A stretch of 64,000 nucleotides of DNA from assembly GCA_022225965.2 (NCBI GenBank), contig JAKJXP020000058.1, positions 228,504 through 292,503 of the forward strand. Reading direction: 5' to 3'. Below the pieces are notes generated by a model. That model was not told the origin of the DNA. It saw nothing but the letters and a program-made list of their open reading frames with translations, and searched no databases. The position numbers were made by a program, and so were the translations under genes. Origin of the DNA: Diatrype stigma (taxonomy: Eukaryota; Ascomycota; Sordariomycetes; Xylariales; Diatrypaceae). How positions within the stretch are numbered: position 1 is the stretch's first letter; each line of letters opens with the position of its first letter. Positions 1 to 64,000 of this stretch are shown here, one piece after another.

Positions 1-1
1 A

Positions 2-1297
2 GTACTGTTTTTAGACCCTAGCGAAGAGGCGATGCTCAAGCGGTTAGAACAGCGCAAAGTGCCCATATTGAAAGTCAACGTACGGGAAAAGAAAAAGAAG
101 ACCATCCAGGACCAGATTCAAGACATGTGCTTCAAGGACCCGAACCTGAAATACCTCGCGCAGAAAGCCTTCACGAGCTACGTCCGGTCCGTGCACCTCC
201 AGAAGGACAAGGAGATCTTCGACCTCAGCAAGCTGGATCTGGACGAGTACGCGGCGAGCCTCGGGCTTCCCGGAACCCCGCAGATCAAGTTCCAGAAGGG
301 CGAGGACGCGAAGAAGCGGAAGAACGCGCCGAGGGCGGCGCTCTCGAGCGACTCGGAGTCCGAGTTCGACGAGAACGGCAACCAGAAGAAGCGCAGGAAG
401 AAGGGAGAGGTGCGGACCAAGTACGACCGCATGTTCGAGCGCGTGAACCAGGACGTCCTCACGAGCCACTACACCAATATGGTTGGCGATGGCGAAAAAG
501 ACAACGAAGACGACGACGACGACTTCCTGTCAGTGAAGCGCATTATCAAAGTCGACGACGGCACGGGCCAGCCCGAGCTCTCGGCCGCCGAGTTCACGAC
601 GCCGCAGCTGGCGCCGGGGACCAAGATCATCACGGGGCTGGGCGGGGACCAGCCGCTGGTGGTGGACTCGAAGCGGCGCGAGAAGCTGCTCAAGTCGAAG
701 AAGGCGCTCCTCAAGTTCAAGGGCAGGGGCGAGAAGGTCGTGTTCGACGACGACGGCGTCGCCCACCACCCCTACCGCATCAAGGACGAGGCCGAGTTCC
801 GCCGCGAGGGCGGCGACGCCGAGGCGCAGCGCCGCGCCTTCGTCGAGGCCGAGGCCGCCCGCGTCCGCGACGACGACGTGGAGGACAAGCAGCGCGCGAA
901 GGATCGCATCCGCGAGAAGAGGGAGAGGAGGAAGCAGAGGGAGAAGGAGGAGGCCGAGGGCGGTGTTGGTACGGTGGCTACCTTGGGCCCGAGAGGGGCC
1001 GAGGACGGGGACGAGGATCCCCTGGCGTTGTTGGCTTCGCTGCCCATTGCGGGTGGGGATAGGAGTGAAGATGATGATGATGATGATGGAGATAGAGAGG
1101 GGCGGGAAGAAGAGACGCGGCCGAGGAAGAAGGCGAAGAAGTGGTTCGAGACGGGCAGCGATGACGATGACGAAGGGGGCGGTAGCAAGAGCAAGGATAA
1201 GAAGAAGGGCAAGGGCAGGAAGGTCATCGAGGTTGCGGGCGAACCGGATACCCTAGAGGATCTTGAGGCGTTGGCTACTGGGCTGCTGGATGATTGA
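2..1297 (+). CDS. dbp4: ATP-dependent RNA helicase Dbp4 (DDX10/Hca4 family), C-terminal part
   Basis: The gene enters from the left edge: the frame is open from base 2 (VLFLDPSEEA) into the methionine at 32, so that methionine is internal. Visible are about 431 residues: the end of helicase domain 2, the conserved tail (KDPNLKYLAQKAFTSYVRS, then IFDLSKLDLDEYAASLGLP), then an acidic/lysine-rich disordered tail with DDDDDFLSVKRI, a feature of Dbp4/DDX10. The family works in the nucleolus on the 90S pre-ribosome, helping release U14 snoRNA and mature 18S rRNA (known for the yeast protein, not shown here). The DEAD-box motifs lie outside the window. No intron is seen in this part. Overlapping frames at 44-469 (-) and 127-1062 (+) are shadows produced by high GC. 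Confidence 0.95.
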   Translation, partial: VLFLDPSEEAMLKRLEQRKVPILKVNVREKKKKTIQDQIQDMCFKDPNLKYLAQKAFTSYVRSVHLQKDKEIFDLSKLDLDEYAASLGLPGTPQIKFQKGEDAKKRKNAPRAALSSDSESEFDENGNQKKRRKKGEVRTKYDRMFERVNQDVLTSHYTNMVGDGEKDNEDDDDDFLSVKRIIKVDDGTGQPELSAAEFTTPQLAPGTKIITGLGGDQPLVVDSKRREKLLKSKKALLKFKGRGEKVVFDDDGVAHHPYRIKDEAEFRREGGDAEAQRRAFVEAEAARVRDDDVEDKQRAKDRIREKRERRKQREKEEAEGGVGTVATLGPRGAEDGDEDPLALLASLPIAGGDRSEDDDDDDGDREGREEETRPRKKAKKWFETGSDDDDEGGGSKSKDKKKGKGRKVIEVAGEPDTLEDLEALATGLLDD

Positions 1298-2434
1298 TTG
1301 GGTCGGGGCATTGTTTTAACGACCGTATAAACCATATCAAGATCGTGTATCTCCCCGTCTATCGTCCTGTCATAGGTGATATGCGGAATTCAAAGGAGAA
1401 CATCGTAATATTCCGCCGGCTATTTCTTCACAGCATCACTTTCACATAAGAATTCAGGGGCTGTTTTTGGTTGCCCATTTGGTACTAACTAGGTAAGTAC
1501 TTGGTAAACTCCGCGGAGCTTTAAGTACGTCGCTACATCTCGTGAACGCAGCACAACCGAAATCCGACACTACATAGCTACTAAAGGGGATATACCAATA
1601 CTAGAACTATCCCGATGCTATCATCAGATATCCTGTTAAGCCTCGGGTTATGTATGATCAATCAAATACATTGCAGACCATCATCATCGTATAGGGACTT
1701 CACTCCAGGTCGCTGCTCAGGGGCCGGACCAGAAACACCCCGCCGACAGTATTGTACCTATTAACTATTGCCTAACTAGGTATACAGCTACAATAGAAAA
1801 GCCGAGGGTCGGTTAGTTCGATTGTCTGTCTGATGTCAATTCAACCCCGCCATCTGTTAGATTCCGATCCCGACCCCGAGTATGGGTTTTATACGAATAC
1901 TTCGTGTACAGTCATTTGCCATTATTTCCATCGTTGTTGATTACGTACCTTGACGACGGCCATCCTAGACTAGAGCTGAATCGATGCATGTAAGAACTGT
2001 GTAACTAACCTGCTAACATCCAACCCTTCGGCCGGAACTGTGTTTGTGATTCGCACATCTGTCCCTTTCTCATATATATTGTATTGATTTATATTATACC
2101 TACGAAGATACACCATAAGCGCAGCGCAGCCTTTTGCTCTCCATCTTCGTCTTTCTTTCCAGTTCTGTTCGATTGATGACCGGTGACTAAAGGGCTGACC
2201 CCACCTCCCTCCACCACCCCGCGATCGATTCCTTAACATTAACTGTGCCAATCACTGTATTGTACCACGGCACCAGGGGTCCAGGAAGATCCCAACTACA
2301 GCAGTACGGGTTGCTACCTTAAGTAATATCTCATTCTCATGGCTTAAAGCGACATCCAACGAACCGGTCCCTATTCCTTATATCAATACTCACTCTCTCA
2401 TCTGTGGGTGGCATAACACCATAACCACACCAAT
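1298..2434. other. Intergenic region between dbp4 and FAD synthetase
   Basis: About 1.1 kb of roughly 45 percent GC DNA. I see no ORF with coding character. The last 100 bp before the next ATG are rich in CA/CT, as in many fungal promoters. Nothing else recognised. Confidence 0.6.
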
Positions 2435-3832
2435 ATGTCCGAAGTATCGGCAGGACCTGCTGCCGCTGCTGCTGCCGCTGCAGTCAAAGACGTCGCCCAT
2501 CCCGTTGTCGGGACCCCCGATAATGCCGAGACAATCAATGGTCATGTAAACGGCGCCGCCGCTAAAGCCGGGGATCTAGAAATGCTGTGTCGCGACCTCG
2601 AGCGCCAGGTGGACGGGTTCCTCAACCGACGGATCGACGACAACAACGTCCTCCGCTCAACGCAAGAGCAGGTCCGGGTCGCGAGGGGCGTGATCGATGA
2701 GGCGCTAAGGCGGTACAGGTATGTATGGTACTAACTGTTCATCATACAATTATCCTCGCCAACAGTAACTAACAAGCAACGTTTGATCAGACCCGAAGAA
2801 CTATCGCTTTCGTACAATGGCGGGAAAGACTGCCTCGTCCTGCTTATCCTCATCCTCGCCTCATTACCATCCCATTTCCCGCCTTCGACCTCTACCAGCG
2901 ACCCTAGTCCCGGAGACACAACTACAACCACAACCTCAACCTCAACCACATCGTCACAACCACCGTCCTCCACCCCCGAGCTCTCCTCTACGAAAGCAAC
3001 TCCCACGCCTACGACAACAGCGACAACAACAACACCACCACCACCACCATCCTCCTCCTCCCCCTCCTTCCCGACCTCCTTCCAAGCGCTCTACATCCGC
3101 CCGCCCTCACCCTTCCCCGAAGTCGACGACTTCGTCGCGGAGACGACGGCGCGCTACCACCTGGACCTAGCGACGAGCGACAAGCCCATGAAGGCGGCGC
3201 TGACGGAGTACCTGTCATCATCATCAGAGGGGGGGAAGGAGCAGGAGCCGCGGGGCCGGGGACGAGGACGGGGGCGGGGCGTGCGCGCCGTCTTCGTGGG
3301 CACGCGGCGCACCGATCCGCACGGCGCCCTGCTGACGCACTTCGACGAGACGGATCGCGACTGGCCGCGCTTCATGCGCGTGCATCCCGTCATCGACTGG
3401 CATTACCGGGAGGTTTGGGGGGTGAGTCTTCTTTCTTTTTTTCTTTCCTTTCTTTTCCCGGCCCACGCAGGACGAGGCTTGGCTATATAAAGATAGATAG
3501 AAAAAAGGCGAGGGGAGTAGGGCAGGAAAGGACGGAGATGTGAAGAGAAGGGCTAACCATATACGTTTCTGCTGCAGTTCATCCGCGCCCTGGACATCCC
3601 GTACTGCCCGCTCTACGATAAAGGGTACACGTCGCTCGGCGGCACCGACGACACGCACCCGAACCCGGCGCTGCTGCTGAGGAGTAATAACAGCAGTGGG
3701 AGCGGCGAAGAAAAGGGGGCGGAGAAGAGTGGAGAGGGGGGTGAAAATGGGAGCGGGAAAGCAGATCGTAGGTTCAGGCCTGCATACGAGTTGATGGAGG
3801 ATGAGGAGGAGAGACTGGGGAGGGATCGGTAA
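2435..3832 (+). CDS. fad1: FAD synthetase (FMN adenylyltransferase, PAPS-reductase fold)
   Basis: Three exons: 2435-2718, 2791-3421 and 3578-3832; both introns have GT-AG ends, with a CTAAC branch motif in the first. The joined frame gives 389 residues. It adenylates FMN with ATP to make FAD in the cytosol. Evidence: the ATP-pyrophosphatase P-loop SYNGGKDC at about 102-109 (most homologues have SYNGGKDS), the VGTRRTDPHGALL segment, and FIRALDIPYCPLYDKGYTSLG in exon 3, a near-diagnostic stretch of eukaryotic Fad1. An alanine-rich N-terminus precedes the domain. Odd points: a Ser/Thr/Pro-rich insertion of about 70 residues (roughly 120-195) just after the P-loop helix, an arginine/glycine run before VRAVFVGTRR, and a Gly/Ser/Glu-rich stretch near the C-terminus, all absent from yeast Fad1. 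The low-complexity DNA could also hide an unrecognised intron. Confidence 0.9.
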
Positions 3833-4670
3833 CCTGGAGCAAGCGGTGTTGTTCGTGTGTTACAAACGGAGTTGCATTTCTGAACGGAAGAGTGCAGGAA
3901 GTAAATGCCCATTCTTTTCAGAGTTCAAAGTCCCTAGAAGATAGATATTTTTACAGCCGGGTTGGATCGTAATGGAATACCTCCCTAGAAGTCCCCGAAA
4001 CATACAAATTCTCTCATTATTAGGCACCGTCCGGGCGTTTAAAGTCTTAAAACAAACGAGAGGACAGCCTGGACAGGACAGGGTCTTTCTTGGAGTTGCA
4101 GATGCTGGGCAGATTAGTGTCTTAAGATGTCTTAAGAATAAACATGGTACCTCCATATTGCTTCGGGGGTAGATCTGCCATTGCAGACAGTCCTACGTCC
4201 AGAGTTCAGATTGACGATTGGTCGTAAATGATCGAATCCCTAATTGCGGCCCAATGTCGCATTTACAACGTTGCAAGCGGGGGCAAGGTAAGGTAGTAGC
4301 AAGCAGACAACCCAAGTCACCCTCAGAGACAGTTCAGCATGCACTTCATATATTGCTTATCGTATTCTATCCGACAAAACCCAGAGGGCTTCTCGCCTTT
4401 TTCATCTTATTCGAATCATTCTATCATCAATGTGTCTTGTCTACTTGGTTACACTGGAACTTGAATATCCAGGGAGGTTGGTAGATACCTAGATATCAAA
4501 CGTTTCCTCCTATGTTTCACAAAGATACCATCATCACACGCGAGCCTCGCCCGGTGCTGTGGGGGGAAACGTATATATACATCCATCATCACCAAACGAA
4601 AGGCCACCACCATCATTAACAGCATCATCAAGAAGCGGCGACAGCAGCACCCGCAGCACCTCGTACTACC
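3833..4670. other. Convergent intergenic region after FAD synthetase
   Basis: About 840 bp between the 3' ends of the FAD synthetase gene (+) and the GMC oxidoreductase gene (-). Only short, low-complexity open frames are present. Presumably it holds both 3' UTRs. Confidence 0.55.
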
Positions 4671-6427
4671 CTATAGACGAGCGCGCTCCTTAACAGTCTC
4701 CACCTCCTCGGCGATGATCTCCGCGGCGCGCTCGGCGATGCCCAGCACGGTGACCATGGGGTTGATGGTGGGGATGGTGGGGAAGACGCCGGCGTCGACG
4801 ATGCGCAGGTTCCGGAAGCCGCGGACGCGCAGCTTGGCGTCGACGACGGCCAGGTCGTCCTTGGCCGTGTCGCCCATGCGCGTGGTGCCGCACGGGTGGT
4901 AGACGGTGTGGGCGGCCTTGCGGGCGTAGTGGCTCAGCTCCTCGTCGGACTGGATCTTGGGCCCCGGCGCGATCTCCGCCTTGATCCAGTCCTTGAACGG
5001 CGCCTGCTGCGCCACCTTGCGCGCCGCCCGCATCCCGTACACCAGCGTCGCGGCGTCGTAGCCCTCCGGGTCCGTGAAGTAGCGGAAGTCGAGCGCCGGC
5101 TTGACGGCCGGGTCGGCCGACGTCAGGTACAGGCGGCCGCGCGACCGCGGCCGCGGGATGTTGGGCGTCATGCAGAAGGCGTAGCCGTCCTTGACCTCGG
5201 GGTAGCCCAGCCGCGTCGTGTTAAGCGTGAAGGGGATCTGGTAGCAGTGCATCATGACGTCGGCGATGTTGCCGTCCGAGATGCCCGCCGGGTTCGCCTT
5301 GGACTTCTTGGCGCCCGCGCCCGCCGGCTCGCGCCGCAGGAAGATGCCCGCGTCCGAGTCCATCGTCGTCTGGTTCTCCGGCACCGGCCGGTTCAGCTCC
5401 CACATGATGATGCTCTCCGGGTGGTCCTGCAGGTTCTCGCCCACGCCCGGCACGTCGCGCACCACGGGGATGCCGAGCGACGACAGCTGCTCCTTGGGGC
5501 CGATGCCCGACAGCAGCAGCAGGCGCGGCGTGTCGACCGCGCCCGCCGCGAGGATCGTCTCGGTCTTCGCCTTGACGGTGCGCGCGGACCCGTCCTGCAG
5601 CTTGACGTCGACGCCGGTGACGGAATCGCCCTCGGCGTGGATCTTGGACACCCAGGCGTTGGTGAGCACGGTCAGGTTGGGGCGCTTCTCGTCGCCGCGG
5701 AGGATGGGGTGGATGTAGGCGACCGAGGCGGAGGACCGGCGGCCGTCGTCGGGGTTGTAGCTGACGGAGAAGAAGCCGACGCCCTGGGTCAGGGCGCCCT
5801 CGGCCTGGATGTGGCGGTTGAAGTCGTGCAGCACGGGGATGTCCAGCGCGGCGCTGCACGAGTCGACCCAGTCCTGGCAGATCTGGTTGCGGTGGCGCGC
5901 GTGCACCGGCTGGATCGTGTTCTTCAGCCGCATCAGCACCCGCATGAACATCGGGAACGTCCAGCCCTCGGCCCCGAGCGACTGCCACACGTTCAGGTCG
6001 TACTCGAACGGCTTGAACGAGATCAGCGTGTTGTGCGACGAGCAGCCGCCCAGCACCTTGGCCCGCGAGTGCCGGATGTACGAGTTGCCTGTTGGGGGAC
6101 AAAAGCACGGTCAGTTAGTTAGGCAGTTAGTTAGGCAGGCAAGCAGGCAAGCTATCATTTATGTTCTATTAAGTCTTTCTTACCCATCGGCTGTTCGGTC
6201 GTGCCGTAGTCGTAGTCCAGCTCGCCGCCGAGCAGCTTCAGCCACTCCCGCAGGTTGAGCACGCGGTCGTCCTGGTAGTCGCTAGGGCCGGCCTCGATCA
6301 GGAGCACGTTCTTGTGCGGCAGGTACTCGGACAGCCTCGCGGCGAGGACGCAGCCGGCCGTGCCTCCGCCGATGATGACATAGTCGTACTTGCCGACGTC
6401 GGAGACTGGGAGCTGGTTGGTCGTCAT
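4671..6427 (-). CDS. Choline-oxidase-like GMC flavoprotein oxidoreductase
   Basis: Two exons on the minus strand: 6427-6184 and 6088-4671, with a 94 bp GT-AG intron; 553 residues. The start at 6427 is preferred over an upstream in-frame ATG at 6487 because the FAD fold begins just after it. Seen: Rossmann box [18 protein letters not shown] near residues 17-34, GGCSSHN at about 95-101 whose His100 matches the flavin-linked histidine of choline oxidase, [18 protein letters not shown], a MMHCYQIPF segment, and the catalytic pair His479 ([10 protein letters not shown]) and Asn524 (NPMVTV). These elements and their order match bacterial CodA more closely than glucose or aryl-alcohol oxidases. Predicted reaction: choline to betaine aldehyde (possibly on to betaine) with O2. 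A BetB-type dehydrogenase lies about 3.4 kb away, read in the opposite direction, which supports the assignment. Substrate is inferred. Confidence 0.85.
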
Positions 6428-6864
6428 TTTTACTCTATGGATTTGGCTACCGGAGCCGAGACGGGACGGGACGGTACGGTGCGGCACGGAGGACGGGGTT
6501 GTAAGCTATAGCAGGGGAGGCAAATGGGATTGAGAAAGCGAGATATTGTGTATATATAGAAAGAAAGCACGCGATTTCCAAAATTCGCTCAAGGGGAGAA
6601 AGCGAAGAGGTGATGTGATGATCTGTGTCTGTCTGTCTAACTATATGTTATAGGTTTATAGGTTGTAGATAGGGCAAACTACTGGAGATCGTACCACCAA
6701 GAATGGGCGGGAAGATCAGCAACACGCTCTGGCACGGACGGCACTTCGAAAATATCTTTCCTCTATCTCGTTTCGCGCTTCGGAGATGATAACGTTTGGG
6801 AGCAACAGCGCAACCTCGAGGCTAGACTATTTAGCTATCTCTTAGCAGCTTACTACCGACCTAG

Positions 6865-7741
6865 GTACAAATCGGGTGTACTAAGTATCCGAACAGCAAA
6901 TCTTAGCTATATAACTAACTAATAACTTAAATAACTTAATAACCACATTTACTTAAGATGTAAAAATTAGATATAAGGTAAATTTATATATACGAAATAT
7001 AATACTGGTTTTAAAAATACTTATTTCGTTATATTTATATTAATATTAAGTAATTTAAATATATACGAATTTTTATTATAAATATATATATAAATTATTT
7101 CTTATATAAAAATGCTAAAACGCTAATGCTTATTTATAGTAAAACTGTATTTAATGAATTATATAATAAAATTAAATCCAAGTTTATTCGAATTTTATTA
7201 CGCTTTTTAAAGTTCGTTTAAAATTAAGATATAATATTTTGCATCTTCGCGAAATTTATACCTTTTTAAAAGATATTTTATATATAAGTACATTTCATTG
7301 CTATAAGCATATATATAAAGTTTTACCTTAATCGGATAAGTTTTAAAAGAGTTATATAAATAATTTTCATATAAAGTATTATAAACCTTTACTTTTTAAA
7401 AAATCATTTAAAAATAAAATAAGCTAATAATAACTTCGTTCTTTTAATATTACATAAATCTTTATATAAAGAATATAACGAAAGATACTTCTTGGTTTTA
7501 AAGATTTATTTACCTATATGGTTTATATATATAAAATCGTTAATAAAAATTTTAAATTTTAAAGTTAAATATATCATATAAAGCATTAAAGAAATGAAAA
7601 AACTTTATGCTTATATAAATCCTTATATCGAAAATTATATACCGTAAGAGTTTTGGGTCATATTATGTAAGCGTGGTTGTATTATTAAATAATTTGCGAA
7701 AATAAGAGCCTGTTCGGATACTTAGTACACCCGATTTGTAC
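6865..7741. mobile_element. AT-rich terminal-inverted-repeat element, RIP-degraded (Tc1/mariner-like or MITE)
   Basis: Two perfect 32 bp inverted arms at 6865-6896 and 7710-7741 enclose about 810 bp of extremely AT-rich DNA. The arms begin GTACAAATCGGGTG. A TA dinucleotide at 6866-6867 and 7739-7740 would be the target duplication if the element proper is 6868-7738, as for Tc1/mariner elements. The interior is mostly TpA with a few surviving CpG and almost no CpA/TpG, as expected after RIP. No transposase frame survives. It is either a non-autonomous element or an internally deleted copy. It sits between the choline-oxidase-like and betaine aldehyde dehydrogenase genes. Confidence 0.8.
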
Positions 7742-9105
7742 ATGTTCTCTAACTGTGTAAGCTACTGTATCTTGGCTACGTAAGTAGGTACCATCTACGG
7801 CCGTTTACGTACAGGTCGAGGGTTCAGGGTCTGCGCCAAGCTGCAGAAGAGAGTGAGAGAGTGATTAGTTAAAGCAGGAACGCTGCCGTATTCCAATAAC
7901 TAACAAAACTCGTCTCAGGCGTCCCACCATCGACAAGAGGAAACTGACTCCGCCAAACAGACTAAGGAACGCCTATCGTCGAATCAGAGCTGCTCGCCCA
8001 CACTTCGGCACGGGACTGTACAGCCGCCACGGCTGCAGCACGGTCATGCAAGGCGGCGGTGAGAATGACCTATCCTGGCCATCGTGAGCAACAATTGCCT
8101 ATCAGGGTTTCCCTCTCCTGTCTGTAGCCTCGACAACACCCTGACACCGCGTCGACCGCCTCTTTGCAGGCTGCTAAGGCACTGACTGTAGTTACGGACT
8201 GGTGCCAGGTCTGGCAAGCTGGGCAACCTTGAAGCTTGATGCTTGAAGCTTGAAGTTTAAAGCCGGGTGGGTAGTTGCATGAACTTGCATCGCCGACCAA
8301 CCGTTTTCTTTCTCTCTCTAACTACCCCGCATTATCCCGTCGATTACCAGCATGAAGTGTATCACCAAGTGCTCTGTCATTTCTGTCTCCTGTATGTAAG
8401 TACAACCTCCTGTATAACATCCTGTAACTTATAACCGCCCGTGTTGTACAGCACCTCCACGCCACCACACACACTACCAACTGCTAGTATAGGACTATAT
8501 ACCCGCCAAGTGCCTGCTATGCATACATGTAGTAACACATAGCACGATCGATCTTACGAGAATCTACACGACTACGGCTTCTGCGTGCATAACCTTGATA
8601 CCATACGCCATGCAACCATACATTGTATACATACATTGTACGTAGTTTGGTGCTATAGCGCTCCGTCCGTCCGTATACTAGTCAGTTTAGCGGGAAAGCT
8701 TGCCGGCGCCGTCGAAAGGTTGGGGCAAGAACTCCGCTTTTAGGACCGAAGTATTTCATGCCGTACTTTATGGGGTGAACGTTCGGAGGTTCAGAGGTTT
8801 CGTGCCACCTCACTTGGGACTGCCTACTAACACGTAGTGAAGGCCAATCACAAACTTTGCTATCAGCCTCTCAGCCCTTGTTTTCCCTACGGTCGGGGCC
8901 GGGAGCATCACGGGGGACATCAGGGTATCGACCGATAATAGGCAGCTTGCAGGTCAAATACATAGGTATGTATTGTATGTATGTATGTACGAGTTCCACT
9001 CTTACCCACGTCCCGGGACACTGTAGAGCATTACCCTATCATCTCTAAGGCAGCATTCTACAGTGCTACGGTAGTTGATTCCATTACATGAGATATGCAG
9101 GTATG
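7742..9105. other. Intergenic region, no gene seen
   Basis: About 1.4 kb of mixed composition with short TG/CA and GTAT-rich runs (for example 8962-8990). Open frames are short with no coding character on either strand. Confidence 0.5.
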
Positions 9106-9194
9106 TACGAAGGTAGCGGCCAAAAGTAAGTAGCCCTGGTCCCACTGTTTTTTGGTGCAGCAAGGGCTACTTACTTTTGGCCGCGACCTTCGTA
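9106..9194. repeat. 89 bp hairpin with 32 bp arms
   Basis: The left arm 9106-9137 is the reverse complement of 9163-9194 with a single mismatch (31/32), around a 25 bp loop. The arms contain GGCCAAAAGTAAGTAGCCC and its complement. It could be a foldback MITE, the closed-up remains of an inverted-repeat element, or a small-RNA precursor. No target duplication could be fixed. Confidence 0.8.
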
Positions 9195-9561
9195 TGCACG
9201 CGAATATAATAGTGCTCAGTTCCACACACAAACCGTAGCTGATAGGTTGGCTTTGGTCGGTCGGCGTTCGGCATTTTCTGCTTGGAACGTCTCGTCCCTT
9301 TCTCGCCATTATGGAGCTATACAGCTATACACGGTAGAGCTATACATACAGACATAATAAAGCTACAAAGTCAATCGCGATAACGTCACTAGTCCGTCCC
9401 TGCAGCCCTCACCTCAAACTTTCTGACCAATGCTTAGCAGCTTAGGTGTGTAACCATCAGTACGAAGTATCTTGGGTTCAACTCACTCACATCTGACTAG
9501 TCGCATCCAAGGTTCGTGAAAAGATAAGCACCCGGCTTACTCCGTAGTTCGTCTTATATGC

Positions 9562-9641
9562 CTATCAGGTTGACCCTATCTCTATCGTTTTTGTTGGTTC
9601 AAGGATAGGTAGGATAGGAAGGATACGATAGGATACGATAG
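9562..9641. promoter_or_regulatory. Cluster of GATA-factor-like sites upstream of the betaine aldehyde dehydrogenase
   Basis: Five matches to the fungal GATA consensus HGATAR lie 150-230 bp before the start codon: reverse-strand sites at 9562-9567, 9576-9581 and 9582-9587, and forward CGATAG at 9626-9631 and 9636-9641. The forward sites sit inside a short tandem array (GGATA-type then ACAGG-type units, about 9602-9666), so part of the density may be simple repeat. AreA-type nitrogen control of choline use would fit, but this is inference. Confidence 0.35.
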
Positions 9642-9787
9642 AACAGGACAGGACAGGACAGGACAGGCTAGGATATCTTGGAATACATGAGCAGGGGGAA
9701 CTTCCATCAGCAGTTCGCAAACTAGCGCTTACGTGTAGCTCCCGACATTTCCATTTCCACTTTCATCACAACACATCACATCACATC

Positions 9788-11302
9788 ATGGCCGAGCAGG
9801 ACCGCCACACCTTTTACGCGGGGAAGCCGCAGCCATCCCGGGATTCGCCCGGTCACATCGACAGCATCGACCCGTCGACCGCGACGCCGATGTGCCGGGT
9901 GCACACGTCGTCTCCGGCGGCCATCGAGGCGGCGGTGCAGTCGGCACAGGACGCGTTTCCGGCGTGGTCGAGCACCTCGCCGATCGAGCGCGCGCGGATC
10001 CTACAGAAAGCCGTCGCGCTGCTGCGGGAGCACAACGACGACATCGCGCGGGTCGAGACGCGCGACACGGGCAAGCCCTTCTCCGAGACGTCGGCCGTCG
10101 ACGTGGTCACGGGCGCCGACGTGCTCGAGTACTTCGCGGGGCTCGTGGCCGGCGGCGGCCTCAACGGCGAGACGCTCCGCCTGCGGCCCGCCGCCCACGT
10201 CTACACCACCAAGGAGCCGCTCGGCGTGTGTGCCGGCATCGGCGCCTGGAACTACCCCATCCAGATCGCGCTGTGGAAGTCGGCCCCCTGCCTGGCCGCC
10301 GGCAACTGCATGGTCTACAAGCCGAGCGAGTTCACGCCGCTGCACGCCGAGATCCTCGCCGGCCTGTACGCCGCCGCCGGCGTGCCCCCGGGCGTCTTCA
10401 ACGTCGTCTACGGCGGCGGCGACGTCGGCGCCCGGCTGACGGCCCACCCGGCCATCGCCAAGGTCAGCTTCACGGGGCAGGTCAGCACGGGCAAGAAGGT
10501 CGCCGCCGCCGCCGCGGGCGGCATGAAGTACGTCACCATGGAGCTCGGCGGCAAGAGCCCGCTGATCGTGCTGCCCGACGCGCCCGTCGACGCCGCCGCC
10601 GACGTCGCCATGATGGCCAACTTCTACAGCTCCGGCCAGGTCTGCACCAACGGGACGCGCGTCTTCGTGCCGCGCGCCTTGAAAGCCGCCTTCGAGGCCG
10701 CCGTGCTCGAGCGCGTGGCCCACGTCCGCCCGGGCCCCCTCCACGACCCCGCCACCAACTTCGGGCCCCTCAGCAGCGCCGCCCATCGCGACAAGGTCGT
10801 CGCGTACATCCGCCGCGGCCTCGAAGAGGACAGGGCGACGCTGCTGTGCGGCGGGGCGGACCCGGCGCCGCTCCTGCAGAGCCTGCCCGACGCCGCGCTG
10901 CGGCAGGGCTACTGGGTGCGGCCGACGGTGTTCACGGACTGCACGGACGCGATGGCGATCGTGCGGGAGGAGATCTTCGGGCCCGTCATGAGCATCCTGT
11001 ACTACGACGGCGGCGACGTCGACGAGGCGGTGCGCCGCGCCAACGCCACCGAGCTCGGGCTCGCGGCCGGCGTCGTCGGCCGCGACATCGACCGCTGCCA
11101 CACCGTCGTCGCCAAGCTCCAGGCCGGCATCACCTGGGTCAACACCTGGGGCGAGAGCCCCGCCGAGATGGCCGTCGGCGGCTGGAAGCAGAGCGGCGTC
11201 GGCGTCGAGAACGGCCGCCGCGGCCTCGAGGCCTGGGTCCGGAACAAGAGCACCCTGGTCGAGATGGGTGGGAGCGTGGGGAGCGTCTTTGCGAAGCTGT
11301 GA
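9788..11302 (+). CDS. Betaine aldehyde dehydrogenase (BetB-type, ALDH superfamily)
   Basis: Intronless, 504 residues, the usual ALDH length. It oxidises betaine aldehyde to glycine betaine with NAD(P)+. Seen: [18 protein letters not shown] with catalytic Asn155, KPSEFTPL cofactor site, [21 protein letters not shown] with general base Glu252, [13 protein letters not shown] with nucleophile Cys286, [11 protein letters not shown] and a [21 protein letters not shown] segment. [13 protein letters not shown] and [10 protein letters not shown] are shared almost word for word with bacterial BetB, which is why I favour betaine aldehyde over a generic ALDH. No peroxisomal SKL tail (it ends FAKL). It is transcribed away from the choline-oxidase-like gene, forming a likely choline to betaine pair used for osmoprotection or choline catabolism. 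The 506 aa minus-strand frame over it is a GC shadow. Confidence 0.92.
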
Positions 11303-12052
11303 AAGTGCGCGGTGTACGTTTTGTAAAGGTGAAGTGGATAAGATGGTACCTCTCTTTTCGCAGGCAAAGAGAGAGCAATCAATGTCGCTTCGTTTCGTAG
11401 CAGCGTGTTTGTATGTATGTATATACGTCGTCGGTCGTGGATCTAAATGGTTGGAAAAGTGAAATAGGGGCCGCAAGAGCGGAAATATGCTGCCAATATG
11501 AAGACGGAGGTTTTCTATCAAGGGACGCCATGATCAGAGTAGGTCAATGTAAAATAAAGCGCCTAAATGACCCTAGTTTCCGATGGATTGCTATTCTCTA
11601 CCTACCTCATCCGGGGACATCTTATCTTGCCGGCCTAGATGTCCCACTGCGCCACCTATTCTTCTGAAGGATTTCTTGGCTTTCCGTCAAACATATATCG
11701 TATTATCATATCAAATAACAGAAATAAGAATATGGTTAGACTTGGGTCTAAGAGATTCTCAAGTGTCTACGAAATAAGAAGCCATGGATCCTTGCGATTT
11801 GGACCACTACCTTGCGGTGTGCTGACGCCATGCCCTGATGCCAACATTTTCACTCCGTTGCTGACTAAGGAAATCTGTGATGAATCTGCCTACCACAATA
11901 TAAGTTTCCATACTTTCCAAAGATAGTTCTGCCTTCTTGTACGATTGGGATATATTTCAGCCATGTTCGATGTCCTTGGATATTCTAGACTGAGTCTGAG
12001 TTACCACTCCCACATTATAACCGCGCCATAACACCACTAATCTTACTTCTCA
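11303..12052. other. Intergenic region after the aldehyde dehydrogenase
   Basis: About 750 bp. The frames at 11413-11926 are short, overlapping and AT-rich, without recognisable motifs. I see no gene. Confidence 0.5.
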
Positions 12053-12865
12053 ATGACTATGGAATTTGAATATGAGACTATCTGTCGCCCAAACCGGAAG
12101 CTTTCTCAAGATGCACTCGATGAGCTCCACGCTTCTCTTCGTGAGCTGGGCGCTCTTTGTCTGTGCCCATTGCCCGATTATCAGGTATTCAACTCGAGCC
12201 TCTCGGCAGCTTTCGAAGACAAGTTATTAGTCGTTGCCCGGCAAAAGAACAAGATCATGGCGTTCGTGTCCGTCGTCCTTCTTGAAACCCCGCGACTCGA
12301 ACATCCTGTGGTCCACTCGGGCTTGAGTTGCATTCACCCGGACTTTCGGCGGTCCAAGGGTGTCCTTCAACAGCTATTCGGCTACGCATTCCTCCACCTG
12401 CTGACGGCGAATCCCAAGGGAGTCTGGATGACGACGGTGACGGACATCGTCAGCTCGCTGGTGCACATGACCAAATACTGCATCTCCAACTTCCCTTCAC
12501 CTGATAATATCACACGGAGAGGTCACCCCGGACCTAGTGATATTCACCTCCAGATCGCCCGGGACTTCAGCGCCAACCACCGCAGCAAGGCCATTATCCA
12601 CCCCACTGCCGAGTTCGATGAGGGTACATTCGTGTTCCGCGGCTCGAACGACCACGAGAGCGCAGCCGCGTTCCTCAAGGACATCGACGACCCGAGCCAT
12701 TGGCATCGCGACCACGCGACTTCGGCGTTCTACCGAGGGCTCATAGGGCCTGGCACTGGTGACGAGGTCCTTTTGGTTGGGTTCCTGGATCCGGAACACC
12801 TGAAAGAAATCACGAACAGCGATAGGTTCAGAGATCAGTGGATGGAGAGTTACGCGAAGCTCTGA
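12053..12865 (+). CDS. Uncharacterised protein with GNAT-like acetyltransferase fold features
   Basis: Single exon, 270 residues. The start is one of two closely spaced methionines (MTMEF). The region about residues 60-125 reads like a GNAT core: a strand LLVVARQKNKIMAFVSVVLL, then SGLSCIHPDFRRSKGVLQQL, where RRSKGV sits where the acetyl-CoA-binding R/Q-x-x-G-x-G/A loop would be, followed by a helix and WMTTVTDI. The second glycine of the loop is missing, so activity is uncertain. The C-terminal half has no motif I recognise. No signal peptide or membrane segment. Convergent with the saccharopine-dehydrogenase-like gene, 140 bp apart, with nothing else linking them. Confidence 0.7.
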   Translation: MTMEFEYETICRPNRKLSQDALDELHASLRELGALCLCPLPDYQVFNSSLSAAFEDKLLVVARQKNKIMAFVSVVLLETPRLEHPVVHSGLSCIHPDFRRSKGVLQQLFGYAFLHLLTANPKGVWMTTVTDIVSSLVHMTKYCISNFPSPDNITRRGHPGPSDIHLQIARDFSANHRSKAIIHPTAEFDEGTFVFRGSNDHESAAAFLKDIDDPSHWHRDHATSAFYRGLIGPGTGDEVLLVGFLDPEHLKEITNSDRFRDQWMESYAKL

Positions 12866-13005
12866 GATAAGCTGGATATCCTGACAGGAATCCGACACAC
12901 CTGGCCAGTGGGGTGAGACTGATTTTCAGAAAAAACAATACGATATAGGGGGTCCACTGCGACCCCTCGATGCTCTAACTATATTAACCATCCATTCTAA
13001 TGAGC

Positions 13006-14499
13006 TCATCCTCCAATTAGACTAGACTCAACGTGGAAACCTGCCTTGCCTAACCTGTCTACATAGCCTTGTCCTAGGCAAGCTGGGGTGTATAGACCTC
13101 CTTGGAGTTGGATGTCTTCTTCTAGCACCGTTAAAGCTGCCTGGGAAAGGAGCGTGGCGGTCACTGGAAAATTGTTAGTACCTATGGAACAAACGGGTCG
13201 TGAGTAGTAGGTAGGTATGGAACTCACTGTAGTACATGCTGCCATGAAAATAGGCTTTTCCGAAGGCTTGTTGGCCGTTTTCCGTCTTCGGGTCCGGCGT
13301 CGCCACACCCCGAAGCTCAATGTACTCCTTCTTGGCCTTCTCTGTGTCGGGGCCCTGGCCCGGCTGGTAACTGAGCTTGCGTATCAGGCTGCGGATAGGG
13401 CGCACCGGAATGAGCGCTTTCCCTATGGACACGGCGTAATGCGCGGCAATTCCGCTAAGATACCCCTTCGCATGATCATACTCCTGGTACGTGAAGTTCG
13501 GGCCGTAGGCCTGCTCCTGCAGCGAACACTCCTCTTGAAGTAAACCCCACGTGCGATATACGACTGCCGCGTTCCATTGGCCGGTGAGCGATGTCGTTAG
13601 CAGACCCAGTGGACCAACGCGATGTAGACCAGATAGTCTTGACCAGACCGACGGTCTAGCGAGAGCATGGGGGTTCTCGATGGGTGAAAGAGCGTACGGT
13701 CTGTTAGCTTCCTTTATATCCTTCAAGCTGTGATGGTCGGGGATCCCTAGGAGGCTGGTCAAGGTTCCTCCCGAAGGCATAGAGCTAAGCATTGTTAACT
13801 ACTAATTACGGCGTATGAGGTCAACAGGTTCCTCTCGGCACGCACCTCATCTCGTGAACTGAGACCAAGACGTCTCCCACTTGAGCCGAAAGCTTGGTCT
13901 TGATGAGCTGTGCCATGGACCACGTGAGCAGGTCGGAAGGCCCAGATTCGAGTCCGCTCTGGGGGATGATGATGGCCCCCGAGGCCCTTGCTGCATCGTT
14001 GTATTTCTTGATCATCTTCAGCGTCCATGGCACTTCGCCGGTACAGTCGATGTAGTGGGTCCCTGCTTCTGCACACGCCTTGACCGCATGCTCGCCGTAT
14101 ACACTGAAAGGGCCAACGACGTTGATCAGGAAGAATGTCTTCCTCGCCAAGGCGAGGAGATCCTCGTCGTTCACATTCACGACTTCGATTTCTACGTCGG
14201 CTGTTAGCTCACAAGGTAATCAAAACGCCATATCTGGGGTAGCCATACCGGGCTGAATGCGGTCTGTGTTCAGGGCTTTGCATTTCGAGACGACCTCCTT
14301 GAGTTTGTCGGCAGAACGGCCCGCCACGGCCCATTTGAGATCCGCGGGAAGCTTCGCGGCGACATGCTCGGCAGTCATGAGCCCGGTGTATCCTATAATC
14401 TTTAGCCTCTAGCATTTCACTACAGGTAGGTAGGAAGCACCTACCGGTTGCTCCATGGATGACGAGATCATACTGACGACCGTGTGCTTTGAAAGGCAT
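13006..14499 (-). CDS. Saccharopine-dehydrogenase-like oxidoreductase (trans-acting enoyl reductase type)
   Basis: Five exons on the minus strand: 14499-14445, 14392-14249, 14200-13846, 13784-13228 and 13181-13006; all introns are GT-AG, 46-61 bp, and phases agree. The product is 428 residues. The N-terminal Rossmann motif IHGATGYTGLMTAEH is created only by splicing exons 1 and 2. It is followed by LKWAVAGRSADKL, FFLINVVGPFSVYGEHAVKAC, THYIDCTGEVPW, and MSSMPSGGTL, which fits the SGGT segment of SCCPDH-like proteins. Family members include human SCCPDH and mycobacterial trans-acting enoyl reductases; the fungal substrate is unknown. It is not the lysine-pathway saccharopine reductase. A weak C-terminal hydrophobic stretch (FPVTATLLSQAALTVL) is typical of the group. 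Confidence 0.85.
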
Positions 14500-16133
14500 T
14501 GGGAGTAATCTGTCTTGCGAAGTAAAAGGGGGATCTTGGCGCAACAAGCAAAGCAGACGACGGTTGACGAAATCATCCACTGTTGCGATAGCTGACTAGC
14601 ACCAGAACAAAGCAGATGTTGGATTTATATTCCAACATGATTGCATTCATTGACGACTTGAGCCACCAAGTTGTCGTGTGTATGGCAACAACAGTCGGCT
14701 TGTCTTTTCCACCGTTTTCGAAGGGAAGTCCCATATTTGTATCATAATTGTCAATAGCAGGCGCATTCGATGACTTATACTAGCTTGACTTGGTAGTTGG
14801 CGGCCGGGTGGCTTGATACCCTGGATTGAATGCGGAGGAACTCGACTCCGACCCCTGGCCGCGGGATGGCGTCCTACTGCTATCGGGGGCTGTTGATAGG
14901 TCTATAGCTAACCTACGAATGCTGCGCCGTACGAAGCGAGGCCCGCCCCAAACTATCCTCCTGATCGCCAGTCCAACTACCGTAGCAATTAACTTACGCT
15001 TTGGCCTTTGGGGATTGGAAAATGACAAAGTTGCATACCTATCGGGGGTCCGATTTGATGATAGCCAGCCGATGCCGCCTCCGCGTTTCCCGTCCCCGCA
15101 ACTACGCCACCGCCACCGTACGGCACAGATCCGGAGCTAAGGCGGCCGGATTGAGAACTTGGCGTTATGACGGGTTTCATCAATATGCACACCCAAAGTA
15201 ACATATGACTAACGCCTGTCCTTCGGAAAGTTCGCTCTAATCGATGACTTTAACGGCACGGGAAGTTTCATTCTCACCAGATCTATATTCCCGATGGGTG
15301 TGTTTTCAATGGTCTACAGTACTAAGAAAGAATGCCTATCCCACTTTGACCCCCACTCACTTTCTACGGAGCATTGTTTGCACTTGTTGCTTACCTATGG
15401 AAACGGGGCTGGCCGATAATGTTGTACACAACATTAAAGTTTATCGCGTAAAAGGCTTCACATTCCACCCAAAGCCCTGAGTCATTGACAACTCAATAGA
15501 ACCGGTGTCTAGAAAGTAACAGTCATGGCTTCACTGTAGTCATCGGTAAGAAATACCATTGTTACACGAGGTTTCTCTGGCAGGATATAAATATCACGAA
15601 GGAGGTTGGCTTGGTTTGAAGGTCATCTCCTACGAGCATGCACCAGAACAACTCAATATCAGAAGCCACATTTCGGTTTTATTCCTATTAAATTTACTCC
15701 CTCCATTACAAGATGGTTCGTGGCTTAGTGAGCAATCACTAGAGATTTCAATATCCACCTAGTACCCCTAAACCACGCCAGGAACGATATCTAACAGAGC
15801 TGTTCTCAGGACCATAACCCGTCAAAGCTTAATGGCACGCAGCAGCCGCCTAGCGCAGCCCCAGCAAAGCCCGCTCCCGAGAAGCTAGCCCCAGAGAAGG
15901 TCCCTACGAGGCCGGCTTTGCAGCTGTCGACGTACTTCATCCCATGCAGGTCTGCGCCACCTCCACCAAGAAAATGATCCGGTTGTGAGGAGGTCATGTT
16001 GGATGAACGGGCTGGCTCATCAATACAAGTAAAATAACGACACAGTGATAAGATGGGTCGGTATAGACCATACATAACATTATCATCTTCTAGAGAAGGC
16101 TCCGCTCAGAGCGGAGGAATAAACTGACCTCAT
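14500..16133. other. Intergenic region with weak open frames only
   Basis: About 1.6 kb. Minus-strand frames at 15028-14780 and 15204-14989 are arginine/serine-rich without motifs. A minus-strand frame ending at 15806 has a Gly/Ala-rich stretch (GASFSGAGFAGAALGG) of about 60 codons and could be an exon of a small unknown gene. I cannot support a gene model. Confidence 0.4.
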
Positions 16134-16269
16134 AGTGTATGTAAGAAGGGAAAGAAGGAGTGGTGAAAATCGGTATATGTAAGTGTATAGGATCCAGCTG
16201 TGAAGCTGAATGTAAGAGCTAGCCTATATATTGGAGTGGATAGGATAACTAAGGTACTAGCCACCCAAC
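16134..16269 (+). repeat. Left terminal direct repeat (136 bp)
   Basis: Differs from the right copy at five positions, all transitions, and this copy always carries the A or T. Three of the five are TG to TA changes, the RIP context read on the other strand. Confidence 0.8.
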
Positions 16270-16964
16270 ACTGCCCCTTAGGCTACTCGGAAACGAAGGC
16301 ATCGCAAGCCATACTGACGTACAGAAACGAAGCCATCGTGAGCCATACTAACGTACATCACCTATACGTATGGACGGGCTGCCCCTATGGCATACGTACG
16401 GCGTATATAAAACCCCCCTATCCTTCCATATACTCCCATTCCTTCTCCCGGCTCTGTTCGTCTCTAGCTACTCGGGTACTTTTCTTCGAATCCCTTTTAC
16501 CCTGGCTCCTCTTGGGCACTGGTCTCCTTGACATCGACTCGTCGGCGGATTTGAGGCGATAGGTAATATATCGTAAAAGTATAGGGGTCGTACGAGGTTC
16601 TGCCCCTTAGGTCAGGACCTCGACGAAGAAGTAAAGTTGTTGATAATAAATCCCTTGGGCGCATGCGGGCAACAGCGCTACAGCAACGCTAGCTGCCCCA
16701 TTGCCGAATAAGGTGTACGCTTGATATAAAACCAAGCGAAAATAGTTATGGGGATATAGGGCGCATAAAACTAATGCGTTTTTGCTGCAAATTTTGCTGC
16801 GACAAATAAAAATCCGAACCGTCGGATATTTCGAAATGGAATGGAACTTTGCCCACGCCTACACATGAGGATTTTTAGGGACGTATCCATCCCAAGGCTT
16901 CCACCACCCTAAGGATTTTTAGGGGTTAGCACCCAAGGCTTCCTAAACCTAGCTGTATTAGAAT

Positions 16965-17036
16965 TGTTGGAATTGTTGGAATTGTTGAATTGTTGAATTA
17001 TTGGAATTGTTGGAATTGTTGGAATTGTTGGAATTA
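16965..17036. repeat. TTGGAATTG-type microsatellite
   Basis: About eight near-perfect 9 bp units (GGAATTGTT and shorter variants) lie inside the terminal-repeat element. The minus-strand Asn/Ser run translated from it is a by-product. Confidence 0.85.
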
Positions 17037-17206
17037 TATAGGTCGGAAATCGTCCGCAAATGCCGGCGATTGTTGTTCCGATGGGTAAAAATTTCTGCGC
17101 AGCCCCTGGAAGGAAGCTGGCAGCTTGCAGCAAATACCGGCAAGCAATTAACGCGTTCGATAAAGCCGTAACGCCGCCGGTGGAAGCAATTAGGAGCTCA
17201 TAACCT

Positions 17207-17342
17207 AGTGTATGTAAGAAGGGAAAGAAGGAGTGGTGAAAATCGGTATATGTAAGTGTGTAGGATCCAGCTGTGAAGCTGAGTGTGAGAGCTAGCCTAT
17301 ATACTGGAGTGGATAGGATGACTAAGGTACTAGCCACCCAAC
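17207..17342 (+). repeat. Right terminal direct repeat (136 bp)
   Basis: Right copy of the terminal direct repeat, 131/136 identical to the left one, followed directly by ACCTCAT. Confidence 0.8.
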
Positions 17343-17349
17343 ACCTCAT

Positions 17350-18238
17350 TACACTATTGGTTGATCGCTTGACTCCCACTGGCTGTAATCTAGCGTACAA
17401 TAAGTGTACCAGTCAACATGTCTAACAGGCAAGTAGGTATAGGACATTCGGAGATGTCGATGGCTCTACGAAGTACTCAACTAGCCGATTCGTTGCCGGA
17501 CCTACCGGAAACCAATTGCATTAGGTGTATTTAGCGCGGCCTCACGGACTTGACGATCTGATTGGTCAGACAGTGTTCTTGTCTCCCGATCGGGCAATAG
17601 GCAATACCTCGACCAAGATACTACAGAAGGACCAGGTGTTCTTGACATTACGCTGATAGGATATATATACCTTTAGATCCGGTAAAATGGGCCACTCCAA
17701 ACACCGGGTTTCCGGTAAAGCATAGATTTTGGAAGGTAATATTCTATTGAGTCATAATTACTCTGGGATGGTGTGTATAGCTGCACCTTGTAAGCTGCTA
17801 ACGCAGGGGACTGTTACATTACAATGGCACACCAAGAGATTATATTCTTCCCCCGGGGGCATTGCCAAGCTTTCGAACTTGGTCCTGGTTCGAAGGCACA
17901 ATCAGAGGTTACGACTATGATGAACCAGCGAATAGGAATTCGTTAGCCGATGCTGCATTAGCATTTGCCGAATTCTTCCTCCGCTCCATAATAGGTGATA
18001 CCCTGGTATCTTAGCTGAGATGAGCGACAGCGACATATAGTTGGCGACAATGACATATATATTTGTATAGGGTGTTTATGCATGCATATTTCTTTAAATA
18101 CTGATCACTTTCGGGCTGATATTCGTATACTCGTAGACCTTTCTGAATGCATTCTCATCCAGCCAACCCCTCTATACTTATCACTCGTAATCACCGCCCC
18201 TATCCCAACGAAAAGTCACAGCCCCTTATACCTAAGCC
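17350..18238. other. Intergenic region upstream of the zinc alcohol dehydrogenase
   Basis: About 890 bp, no coding frame of note. The 60 bp before the ATG are C-rich (CCCCTATCCCAACG), as in many fungal core promoters. Confidence 0.5.
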
Positions 18239-19458
18239 ATGGTTAATGCGATTCAATTCCGTGGCTCGCCCTCGGGCGAGATTGTCCAGACGACTTTCAC
18301 ACTTCCAGACATAAAGCCTGATGAAGTGTTGATCAAGGTCACCCACAGCGGCCTCTGCGGCAGCGATATCCACCAAGTTCAAAAGCCGCTGGTACTCGGC
18401 CACGAAGGCAAGTGCTGATTGCCTACCATGCTCCACGATTAACCGATCCAAGTTTCTCATTGAAAATCTGCATTCTTTCACAGGGATCGGGACCATCGAA
18501 GAAGTTGGGCCTTCGTGTTCCCTCTTCAAAGTCGGCGATAGGGTCGGATGGGCCGTCCTGAACTCCAGCTGCGGCCACTGTGATTTGTGCATGGCAGGGA
18601 GAGACGCGTACTGCCCGAATTCCAGCCTCTATGGTCTGAACGACTTTGATATCCACGGCTCGGTATGCAGCTATGTTGTCCGCAGGACGCAGTGGATTTT
18701 TCACATCCCCGCCGCCTTGTCGTCGGAAGATGCCGCTCCGCTGATGTGTGAGTAGTTTTCCCGTGTCGCAACGTTTGGAACAGTCGTTTACAGCTTTCAA
18801 CTCCTTTCACATGATAATAGGTGGTGGAGGCACCGTCTGGGCCCCCCTGATCGAGCAATGCAAGCCTTACGATCGAGTCGGCATCGTGGGTATCGGCGGG
18901 CTCGGGCATCTCGCTATCCAGTTCGCCGCCAAGATGGGATGCGACGCGGTGGTGTTCTCCGCTACCGAAGACAAGCGGGAGGAAGCCAAGGGGCTCGGCG
19001 CCAGCGAGTTCTACGCCACCAAGGGCGTTTCCGACTACAACACGCTCGGCGTGTCGAAGCCGATCGACCGTCTGCTCATCACGTCCTCTGCTAAATTCGA
19101 TCTCGGCATCTTCTACCCCGTCCTAGCGAGGAATGCTACGATCATCCCCCTCTCGGTCGATGGTGGTAACCTGACTGCGCCGTACATGCCCACTGTTGTC
19201 CTCGGTCACCAGATCGTGGGGAGCTGCATTTGCAGCCGATTTCCCCAGTACGTATTATGCCTGTCCCCTGAGCTAGCTAGCTATTTCCACAAGGTCTTAC
19301 AAAGCCCCAGGAACAAGATGCTGGATTTCGCTGCACGACACTCGATCCACTCTATCACAGAGAAGTTTCCGATGACGCTGGAAGGTGTGAAAGAAGCCAT
19401 GGAGAAGCTTAGATCTGGGAAAATGAGGTATCGTGGCGTTTTGAGCTGGAGCTATTGA
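18239..19458 (+). CDS. Zinc-dependent alcohol dehydrogenase (MDR superfamily, cinnamyl-alcohol-dehydrogenase-like)
   Basis: Four exons: 18239-18407, 18484-18747, 18821-19247 and 19311-19458; 335 residues. Intron 1 begins GCAAGT, a GC-AG intron needed to join GHE to GIGTIEEVG; intron 3 (63 bp, GTACGT...CAG) is in frame, but splicing gives SRFPQNKMLDFAA, the form seen in homologues. Motifs: catalytic zinc ligands in GLCGSDIH and GHEG, the structural zinc lobe CGHCDLCMAGRDAYC with all four cysteines, and the NAD(P) fold GIGGLGHLAIQFA. The likely reaction is reversible NADP-dependent reduction of aldehydes; substrate unknown. There is no synthase or regulator next to it, so it looks like a stand-alone detoxification or metabolic enzyme. 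Confidence 0.88.
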
Positions 19459-19975
19459 AGTGTCATTAGAGATACGGGGATTCGGTTCGATGATGAACGT
19501 TTGAGGTTGTCATTCTGATATGGAGATGTATAACATCCTTGCTGACTAATACGCTTAATCAAAAAATTCAACCCCGCGTCGTTCAAACGCGCCAACAACT
19601 CTTTAGTAAATAGTTCCGGGGTAAAGCGAAGGGAAGACAGAAAGGAAAGGGTGGGGAGAACAGACGTTGAAGTAAAAAAAGGGGTGGGGCACATGAAAAG
19701 GAGAATGGCATGAGCACGCTACCCCCTGAGCATCAAGAGTTTCATTGGCGGTGCTAAATGTCTGCTGTTCTGTGTTCGTCTCACTTCCAACTTGTGGATT
19801 CGTTGCATCGTCCGCTTCCATCCCATCCTCGCGACCCGCATCTTGGTCTGTCGAAACTCTGTTCGGATCGAGGATTAAGGTTCCGGGAGTTCCCACTTCA
19901 GATAGCGCCCGAGTAATGGCCAGCTCCAACGGCTGAATGTGCTAGCCGTTGAAATTGGACCGTCGAGTTGGTAGC
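19459..19975. other. Convergent intergenic region
   Basis: About 515 bp between the alcohol dehydrogenase (+) and the small three-exon gene (-). No supported coding frame. Confidence 0.5.
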
Positions 19976-20456
19976 CTATTCGAGGTATCCTGGACCTTGG
20001 AGTTTCCCTTTCCTATACAATAGATGGACCATTGGCTCTAGGGCGTAGGGTATACTGATGATGATCATGCCAGCAATACCAACGAACAACAGCCCAAACA
20101 TACTAAAGAATGCATATCCCGTCGATTTCAACTTTTACGGAAGGTTCTGGTCAGCATGGCGATTACTAACATCCAGGTGTACAGGAATACGGTAGATTGG
20201 CATAAGGAGGGCGCCTACAGTGGTGGATTCGCGGAAATGGAAGGCAAGGAGGTTCTTGAACTCACTTGGTTGCGGCACATCTCTTGAGACTGTGGGCTTG
20301 CTGGCTTCGTATTGAAGTCGTGTCTGCATCCATATGTCAAGATTCAAAACCCGCATTGCAGTTGATTACATTGTACATACATACCTCACACACGTTGGGA
20401 CTACCGGCAACCACATTATATTGCCTACAGCCTGCTGCTTGGTAAACCCTCTCCAT
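19976..20456 (-). CDS. Small unrecognised membrane protein, three exons
   Basis: Exons on the minus strand 20456-20385, 20323-20171 and 20131-19976, with introns of 61 and 39 bp bounded by GTATGT/CAG and GTTAGT/AAG; every exon length is a multiple of three, giving 126 residues. The protein starts MERVYQAAGCRQYNVV, has a polar middle with KPTVSRDVPQPSEFKNLLAF, and near the C-terminus a hydrophobic segment (FFSMFGLLFVGIAGMIIISI) followed by YALEPMVHLLYRKGKL, suggesting one membrane pass with a basic tail. No signal peptide is apparent. I recognise no family. Support comes from the agreement of start, splice sites, phase and a clean membrane segment; the 39 bp second intron is short even for a fungus, which keeps confidence moderate. 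Confidence 0.6.
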
Positions 20457-21214
20457 CAAACAGACGAGGCAGCGCCTTTTATTTGAAGGCGTGGCCTGAG
20501 GTTGTTGCCTTCTTGCTTACGCACCACTAACCCTCCGCAGACCCTTATTGACCAGTACTTAACACATGCAGTAGGACTATATTCGTCAAGCCGAATGCTG
20601 TAGTTAGGCAGACATTTCAGCGCAAATAAATTGATGGCGAAACATACAAATAATCTGAAAAGCTTGATATGATTATATGCATATCGATATTTACGGTTAT
20701 CAGTTGTCACCACTATAGCATTCTTAACTCATGTAGACTCAAGCTGGTTGAATTTAGGGGTTCAAACTCTCGGAAGTCTAGACTCTCTGATTGTATGTAG
20801 GTGTCAGGTATGTATGTTACTACATACCCTGTATGTAACATTTAGACATTGTGGATCACGGCTTAAACTCAGGTGTGGACCCTGCCCTATGGTCTACCTA
20901 ACCTAATTGTGAATGTAAACAAGGCGCGGTCAATTAGCCAATCACTGTCGATATTGCATTAGCGTTAGCTCTTTACTCGGAGCTTTCATCGCATCCCACC
21001 TTTTCTATCTTCGTGTCGCAACTTCTACTTCTAATTGCCAACCAGAGCTTCCACCACTCTGGCCCTCTTACCCTCTTAAGCCTCCAAGCAAATCACCCGG
21101 GAATTAGATTCATTCCCTTATAAACTGCCGCGATACTCCAGGTCGAGGATATACCACGCCCTCCACTGAAAACACCACCGCGACAGCGAGCTTCTCGCAA
21201 CACGTCGCCCGACC
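20457..21214. other. Divergent intergenic region between the small membrane protein and Bir1
   Basis: About 760 bp serving as shared upstream region. GTATGTA-type repeats near 20795-20840; no coding frame supported. Confidence 0.5.
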
Positions 21215-23953
21215 ATGGACTTAGACGAGACTCTCGATCAGTACTTCGGGTACGATGCGCGCTTGGCTTCCTTTCAGATATCCAAACCAGCCACCAAGCG
21301 GAAATCGAACACGAAAGGAAAAGCCGCAAAGGCGCTCGCATGGCCACACCAGCATTTAGATCCAGACAGCGTAAGCCATAGTACCGAAGGTGCATTGCAG
21401 TATTCGGCGTTGACGCGTATTATAGTTTGCTCGAGCCGGTTTCTATTTCGACCCTACACCCGAGTATCCCGACAACACCGTTTGCTTTCTCTGTTCTAGA
21501 AAAATTGGAGGATGGGAGGATGGCGACAATCCCTTCGAGGAGCATTTGAGGCTCTCCCCACATTGCGGCTGGGCAATCGTCGCGGCAATCGAAACGGGTC
21601 TGGGAGACTATTATCTGGACGACCCGGCACATCCGCAGATGGTGGAGGCGCGAAAGGCCACGTTCGGAGGAAGATGGCCGCACGAAGGAAAGAGGGGATG
21701 GAAGTGCAAGACAAAGCAGGTACGCATATCGCCTCGCGGCTACATTTCTCCCTAGGCACATCACTAACGTCTAGCAGTTGGTTGAGGCTGGGTGGAAGTA
21801 TACTCCGACGGCGGAGTCAGACGACATGGCGACCTGCACCTACTGCCAACTCGCCCTCGATGGTTGGGAGCAGAAAGACAACCCCATGTGTGTTTCATCC
21901 GAACATTTATTATTCTAGCATGGCACGGGAGCTGACATCTTCCAGGCATGAGCACTATAAGAGATCGCCAGGATGCCAATTCTTTCTATTACTCAACCAA
22001 TATGAGCAAGGCCCTACCAAAAAGTCGGGACGCGGCAAGGGAGCTAGAACCTCGAAGGCGTCGCGGCTATCCGTGCAATCCGCCACTACCGCCGCATCGA
22101 ACAGCACGCTACTGCTCGACCATCCTGCCGAACATGATGATAGCGTGATGACAGCAACCTCTGTGATGACGCAAGGAAGCACAAAACGTGGCCGAACCAA
22201 GAAGGCCACCACAGCAAGAGGCAAAAAGACGAGGGCTAAGAAGGACGAGGTAGTGGAAGTACTCGAGGATCCTCCGGAGATGCAAGAGGAAGCCCCCCCG
22301 CCCCCCAAACCTGCCCGGGGCCGCAAGCGCGCTAGTGATGCTATTGAAGATTCGGTGATGACTACAACTGAAGCACCCGCCCCAAAGAAGCGAGCAACAC
22401 GTGGCAGACGAAGCAACACGGTTGACACGTCAATTGTTGACCACCAACATGATGTTGATGTAGCCGAGACGAAACCTGCGCCCCCTGCCAAAGCCAAAGG
22501 CAAGAAGGGTCGGTCATCCAACACGCGTAATACGCGCAAAGCCTCTGTCGCATCAAATGTATCCATTACTTCTATTGCCGAAGCAGACGATGAGCACCTG
22601 TTGGATGATGAAGCACTAAACCGTCAACTCGAGGCCGATTTGGATCGTCCGCTGTCAGATGACGAGAACATTGATGCTGATTCAGATTCTGAGAGGAAAA
22701 AGGTACCAGCCAAGCCTAAAAAGGCCACAACGAAAAAGGGTGCTGCGACGAAACAGGAAGAAACACAAAACCATCACTCCATGTTTGATCCGACTCCCGC
22801 CGAGGTCGATGAGGATGATGTCGATGCCGAACTCAAGGCACTTGAGGCCGAGATGGAAGTCGAGCCCGCTGAGAAGCTTCAAGTCCCCAAGAAGGGTCGG
22901 AAAGCTGGCACTAGGAAAGTCTCGAAGCAGACTAAAAAGACACAAAAACCCGCACCTGTCGAACCGGAGCCGGAACCAAAACCGGATCCGGAGCCAGAAT
23001 TAGTGCCTGAAATAGATGAAGGTGTAGATGTTGATGAGCTGGCTGAGGGTCACGAAGAGAGCATGATGAGTAACGCCACTGTTTTGAACAAGCGGACCTC
23101 GTCTATCGAACCTCCTAAGAAGAAGCGGGGCAGGCCGAGCAAGAAGGCGAGTTTGGCTAAAGCCGCCTCGGAAGCGGCTACTGAACCCGCGCGTCTACCC
23201 TCTGTCGCCAAGAGCTCGCCAAAGATAGCTCACACCGATTTCGCGCAGTCAGCCCAGAGCCAGAGCCAGCAGGGAGGAACCCCGAGCATTTCGCCCCCTC
23301 CCCAGGTTCTGGGATATCCTACGTTGCCCACCGCCCAAGATGAGGATGAAGATGAATATGAGGCCCAGGACCAGGAGCAGCAGCGGCCGGCGACCCCTGA
23401 AGCGCCCGCGGCGTCGACTTCGTCCGCGAAGCAAGCCACGATCTCGCCCTCTCACTCGCCACAGTCTTCCGATGCCGAGAACCAGCCCCCGTCCTCCCGG
23501 CCCTCGAACACCACAAGCAGAAGCAGCGGTGCCCGAGCCGCACTGGCGCCCGTCGCTGCTGCCGGCACTACCACCCCCGTGCGCTCCTCGCCGTCAAAAA
23601 GCTCTCGTGGCTACCACCAAAGTCACAACAGCAACACCCTCGGGAACCTGCAGAGCAGCCACCCCTGGATTGGTGTGGATCTCGAGATGGTGTTCGACAA
23701 CCTGGACCGCGAGAACAAGGAGAACCCGGCCGCGTTGACTGCTTCCAGGTATCTAAATGGTGATGGGAACGGGAAGGGGAACGCGGACCCCCTCACAAGC
23801 CCCGAGAAGCGCATGACGGTCGAGGAGTGGGTCCACCATAACGCGAGCCAGGCCGAGCAGAAGCTCCGCCTCGAGTGCGAGGCTACGGTCTCGGCTTTTG
23901 AGAGGGAGGGTACAAGGGCCATGATGGCGCTAGAGGGGCTGGTCATCGAGTAA
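21215..23953 (+). CDS. bir1: Bir1/survivin-type protein with two BIR domains
   Basis: Four exons: 21215-21370, 21426-21719, 21778-21887 and 21946-23953; 855 residues. BIR1: Cys72, Cys75, His92, Cys99 with GGWEDGDNPFEEHLRLSPHC. BIR2: Cys170, Cys173, His190, Cys197 with DGWEQKDNPMHEHYKRSPGC; the M-H junction is made by splicing exons 3 and 4. The remaining 650 residues are disordered, with many SxxA/K blocks and basic patches such as KKKRGRPSKKAS (AT-hook-like), and end in a conserved-looking helix EEWVHHNASQAEQKLRLECEA. In yeasts Bir1 is the survivin subunit of the chromosomal passenger complex (Ipl1/Aurora, Sli15/INCENP) at centromeres and the spindle. This role is inferred from the tandem BIR plus long tail layout. 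Not a caspase inhibitor by context. Confidence 0.9.
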
Positions 23954-25416
23954 CTATTTAGTAGGACTTGTGTACTTCGTGGGGAGGGTTATTGGCGTTG
24001 GGGCTGGCCTTCAGGGTGATTGATTGATCCATGGGTTCTTGTTCATTTAGCATATAAAAGGTCACGATGGGGTCACCGTACGTGCCATGATGTGTACGTC
24101 GGAATACACAGGTACTTACACGATAGGCGTTATGACGCGTTGTGTTGGCGTGGATTAGCCGGTTAATCAAGTGATTTTGACTACTGGAACAGAGTCAGGA
24201 ACTTGGTACACATAGGACTAATGAACATACATGCATGTTGTTGGGTTGGTTGCAAGCTACCTATTACCACGGATTTATAATAAACATCTGCTGAAGAGAA
24301 AGTGTATGGTTCCATAGTGCTCTTGTGGCGATTAGGTACGTTGATAACAGACACTGCAGAGATGACATTGAAGACCTGCTATGCTACGTATGCTTGCTTG
24401 GTTGGTGGGAACTTTGATACATAGAAATGTAGATGGCCTACATGTAGGTAAAAACAACAAAGGTGTGTGTGTGCAGTTCAGCATGAACCCTAAGAGCATG
24501 GCTACCAGGTGCAAGTGGTGGTGTATGAGGCTACAGTAGAGCTCGTAGTCCTTGGGGGATGATGGTACCTATTGTGTAAGTCATCGTGATGGGTAAGTAG
24601 GTACAGAAGTAAGGAACAACGTGGGGGGGGGGGCTAGGATAGGAACATAGGTAAGGTAACATGGTATGGATGTCACTCCCTTCCTGAGAGACTCTAGGTA
24701 CATGAGTACCGGATATGTAAAGAATCCCCGGCAATATACAAAGTACATGGCTATCCGGCCGGGTAGGTGTCTATGGTATAAATAGAGAAATACGTGTTTA
24801 TTCACCAACAAGCCGCGTTAGTCAATCGGGTAGACGCCTCACCTCGGGGTGACCCGGGTGGTCGTACCTAGTTGCGTCCAATATAGATGATACCAATGGC
24901 ATACGCGTTCGGTTCCCAGGTGAACCGGACGTTAGGCATACTATCATATATATCCAGCTATGGCCGTTGACCGTCGAAACCTGTACATACGTAGTATGCT
25001 ATGGGGGTACTTCGGATTCTGGCTGGTGCAGCAAATCAGTGGCCCAAGGACTCTCTACCTGGAGGGCAAAGCTCCTTGGTGGGAACTGGGGGATCACGGG
25101 GGTTCACGTGGGAAGAATAAGGCTTCATTCAGTCTGCACGCAATTAGAACGGCTGGTTTCGTGAGGAGATCTCGGTTCGAGCCCGAGACGTGGCATTTAC
25201 TTTTTGCTTTTTATTTTGTCTTTACCTGAAGCCTATTACTTTCCCGGAAGGAAATAATAGCCCTCATATATATGTAGCCACCCGTTGCTTGTGAATAACT
25301 GACTCTTCATATGTCTTCATCCCAAAGCTTTCTTGTACCAAAATCCGTCCTTGGTTCCTTACTTACAAATTACAACAAGGGGCCTCTCTTCCAGTGCCCA
25401 CCTATATCGACTGCCC
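23954..25416. other. Intergenic region with a tRNA-like T-arm
   Basis: About 1.46 kb without a supported gene. There is a G-run at about 24624-24635. At 25171-25187 lies a perfect T-arm-like hairpin (CTCGG, TTCGAGC, CCGAG) containing a pol III B-box match, followed by a T-rich stretch. No convincing D-arm, anticodon arm or acceptor pairing is found upstream, so it is a remnant or SINE piece rather than a tRNA gene. Confidence 0.45.
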
Positions 25417-26044
25417 CTAGCACTGCGGTCGTGGCAATGGCATCCCCGATGGTTTGAAGTCCTGCAGAGTCGAATCGGCATCGTGATTCGGGAAGATTCC
25501 CATGGACGCGAAGCCGAAGGTGGCTTTGTTGGTATCATCGAACATCTGCGCCGACAGCACATGGCCCGGCCTCCACTCGCCCCCCGCGTAGCACCTGATG
25601 GACTCCTCGATCTGGTCGTACCCGCCCGCGGCGTCGAACGACGGCTTCGCCGGGTCGGCCTCGCGGGCGTTCTCGTCGAAGCGGCCCTCGAACACGTGGT
25701 CGGACAGCCGCTCGTGCTGGAAGCTCTGCCGCGCCTCCAGGCCGCCGCCGTTCGCGTACGAGATGGCGACGCGCGTGTGGTTCACGTGCCGCCGCGACGC
25801 CACGTCCAGGAGCCCGTGCCGCGGGTGCCGGATCCGGAAGATGGGCGCCCGCGGGTGCGCGTGCTCGTCGTCGCGCCCGCTGAGCCGGTGGCCGTCCGCC
25901 ACGTAGCCCAGGAACTCGGGGGGCGTCGCGCCATCGGAGCCGAAAGCGCGGTGCAGGACCTCGCGCGCCAGGTGCTCGTGCAGCTCCTATTGCAGGTCCT
26001 GCGAGCGCTTGCTGAAGACGTCGAGGTCGATGTACTCGAGGCCC

Positions 26045-26052
26045 GAATCGAC
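26045..26052. repeat. Target site duplication, left copy (8 bp)
   Basis: GAATCGAC, identical to the right copy at 29391-29398. Both belong to the interrupted gene's coding sequence. Confidence 0.9.
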
Positions 26053-29000
26053 CAGCGATGGCAGCAATTCAATTAATTTTTTAATTAATTAATTTCTTAA
26101 TTAAATTGTCTTTATTAATTAACGGAATCGTTTATTTTGATTAAGATAAGTAATGGTCTTTTTTAATTGGTTCTTTTTAACGATTATTAAGTATATAACG
26201 CGTATTTCGGCGACCGTAATGCCGATTAAGAATTTTCCGAAAGCATATACCAAAAGCCTATCCGTATTATTTATAAATAGAAATTACGAGAATTATTTAA
26301 TATTTCGAAACCCGGTTTAATACGGTCGAATTAATTCGGCATTTCCGATTATTCATTCCTAAGATATAATATTGGATTTGCTATATTTTATATAAATAAA
26401 TAAAGCTTCCGTTAACAATTTATTATTTCAAACCGCCTTTATTTTTATTAATTTAATAAATTATTTCCGCCATATATTTATAATATTTAATCCGTTTTTT
26501 TAGTTACGCCAAGGCGTTATTTTTTTTTATGCCTTAAAGGTTTTTTTTTGCCAATAATTCTTTAAGAAAGCCGCTTTTATAAAGCCCAATGCCAACGTAA
26601 AAAAACTTCTTTACGTAAAGATTGGCAATACTAAATATATCGCCCATTCGTAATTCGAATCGAATACGAAATCCGGTATTTTAAAGCATGGTAAATATAT
26701 TATCGAAATCCTTAACGTCGAAAACGAAAACGATATTTGCAATGTTCGTTTTAATAATAAATAGTAATATTATTATCATTATAATTAAAAAAGCCTTATT
26801 AAAAAATATAAAGCTTAAATAACCAATAATCCTAAATATTATTTTACGAAATACCATTGCGTTATTATTACCGATTAAACGGGAAATACGCCTAATAATC
26901 CGTTTAATAGCCAAAAAGGCATATTCGTTTTTTCGATTTATTAATAAATTAGGAATTATATTTAACGATAATTTATACGAAATACGATAAATAATTATAA
27001 ACAACAGCTATTAAAAATAATTACGATATATAACATTTTTTCGGCTATTTACGTTCGGAATTAATTTTAGGAATTGCTGGCTTTTTTTAACCGTACCTTT
27101 GCGGATAAAATTTTTCGTAATTCTTATTATACCATTATCGCTTAATTGGAAAAACTTTTTTAATCCGCCCATACCGCCATTATATAGCAGTTTCGTAACA
27201 ATGCCTTTTCGAAAATCCATTTTTCGTTTAACATATAAGAATTCCCAAACAAAAAAAGGGTACTTAAAATAATTGCTTATTTTATAAACCGACAATAAAA
27301 GCTTTAAATACGGCTTATTATAATACAGCAAATAACGGGCAATTATATCGCAAAAAACATGTTATTTTATTTTTAAAATGTATTAAATTTATATAGCATT
27401 AATTACCGTTTTGAATTCTTTATTTTAAATAATGCAAAAAATAAGTTTTTTATTTAAATTATATGAAATAATTATTAATAAAATATTCCCAATTAATAAT
27501 AAAGCCTTTCGCCTTATATTCGAAATATTCTTATTCCTTATATCGCCGATATTTCCTTTTATTAAATATAAGGCCCAGCAAATAATAATTACGTAGCGCT
27601 TATATTATTAAGGGCACATTATTAATATTATAGCTATTGCCTTTATTTTTATAAAAAAGAATAACAGCAATGCTAAAACGATTATTATTAATTCCGTCGA
27701 TAAAATTTATAAAATTAATAATTTTATACGATAAAATGCCCCGCAACGCGATACTTTCCGGCGAAAAATATAGGCCTTTAAGGCTGAAAAGGAAGCCGTC
27801 GATTGCGAAATCGTTAAGGAAACCGTTAACGAATTTTTCGAAAATGCTAACGATAAAACCGATAAATTCGAACATTTTATTTTATATGTCCTTATTTACG
27901 ATTCCGATAACGAAAATGAATTTAATTGCTTTCTTAAGGTTTATAACGATATAAAATAAAACGGAATATTATATAAAATACGTAATTCCTTAAACTTTAA
28001 GAAACCCATTAATCGATTTTATTATTTTTAAGCGCAAATATCGAATAAAGAATTTCGGATAACCTGGAAACACAAAATTAATTCCAAAAAATAGCATACC
28101 CTCGAAATAATACGAAGGATTTTTCGTATTTTCGAAAAAATAACGTTATAACATAAAAAAAATCGTAACAATATTAATATAATAATGCCTTTATTATACG
28201 AATTAAAAAAAAACCTTCGGCGGAAACTAAATAAATTCAGGTTATTAAAGGAAAACGAAAATAATATATGCCCCTTTTTTTTAACCGTTATATAATTACT
28301 TTTGCTAATACGGTATATATCAAAACGATTTATTGGATTTTTTCTAATTTATTGATGCCTTTTAATACGGCATATTCCAATATTTCCAAACGCCTTTTTA
28401 ATGCATTTTTAAACGCAAAAGAATCCTTATTAAACGCGGCTTCGAAGCTATAATCCGATTAAATACCCGCAAAAAAAAAAAGGCAAATGCCCATTTTAAT
28501 CGGGCGGATTCCGAAATTTTCGGAAAAAATAATTACAACGAGATCCGGACCGGCTTAAAACGGGCATATAAGAAGCTATAAAAATATCGGAAAGTTCTTA
28601 ATGAGGTAATTATATATTAGGCCTTTATTATTTTTTATTCGGATAAACGTTTAAAAAATATTCGAATATTAAATATCGGCTTGGCTAAAAATATTCGAAA
28701 AAGGATTATTAAATATTAATTACAGCAATACGCGAATTCCGATAAAGCTATTAATTTGGATATACCTTTTAATTCGGGCGTTTCGAAGAAAGCCGATGAA
28801 ATTACGGTTATTTTCGGGCCTTTAATCCGGTTTCGGAAAAAAAAAAAAAAGCTTTCCTTTATTAGCGCCTTATTCGATAATACTGCTTTCGAACTTACGA
28901 ATAACGAAAATAACGATAAATTTTAACGTTTCCTTACGATAAAAAAAACGGGCTTTACTTTTTTAAATAAAGATATAATTAAATAATAAAAGGATTACCG

Positions 29001-29390
29001 AAAGAATTTCCCTAAGCTTAGCCGTTTTGCAATTAACGTTTTTTCGGCGCCCCTTATATTCGTTAAATATAAAAGGATATTTAGCCAATATAAGCTAACG
29101 ATAATTTCGCAACGAAATAACATTAAGATTTCCTTACTTAAAATTATCCAATGCTTAAAGCATTGGTTTAAAAACGATTCGAAAAAATTATAAAGAATAA
29201 TTAAAGATATAACAGTAAATGCCGAACCTTTAGCAAATTCGAATTAACGTACGAACCGGTCTTTATTTAATTAAAAGCTTAATTATATTAATTAACTTCA
29301 AAACGCGAAAAAAAAGCTTCTTTTTTAATTATAATTATATTAATTAAAAAACTCGAAATCCTTTAATTAATTTAATTGCTGCCATCGCTG
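26053..29390. mobile_element. hAT-superfamily DNA transposon, 3,338 bp, RIP-degraded
   Basis: The terminal inverted repeats start CAGCGATGGCAGCAATT and match over 26 bp with one mismatch (26053-26078 and 29365-29390). They are flanked by an exact 8 bp duplication GAATCGAC at 26045-26052 and 29391-29398. An 8 bp duplication and ends beginning CAG are hallmarks of hAT elements. The size is close to full length, but the interior is about 75-80 percent AT, keeps CpG, lacks CpA/TpG and has stops in all frames, so no transposase can be read; the AT-rich frames near 26681-27331 (-) and 27670-27954 (+) are not genes. Orientation cannot be set. Confidence 0.9.
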
Positions 29391-29398
29391 GAATCGAC
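29391..29398. repeat. Target site duplication, right copy (8 bp)
   Basis: GAATCGAC directly abutting the right terminal inverted repeat of the hAT element. Confidence 0.9.
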
Positions 29399-29869
29399 CC
29401 ACTTGTTCTGGGCCCGCGCGAACCAGCCGGCGCTGCTCGCGGCCTGGAAGCCGGTCCCGATGCTGAGGAGCGTCCCGGCGAGGCCGAAGACGCAGCCGGC
29501 GACCGACCAGGGGCTGCCGTCGCTGGTTACGCAGCCTTGGACGCTCGTGATGGCGCCCCCTAGGTCGACGGCGACTTGCAGGGCCTGCCAGGCGAGGCCG
29601 GCCGCGAAGGCGAGGAAGAGCACGTCGTGGCCGTCGAGCACGCCCGGGTTGCCCATTCGCACGAGCGCGGAGTCGGCGGGGAGGGGGTTCTCTGTCAGGT
29701 TGATGTACAAGCCGTTCCATTGGTCCTTAGGGGCGACCTCGAACATGGTCCAGTTGTAGTCGTCGGGGGTCCATGGCTCTTCGGCTTTGCAGCTCGGGAT
29801 GAGTGCAAGGGCGAGGATGAGATGCAGGAAAAGCGCACCTCGGGCCATGCTGAGAGCCATTTTGTTCAA

Positions 29870-31607
29870 GAAAGGAGTGATTTGGTTCAGCGTAGCTGAG
29901 AAAGGCTCAGCAGAGCTCCGTAGTGCGTAGTGATATCGTGATTGATTCCACGAAAGTTTGACGAGTGGTGGGATGGGCTAGAAGATGTCAAGGGGAGTTT
30001 CTGAACAAGGGCCTGTCGAGCTCTGCTGCAGGTAGCGGATGAGGACGATATGACGAACGGGCATATTTATATCCATGCTGGAGGATAAAGTCGCTACGTG
30101 CAACTCTCCCAGCTATCACGACTTGTGAGGCACAATATCGCATGACTCTCACAGCCTATCTTCCGAGGAGATAGACATGTTTCTCCCGTATAGCAAGGTC
30201 AGTAAGGAAGCTTTGAGCGTGGCGTGACTTGATGGACATTCGAAGCCTGTACTATCAGATCCTGGCCAACATCTTCTGCTATCCTGTATCTCACTCATCA
30301 CCAACCAACCGTATAGATCTTGGTCACGATATGACTATGCTATCAGACAATAAGACCATGGAGTTGGAACTTAGCTGCTGCAGTTGGCGCTTTTCGATTA
30401 GTTAGTCAGTCAGTGATCAATAGATCTGCGCTCGAATGGATCCATGTCAGATATAAACCATGTGAAATGTGTTTAGGTGCAGCCTTTTGCGACTGTGGTC
30501 ATCCAATATCATTCTTAATATTGTAACCCTAAAGACCGTGAGTGGAAAAGAGTTGCATCAATTGTAATCGGTTCTATGGAACTCAAATGCATGACGATCA
30601 GTTGCTTGTAGGGACTCCGCGGCTTCAATATGTTTGGAGCAACATCATTACCCCCCATCTTAATAGCAAGTAACTATAACTCCAAATGGTCAAACGCAGT
30701 TATAAGGTCCCCGAAGCCCGATAGAGACCACATTTTCAACATGGGATATACGGACTGAGATCACACTTTTCAGCATCAATGACAATCTCGATAAGCCATA
30801 TTGTCTCGAGGGATAAGTGTACTGCCTTGAGTAATCGGCGAGCACCTCAAAGTATGATCCTCGTTTATTGCCTAGTAGTGTTGGGGTTTAGATGCTCTTA
30901 GATGCTTTACGTAGGCAATCATTTCTTGAAAGGTTGGTCCAATCAAGTCAAAGGGTTTACAGGTATTCTTCACGCGGTAGATAATATGGTGATCATGGAG
31001 CAATAGCAATCAAGCAAACAGCAGTCGAGGGGACTCTCCACGTTATAGCAAGCCACCTAGTAATAGACTTTGCCCAGTTTTGACCTTTATGGCTAATAGG
31101 GGAAGACGAGTTATCATGATACTAATCACCTGGGAAAAGGGGTCAGTAACCAAGTTGGGGAGATCGTAGGGGAAGCATTATTGTAATGGCAAATGCTCTA
31201 TCATTCAATACATATAAACTGCCGGGGGACTGTTACAATGACTCAAATGAGGACGCTCACCCATTGTCAGTATTACGTCAGGCTTGATCGCTATGCAATG
31301 CCCGCCCAGCATTGACAATAGGTTTCGCCTTCAAGTTATCTTCATATACAAGACCGTGGTCATGCATTATGCGTCGTCTATCCCAAGAACCCCTGCTGGA
31401 CCAAAATCCTCCAATGCCTCGCAAGTCCCAGCATTCCCAATCCCGTCCTATCCCATCGTGCGAGCACGTTTGACGCCAGCTAACACGCCCAATAAGCCTT
31501 TCCACCTCCCCCAAAAGTACAGACCATCCCATCAATATCATCAACATTCATCCCATCGTCATCATCCATCGTTATCGTCGTATCGTAGCTCCAAGAGCCT
31601 TTGGTCG
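29870..31607. other. Intergenic region, no gene seen
   Basis: About 1.7 kb between the upstream side of the split gene and the 3' end of the Zn2Cys6 regulator. No frame longer than about 90 codons has coding character; no clear repeats found. Confidence 0.5.
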
Positions 31608-32289
31608 CTAAAAGCCAAAAACGAAATCCGGCCGTCCGGCAAAGTACTCGTCCCAGGTGACGTGGGTGCCCTTGGGGGCGGCGGCGTCGGCGGCCCACTT
31701 GCCGCGCAGCTCGTCGACGGCGCCGATGGGGCCGAAGGTGCCGCAGGCCTGGCCCACGCGCTCGAGCCCGCCGGCGATGAACTCCTGCAGGTCCCGGTCG
31801 TTGGGCCCGGCCTCCATCCCGCACACGAACATCGGGAAGAACACCAGCTTGCCCAGCGTCTTGGCGCTCTCGTGGTCCGTGAAGATCGGCGCCAGCGATG
31901 AGCGGAGCGCCTGTCGCGCCTCTAGCCGCAGGGAGATCAGGTCTAGATCCTCGTCGAAGTCTTGCTGGTCCGGCTCACCTCCTGAGCTTCCCCCTGCTGC
32001 TGCTCCTGACCCTGCGACTGCCGCTCCCGTTGTTGTCGCCTCGTACAGGAACGACTTGTCCTCTGGCAGGTCAAGGATAAGCGTACGGATCGTGTATAGT
32101 AGAATCGCCGCCTGGTAGATGATGGCGATGTTCAGCCACAGATCGGACTCGGGGATGCCTGAGGTTCTGGCGGTCAGACCGGGAGTGCTATAAGGAGGGG
32201 ATGGGAGGTTGTGATGGTATTGGTTTTGATATTGGTGCTTGTGCTGGTGATGGTAGTCGGAAGCAGGGAAACCGGTCTGACCTCGTTGG

Positions 32290-32328
<39 letters not shown>

Positions 32329-34079
32329 CCCGGGGTGGCGCCACCACCATCACCACTACTGCGTGCGGTGCGCGGTTCGTCGAACTCCACGCCATCGCCC
32401 GTCTTCTTCCACCCCCGGAAGCTCTTCATCCGCGTCGCCCACCTCGCGGGGCTGAAGGCGCGGAGCTTCTTGAGCACCATGCGCGTCATCGACTGCCGCC
32501 GCGACTTCAGCTTGTCCCTGTGCGCGATGGACCGCAGGTAGTTGACCATTATGAGTGTCTGGAACAGCTCCTCGGGACAGGGCGAGCTGACGCCTAGGTT
32601 GTACTGGAATATGTCGGACTCGACCTCCCAGTAGTGCAGCGCCATTGACGCGGCGACGGCCATGTATTTATGTGTTGATGGCGTCGTGGTCGCTGCCATC
32701 ACGTCGATGCTTTGAGAAGAACATTTGCGTAAGAACTTGTACGGCCAAGACCGGGAAGGAAAGATAACAACCAAGACGGCACGGCAAAAGTAACGCGACA
32801 GAATCCACTTACCAAACAAACAGGGCCATGAGAGGCTTGAAATATGGATTCTTCCCAATAATCTCCTTCAACCCACCCCGTAGTTGGATAATTCTCCGAG
32901 CACCCTCTAGGTGAACTCTCCAATCCGTATAAGCGGATTGCTGCATCTGATTGAATAATATCAGCATAAGTATATATTTGCCAAGATATGTTTGATAACG
33001 ACCGCAGGATCACTGGGGACATCGCTTTTGCCAAAGTGGTTTACTCACTGTTGATAATAGAAGACATATCACGCACATCAGCGTCGAATCACTGGTCTGG
33101 GTGTCACTCTTGCTCAGCCGATTGTTGACCTCCTGCAAGGCCTGAATGCGGAACCTGAATATGTCTGCTTCCCTGTGCATCAGGGCGGTCGAACGTATGA
33201 AACTTTCATCTTGTTGCATCGACATATGCAGGGTCGCTGTCGTCACGAGCAAGTTGACGTAGATCCTAGGGATCGTGTCTATCCTTCGAAGACTGACTTG
33301 GTATGGATTGAAATGGGAGGAGATTGATATCAGGTCACCGCTGACACGGTCGTTGACTAAGATAGTGCAACGTTAGCAAGTGTTCCATGGGTGTGTGCGG
33401 GCGTGCCTGCATGCGTGCATGCGTTCATGCGTGTGCGCATGAATGCATGATGCATTCTGACTCGACAGCAGCAAACCGTCGAGCAACGAATGGGTGTGGG
33501 TATAAGTGTGTGTGCTCGTGGGTGTGTGGGCGAAGTCGGGGATATATGAGCATGAATAAGCTGGCTAAATAGCTAGCTCGCGACGAAGCTCGCAACCAGA
33601 TGTTATGGCTAGCTAGAGGAAGATAGAAAGAGGGAGGGAGGGAGGCACTAACAGTAACTAATTCCATCAAATATAATCTGCGCTTCCTTGTATTGCGACG
33701 GCACCGGATCCAAGGCGATGCTGCCGCTACTGTTGCTGCTACGTTCAGCTCTCCGCCTCTCTTCGGGTACGTGTTCCGAGCTGAACCGCGTGAGAATTCC
33801 GCGTCCACCACTACCGTCGCGGGCCACATCCACATCCACCGTCTCGGCAGCAGCAGCAGCAGCAGCAGGGTCCGCTTCGGATTGGTATAGTCTGGCGCCG
33901 GTGTTGCTGCTACTGCTACTGCTGCCACTGTTGTTACGGCTACTGGCACTGCTGGGCGTGGCGTCGTAGCCCGAGCACCTAACGTTATTCGATCTGCACC
34001 GCGTGCATGCCGGGAGCGCGCCGTCACATTTAAGGCGACGCTGGCGACACCGCCGACAGCTGGGCGGAACCATTTGCAT
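31608..34079 (-). CDS. Zn2Cys6 fungal transcription factor
   Basis: Four exons on the minus strand: 34079-33653, 33356-33049, 32946-32813 and 32709-31608; 656 residues. The N-terminus has a perfect binuclear cluster, Cys8 to Cys35 (C-x2-C-x6-C-x6-C-x2-C-x6-C, SCRRCRQRRLKCDGALPAC), then a Ser/Ala-rich linker. The rest fits the fungal-specific regulator domain of the C6 family: YFNDRVSGDLISIS, then TDWRVHLEGARRIIQLRGG in exon 3, and HKYMAVAASMALHYWEVESDIF in exon 4. A linker of eight Glu-Pro pairs lies near the middle of exon 4, encoded by a 6 bp tandem repeat. The C-terminus ends WDEYFAGRPDFVFGF. Target genes are unknown; the nearest gene is the transposon-split one, so no regulated cluster can be named. 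Intron 1 is unusually long (296 bp) and contains GT/GC-rich repeats. Confidence 0.88.
32295..32331. repeat. Hexanucleotide repeat coding for Glu-Pro
   Basis: About six units of CCGGCT on the plus strand inside exon 4 of the Zn2Cys6 gene, read as Glu-Pro pairs on the minus strand. Likely length-variable. Confidence 0.85.
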
Positions 34080-37000
34080 CGGACAGCAGCAACGATGATG
34101 TATGCATGTTTCTGCTGCTGCTGCAGGCGCGAGCGGGCGGCACGCACGGAGAGGGGGGGGGGGGGGACGGGGACGGGGATGGGGACAGGGAACGCGGAAC
34201 GGGGAGCGGCGGGGTTAGAAGAGGGTTTGGAAAGGGAGAGGTCGTTTTCGTTGTTGCTGCTGGTTAAACTAATACCAACTAGTGGCAACCACCTGTTTCT
34301 ACGCCGCTGCGTTGCAGCAGTTTACATGTAGGCAGTATGGATGGTGTCGAACACGGCAGCGGGCAGCATCATCGCGGCGAGTTGAAAGGGGGTTCATTGG
34401 GAAGCCCGGTCAAATACCTGCTAATAACATATTCCCTAGACTACGTACGGTACGAGCTATGTATTTAGTCCCCTATTCCCCTCCCCTCCCCCATGCCAAT
34501 GGCCCCCTCACACAAGAGGCCGCCGCACAAAAGTTCGCGTGCGTTCCAGGCAGTTGCTTTTCACTAGGTATTCGCTTTTCGTTCGCACAACCCCTGTCCA
34601 ATGTTGTGACATCCTTGCGTCGCCTTGCGTCGCCTTTCTTCCCTGCTTTCTCTCTCTTTTCTCCCCCACCACTTGGCACGTCTGCATCCCGGAAACCCCC
34701 AATCCCCCCCTTTCATCGTTGCTGTCCGCTCACCTCGAGGAAGCAAACCGGCGAAGTAAAGAGATGTGAGCCAAGCGTAGTCCTACACGAACAAGGCGCC
34801 TATTGGTCCCGCGTAGCTGATTGCGCCCCATTGCTCAGCGGACGGGCAGACGGGAAGCGAAGCGGAGTTCTTTACGGTGGAGCTTTTGCCCAAGATCGCT
34901 GTATCATCCTGTATTACCCTGTATTATAGGGCCACTAAACAACCTCTATCGATCGATGTGCGGCTTATTTCTGACCTATCATCACTGCCAACATCGATGC
35001 TGGGCCTTCAAGATCTTCCTCGGACTTGGACATGCCAGACACCTGATAGGTTCCCTCACAAGCTGATCTATTGATTGTACAGCCTTTCCTTACCAAGCGA
35101 TAAACAAACATCTATTTTTGTGAGGTAGCAATAGCCGTCTACTATATAAATTCGACGCGTACGAATGTGGAGCGATATCCACGGCTGTCGCCAATAACCA
35201 CAGATACCTATATGGTCAGCTTGTCACGGTGTAAGGAGAGACAGGGGTTTTTGTGAACGGGGTTCGGCCTTTCCGCGTGGTGGGACGTGGACGGAGAAGA
35301 ACGAGCGGTGATGGCTAATAAGTATCACGGCCCGAATGACAAGGAAATACAGCATGTATGCGATTTGCTCAATAATACGTTGGATGCGCTAAGGAAAGGG
35401 GCAATGAGTTTTCGCTGCAAAAATCGTATATATCTATATCGTGAAAGTTCGACTGTCAATCCGCTTCGCCATGGATGGTTAAGTATGCACGAGTACTATC
35501 CCCGCCGTTCCACAGTAGAAGGTTAGAAGCAGCTTGAAGCAGCAAGTCCGGGCAATAGTAATCCAGATAATAACTACACAGACTAGTTTCATACCCAAGA
35601 AATCTGTCATCTCGTCTAAGCCCCGGCGGGTTAGATAGGGCTTAGCATACGAGCGTATAGGAAAGGAGTACCATATCAAGTGGGTAGGTAGACACGTGCC
35701 CGTCAGATGGGTTATTGGCCGACATCTCGCTCGCTGCACATGGTTATTTACTGAAGAAGCGAGCGCTGGGCAAATGGAAGCTTCCTCTTACGGATGACCA
35801 AAGAACCAACCATCGTGACCGCGGTGGGTCATCCTGTTTGTTGTCAACTGCGAACTGCAAACCTGCTATGTAGTAGACACGCCGTAGGTGTCACGGTTGT
35901 CTTTCCGAATATATCTCAATAGTTGAGAGCGGGGGCCGGGATTGTTATACATATCTAGGTAGGTCTCACCGTCTGAGAATTGCCCAAGCCCTTAGCCTCA
36001 AAGAGCCAGCCTGAACTACACCTAAGGCGAACGAAACGCTAATTCTTGTGTGTACAAACATGAGTAAGGAGCGGCTGAAGCGTCAAGGCGGGTAGGTAGG
36101 TAGCCAGTGAATAATGCTGCCGCCCGTATTAATCGTGATCAGCTCGGTCAGCCTCACCCCGGATACATACCTCTTTCAGCGCAAGATTGTCACCCTCTTG
36201 TAACCAGCACCGCTAACTGAGACATGATTGGGAGTGAGTTCCTGGCATCCATGATGGCTGATGATTGCTGTCAGCAGGGCACATGTAGGTGCACCTTGGC
36301 CTTTGGCTCACCACCCGTGGCTGACCCGTGGTGATGGTAACGTCGCGATTAGACAGGGTAGTCGGGTATATAACTAGTAAAGTCTGGTATATAGAGTGAT
36401 TCTGAGAACGGATTATGAACCACCGCGAATTCGGGTCGGGTGTGGTCCCACATCCCACAAATCCATCTTCGGGCGAACTATTCCGAGATCTTGCTCATCG
36501 CGACATTCGGATCAACCATTTAGTGAGATAGCCAGAGAGATACATATACATAGTATACATGAACTTGCTTTGACCTTGAGCGACTTTGGTTCCCAGCCGT
36601 TCTCGGTGGTTATAAATGGACATGCAAAAAGTCCATAGTTATGCAGCATCAAAAATATACCTATGGCCTAAGCTGCTATAATACTCGGGGATTGTATGAA
36701 GCTGGTGGGGTATTGCCCCTATAAGCTGTCATCCAGATTGTGTACTACTTCAGTGGTGGATTAAGATAACAGGCTGTGACGTAGTTGCGATGCTATGAGT
36801 GAGGATAGCTACATAGTTATAAGCCGTTGCATAAAGAAAAGCATAAGAATATCCATAATGGATTATATAAGCCCAAACTCAAACTCTCACAGAGCAGATG
36901 TTAGGCATTACCTGCCGCTTTGGTCATTGTTGCTTTGATACGTACTTGGCATCGATTTCAGTGTCCATGTTGGTTCTCCCCTTGGCCCGCCTTCCTCTCG

Positions 37001-37399
37001 CTCAGCCCTCAAGGCTAGGGGTACACGAAACCCACCTAGGAATCACGTACGATTGAGAGTGGACAGAAAGGAGTTCAGTATAGAGCTGCAATGCCCAATA
37101 TATCCAATACATAATGCCAATAGCCATGACAATATGACTTCCAGTGTTGCACATGTGGGGACTTGCCCAGTTGGCCAGCTTGACTGGTCTTACGTCATAA
37201 ATATATGAAGTTGCTACCTAGGTAGGTACTGATGCACTAAAATTTCATAACTGTATCGTACAATACTACAGGTGTAGCCTGGAGTTGACCAGGTACGTAG
37301 CCAATGATGCACCATCCACAACGCGGGTGGGCTGCTGGTTGCGGGCAACCACGTAGTGAACAGGTAATGCACCACTACCTAGGTAGCCTTCCACCGGCC
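34080..37399. other. Intergenic region upstream of the Zn2Cys6 regulator
   Basis: About 3.3 kb with no supported gene. A 215-codon plus-strand frame at 34282-34929 lies in CT-rich DNA, has no motifs and no likely homologue. A G-rich run occurs at about 34153-34190. The remainder is mixed composition with short frames only. Confidence 0.5.
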
Positions 37400-37667
37400 T
37401 ACCTTACCGCGCGGGGGGGGTTTTTGGAGACGGTCCCGGTGATCGATACGGCGCTAGGGACAGTTACAAAATTTGGTGCTGGTCTCCAAATATCCGACAT
37501 GATCCTGGGGATAATCACCCATACAAGCCCATGCCAATACCTGGCCACCGTCACCGGACGGAAGTCACTTTTTCACCGAATTGATCCCTAGGACCACTTT
37601 AAGTCCAAGACCGTTTCCGGCTGCCCAGACCGTCTGTATAAATCACCCACCCAAATTACAGTGCTGC

Positions 37668-37903
37668 ACTTACAGCTGCACCTACAATTGCACCTATAGC
37701 TGCACCTACAGCTGCATACCTACAATTGCACCTATAGCTGCACACTTATAATTGCACCTACAGCTGTACACCTACAATTGCACCTACAATTGCACCTACA
37801 ATTGCACCGCTACAGCAGCGCTGCTGCAGTACGTACATACAGCTGTATTGCTACAGCTGTATTGCTACAGCTGTATTGCTACAGCTGTATTGCTACAGCT
37901 GAC
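37668..37903. repeat. Two adjoining tandem arrays built on CANNTG palindromes
   Basis: The first array (about 37668-37808) has roughly twelve units of 12 bp, CTACARYTGCAC, each holding CAGCTG or CAATTG. The second (about 37839-37903) has four units of 14 bp, TACAGCTGTATTGC. There are no spacers of unique sequence. Confidence 0.85.
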
Positions 37904-37996
37904 CTGTACCGGCAAAACCTGGGCTGTAGGTGGCTATATATAAACAAATAAGCTAGGTGCTTGTATGTGACTGTGTGACTAGTAGTAAATTTCTGA

Positions 37997-38062
37997 TTGG
38001 CGTAGTGGTTAAACCTTAAGCTGTAAGCCGTAAGTGCAGGGTTCGAATCCCGACCGTAAAAA
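37997..38062 (+). other. tRNA-like pol III promoter module (SINE-type)
   Basis: TTGGCGTAGTGGTTA at 37997-38011 matches the A box and GGTTCGAATCC at 38040-38050 matches the B box perfectly, spaced as in a tRNA. The T-arm has only three good pairs (GGG/CCC), and the anticodon and acceptor arms do not close well, so a functional tRNA is unlikely; a tRNA-derived SINE head fits better. Confidence 0.55.
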
Positions 38063-38358
38063 TAATTTTTGTACTTAATAACGTAATATAATATTTCATA
38101 ATTACATATCTCTTATAATAATACCGTATAAATAAATAATAATAATAATGGAAAATATATTTTTTTAAAATTATATATAATACAAGACCGTCTTTAAAAT
38201 TCAAAACCGTCTTGAAATTTTAAGACCGTTCCTTAAATAAAAATCGTCTTGGCCGCTAGTCAGTCTTTTGAAAGTCCTCAACCAAGGACCGTCCCCACTG
38301 CTGGATTCGATCCCCGGGACCGTCTCTAAAACCCCCCCCCCGCGCGGTAAGGTATGTA

Positions 38359-38415
38359 GGTACATACATACATACATACATACATACATACATACATACA
38401 TACATACATACATAC
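38359..38415. repeat. (TACA)n microsatellite
   Basis: About 13 units of CATA/TACA directly outside the right inverted arm. Confidence 0.9.
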
Positions 38416-38774
38416 CTGGTACCCTACCGGACACCGTGACACCTAAGCTAAGCTCCTACACAGAGTTACGCCCAATGCCCAGTATTGCACAGGTAGTTAG
38501 CCCGTTAGCCCTAGCTTGCAAGCTGTTGTCTGTCGTCGTCATTTCTCTTCCCTCCCACCTGTAGTCATTCAACCACCAACCTCCCACCACCACGTACTGT
38601 TCCGGCCGATAATTCTCATTCTCAGGAAAGCCGCCCGATACTTACCACCAACACCACCACCACCACCAAATATCTACTAAATATTACTTTGAGTATTGCC
38701 ATACTCGAGATACTCGAGATCTGATAGGCTTCGCATAATCGAAGAGACTAAGTTCCCCGACACTCGCGCAAGCA
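38416..38774. other. Promoter region of the Pom33-like gene
   Basis: About 360 bp rich in CCACC/ACCACC runs near 38575-38665. No coding frame. Confidence 0.5.
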
Positions 38775-39928
38775 ATGGCTCCTCCACCTTCGGCCAACCT
38801 GCCACTTGGCGAAAGGCTTCTGCAGCTCGTTCAAACCTTGCAGTTCGGGTGGTTCGCCGGGTAAGCAACTCACCTACTCTCGTCTTTATTCCATATTGTT
38901 CTCCGTGTATGCATCGGTAGACCGAACGCAGCCTTGCGAAGGTCTACCGCAGCTTTGTATCTCGTCAACCAAGGGTCTCGGGTAGCCACCAGCCCGAATA
39001 CACAGGCTCGCGAAACACAAATGCAGATAGGCTATTGATCAAAGGCGGGAAGAGCGAGAGTTGCAAATGCTGACGTACTGTGTCGTTATAGCCATCTAAT
39101 CTTCCTCTCCTGTCTTTTCCGATACTCGTTCTCGTGGATTTCGTTCAACTGGTCTAGCCGCCTCGGCCAGTTTACGTATCGCACCGCTTTCATCTCGGCT
39201 GCTTTGACCTACGGAATCGTTGTCTACAAAACATGGCGAGCTAGACAGAAGGTTGGCGCCAAGTACCCTGGTAGCATCATCGGACTCCTGTCGGACGAGA
39301 ATATCCAATATCTCGGTATGTTCATTCCCTCGCCCAATCCTGGCATCGGGCCAGCTCGTGCCAGTATAGCTAACATTTCTGCTTAGCCATGGCCCTTGTC
39401 TGGCTCCTTTCTCCCCAGTACCCCCTTGCCTTGCTCCCGTATGGTATCTACTCTGTGTTCCACGTCGCGACCTACACTCGTGCGAACCTGATCCCCACTA
39501 TCCAGCCGGCCAAGCCAACTCCCGCTGGTAGCTCTCCTGGTGCCAAGCCAACAAACCCCATTGCCGAAGCGATTGGAAACTTTGTCAAGGCCTACTACGA
39601 TGCGTCCATGTCTATCGTCTCTGGTCTGGAGATCCTCCTTTGGGTTCGCCTGCTCCTGGCTGCCGTCTTCTTCCAGCGTCGATCTTGGATTCTAATTGCT
39701 CTGTACACCGCTTTCCTCCGTGCGCGTTTCGCCCAGAGCAGCCACGTGCAGAACTCCTTCAGCCAACTTGAGGCCCACTTGGATTCTTACGTTAGCGCCC
39801 AAAGTACTCCCCCTGCGGCCCGTCAAGTTTGGGATGGAGTCAAGAACGGTGCCCGCCAGTTCCACAGCATCACGGATATCAGCAAATACGTGAACAACGG
39901 TTCCGCAGTGCCCAAGAAGACCTCCTAG
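38775..39928 (+). CDS. Pom33/TMEM33-family membrane protein
   Basis: Three exons: 38775-38860, 39092-39315 and 39387-39928; 283 residues; introns of 231 and 71 bp. The order of hydrophobic segments fits the family: LLQLVQTLQFGWFAG then HLIFLSCLFRYSF, FISAALTYGIVVYKTW, AMALVWLLSPQYPLALLPYGIYSVFH, and ILLWVRLLLAAVFF/SWILIALYTAFLRARFAQS. The C-terminal amphipathic part (DGVKNGARQFHSITDISKYV) is also characteristic. Yeast Pom33/Per33 and S. pombe Tts1 act in the ER and nuclear envelope, shaping membranes and helping place nuclear pore complexes; that function is carried over by family. Single-copy housekeeping gene by appearance. Confidence 0.85.
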
Positions 39929-41410
39929 GGACCTAAAGAGTCAAGCACGACCAGACTTCCATGAGGCTACTTGGTGACGGTTGGAAGCCTAACGGTGATA
40001 CGGCAAGAAGACATACACGCGCCGGGTCACCATGGAAGTTGCGAAGAGGTCAGACTATGCGGAACGGACGCAGTACACACAAATATACATGGGTCGACTT
40101 CTGCACATCAGGCAGAATATGGTTCCTCGACGACTCGGAGCAAATGGACACGAATGACGAGGCTGCATCGGACGTGTATGGAGTTTGAGAAGGGACGGTA
40201 TGGCAGCTCTATAAAGTAGATGGAAAGCATGGAGCCAGATGCAGACCGCTAGTCCTTCATGCTGTACTGTGCTTATTCCTTTTTTCTGTTTAATGGTTTG
40301 ATCGCGGTGTTATTGTTATATTAGTTGCTTAGGGCATGGAATACGCATCATCCTATACGTCAGTTATACTATCGTGAATTCGGTGGTGATGGGTGGTGGC
40401 ATGGTTATGCAAGCAGAAGTGCAGTTATCTCCTGTACTGGGCATGTGATGTGGTGACTATAGTCTGACTGCCTTATGCTAGTAAATCCATGTAACATTGC
40501 TATTTGACGTAACTTTAAGGCCAGGCTGTCTGTTGTAGATGCTTATGCAAAGAGCTGATGAGCTGTAACATGAAGCTAGTTGCAAGTCAAGTAAAGTTTG
40601 GACTCTAGATGGAGCTATTGGCGGCCTACAAGTGAATCACCAAGCTGGCCGCCGATCCTAGTCTGACGTATGTCGAGGTTTAGTTCACTATAAGTATCAG
40701 GGATAGATACAGTAACTAGATACAATAGCTTCAGCCACAAACAGCCCCTCAACGCCAACAAGATCAGCGGCCGCAACTTGACGATGATGCTTGCTATTAC
40801 AACCTGATTTATAACGTCCGCTATATGTAGACAGTAGCAGTGATAAACGACCCAAATATCCCCTTCCGTACATTGGCGAATAGGCACGCGACCTCTGGCT
40901 CAGCATATCCATCTGCATGAGTCTCATCAGCATATGGTGACATGTAGAAAGCTTAATCCTGCCTCAGCCACACCCAAAAGAATGACTACATACATACAGC
41001 CAATTATTGCTCGTATCATGACGTCTTTCAACCCCGGCCGCCTTACTGATCAAGGCACATTTATTACTCCATTTACAGGTGCCCTGCCAGCCCTGTTTAC
41101 AGTAGTTAGACTGCCGCAGTTTCAAATGCAGGTGTAGGGGAAAGAGGGAGAGAGGGAGCCGACATCAAGGTCAGCTTTTTTCTCCTTCTTTCGTCCTTTG
41201 TCTAGGCAATTGAGGTCACTCCCTGTGATATATCTTCGTCCCCCGAACCGCTGTGTATATACTCTAATACCCTTATACCTTTATGCCATTGTTGGCCGGC
41301 TGACGATGCCAAGCTTCTTCTAATTCCGTACCTCGTGATCCATAATAACCCCCTACTTGCTATTTAAACCACCCCTACCTACTTCGTACACGCCTACTTG
41401 AAATCTCACA
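39929..41410. other. Intergenic region, no gene seen
   Basis: About 1.5 kb between two plus-strand genes. Frames at 39961-40219, 40615-40933 (-) and 40934-41137 are short and motif-free. Confidence 0.5.
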
Positions 41411-43836
41411 ATGGCGTCTTTGCTACGCCAGATAGTCGCCGGTCCTCGCGCAAGACATCCAGAAGCAGGACTCGATCTATGCTACGTGACCGATAATATA
41501 ATTGTTACGTATGTGCAAGGTGCAAGTACCAAACTACTCGAGTCCCGCGATTTCTCTTACTCGGTCACTGTATCTATCTTGACTATAGACAATCCATCCA
41601 TCCATCTGTACCTCATATAATAAACTTCAAAACGCTTTTTCATGTCCCCAATGGCTGGCTAACTCTATACTTCGCCTATCTTTCACTACTTCTTTATTTT
41701 TCATTATTCTTTTCCTTTAGCTGACAATCTTCCAGATCCGGGCCTTCGCAAACATACCCCCAGCGCGCATACCGCAACCCCCTCGACCGCGTCGTCGCCT
41801 TCCTCGACTCCAAGCATGGCGCCAACTGGGCCATCTGGGAGTTCCGCGCCGAAGGGACCGGCTACCCCGATGAGCTCGTGTACAACCGTGTCCAACACTA
41901 CCCGTGGCCCGACCACCACCCGCCCCCTTTCCGCCTCATACCCATGATCGTGGCGGGCATGCGCAATTGGCTCAACGGGAACGACCTCAACCTGGATCTC
42001 AATGCCGACGACGGTGGTGGTCAGAATGCTGGGACAGGGGCGGCGGCAACAGCAGCAGCAACCACAGAAGCAGCGTCACCTCTGGACAAGGATCATCAAA
42101 AGGAGAATGCGAATGGGAAGAAGAACGAAAAGAGCAAGAAGAAACTCGCCGAGAAGATCGTCGACACATGGAAGGACACCAAGAAGACAGACCGCGTGGT
42201 AGTGGTGCACTGCAAGGCAGGCAAAGGCCGGAGCGGTACCGTAGCCTGCAGCTACCTGATCGCGGAGTGCGGGTGGACGCCCGAGCAGGCGCTCGCGCGC
42301 TTCACGGAGCGGCGCATGCGGCCGAAGATGGGCCCCGGGGTGTCGATCCCGAGCCAGCTGCGGACCATCGGCTACGTGGAGCGGTGGGCCCGGAGCGGCG
42401 ACGGCAAGGCAAAGCGCTTGTACGTCGAGCGGCCGGTTGAGATCGTCGAGATCCACGTCTGGGGCCTGCGCAACGGCGTCAAGCTCGCCGTCGAGGGCTA
42501 CGCCGACGAGGGCAAGTCCATCCAGGTCCTCCACACCTTCTCCAAGCGCGAGCGCCACGTCGTTGACGGCGCCCCGCCCGGCGGCGCCGGCGTCGTCGAT
42601 ATGGTCTATGACATGGCCGGCTATAGCGGTAACAGCAATAGCAATGGGGCAACGACGAAGAATCCCGAGCAGGAAGTCCTGGACGAGTCCGATGACAAGC
42701 ATTCGGGCGAGGCAGCTGCAGCTGCTGATCTGACGGTTCATCCCCCTTCGCGCACGGGGACGCCGTCTTCCTCGAAGTCAGTCAAGTCGAAGGTGAACAA
42801 GAGAGCCTCGACGATCATCTCGAAGATCTCCAGGAGCGCGTCGAGATCCGGCGGCAAAAGTAGCCCGACGACGGGCTTAGATACCAAGCCTGTCACTGCG
42901 GCCACCACGATGCCGCCCGTGCCCACCGGCAACGGTTTCGCCGAGTCGCCGTCCGCATCGACGTCTACCTCCATCTCCACATCCACCCCTCTAGGAGACA
43001 AGATCAAAGACCAGTTAGAAGCCCAGAACAACGCCAATGGTCACACTAGCGACACGCCCACGTCGCCGGCATCCGAGCCCGGCGGACGGGCGGTGATCTT
43101 CAAGCCGCGGACGCCGATCCGCGTGCCCACCAGCGACGTCAACATCACGGTGGAGCGGCGCAACCGGGCGCCCCGCTCGGTGGGCCTGACGATGGTGACG
43201 GCCGTGGCGCACGTCTGGTTCAACGCCTTCTTCGAGGGCAACGGGCCCGAGCAAGGCGGGCGCGCCGACCCCAGCGGCGTCTTCGAGATCGACTGGGACC
43301 GCATGGACGGCATCAAGGGGTCGAGCCAGAAGGGCACGCGCGCCGCGGACCGCATCGCGGTCGTCTGGCGGGTCGCTGCTTCTGACGAGGAGGCGGGGGA
43401 CGGGGAAGGAAAGCCGGAAACGACGACGGCGACGGCGAAGGTCCAGGGGGAGCTCATAGAGCAGCCCGGCGTCGACTCCCCCGTCCCGCAGATGCGGGCC
43501 GCTGACTGGAAGAGCGCGGCTAGCGGCGGCGCCAGTGATCGCCTGCAGCAGCAGCAGAACCCCGACGCCGAGCGCCGCCTCGGCCTCCGCTTGCAGAGCC
43601 CCGAGGATAGCGCCGAGGACGTCAGCCGGGCTAGCAGCGTCAGCAGGAACGCCGAGGGCGCAGGGATCGGCGTCGGCGTCGTGGACGAGGTCCAGCGCAG
43701 GAGCGCCGACGCAGCGGAGGATGCGCGCGAGCTGGGGAGTGTGCGGAGCGATGTCTCTGCTGAGAGTGAGGAGGGGGCGCGGTCTGGGTTGAGGGCGTAT
43801 GCGGATAAATTGCCGAGGCCGGGGGGGAGTGGGTAG
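41411..43836 (+). CDS. tep1: PTEN-like phosphatidylinositol 3-phosphatase
   Basis: Two exons: 41411-41508 and 41736-43836, GT-AG intron of 227 bp; 732 residues. The N-terminus MASLLRQIVAGPRARHPEAG and CYVTDNIIVT, joined through the intron to SGPSQTYPQRAYRNPLDRVV, is typical PTEN. Then HYPWPDHHPPPF (WPD-type loop), and the signature HCKAGKGRSG at about residues 191-200; the two lysines of the PTEN P-loop, which bind the inositol phosphates, are kept. An insertion of about 60 residues (Ala/Asn/Lys-rich) lies between the WPD loop and the signature. The C2-like part is split by a long Ser/Thr-rich segment (about 300-420) before VPTSDVNITVERRNRAPRSVG. It should dephosphorylate PtdIns(3,4,5)P3 or PtdIns(3,4)P2. 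Human PTEN is 403 residues, so this copy is greatly enlarged by disordered DNA. Confidence 0.9.
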
Positions 43837-44514
43837 TTATGGGTAGCCATAATTAGTGTTCGCTGCTCCTGATGATCTCTAAGTTGTCACTTCCTGGAGC
43901 CAGGCTGATTTGACATATATTCATTCGGTGCCGCCCATCTCACCTGTGGATTGTTTGCCCGTATACCAAAGTGTATGATGACAGGATATCCGAATAACGT
44001 AAAACAACAGCTTGATATAGGGAAATCACTGCGGTGTCTGGAGTGTTCTTACTATGTATATTGTATGGAGGGGGTTTCTAGCAAATTAGTTGAGTTCACA
44101 ATCACAGGGTATATTAATTCACTTCGGACCTATCTGAGCACAAACGAGTTGATGGACTATTACTGGATTTTTCCATCGATGACATAATCTATCCTAGGTT
44201 TGTCTGTTCTTGTCTTGCCAAAGTTCAGCCCCAAGGTACTTGCGCAAGAGCCCAGCGTCATTAAACTTATGTTTTTCTTATTCATACTAGTTGCGGGTTA
44301 GCTAGTGTAGAGTCAGTGATGGTTAGGTAAGTAGGAATTACATCACAGTACTTGTTGAACCCAACACCTTCGCACACTTCAGAGTGAAACAGAATCATGA
44401 GCAGTGCACTGACTGAAATACTCTGCTTGAGAGCTCCCAAAGTCTCCCGGATGCTCTTCAGCTTAGCCGCAACCAGACTTCAGGGGTGCCTACGCCACAG
44501 CGCAGAACCTCTGT
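43837..44514. other. Convergent intergenic region
   Basis: About 680 bp between the 3' ends of the PTEN-like and flavin-oxidase genes. No coding frame supported. Confidence 0.5.
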
Positions 44515-46542
44515 CTATATACCCGTCGTGCATAATCGCCCATCGGCGACGACTTCCCACCCCTCGCTGCCCACGGCTGTCTTTCCCCAGAAGAGGCCCT
44601 CTGGGTCATATTTATGCTTTATCGACAATAGTCGGGGATAGTTCGCCCCGTAAAAGGACTCCTGCCAGTTCGGCTTGTTGATGTCGGCCTCGTTGAGATA
44701 CGCGCCACCCCCCGGCGTTACCTCTTGGATGATGGGCTCAAGCACGTCCGTAACAAATTTCATGGCCTCGATGTTTGCTGTCATATTGGACCTGCTGGCT
44801 ACGCTATACGGTAATTCGGTTGTTAGCTGTTTAGTCTAATTCCATGCAAGATATGGTTAAGACTTGTTGAGATGGAAACTTGGGTTATGTGTAAGGGTAC
44901 CAAGAGAAAATAGACAACATACGTGCCGAAGACCGACAGGAATAGCGTCTCGCGCCAGGCTGGATGGACCGAGTTGGTAGACGTTGGTGGTCGGGTCGTG
45001 TTCATAGATATGCCAGCTAAGATCGCGCCTTTCTCACCCGTTTGGCGGATGCCACCTGTCAGATCTCCTGCGGAGGCATCAGACGCTACGAGGGATCGCG
45101 GGATGAGGCGGCCACCGAAGTTCAGCTCCATGATAGGCATGTAAGGATTCATGGCTTGGTAGGCGTCTTGGTAATTTGGGTAGTCACGGGTCGAGAATTC
45201 TGGCATAAGTAGCGAAACGCCTTAGTGTTTTCCCGGACTATGACCGCCAACCAGCGGTTCGATGGAGGTGCTTACCGTAGTGAATCCCACTTTGTTTGAG
45301 CGCTTCCAAAGTAGGCTGATACAATCTCTCGAGTTCCTGCGCAGTCCCATCTGGGAAATAACACTGTGACATCCTGAACTGCCCCGGTAACACCACCCAA
45401 ATCGCGGTGGCGCCGGCGTCGAGCACTGCAGGCAGGTTGGTTAGAAAGGCCTTGGCGACAGACCAGAAGGCGTCGTAGTCATCCGAGGCGAACAAGAGGA
45501 CGGCGCCGGCGGTCGGCATGTTCTTGTGCATCTTGACCGTCATGGAGAGCACGACTCCGTAGGTGCCGCCACCGCCGCCGGTCAGGGCCCAGTATAAGTC
45601 CGAGTTCTGGCTCGGCGTTGCCGTCAGGAGCTCTCCGTCTGCCGTAACGACTTCCCACTCCAGCACCTGGTCGGCCGCGAGCCCGAATTTAGACGCAAGG
45701 GGACTGGTTCCGCCCCCCTGCGTGTAACCCCCTGCGTACCCTACCGTCGGACAGTCCCCCTCCACCACCACATAGCCCAACGCGTTCGCCGCCGCCTGCG
45801 CCTCTCCAGCCTGCACGCCCGCCCCGACCTTCATCGTCTTCCCCGTATACACATAGGCAGCACCATCCTCGGTCCCAGCTCCACCTTCGAAGTCCAAGCC
45901 CGAGCCCGAGCCCGGGCGATCCGGAGGGTAATCGAAAACAACCCGATCCTTGAGGTTGCGCGTCCACAGCGCCAGCGCCCCCGCGCCCGTCGACTTGCCG
46001 TTGTAGTCGTGGCCCGTGTTGCGGATGACGAGGCGGATGTCGTGCCGGCGCGCGAACGCCAGCGTCGCCGCGTAGTGCGACGCGTCCGAGGCATTGACGG
46101 CGTACGGCACGTAGGCATCGAGCGCGCAGGGGGCCTCGCGCGGAGCGAACGGGTCGCAGCTGGCGTTGCCGAACAAGTACCTCATGGCCGAGTGCGCCGT
46201 CCCGTCGTGCAGCTCCGGGTTGGCCCAGGCCGACTGGATCGCCGCGCACCGGTCCGCGTCGTAGCTGCTGGCGCCGCCGAAGTCGTCGTCGTGGCACGGG
46301 CTCGCGAGGGGTACGGTGGCGATCAGCCGGCCGCCGAGCGTGGAGTTGAAGGCGGCCCATTCGGCTGGGCTGGGCCAGCACGCGTCGCCGGGGAAGCAGC
46401 GGCAGTGTGGTGGCGGCTGCTGGCGTAGAGTTGAAGTTGCTGCGTTCAACAACCACTGCGGTGAGGCGATCCATACTGCTGCTAGGAGGGCCGCGGCAGC
46501 GGATGTCCAGATCACCACTTGGACCTGTATCTTGTTCACCAT
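44515..46542 (-). CDS. FAD-linked oxidoreductase, berberine-bridge (BBE) type
   Basis: Three exons on the minus strand: 46542-45276, 45199-44923 and 44803-44515; GT-AG introns of 76 and 119 bp; 610 residues. The N-terminus is a signal peptide or signal anchor (VVIWTSAAAALLAAVWIAS). The PCMH FAD domain has RNTGHDYNGKSTGAGAL with His178 and GDCPTVGYAGGYTQGGGTS with Cys264, the two residues that hold FAD bicovalently in this family. The C-terminal BBE motif is YPRLLSIKHKYDPEGLFWGK. Several N-glycosylation sites are present (NSTLG, NASCD, NASDA). It is a secreted or ER-lumenal oxidase of sugars, alcohols or a metabolite; substrate unknown. No biosynthetic partner adjoins it: the neighbours are PTEN-like (convergent) and a gene-poor region. 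Confidence 0.88.
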
Positions 46543-49500
46543 TGTGTCGAATACAACAACCAGCAGGAGAGAAGAGCGTTACATTGAGAGGATGCTGGAA
46601 TCTTTCAGATAAGTTCGTCTACCGATTTTTATCCAAAGAAAAACAACAGCGCCGCACAGGCGCATGATTTGGGTCTAGGGTGTGCATCCTCAAGGACCTT
46701 AAGGATCGCACCGCTCAAGAAGCCGGCTCAAAAGAACATTGGATATTATTCTCGACACGTAGGCATCACATGTCATCTAGTGGCGGGTAACCTGGCGGTC
46801 AGCCTTCAGTACATCTGCAACTAGATATTGACACGATAATCAGTGCAATATGGCAAGAACCTGACCGGGCCCCGCGAGCACTATGAAGCTCCTCAACCTC
46901 CCCTATCGTCAAGATCATCGAAAATTGTTCGTTTAGCATGTGCGATGTTGAGAAGAACGCACCGGTTGTACTTGATTATCTGTTTCTAGTCTAACGGATT
47001 TCGAAAACATATCTTCAAACTAAAAGGTCATACTAAAAGGAGGGAAAAGAATTGATATTTAGTCTAAGGGGCGGAAGAATACTATAGGATGTGTGAAAAA
47101 TGGTGTATGCCAAGTCGTTAGGAGCTGATACTGTATTATGTAATCCGCTCTCTCCTATCCAGCCCCTATATCGTGTCAACACCCATATAACAGGATCTCA
47201 CCTTGCCTCGATGCCAATACTCCCAAACGTGGTAGACAATGAAAGGTAATTGCGACATTTCCAGTGTCTCAAGGAACGTAAAATGAAATGAAAGAAGATA
47301 CCCCTAACCAGAAAGAAGAACCCCCCCCCCCCCAAAAAAAAGGGAGTTCGGTAAGGTTGAGGTGGGCTCGCCCCGAGTGGACCAAGACATAAAATAAAAA
47401 GTCCATTCCTTATATAATCACGTAGGGATTACAGGGCTACACTATGAATCAAGAACCAGAGAATTCGCAGATGAATACTTCTAGTTTCAACTCGATGTTG
47501 TAGTCTTCAGTCGTTCGCTTCCTGCGGCGACTTGGTACGAATGTTGGTCCCATTCTGGACGTAGTAGCATTGTCGAATTTACCACGGAGCAAATCTTGAT
47601 ATACGACGTATTGTTCCTGGCTCATGGCGGGGTAAATCCTGTTGGGCTTTTGATAGCCCGCTTCTAGAGCGTTCAGTGTTTTGGGGAATTCCCATGACTT
47701 TAGTATGGCTCGGTCCCGATAGACACCAGAGCACAGATCAGATTTTTCTAGGCTTCAAGAACCCCATGAACCACTGAACTATCGTCTATTCAATATGAAT
47801 TTCGAATGGAGTGGATCAATCAAAATACGTAGATGATGTGTCGAAGCAGGTCGGTTGAGGATTCCCATCGAGATGGCCATCCGGCATGTGCTATGTAAAG
47901 CCAATAGCCTGATATTGAGCCCAGAGCTCAACATAATCCATACTTCTCGGTGTTGCATTGTTCTAGATCCGGTTACACGTCTTAATACCCAATGAGATAT
48001 TATACTCCCCATGTGCTATGCCAAGACATGTATAAAGGGGTAGCTATAACTGGTTCTCGAACCGCCTTTCTCTGAACAGAACCATATTCATAACAGCTCA
48101 ATTATGCCGTATTCCTGGCGAGAAACGTTGAGACTCGATTAGGAACACCAAATATCATAATAGGGTATATCCGCTGGCTACTTGTATCCTTTTATGAGCC
48201 CGAAAGACTTCGGTGGTGGGAATGGCACTACAGATATAGGCTCAATGCAATAACATCTTCGAACGATGGAACTAACGATCGTGATTCTTACCACTCAAAT
48301 CGCATATCCTCACATATAGCCCTCGGCAGTAAGAGAGGGCACCACGACCGGCTAATGGAGAGCTATTGATTGAATGCATCTCTTGATGCTCATGATGCCC
48401 CTCACGAATGTTTACAGCATTATAGCACGTATTATCAAGAGAGGGTAATGTCCGAAGACATTCTGAACCTCAGCAACGATAAGCAGGGTACGGTGATAAA
48501 GATGTAATTACCTAAAAACCGGCGTTGCTGAGAGATATAGCTTGAACTATCAATACTTTTCAGAGATATGCAGTCCCTTATTCATGCCCCAGCTCGAGTA
48601 CACCTCTTAGATCGCCAGTATCAGGCCCGAAGTTACATTGAGCCTAGTAGTACTGAGATAACCCAGCGAATAGGGCCAGAGCTGGCGGTCATATATGAGA
48701 AATCGAGAAATGCATTATTTGCCCCTGATAAGTCTATACGTGAGGACCACTAACTATAAACTTGCGGCTGCATTAACAGATTCCAACCCCACCTCTCGAT
48801 GAGTAGAGGTTGCCAAGACACTACAATACAGTGACTATATAGCAGTAAGCAGCTAGGTGTAGTTTTTAGGCTTTTCAATAACGACCGATAACGCCGTAGA
48901 GTGATAGACTCGGATCGACAACCGTTTCTTCTTGTCATTGAACGTGTGGTCTTTAGTCAGGGCAGGGCTTAGTGAGATTGTGTCGATCCGAGGATGGTGT
49001 CGCCGTAGGTCCGAAAGGCAACTGTATGGTTGATCATATTGATTGTGTGTCAAGCAACTCACACCCAGCGTATTTGGTCGAAGAGCGTGAGACGGACGAT
49101 CATAAATGCACCACTTAAAACGAAGGGAAAACCAAGTAGAACACAACCCAAAGAAGTGATACCCGTTAGTCCATAAGACTCAGAGTTAGAGGCCTACTCC
49201 CTTCAATGATCACGACATCTTACCCAGGACTTTCGTTGAATGAGTGAAGGAGGATGGGAATTCGCGCTGTCGGTTTTGCTCAGCAGTAGAGACTTCTGTT
49301 TGAGCCAAGGCGGCGATATGCTAAATGGCGATGTCCGGATACGTGTATGTTACGATACTTTTACGGGATACCGGTATATGACTAGCTAGGTAGGACTGAC
49401 ATCTTCGTCCCTATGACGATGTAACCTGTCAAGGGGATATGTAATGATATACGCATATATAGTGGATAGATGGGAGTGTCGCATAGTGCCATGGGACGAC

Positions 49501-52202
49501 TACGTTTGGTTATTACGACAAGATTCCATCATGATGCCCATTCGTCGGTTCTTGTGGTAGCGCACCCTGTCCTTTGACGTCGGGGTCTATATAATCAAGC
49601 ATCTACATGTAGCTACCAGTGGAACATTAGCTAGCCGATTCGCGTAGCAACGGTGCAATCTAATATATATGCACTCTCAACGTATTTCCAAACTACGAAT
49701 GTGGAGAGCATTCTCGAAGGGGAGGAGAAGAATGTTCTCGCCCGATACCATTCAGCTTCCGAGCCAATGGCAACTCAGACTGCCAGGGTAACCTTCCAAT
49801 CGACGGGTAGCCGACGTGACAGCATTTGAAGCGATAATGAGATGACAGGGACTGCGATGGACGGGAGTGAGTAAAGGCGAAGCGGCTCTGGTGATGCCTT
49901 TGAGACTCTACAGCTAGGATGCACATATGTATGAAGTACATGCGTCGGCGTACGACATATGGTCGGCTAATGAAGAATCGGCCTGTCGGTCGAGAATCGC
50001 GCGTTCCTGACGATGATTGCCTAAAAGAGCCTGGGGGAACGGCGTATTCGAAGAGACATGCCTAATATGGAACACCACTAAGTACGGTAGGCAGGTGTGA
50101 GCCGGCCACGTTCTCGGTCTTTGCGCAGGGCTTTTGCAATATTTTCTTTTCCCCCCGTTCTTCCTTGTTATGGTGAAGATCGACGTCCATCATCTATTTT
50201 TTGCTCAGGCTTGAATCCTGCCCAGGTTGGTGGAAAGCGTCAGCAGCCCATCATTCATTGAAGTTTCATGGACAATCAAAGACCAAATGATAGTAATAAA
50301 TCTGATGGCATCAGAGCCCGACGGCTGTCATAGCACGTAATAGCGCCAGCTAATTCAGGCGATCGACGCCTTGAGTCGACTCGACTACTTTGACTGCATA
50401 CGCGATCTGCAATTGCAACCCTGTCTGGATCCGCCAGATTGAGGTAAAAAACGCCTTGCTGTGGAAGAACTGCTGGAATAAAAAAGTCGCACGAATAATG
50501 ACAAGTAGCAGCCATGTTCACCACTTTTAGCACGGACTAGACTCGAAGCTATGTGGCTCAGTTGACCGACCGAAGTGATCTGCGATCTGGGATTTGCGAT
50601 CACGGAGGAAGATTATACTTGAAAGCGACTCGGTTGCGATTTCACATGCATGCGAACTGCATTGCGACGTACCATACTCACTCAGCATACCTAGTACTCC
50701 AGGTAGAACTACACACGCCAAGTATGATGTTGATACTGCCTGTATAGACCCGCATAAGCACTAAGTGGCGGCTCTTCTTCTGTCAAGAACTTGTAAGAAC
50801 ATGGATGCCGGCATAGGTAGGATCCCAAGGCATCAAGCACCTCGCACCCTCCTGCTAAGCAAGGTGGTAGGGTAGCCAAGAGTGATGAGAATCTTGGTGA
50901 TTCCTAGCCTTTGGTTAGTCGTCCTTGGCAGTATCTGCTATCAGGGCATCGATTCGATCCATCTTGCGGCTTCAAATTCATAGCCGATAGCCTAACTAAC
51001 GCGTTGTCACCCCACCAAGAAACTACCTCTAGTTACTGTATAAGCTAAACGCAAGCCAGAAACTGCCGTGTTCTGTTTCAGCAGCGCGTGCAGAATCGAC
51101 CAGTCTTGAATGCTGGGCGCGATCACGCAAGATATGTATGAATTCAACCGACTGCAACATCAGGGTTCAACCTGTCTCTCTATCTGCCCTTCTATCTATC
51201 TTGCCTGGGATGCGTTGACCAAGCTGCATTGGCGTTCTGCTGCGTAAAAGCCATCTGTTCTGAAGATGCATTGATCCGCCTTACATACATGTGGCATCCA
51301 ACTCCTTCCTCAACATATTCTTATCTTCTTACTCAGACAGTTCCTGACTGAGATGTATCAGCTCCAGTGAGCCGTACCGGTGCCCTGGGACGAGGATTCA
51401 ACTCAGAACGCCTCGTTAGACTTTAGTTACACTTCTTACTGTCAACTGTTCCTGGTGTAGACCCCATCTTTGGTGGAGGAGGGGGCCTTGGGGCCGTTAT
51501 TGGCGGGGGAGGGTCCCGCCCTGAAGAGAAAGTCCGTACTCCATCTCCATTGCGGCAGGGGGAGGAGGCGCTAGTAGCTGTCCAATGGCCGACAACGTGC
51601 TTGGTCTAACGTAAGGTGACATCCGTTGCTGAAGATGGATTGCATGCATCATTGCATGCGGCTAATGCTGGCTCTAGTTCGCCAGTTGCTAATAATGTGC
51701 AGTCGCGAGATCATCCTTGCTCAGGTACCATCCAATACCCCTGAAGCCACAACCCTCGCTCGCATCTTGTCGAGATTGTCAGGATAGGGGACAGAGGTAT
51801 GGATGCCCGCCCCCCTGTCAGCTGAGTACCTTGTCTTCATCGAAGCCCGATTGATGGACCTTGACCTGTATGTACACACATGGAAAACGGACTCAACCCG
51901 TCAGTTATACAATCCAAGTATAGCGTATAGCGGACTTTGCAGTCAAGGACCCGAGCGAGGTAACCATCCTACCTGATATGTACAAGCGCAAGCCTCCGTG
52001 GGAAGGGCGGGCAAGATCCCGGGGGTGAATGCCGATCCCCTGGATATCTATAAGAACGAAGCATACCTGCGCACCTGGCTTTCTACGTCTTTCTAGGAAG
52101 ATACGCTCTTCGTCCACCGGTTCTCTCGTCACCCCAGTCAGTCATTTCGGCTCTTCCACACTCTCTATCAGCCAACTCCAACCTACACAAGTCTCTTTCG
52201 CC
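46543..52202. other. 5.7 kb gene-poor region
   Basis: Composition is about 45-48 percent GC. There is a C-run/A-run at about 47321-47343. One minus-strand open stretch (about 47758-47449, around 100 codons, containing KSWEFPKTLNALEAGYQKP and PTFVPSRRRKRTTEDYN) has no starting methionine and could be a 3' exon of a decayed or unknown gene. Other frames are short and motif-free. No transposon ends were recognised. Confidence 0.45.
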
Positions 52203-52403
52203 ATGGCCCGTTTCTTCGCTGCCGTCCTGGCCATCGCTGCCATCACGCTTCAGGGTGTCGCTGCCGTCCCTTTCTTCCCGTTAAACAACGGCACCACAAC
52301 AGCGCCCGGCCCTACCGGCACTGGGGGTGTGCCCAGCCCAACCGGCACTTTCCAGCAGCCGCGGGAGCTGCGTGACTTCCCCATCAACCTTCAGAGACCA
52401 TAA
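52203..52403 (+). CDS. Small secreted peptide, 66 residues
   Basis: Intronless frame with a Kozak-like CCATGGCC start. Residues 1-21 (MARFFAAVLAIAAITLQGVAA) form a clean signal peptide with a likely cut after GVAA. The mature 45 residues begin VPFFPLNNGTTT, contain a GPTGTGGVPSPTGT stretch with two PTGT units and end PINLQRP. There are no cysteines, so it is not a typical cysteine-knot effector; one NGT sequon. A similar plan (signal peptide plus short Gly/Pro/Thr tail) occurs in many fungal secreted peptides of unknown role. A TATA-like CTATAAGAA lies about 155 bp upstream, at 52048. No homologue recognised; could be a chance frame, though the signal peptide argues against it. Confidence 0.6.
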   Translation: MARFFAAVLAIAAITLQGVAAVPFFPLNNGTTTAPGPTGTGGVPSPTGTFQQPRELRDFPINLQRP

Positions 52404-55400
52404 ATCAAACCACCTCCAGAGGCCGTCCAGCTCCCGGATAAGGAGGGATATGGGACAACAACATAGCGGAGGCAGAGGCAGAGCCAACTTATCACATGAC
52501 CAAGACCTCGACCAACAACAAAGGGAAACACGGCGTCCGGGTAATGAGAACATAACCAAAGTCAACTTGTTCCTTTCGATTTCACACTCGATCTCAAATC
52601 ACTTTTCACGGGGGATATTTGAGGGGTTGGGGCGTCCGGGACCTTGGGTTGATTGGGTCATGGAAGCCTCGCCTGTTCCTCTCCGGGGCGGAATATAAGA
52701 CGGCACCGAGCCTCTATAGCAGGCACTCGGGAAAGGAGGGAGGGGAGGACAGGTCAATGGGCAAACGGGTGTGGACTACAAGGGAAGATACCATCCTAAC
52801 GATATTCCCTTTTCATATTTACTTTCTCCTAACTGGATACGGTCGTTCGACATTTTGGAAACCCCGACAGAGCTTTTCCTACAGCAGGAAAAGCCATAGG
52901 GAGCTTTGGATCATAGACTTGGCTGAGGCCGCTGAAACCCCTGTTTATATAATAGCAGCTTCCTGCCCACCGTGGATATATATACACCACTACCTGTACA
53001 TACACAAGCATCTTCATATCTGAACATGCTATACTTTTCTTAAAGGCTTTTGGTTTACTTCGTGACTTCGACTATATGCTGCTCTCACATGGGCTCTTGT
53101 GCGGCGGACGTGTATCCTTCAGAGACAAGCCGTAAGAATAAGCTCCCGTCCTAGCGCCGGTATTCTCCATTACATCTGGTACATAGTAGTAACTAGCTGT
53201 GACTTTGCAATTTGGGATGCCAATAGTACTTTTCGAAATCCCTAAGCGAATTACATAATGTCTTCTTTCGCATCTGGTCAACTGGAAGGTCCATTTGTGA
53301 TCGGCCTCAACCCCCTGTCGCAGATCCCTTCCCGGTGGAGTAGGTTGATTGATGCGCCGGTAAACCCCATCGGATACTTGTACCTACGTACTTAAAAATA
53401 GAGCTCCGAGTGAGGCCGCCATTGATCCAATCTCTCCTCTCCCTAAGCTCTCTCCATAGGTTTCTTGGAGCTCTCCGATACGAATTGGCAGTCGTCTACT
53501 TACCTGGTCCTGGACTTGACTTTACTCTCGACTCTTGGCGGCACGCTGGGGGGTCTGTTTGTGCGTCTGTCTTGAGTAGTTTTTCTGCCTCCCTGCTTGC
53601 CTGCCCGCTAAGCTTTAGGCAATCGATCGAGTTGATTACTGATGCGCTAACGCGGCGTAGTATGGTGGCGGCCCTACGACGTTGAAGCCTTGCCGCCATG
53701 TTGCTTGTCTCCCCGGGATCGCGATGCTGTACACGACGCTAGGTGACCTATCAAGAAGCTGCAATTGACAAGTGCAGTAAAGAACCGGCCTAGGCCCGAT
53801 GTCGAACTTCGTTCTGTCGGGCAGTTCAGCCAGTCTGCGAGTCTGCTTGGCGCCCCCTACCTTCGTATGTAGTGCTAGAGTGGCACACCAAGGAACCAAG
53901 GAAGATGACGTTTCGTTTCAGATTGCTTAAGTAACGTCGATCCCCTTTTCCATTCTTGGCATCTGCACTTCGAGGTAGGGAAGAGCATGCGAAGGCTAAT
54001 GGCAGGCGATAGGTGCCTGCATACCTATGCGGTGCAGCGAAAAGTGTTGTTACATATTTTCAGCGCTGACAAAGTAGCCACGGACGCCCGAGCGTCATCG
54101 TGAAATCTATCGGATTGTCCGGTAATTACAGCTGAGTAAGTGACCAAGGTTGAGGCTGATGACATGCTTACCGACTTCACCTGGTTAAGCAACCGGATAC
54201 GTCGCTGACTATTGTTTTATTTTGATTACCTACTTACCTGTGCCTCTCTGTGTCCGTCGCACGTGCAACTCGGCTGCGAGTGTTTTGTTCGAGGGCCATG
54301 GTCCGTCGCATGACGTTACTTGGCACGCTTGGTTGCTCGAGCCTTAAGGCTTAGCGGACCGAATCTCAAGTCTTCCATATCGCTGTCGATCGGCAACCAT
54401 CAATAACCACTCTTGCCTTTCGGTCAATTGCGACCTGCCTACTTATCCTACTGATAAAAAACCCTTTACTTATGATGTTAGTTAACGTTAGCCTTCCACT
54501 GATGCATACGGACGACTGTCTACTACTTATGCGCTGCTAGCGATGTGAATGCGACGCCACATGCAAGTTGTCAGTGGTTGTCTGCGAGTGCCGTCGATCA
54601 CGGACCGAACCCGCGACCGAACATCCGCAACCGGTTCCTTGGCCGGTCCAAAGCCCCTTAGCTGCTGGTTACAGCCTAACTACCACACAGCACGATGGCA
54701 TGTGCTGCGGCCCTCCTACCGAAAGGGCCGAAAGGCCCCGGAGATCGTCAGGGCCCGTCGTCGCAGGACTGCAGGCGCCGGTGCGGATGGTCCCACTCTA
54801 CATATTGCGCCTTCTGGAAGGTAGTGGGCATTGGACATCGTATCACGCACATACAAAAGGGGAGGGGGGTAGCAGGGAACAAAACCTGTTATTCACCGAG
54901 GCTGGGGGTAGCTTCGTTTATGTAAATAGACCTTTTGCATTTAACTATCTCCAGTTCCCCCCTTCTCCCCACACTCGTATTCTCGCAAAGATCGCCGCCA
55001 ACCTGGTTAGTGAATGTCCAATGGCAATGGGTCGTCGGTCACCATTTAGTCAAACGACCAATCATATCGCCTACGTGACTTGAAAATTGAATATATACCC
55101 TTCAGGATGCACCTTGTTCAGTAACTGCGGTAAATCACCCTTCCATCAAGAACCTCAAAGGGATCAGATGGTGATAATCCCGGAAATCCTGGGAACGAAT
55201 CCGCGGGGGTTGAATTTTTCCGGATGGTGTCAATACGATGCTGTGATTGCTTGTTTCGTCGACAGATCAGCACCCAGAGGCCTCAGAACACTCCAGTGCA
55301 ATCCCTATGGCTAGTCCAATAAAAAACAACAAGGGCATATATCTGAGTATGATGATTTCCCTGGCTTTGCATGGGATGGCACTGCACAGCCGCCCAAGGA

Positions 55401-56209
55401 CGATGAGGTTAACTATGGCGTCGTCACAAGGCGAGCCCGCTGAAGTGAAGAGTTATTTCGAATACGTATCACTACGTACTCACTAATACCTGGAAAAGGT
55501 TTTCAGTGTGAGAAGATTCCCCGACACTAACTAGGGTGCATGCTTGCTTATACATAAGAACATAATAGCGACAGAGTTTAGGACATTGGAAAGGCCCACA
55601 CCATGGAATTCCCGGTTACGCGTGCCAATATCCCGGGTCTCGTCTGCCACCTGCGAAGCCGTGATCTAGCTGGATATATGTGTATATATCTTAGCTTTAC
55701 TTCAACAAGTCCTTCATAAAGCGCCTAGTGTTCTCTGGAAGACTGGCGGCGTGGGGTACATAGTGGTAAGTTCTCCGCCTTGAACTGTTTATGGCGATAC
55801 CTTCCAATACCTAACTCTAGCAGCAGGACACTGTCTTTTAGAGCCATCCAACTGCCCTCTGTTCATGAGGGCGAACCATACAACAGATGTTGCTAGAAGG
55901 GATCTGGTTTGGAACCTCTGCCTTCTGTACAACAGTATGGTCTCAGGGGTATTTATCACATACGGGTTGACGCAGCTCCGTAGTTGAGATGCCATTACGT
56001 ACTGGCTACGAGGTTAACAGGACACCTCAAATTCTCTAGATCTTAGAAGTCACCTTGGACGGTATAACATGACGAAGTCGCATGCGTAGCTAAGCCATCA
56101 TTAACGTAATGTTACTAGTTAACTAGATACGGCTGCCTCTAGGCGGCGGTCAACGGTGCTTGGTGATTTTGCCGTTCGGATCCTCGGGAATCGGTGCATG
56201 TACTTTTTC
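52404..56209. other. 3.8 kb gene-poor region
   Basis: No gene supported. A 171-codon plus-strand frame (54568-55083) overlaps others in GC-rich DNA and lacks motifs. Frames at 52327-53023 in the 3' flank of the small peptide gene are low complexity. No convincing repeats seen. Confidence 0.45.
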
Positions 56210-56322
56210 CTAGATCATTTAAGGCCTGGACCGAGATGGATTTGGCCCCTTTCAGTATGGGACCCCGTTGGTTTGACCAAAACGGGCCAAATTCACCTCG
56301 GTCCAGGCCGTAAATGATCTGG
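56210..56322. repeat. 113 bp imperfect hairpin upstream of the PL4 gene
   Basis: Arms 56210-56248 and 56284-56322 (39 bp each) are reverse complements with four mismatches; the shared core includes GGCCTGGACCGAG and ATTTGGCCC. The 35 bp loop contains a second small stem (CCGTTGG...CAAAACGG). It lies about 260 bp before the PL4 start codon. Confidence 0.75.
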
Positions 56323-56581
56323 AGCCAAGAGATCTCCCCACATTCCCCGGGTTTTAGGGTGGCCATTATGGGAAATGCTCATCGGTCTTAGCTACCCCGA
56401 AGTCCAGATCATGAATGACACCAGCTACTCTGTTGGCTTTCCTTTAGCCTGTTGTTCTTGACGCCAGGGAATAAACTATGTTGTTATGGAGTTGCTCTTG
56501 AGACTCTTGTTATCCCATCTCCAGCTATCCTAAGGAGGCGACGGCCACATATGTTAACTTCGCCAAAGGGTACTATTCAAG

Positions 56582-58792
56582 ATGGCCACACTTGGATTCC
56601 TGGTAGTGGTATTGGCTACGCTGTTCTCACAGGCAATTGCTGTGCTCAATGCAGTGGAGACAGCCAGTCAGTATGTGCTAGAGAATGACCGGCTGCATGT
56701 CGCTATCGACAAGAGCAGCGGACAAGTCGTCGACATCGTCCTCGACGACCAGGACATGCTCGGGAGCGCTGGCAAGGGACCATACGTCGATTGCTCCTGC
56801 GTTCCCAGTGGGTTTTGGACTCCGGGTGGTACCGCCAAGTTCGAGTTATACACCGGAGAAGACTCGACGGGCACGCCGTACGGAGGCGTGCGGATGGAAG
56901 ACACGTACTCGTCGACCAATCAGACCATTTCCCAATGGTGGTTTCTGAGAGAGGGGGAAACCGGTATCCATCTCTTCACGCGGGTGGCCTACTACAATGC
57001 AGCGACGCCGTACCTGAGGGGCCTGGGCGAACTGCGCACCCTCTTCCGTCCCAGCACCGATCTGTGGACGCACCTTTCCAGCAGCGATGGAAACTACGCA
57101 CATATTGTCTCCGAGGAGGCGTTCTCCAAGGGGACCACAGTGCAGGACGCGACGACATTCTTAGGAAATTCGACAGATGATCCTTATGTTGAAGAGTATT
57201 CGGACTACTTCACTAAGGTATGCGAGTGTCCTAGCTACGTGCAGTGAATCCAACCTGACTCTCGAACTCATTCTTCTCCCAGTATACCTTCGCAGAGATG
57301 TGGCGGGATCACACGGTCCATGGCCAGTACTCCGATGGGAGCACTAGTTCAGACGGCAGCACGTACGGCGCATGGCTGGTTCACAATACCCGTGAGACAT
57401 ACTATGGAGGCCCACTCCATTCGGACCTTGTTGTGGATGGCATTGTGGTAAGTGTTTTCCTAGCTCAGAAGCATGCTGATACATGTCATCGCAACTATTC
57501 ACTGTCATCTCTGCCCATGGACCTCACCTATTGGAGCGTTGAAAACCTGCAAATCCTGGGGAAATAGTCGATGCTAACTCACAGCGAAGTACAACTACTT
57601 GGTGAGTGGCCACTACGGTGCTCCCACTCCCAACCTGACCCACGGCTTCGACCGCATTTGGGGTCCTCAATACTACCACTTCAACAAGGGAGACCCGGAC
57701 ACACCACTGGAAGAACTGAGAGCAGATGCCGCCCAGTACGCAGACCCAGAGTGGAACGCCGATTTCTACGACAGCATCGCAGAACACGTGCCCAACTACG
57801 TGCCGTCCTCGAACCGCGCCACCTTCACAGCCACCATCGCACTCCCCGAGGGCGCAGCGAATCCGATTGCCGTCCTCGCCGAGAACGGGCAGGACTTCCA
57901 GTTGAACGTCTTCGACCAGGACAGCCTCCAGTACTGGGCCGACATCGACCCCGCGACCGGGGCCGTGTCGATCCCCCGCGTGAAGGAGGGCACGTACCGG
58001 CTGACGGTGTACGCCGACGGGGTCTTCGGGTGGTTCATTGAAGACGACGTCGAAGTATCGCGCTCCTCCGCCGGCGAGCCGCTGCAGTTCACGTGGGAGG
58101 CGGAGAGCTCCGGCCGCGAGGTGTGGCGCATCGGGACGCCGGACAAGTCGGCGGGCGAGTACCGGCACGGGTACGCGCCCGACACGTCGAAGCCGCTGGC
58201 GCCCGAGCAGCACCGCATTTACTGGGGCAAGTGGGACTTCCCGACCGACTTCCCCGAGGGCGTCGTGTTCACGGTCGGCGAGAGCGACGAGGCCGAGGAC
58301 TTCAACTACGTCCACTGGAGCGTGTTCGGCGGGAGCGGCAACTGGCTGCGGCCGGACCCCGTCTACGAGAATGTCAACAACTGGACGGTGCGGTTCGACC
58401 TCTCGCAGGAGGACCTTGGCGGCGGTGCAGCGGCGACGACGGCGACGCTGACGGTGCAGCTCGCGGGCGTCAAGACGGCCAACGGAAACGACCGGTGGGC
58501 CGACAAGCCCGACGAGCCGTACTCGAACTTGCCGTTCACGGTGGCGGTCAACGGCCGGGATGTCGAGACGTGGGTGATCCCCAAGCTCCGCAGCGGGTCG
58601 TGCGGCGTGCGCAGCGGCGTCGTCTGCCAGAACTTCGGGCACAAGTTCACGTTCGCAGCCGATAGATTCTTGCTCGAGGGCACCAATGAGCTCGTCCTGA
58701 GCTTGCCATTCAACGCCACCGACAAGGAAACGGCGCAGCTGCCTGAGACGACGTACCTTCAATATGATGCGCTCCGGTTGGAATTGGCCTGA
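56582..58792 (+). CDS. Rhamnogalacturonan endolyase, polysaccharide lyase family 4
   Basis: Three exons: 56582-57217, 57283-57447 and 57590-58792; introns of 65 and 142 bp; 667 residues. The last acceptor is AAG before TACAACTAC, the only choice that keeps phase. Signal peptide MATLGFLVVVLATLFSQAIA. The catalytic domain has TNQTISQWWFLREGETGIHLFTR and LVSGHYGAPTPNLTHGFDRIWGPQYYH, both typical of PL4; then a fibronectin-like part (VSIPRVKEGTYRLTVYADGVFGWF) and a C-terminal carbohydrate-binding-like sandwich (WGKWDFPTDFP, ending YLQYDALRLELA). It cuts the rhamnose-galacturonate backbone of pectin by beta-elimination outside the cell. The length matches the larger RglB-type fungal enzymes. It points to a plant-associated or plant-debris lifestyle. 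Confidence 0.92.
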
Positions 58793-59281
58793 TGATGCTC
58801 CCTTGGACATGTGAGTTGGTTAACTAGGTGGACCATAATCTTGATCGATAACCGATCTACCTTGGAGTCTTAGTACTCTGGTTAATTTCGAAAGCATCAC
58901 AATATGTATAGCAGAGATATATCATCCTATTACCTGATCGTGACTTATCTAAAGCCATCCGGCTTTGTAATAAGTCTCATCCTTCGATACGACGTCGGTA
59001 ATCTTACTACTTTGTTCCCCTCGAAACATCGGCAAGTCGTAAGTTCTGAACGGTATCGTAGAGCGCCTTGATATATGTTGACCAATAGCTAAGAGGATAT
59101 ATTCTGACATGCATCTACATGATTGTCGGGTTACACGACCCCGCAGTAATCAAGTTCTCGTCATATCAAGCATGCTTTGCGATAGGGGCTACTTGCCTTT
59201 CCTTGGGTGGCATTTTGTGCTCTGCGGCGTTATTCCTCTCTTTATAAACAGGCTGGGCCCCCAAACTAATGGTGCTACCAC
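58793..59281. other. Intergenic region between PL4 lyase and P450
   Basis: About 490 bp, no coding frame. It contains the PL4 3' UTR and the P450 promoter. Confidence 0.5.
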
Positions 59282-61103
59282 ATGAATCAAATCTTAACAT
59301 CTTGTCTCAACTTAAATACTATGACTATAATCGACTTCTTAGACTGGCGCCTTGTAACATGCCAATTGTGTGTTGGCTTGGTGAGTATTCTCATATGGCG
59401 GCGATACCTTCCTTCCATTCGAGACGTCCCTGGCCCGTTCCTTGCCTCTCTCAGTCGGCTGTGGCATACCTATCACCTCGTGATTGGTGATCATAATATG
59501 CAAATACTGAAGCTACACGACGAGTTTGGTAAGTATAAGTCAGGAAGATGAACGAAGAGATTCTTCTAATTTCATGATTTAGGCCACTTCGTTCGCATTG
59601 CCCATAATGAGGTCAGCGTGGGCCATCCAGACGCCGTCAAGAAGCTCCTATTAGCTCCATTGGAGAAGGTAAGTATCAGATTCACGGGGAGTGTACCAAT
59701 AACCTACCTATGATCTGTCTGATGGCTACCTAACATAACGGGTAGGGTTACTGGTATGCTGGAATCAAGAATCCCGATTACCGTTTCGTAGCCCCTTTCA
59801 ACCTTACAAAACCTAAAGAGAAAACGGAACTCTCCAAAGCCCTCGCAACTGGGTATACTCTTGGTAAGACATCCTGGCACCTGGGAGCTTTCTGGTGTTC
59901 TCAATTGTCTGGTTGAAACCAAATTACTACCACATATTGACGAGGCTTCCCAGGCAGCGTCCTCCAGGCTGAAGACACGATGAACAACACGATCGAAAAC
60001 CTTCTTGGCTGGATGGACGAGTACTCTAAGTCTGGAAAGCCGATGCAGCTGAATATTTTCTTACGATTCTTGGCCTTCGACATCCTCGGAGACGTCATAT
60101 TCTCCAAGCAGTTCGGACTGACCAGGGCAGGGAAAGATATACACAACGCACTGGCGACTATAACAGCAATGGGATCTTCCGTCGTGCTCGGCCACTACAG
60201 CTTCTGGCGCAACCTGTTCCTGATGAACCCCGTCAACACCTGGCTCCAGATCCTACCCATCGGGTACATATATGACACTGTGATCAAGGCCATCTCCGAG
60301 CGCCAGAGGAACCCCGACGCCCGCTTTGATGTCGTCGCGCATTGGTTCAAGATGCTGCAGGAGCACCCGGAAAGATTGAACCTGCGAAATATCCAGTCAC
60401 AGGCGACGAACAGTATATCGGCGGGCGCGGACACCGTATCCACCGCGTTGCAGGCGTGTATATTCTTCACGATGAAGCACCCGAAAGTCCTCGCCCGTGT
60501 CCAGGGGGAAATCCAGACCGCGATCGGAGACGGACTCTGCCAGACGAAGGTAGTTACGTTTGCGGATGCACAGAAGCTGCCGTACCTCCAGGCCTGCATC
60601 AAAGAAGCCATGAGATTCTGCAACCCTGTGTCAATGTCATCACCACGTGTGGCGCCTGCTGGGGGAGTCGTTTTCGGCGACAAGTCTTTCTCGGAGGGGA
60701 CCATCTTGTCTGTTAACGGCTGGGTGATACATCTGTCAGAGGAAATATGGGGGCCGGATGCAAGAGAGTTTAATCCCGACCGTTGGTTTCGGGCGAATGC
60801 GGCAGACCTGGAGAGGAAGTATTTCATCCCCGTAAGTACTTATGCTTCAGTATGCCTGCCACCTGTCTCGTCAAAAGAGACTAATGATGATCATGGGTTC
60901 TGGAACAGTACGGGGCAGGTTATGCCTCTTGTCCCGGACACCACATAGCTAAGCTTGAGCTGTCGAAGACCCTTGCAACGATAATGCGAGACTACGACAT
61001 TCGGCTAGTGGACAAGGACCATGTGTGGAAGTTCAAGGCATACATGACGGTCATTCCTGACCCATGGCCGGTCTACGTAGAGAAAAGGGGTCAAAGTGTG
61101 TGA
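59282..61103 (+). CDS. Cytochrome P450 monooxygenase
   Basis: Five exons: 59282-59528, 59583-59668, 59746-59863, 59954-60831 and 60909-61103; 507 residues, normal for a microsomal P450. N-terminal membrane anchor (LVTCQLCVGLVSILIW) followed by RDVPGPF; a start at 59321 is also possible. I-helix SAGADTVSTAL, K-helix EAMR (ExxR), PDRW of the meander, and the heme loop YGAGYASCPG, made by joining exons 4 and 5, with Cys451 as heme ligand; Tyr replaces the usual Phe of FxxGxxxCxG. Subfamily cannot be named safely; the pattern resembles fungal enzymes of the CYP65/CYP68-like benzoate or pisatin-demethylase group (inference). Substrate unknown. The MFS pump next door, tail to tail, suggests a shared small molecule. 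Confidence 0.9.
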
Positions 61104-61368
61104 TTCGCGCTGTCAAATGTTCCGACATCTCCTTTCATCCTATAACAGAGATTTGTTGTATATGATGTTGTACGAATGGGGATTACTATTCGAGTTTCGT
61201 ACCTATGTTTGAACCTTGCTTTCCGATGCCAACTCTGAAAGCTTGGCCTACGCGATCGCTCTAGAATTGTCTAGGATCCTATGACACTTTCGTTAAGACA
61301 TATACAAGTTAGTATTGTATGTTTTTATAGCAATGATGGACTTGACCGTATGTAGCTGATATCACACT

Positions 61369-63732
61369 TCACTTTTCCGGTTGGTGTTCGCCAAGCACCC
61401 CAGATTCCATGCTGTCGAGCTGCGGTTTCTCCCCCTGCACTAACTTCTGCTCCGTGACATGTTCTTGTGCCATAGAATGTCCCTTCACGGTCATGCTCAG
61501 GATCGCAGCAGCGGCCGCGAAGGCCAGAAGTGATAGCCATATTGCCCCGAGTGCGTCCGAGTATGCTTGTATGATTCGAGTCTTCGGTTCCCCACTTTCC
61601 ATCCCTTGGATGACGCCAATCACGCTGGTGGCATCTCGGGAGTACTCGTCGGCAACGTCCGCAAACTCGGGGATACCGTCGAGGTTCTTCTTGAAGACGT
61701 TCTGAAATATGGCCCCCGACACGGCGACGCCGATAGCTTGGCCGAATATTCGAATGAAGGAGAAAAAGGCAGCGGCATGACCGTTGAGCATGGGTCTAGC
61801 AGGAAGTGTTAGCTGGTCTGTGTGAGGAAGCTCAGAGATATTGAAGAAGGGGAAGCATGTACTCTGTGCCGGCTTGTATGGCAAGAATTTCGGCAGTGAA
61901 GAGCATGCCGGTACCGATACCAAAGGGGGTAGTAATGAAAACCCATTGTACGGTGGTGGTGCCCGGCTTGAGAAGGTACAGGATCCCGGACCCGAGCGTG
62001 ACTAGGGTCCACCCAGTCCATAAAGCCCACCTGTATCTCAAGAGCTTGCCAGTGATGGCCCCGACAGCCATACTAGCCCACGATAGGTGGACTGTTACGG
62101 GAAGCATGGCTACCGCCGAATATATTGGGGAATAGGACTTGACAGCTTGGTAGTAGAGCACTAGAGAGTACCACGTTAGAATGTTGACACACTATCGCCT
62201 TTATGTCTGGGTCGGAGTTCTGGACTTACCAAGGAAGTATAAAGCAGCCCACGTCACTAAGCCATGAAGCAACGTCTGTATATAGGTAGAGATGGCCGTC
62301 CATGTACTGAAGATCCGCCTCTCGATGATGGGTTCTGAAGCAAAACGGAACTCCCAGAAGATAAAGAGGAAGATACCAACCAATCCAACAATGATGGGTA
62401 GAAGAACCGCATAGGACGACCTGCATAACCTGTTAGCTCCTATATAAACGATGCCATGGATTATGGGGGTATTATGCGTGCCAATCAAACATGACGCCCC
62501 CGGTTGTTATTCCAAACAGAAAACCTGCCGAGCAGACAGAGAACAGAGTCGCACCGAGCCAGTCAAACTTCATCAGCTTATGAATGATATGGCCTGGAAG
62601 CTTAGCTTGGTTGAGGAACAAAGTCACAAGCAGCATCCCGATTCCAACAATGGGAAGGTTTATCCAAAATATCCAACGCCATGTCTTCCAGCGAGCACCG
62701 TTAGTAGACAAAGGTATATGTTTGAGGTGGGCGGACTTACGACATATTGAGCAAAAGCAGCACCCACGAGAGGACCCCCAGAGGTACCAAGCGACCACAT
62801 AGCCGAATTGATACTGAACCACGTTCCTCGATGCGTAAGAGGGATGAGATCGGAAATGAGGATCTGGCAGGATTGTCAACTGTTTGTAACTTTGTAACAG
62901 TAGGGTATCGGGTGCTCACCTCGAGTAGAACGACGATGCCTCCACCTAATAAGTCTATGAGTGAGGAAGCCAGCAAGGTTGTACATGATAATAACGTACC
63001 TCCGGCACCCTGCTGATAGTCAACAACTAAACAGATCCACCAGAACAACTTCAGCGCTCACCTGAATAGTCCGTCCCACCAAAACGACGGTGAAATTCTG
63101 CGCAAGCGCCGCGATCAGCGAGCCGCCCGTAAAGCCCGCTGCGCAAATGTATAGCATCTACATACGTACCGGCAAAAGTCAGCGATGAACTACTTCAGCC
63201 CGCGAAATGCTCTCCATCTCTCGCATCGGCAAATTGAACGACCAGAGAGTAGGGGAGCGGGCGTGTATCGATCGATACAAATACATACGACTTTCCGACC
63301 TAGGATATGCGACATGGACGCGACAGTCGGCTGGACCACCGTCGAAGCTAGCAGATAGCTAGTGCCGGCCCAGAACGCCTGGAGGGCCGTCCCGCCCAGC
63401 TCGGAGCTCAGAACGGGCAGCGCAGCAGGGAGGCTCGTCGACTCGAACGCGACGGCGGCGACGATGACCTGCAGTGACATGAAGGCGAGCAGGAACCGCT
63501 TCGTAGGCTTCCATTCCTCGCCGACGCCGGCATCGTCCACTACGCCTGGTGTGGGCATGGGAGCTCCGTCGGTGATTGCGGTAGCACTAGCGGCGGTAGT
63601 ATCCGCGCCCGTCGGTCTAATAGCGTCGTGCCTCCGTTCCGGCGCAATTTCGATATCCATCGTGTCGGAATACCCAGAAGTTCTCTGATGCTGTGTGTCG
63701 GAGTCTAGCATCACGAGGCGGCGAATGGTCAT
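61369..63732 (-). CDS. MFS drug-type transporter (14-spanner, DHA2)
   Basis: Nine exons on the minus strand: 63732-63289, 63157-63062, 63009-63000, 62945-62920, 62863-62741, 62684-62482, 62420-62230, 62160-61863 and 61795-61369; 605 residues, fitting 14 membrane segments. Exon 3 is a 10 nt micro-exon that supplies GAGG in TIQGAGGGGIVVLLE, the conserved loop of this family. Other motifs: SMSHILGRKV, LIPLTHRGTWFSI, WRWIFWINLPIVG and NGHAAAFFSFIRIFGQAIGVAVSG. The intron after exon 6 starts GC, not GT, if joined as DW-SSYAVLLP. The N-terminus (about 80 residues) is cytosolic and acidic; an internal start at 63711 is possible. Predicted role: proton-driven export of a toxic or secreted small molecule at the plasma membrane. 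It lies 265 bp tail to tail from the P450. Confidence 0.88.
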
Positions 63733-64000
63733 TCAATCAAGCAATTCGCCTAGTGAGTCAAGCTAGCCGAGAAAGTCGGCCTGCTCTGAGTCTCGGAGGC
63801 CAATGAAAAGCGACGGTGAGGCCATCGGCGCCTATTGAGGAGAGGCCAATCGAAAAGAGGGTGAGCGGGTATTGTATGATTTAGGAGGTCATTGGCTTAC
63901 ACCATTCGGGAAGTTCACATATCGGGCCTTGGCATGGCCTAGAATGCAGTAGAGGTAGGAGGAGGGGGAGGGGGGGGGGGGGGGGGGGGGGGTTTGTAAA
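63733..64000. other. Upstream region of the MFS gene and window edge
   Basis: No gene. A run of 23 G residues lies at 63970-63992; run length is often miscounted in assemblies. Confidence 0.5.

What the first reader, a model, noticed from the sequence alone, without database searches (positions are those of the whole stretch)
25417..29869. A gene split by a hAT element, with the ancestral frame exactly preserved on both sides
The element has CAG-beginning inverted ends and an exact 8 bp duplication (GAATCGAC). Leaving out the element and one duplication copy, the flanks total exactly 369 codons and run straight through. The empty site of a recently lost gene is therefore readable. The gene has a signal peptide, two hydrophobic segments and a hydrophilic C-terminal half that I cannot place in any family.
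Basis: partly seen in the sequence, partly recalled or inferred. Interest (0 to 1): 0.75.

Follow-up and report, generated by a model that had tools for sequence, protein, structure and literature searches.

The report
Killer-toxin-like fungal gene split by transposon
In this fungus a gene that looks like the precursor of a yeast-type killer toxin (a secreted protein used against competing fungi) has recently been cut in two by a jumping gene that was then mutated beyond use; gene loss this way is ordinary, but it points to a little-studied family of killer-toxin-like genes in filamentous fungi.

Summary
The hAT insertion is real: element 26053-29390 (3338 bp), 17-bp perfect CAG ends, exact 8-bp duplication GAATCGAC, a hAT dimerisation domain with stops inside, related copies in the genome. 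It is heavily RIP-mutated: against its closest copy 474 transitions but 2 transversions in 3333 sites, so the copies were nearly identical until recently. But the flanks do not run straight through: an in-frame TAG lies at 25987-25989, the 19th codon past the split one, and the first ATG is at 29860, not 29869 (366 triplets, not 369). The protein is otherwise undecayed (101 of 106 conserved positions kept), so both lesions look young. K45 is the only significant hit of a fold search, but from one medium-confidence model. What remains encodes signal plus alpha region, like truncations recurrent in yeast killer-toxin genes. Verdict: ordinary mechanism, moderately interesting host gene.

The parts
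26053..29390 (+). hAT-family DNA transposon copy, 3338 bp, RIP-mutated, without a working transposase frame
   Evidence: 17-bp perfect terminal inverted repeats, 8-bp duplication, PF05699; related copies elsewhere in the genome; CpA o/e 0.46, CpT 0.59, CpG 3.04
26045..26052 (.). left copy of the target-site duplication GAATCGAC
29391..29398 (.). right copy of the target-site duplication GAATCGAC
26053..26069 (+). left terminal inverted repeat, 17 bp
29374..29390 (-). right terminal inverted repeat, 17 bp
28972..29169 (+). remnant of the hAT C-terminal dimerisation domain, 2 TAA inside
   Evidence: (C58:257475-257672)
29391..29860 (-). 5' part of the split gene: signal-like segment, delta-like stretch and hydrophobic alpha-like hairpin (relative P0004 positions 1-156); with the split codon and 5 codons from the element it is the 162-aa protein P0063
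25417..26044 (-). 3' part of the split gene: alpha/gamma junction, gamma-like and beta-like regions (P0004 positions 158-359), interrupted by one TAG; the part after the TAG is in the protein collection as P0001 (190 aa, its first M not encoded next to it)
25987..25989 (-). in-frame TAG stop, at a column that holds a sense residue in 18 of 18 rows of A1
29861..29959 (-). 33 codons before the ATG with residual similarity to the N-terminal extension of long relatives; further upstream only in another frame and with a stop

Best explanation
Shown: a hAT transposon inserted into a minus-strand gene (single copy as far as its C-terminal part was searched), duplicating 8 bp, and the element is riddled with RIP-type transitions (repeat-induced point mutation). 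Shown: relatives in other fungi carry the gene uninterrupted as one protein, mostly of about 350-430 residues. Inferred: the protein is a K1-superfamily killer preprotoxin, nearest in layout to K45 of Saccharomyces paradoxus. It would enter the secretory pathway, form one disulfide in the hydrophobic alpha hairpin and one in the beta part, be cut at basic sites by a Kex2-type protease, and as an alpha/beta toxin insert its hydrophobic helix into membranes of competing fungi. Inferred: the present allele cannot make that toxin; at most it makes a 162-residue secreted fragment with the alpha-like hairpin. Inferred from the lack of decay: both the insertion and the extra stop are recent.
For: hAT: 17-bp ends, 8-bp duplication, PF05699 E 3.4e-6. 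Of nine copies whose two ends could be read, five have exact 8-bp duplications (this one, C16, C43, C11, and C6 across a gap read as a nested insert), three differ at one base (C14; C139 and C128 across gaps) and one at two (C102). RIP and youth: against C102, 474 transitions and 2 transversions in 3333 sites; against C139, 350 and 6 in 2447. One gene: pieces abut at P0004 156/158; the 189-aa C-terminal piece has one match at E <= 1 in this genome, itself. Undecayed: 101 of 106 columns that are at least 80% conserved are kept, inside the leave-one-out range 0.58-1.00 of 44 relatives. Killer-toxin layout (44 rows): cysteines at P0004 110 (41 of 41 rows with a residue), 123 (42 of 42), 302 (40 of 43), 359 (38 of 40), plus 24 in the signal region (28 of 30); KR or RR at 169-170 in 40 of 44, at 208-209 in 33 of the 43 listed, at 255-256 in 28 of the 41 listed. 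K45 is described with five cysteines, one in the signal, and domains 57-179, 180-267, 268-370 (PMC13211469 section 2.5); here the basic sites end at 170, 209 and 256 of 359. The core described for the superfamily (central helix after a disulfide, strands, then strand-helix-strand-strand; section 2.7) is the order in the model. Foldseek against viral models: K45 killer preprotoxin first, E 3.9e-4, probability 1.00, 294 columns, the only one of 364 matches at E <= 0.001.
Against: The fold match rests on one model with mean pLDDT 57 and pTM 0.49; TM-score 0.37, rmsd 11.6. The weaker model of another member (pLDDT 45) did not find K45. No sequence search reached a named killer toxin; Pfam gave nothing at E <= 0.001 for the 18 and 15 members scanned, and DUF5341 of the K2 family was not listed. 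In the window's own gene only the first of the three Kex-type sites is dibasic; the other two read GR and AR. No activity is known for any of these proteins. The transitions between copies fall in all four CpN contexts, not only the depleted ones. RIP before insertion is not excluded: a RIP-mutated copy could have been moved by another copy's transposase.
Confidence: 0.62

Rival explanations
1. The insertion is as described, but the gene is a secreted or membrane-bound Kex2-processed protein with another role (for example a source of processed peptides, or a cell-surface protein), not a killer toxin.
For: No sequence-level link to a killer toxin; where a source gives a name it is 'hypothetical protein'; Kex2-processed repeat proteins of largely unknown function are widespread in fungi (PMC9769878, search listing and start of abstract only).
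Against: The combination of cysteines, position of the basic sites, length and order of secondary structure matches the description of K45, and the fold search puts K45 first.
Confidence: 0.3
2. The in-frame TAG came first: a truncated allele ending just after the alpha/gamma basic site was already present, and the hAT element landed in a gene that was no longer needed.
For: Two lesions in one gene; the stop is the sixth position after the basic pair (P0004 176 against 169-170), and truncations that leave alpha plus a little gamma are the common kind in yeast KKT genes (PMC7888664 section 23).
Against: The left flank shows no further decay (66 of 68 conserved positions kept over its two pieces), so any head start was short; a RIP leak from the element 63 bases away would give the stop after the insertion.
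Confidence: 0.35
3. The stop is a leak of RIP from the element into the flanking single-copy gene.
For: The element is RIP-mutated and the stop is 63 bases from its end; the stop is of the kind that RIP can make; the unequal duplications of C14, C139, C128 and C102 differ by transitions only. CpA is at 0.76 (left) and 0.68 (right) of expectation in the 200 bp next to the element.
Against: No clear wider RIP signal: TpA counts in the nearest 200 bp (3 left, 2 right) are like those further inside the gene (3, 1, 3); CpA is as low (0.72) 200-400 bp away on the left; over the whole flanks CpA and TpG are at 0.85-1.06.
Confidence: 0.45
4. The two parts are two separate genes and the element is intergenic, as the protein collection has it (P0063 and P0001).
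For: They stand as two proteins on the 292,503-base contig.
Against: P0063 ends in five element-coded residues; 18 of 18 rows of A1 have both parts in one protein, with the break inside a conserved stretch.
Confidence: 0.02

Closest known systems
hAT superfamily DNA transposons of fungi (PF05699 dimerisation domain)
   Same: Inverted ends beginning CAG, 8-bp target duplication, C-terminal dimerisation domain near the 3' end
   Different: This copy has no open transposase frame; RIP-type transitions throughout
K45 killer preprotoxin of Saccharomyces paradoxus (K45 family, K1 superfamily)
   Same: Length 370 against about 359; five cysteines, one in the signal; basic sites dividing alpha, gamma and beta at matching places; best fold match
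   Different: Only 14% identity over the structural alignment; K45 sits on a double-stranded RNA satellite, this gene on a 292,503-base contig; activity not shown; K45's dibasic motif within alpha has no shared counterpart
KKT (K1-like killer toxin) genes and their truncated copies in Saccharomycotina (PMC7888664)
   Same: Genome-encoded killer-toxin genes, with inactivation leaving the alpha part
   Different: Those are multicopy, mostly subtelomeric genes, eight of the aligned proteins being cut by premature stops; here one gene is split by a transposon and has one stop besides
K2 family (K2, K21, KHS)
   Same: An N-terminal extension before the signal-like segment (section 2.4.2), as in the long relatives
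   Different: DUF5341 of the K2 family was not listed for the members scanned

Membership tests
hAT transposon | 8-bp target-site duplication | tested here: met
   GAATCGAC twice, exact; of nine copies with both ends read, five exact, three with one mismatch, one with two
hAT transposon | short terminal inverted repeats beginning C/T-A-G (motif recalled) | tested here: met
   CAGCGATGGCAGCAATT, 17 of 17
hAT transposon | hAT transposase with C-terminal dimerisation domain | tested here: met
   PF05699 27.2 bits, cut-off 21.4, read with X at stops; 2 TAA inside; no other hAT domain at E <= 1 in the three plus-strand frames
RIP-mutated repeat | transitions in excess among copies, with depletion of particular CpN dinucleotides | tested here: met
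   474 transitions, 2 transversions in 3333 sites; CpA 0.46, CpT 0.59, CpG 3.04. Against a strict CpA preference: transitions between copies are seen in all four contexts
K45 family / K1 superfamily killer preprotoxin | signal sequence, then delta-alpha-gamma-beta layout set by Kex-type basic sites | tested here: met
   KR or RR in 40 of 44 at 169-170, 33 of the 43 listed at 208-209, 28 of the 41 listed at 255-256; hydrophobic N-terminus. In the window's gene KR, GR, AR. Cleavage itself not tested
[quoted passage not shown]
   cysteines at 110 and 123 in 41 of 41 and 42 of 42 rows with a residue there, at the end of one model helix and near the start of the next; the cysteines are shown, the bond is not
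K45 family / K1 superfamily killer preprotoxin | core of two helices and one antiparallel sheet, ending strand-helix-strand-strand | tested here: inconclusive
   order of elements agrees in a model of pLDDT 57; K45 top Foldseek hit, E 3.9e-4; not reproduced with the pLDDT 45 model
K45 family / K1 superfamily killer preprotoxin | sequence homology to K45 | tested here: inconclusive
   three protein searches reached no named killer toxin; K45's own sequence was not at hand
K45 family / K1 superfamily killer preprotoxin | secretion, Kex2 processing and killing of fungi | not testable with these tools
   no expression or activity data
K2 family | DUF5341 in the C-terminal part | tested here: inconclusive
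   not among the nine families listed at E <= 10 for 15 members, but HMMER's filters drop weak matches

The most novel reading that the evidence does not exclude
The transposon did not simply destroy the gene: it turned a killer-toxin gene into a secreted alpha-only allele (162 residues: signal, delta-like stretch and hydrophobic hairpin with its cysteine pair) that still protects its bearer against the intact toxin of neighbours, the filamentous-fungus counterpart of the alpha-retaining truncated KKT genes of yeasts.
Probability: 0.08. Interest if true: 0.7.

Novelty: new member of a known kind. Interest (0 to 1): 0.42.

Why it matters
The insertion itself is a textbook event. Its use is that it points to a family of proteins, called hypothetical wherever the collection gives a name, that looks like genome-encoded K45-type killer preprotoxins in Xylariales and other filamentous fungi and in Mycena mushrooms. 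[quoted passage not shown]

Full report
What is there. The element lies at 26053-29390 (3338 bp). Its ends match each other perfectly over 17 bp, and the 8 bp GAATCGAC stand on both sides. Read with X at stops, one plus-strand frame holds the hAT dimerisation domain PF05699 at E 3.4e-6, above the curated cut-off; the genome-wide search found the same stretch with two TAA inside. The own-genome search returned 30 matching stretches, five of them end to end, this one included. Of nine copies whose two ends could be read, five have exact 8-bp duplications (this one, C16, C43, C11, and C6 across a gap that I read as a nested insert), three differ at one base (C14; C139 and C128 across gaps) and one at two (C102); every difference is a transition.

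The element is dead and RIP-mutated. GC is 26.7% against 67-69% in the split gene; CpA is at 0.46 and CpT at 0.59 of expectation while CpG is at 3.0. The ten copies compared have GC of 24-30%. The copy here and the one on C102 differ by 474 transitions and only 2 transversions in 3333 sites, and by 350 and 6 in 2447 sites from the piece on C139; C16 differs by 587 and 118, and the six others by 238-305 transversions. The first three were thus nearly the same sequence not long ago and were mutated separately since. One result is not what strict CpA-directed RIP would give: the transitions between copies fall in all four CpN contexts (for example, C here and T in C102: 43 CpA, 39 CpT, 38 CpC, 17 CpG), though neighbouring bases may have changed too. 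A date in years would need a rate that I do not have.

The split gene. Relatives were sought with the left flank (36 proteins at E <= 0.01, one of them the window's own), then with a profile (67 proteins, two of them the window's own pieces), then with a profile of distant members (22 proteins). Named ones include Hypoxylon, Hypomontagnella, Monosporascus, Nemania, Poronia, Xylaria and Apiospora (Xylariales or near, from recall), Neofusicoccum, Tricladium, Cudoniella, Pseudogymnoascus, Paecilomyces, Aspergillus, Penicillium and several Mycena; the names given are 'hypothetical protein'. The closest to the left flank is Hypoxylon sp. FL0543 at 73%. In A1, 18 of 18 rows span the break in one protein. 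Laid against 44 relatives as separate pieces, the right flank covers positions 1-156 of P0004 and the left flank 158-175 and 177-359. The 189-aa C-terminal piece has no second match in this genome at E <= 1; the N-terminal piece was not searched for there.

The left flank has an in-frame TAG at 25987-25989, at a column that is a sense residue in 18 of 18 rows of A1. The triplet count of 369 starts at a TTG; from the first ATG it is 366 including the final stop. The protein collection shows the result: two proteins, P0063 (162 aa, the last five residues from the element) and P0001 (190 aa, the stretch after the TAG with an M before it that is not encoded there).

How recent. Of the columns that are at least 80% conserved in the relatives, the window keeps 35 of 38 in the right flank, 7 of 7 before the TAG and 59 of 61 after it; the same measure for 44 relatives, each left out in turn, runs from 0.58 to 1.00. 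The protein has not visibly decayed on either side of the lesions. Next to the element the gene shows no clear wider RIP signal: TpA is not raised, though CpA is somewhat low (0.68-0.76) in the nearest 200 bp on both sides, as it also is 200-400 bp away on the left. The TAG is compatible with a leak of RIP but also with an independent earlier or later change.

The 5' end. The thirteen rows used (two of the fifteen were left out because their N-termini differ) have 44-100 residues before the position of P0004's first methionine, ten of them 63-67. The 33 codons before the window's ATG resemble that extension better than 20,000 of 20,000 shuffles and better than every other 99-mer of the window on both strands (1 of 127,804 reaches the score, itself), yet with only 3-12 identities of 33. 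Further upstream a weaker similarity goes on in another frame and over a stop (best E 0.004 in a search of 1500 bases). I read this as an extension that this lineage had given up before the insertion. In the long relatives the signal-like segment is then internal, as described for K2, K21 and KHS (PMC13211469 section 2.4.2).

What the protein is. In 44 rows the cysteines at P0004 positions 110 (41 of 41 rows with a residue), 123 (42 of 42), 302 (40 of 43) and 359 (38 of 40) are nearly invariant, and one more lies in the signal region in 28 of 30. Basic pairs KR or RR stand at 169-170 (40 of 44), 208-209 (33 of the 43 listed) and 255-256 (28 of the 41 listed). The window's own gene has KR, GR and AR there. 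In most full-length members the hydrophobic stretches are the N-terminus and the two helices around the first cysteine pair. This is the layout given for K45: 370 residues, domains ending at 179, 267 and 370, five cysteines of which one is in the signal, a disulfide before the central helix and one that pins the tail (PMC13211469 section 2.5). A monobasic gamma/beta site is described there for K74 homologues (section 2.6). The same paper describes one core for the K1, K2, K45 and K74 families, ending in strand, helix, two strands (section 2.7); the model built here from 44 sequences has that order (strand 268-274, helix 293-304, strands 313-320 and 325-335). A Foldseek search of viral protein models put K45 killer preprotoxin first with E 3.9e-4 and probability 1.00, the only one of 364 matches at E <= 0.001. 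Against this: the model is of medium to low confidence, the superposition is loose (TM 0.37, rmsd 11.6), a poorer model of another member did not find K45, and sequence searches did not reach any named killer toxin. I therefore say 'works like, probably a member of' with somewhat under two in three confidence and do not claim proof.

What the break does. In P0004 numbering the element sits in codon 157, after the hydrophobic hairpin and 12 residues before the basic pair at 169-170; the TAG is at 176, six positions after that pair. Both lesions remove most of gamma and all of beta and leave signal plus alpha. In yeast KKT genes inactivation is biased to truncations that leave alpha and a little gamma, the part that in K1 is the minimum for immunity (PMC7888664 section 23). 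[quoted passage not shown] cerevisiae (PMC13211469, passage), so a lone alpha fragment could also harm its maker. Two lesions in one gene are too few to show a bias here, and nothing tested shows that the fragment is made. This is kept as the bold reading only.

Novelty and interest. Transposon insertion followed by RIP is well known. The gene is a new, broken member of a family for which I saw no name; whether it is already on a published list of K45 homologues could not be checked. Papers: PMC13211469 (outline with abstract, sections 2.1, 2.3.5, 2.4.2, 2.4.4, 2.5, 2.6, 2.7 and passages), PMC7888664 (section 23 and passages), PMC12875307 (passages); all others as search listings with starts of abstracts.

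Noticed in passing
6865-7742: An 878-bp element, GC 19%, with perfect terminal inverted repeats of about 32 bp and, by eye, TA at the insertion site; three other end-to-end copies at 97%, one split in two on C40 at 96-98%, one at 72% on C171. Unlike the hAT copies it is AT-rich yet little diverged, so it probably spread after becoming AT-rich.
   Followed up: partly
C11:61538-62189, C12:132333-132816, C2:1160261-1160393 of the window's genome: Short matches to one or both ends of the hAT element, probably internally deleted relatives; the C11 one has an exact 8-bp duplication CATGCAAC.
   Followed up: partly
C78:216463-216666, C147:1601-1804, C37:225520-225684 of the window's genome: Other hAT dimerisation domains in this genome with no or one stop inside (15 matches in all), so transposase sources may have existed recently.
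   Followed up: no
31611-34214 (minus): A Fungal_trans_2 domain and a Zn(2)-Cys(6) cluster next to the split gene, possibly one transcription factor gene with introns.
   Followed up: no
37663-38415: Tandem arrays: degenerate 12- to 52-bp periods, a perfect 14-bp array and a (TACA) run of 13.8 copies within about 750 bp.
   Followed up: no
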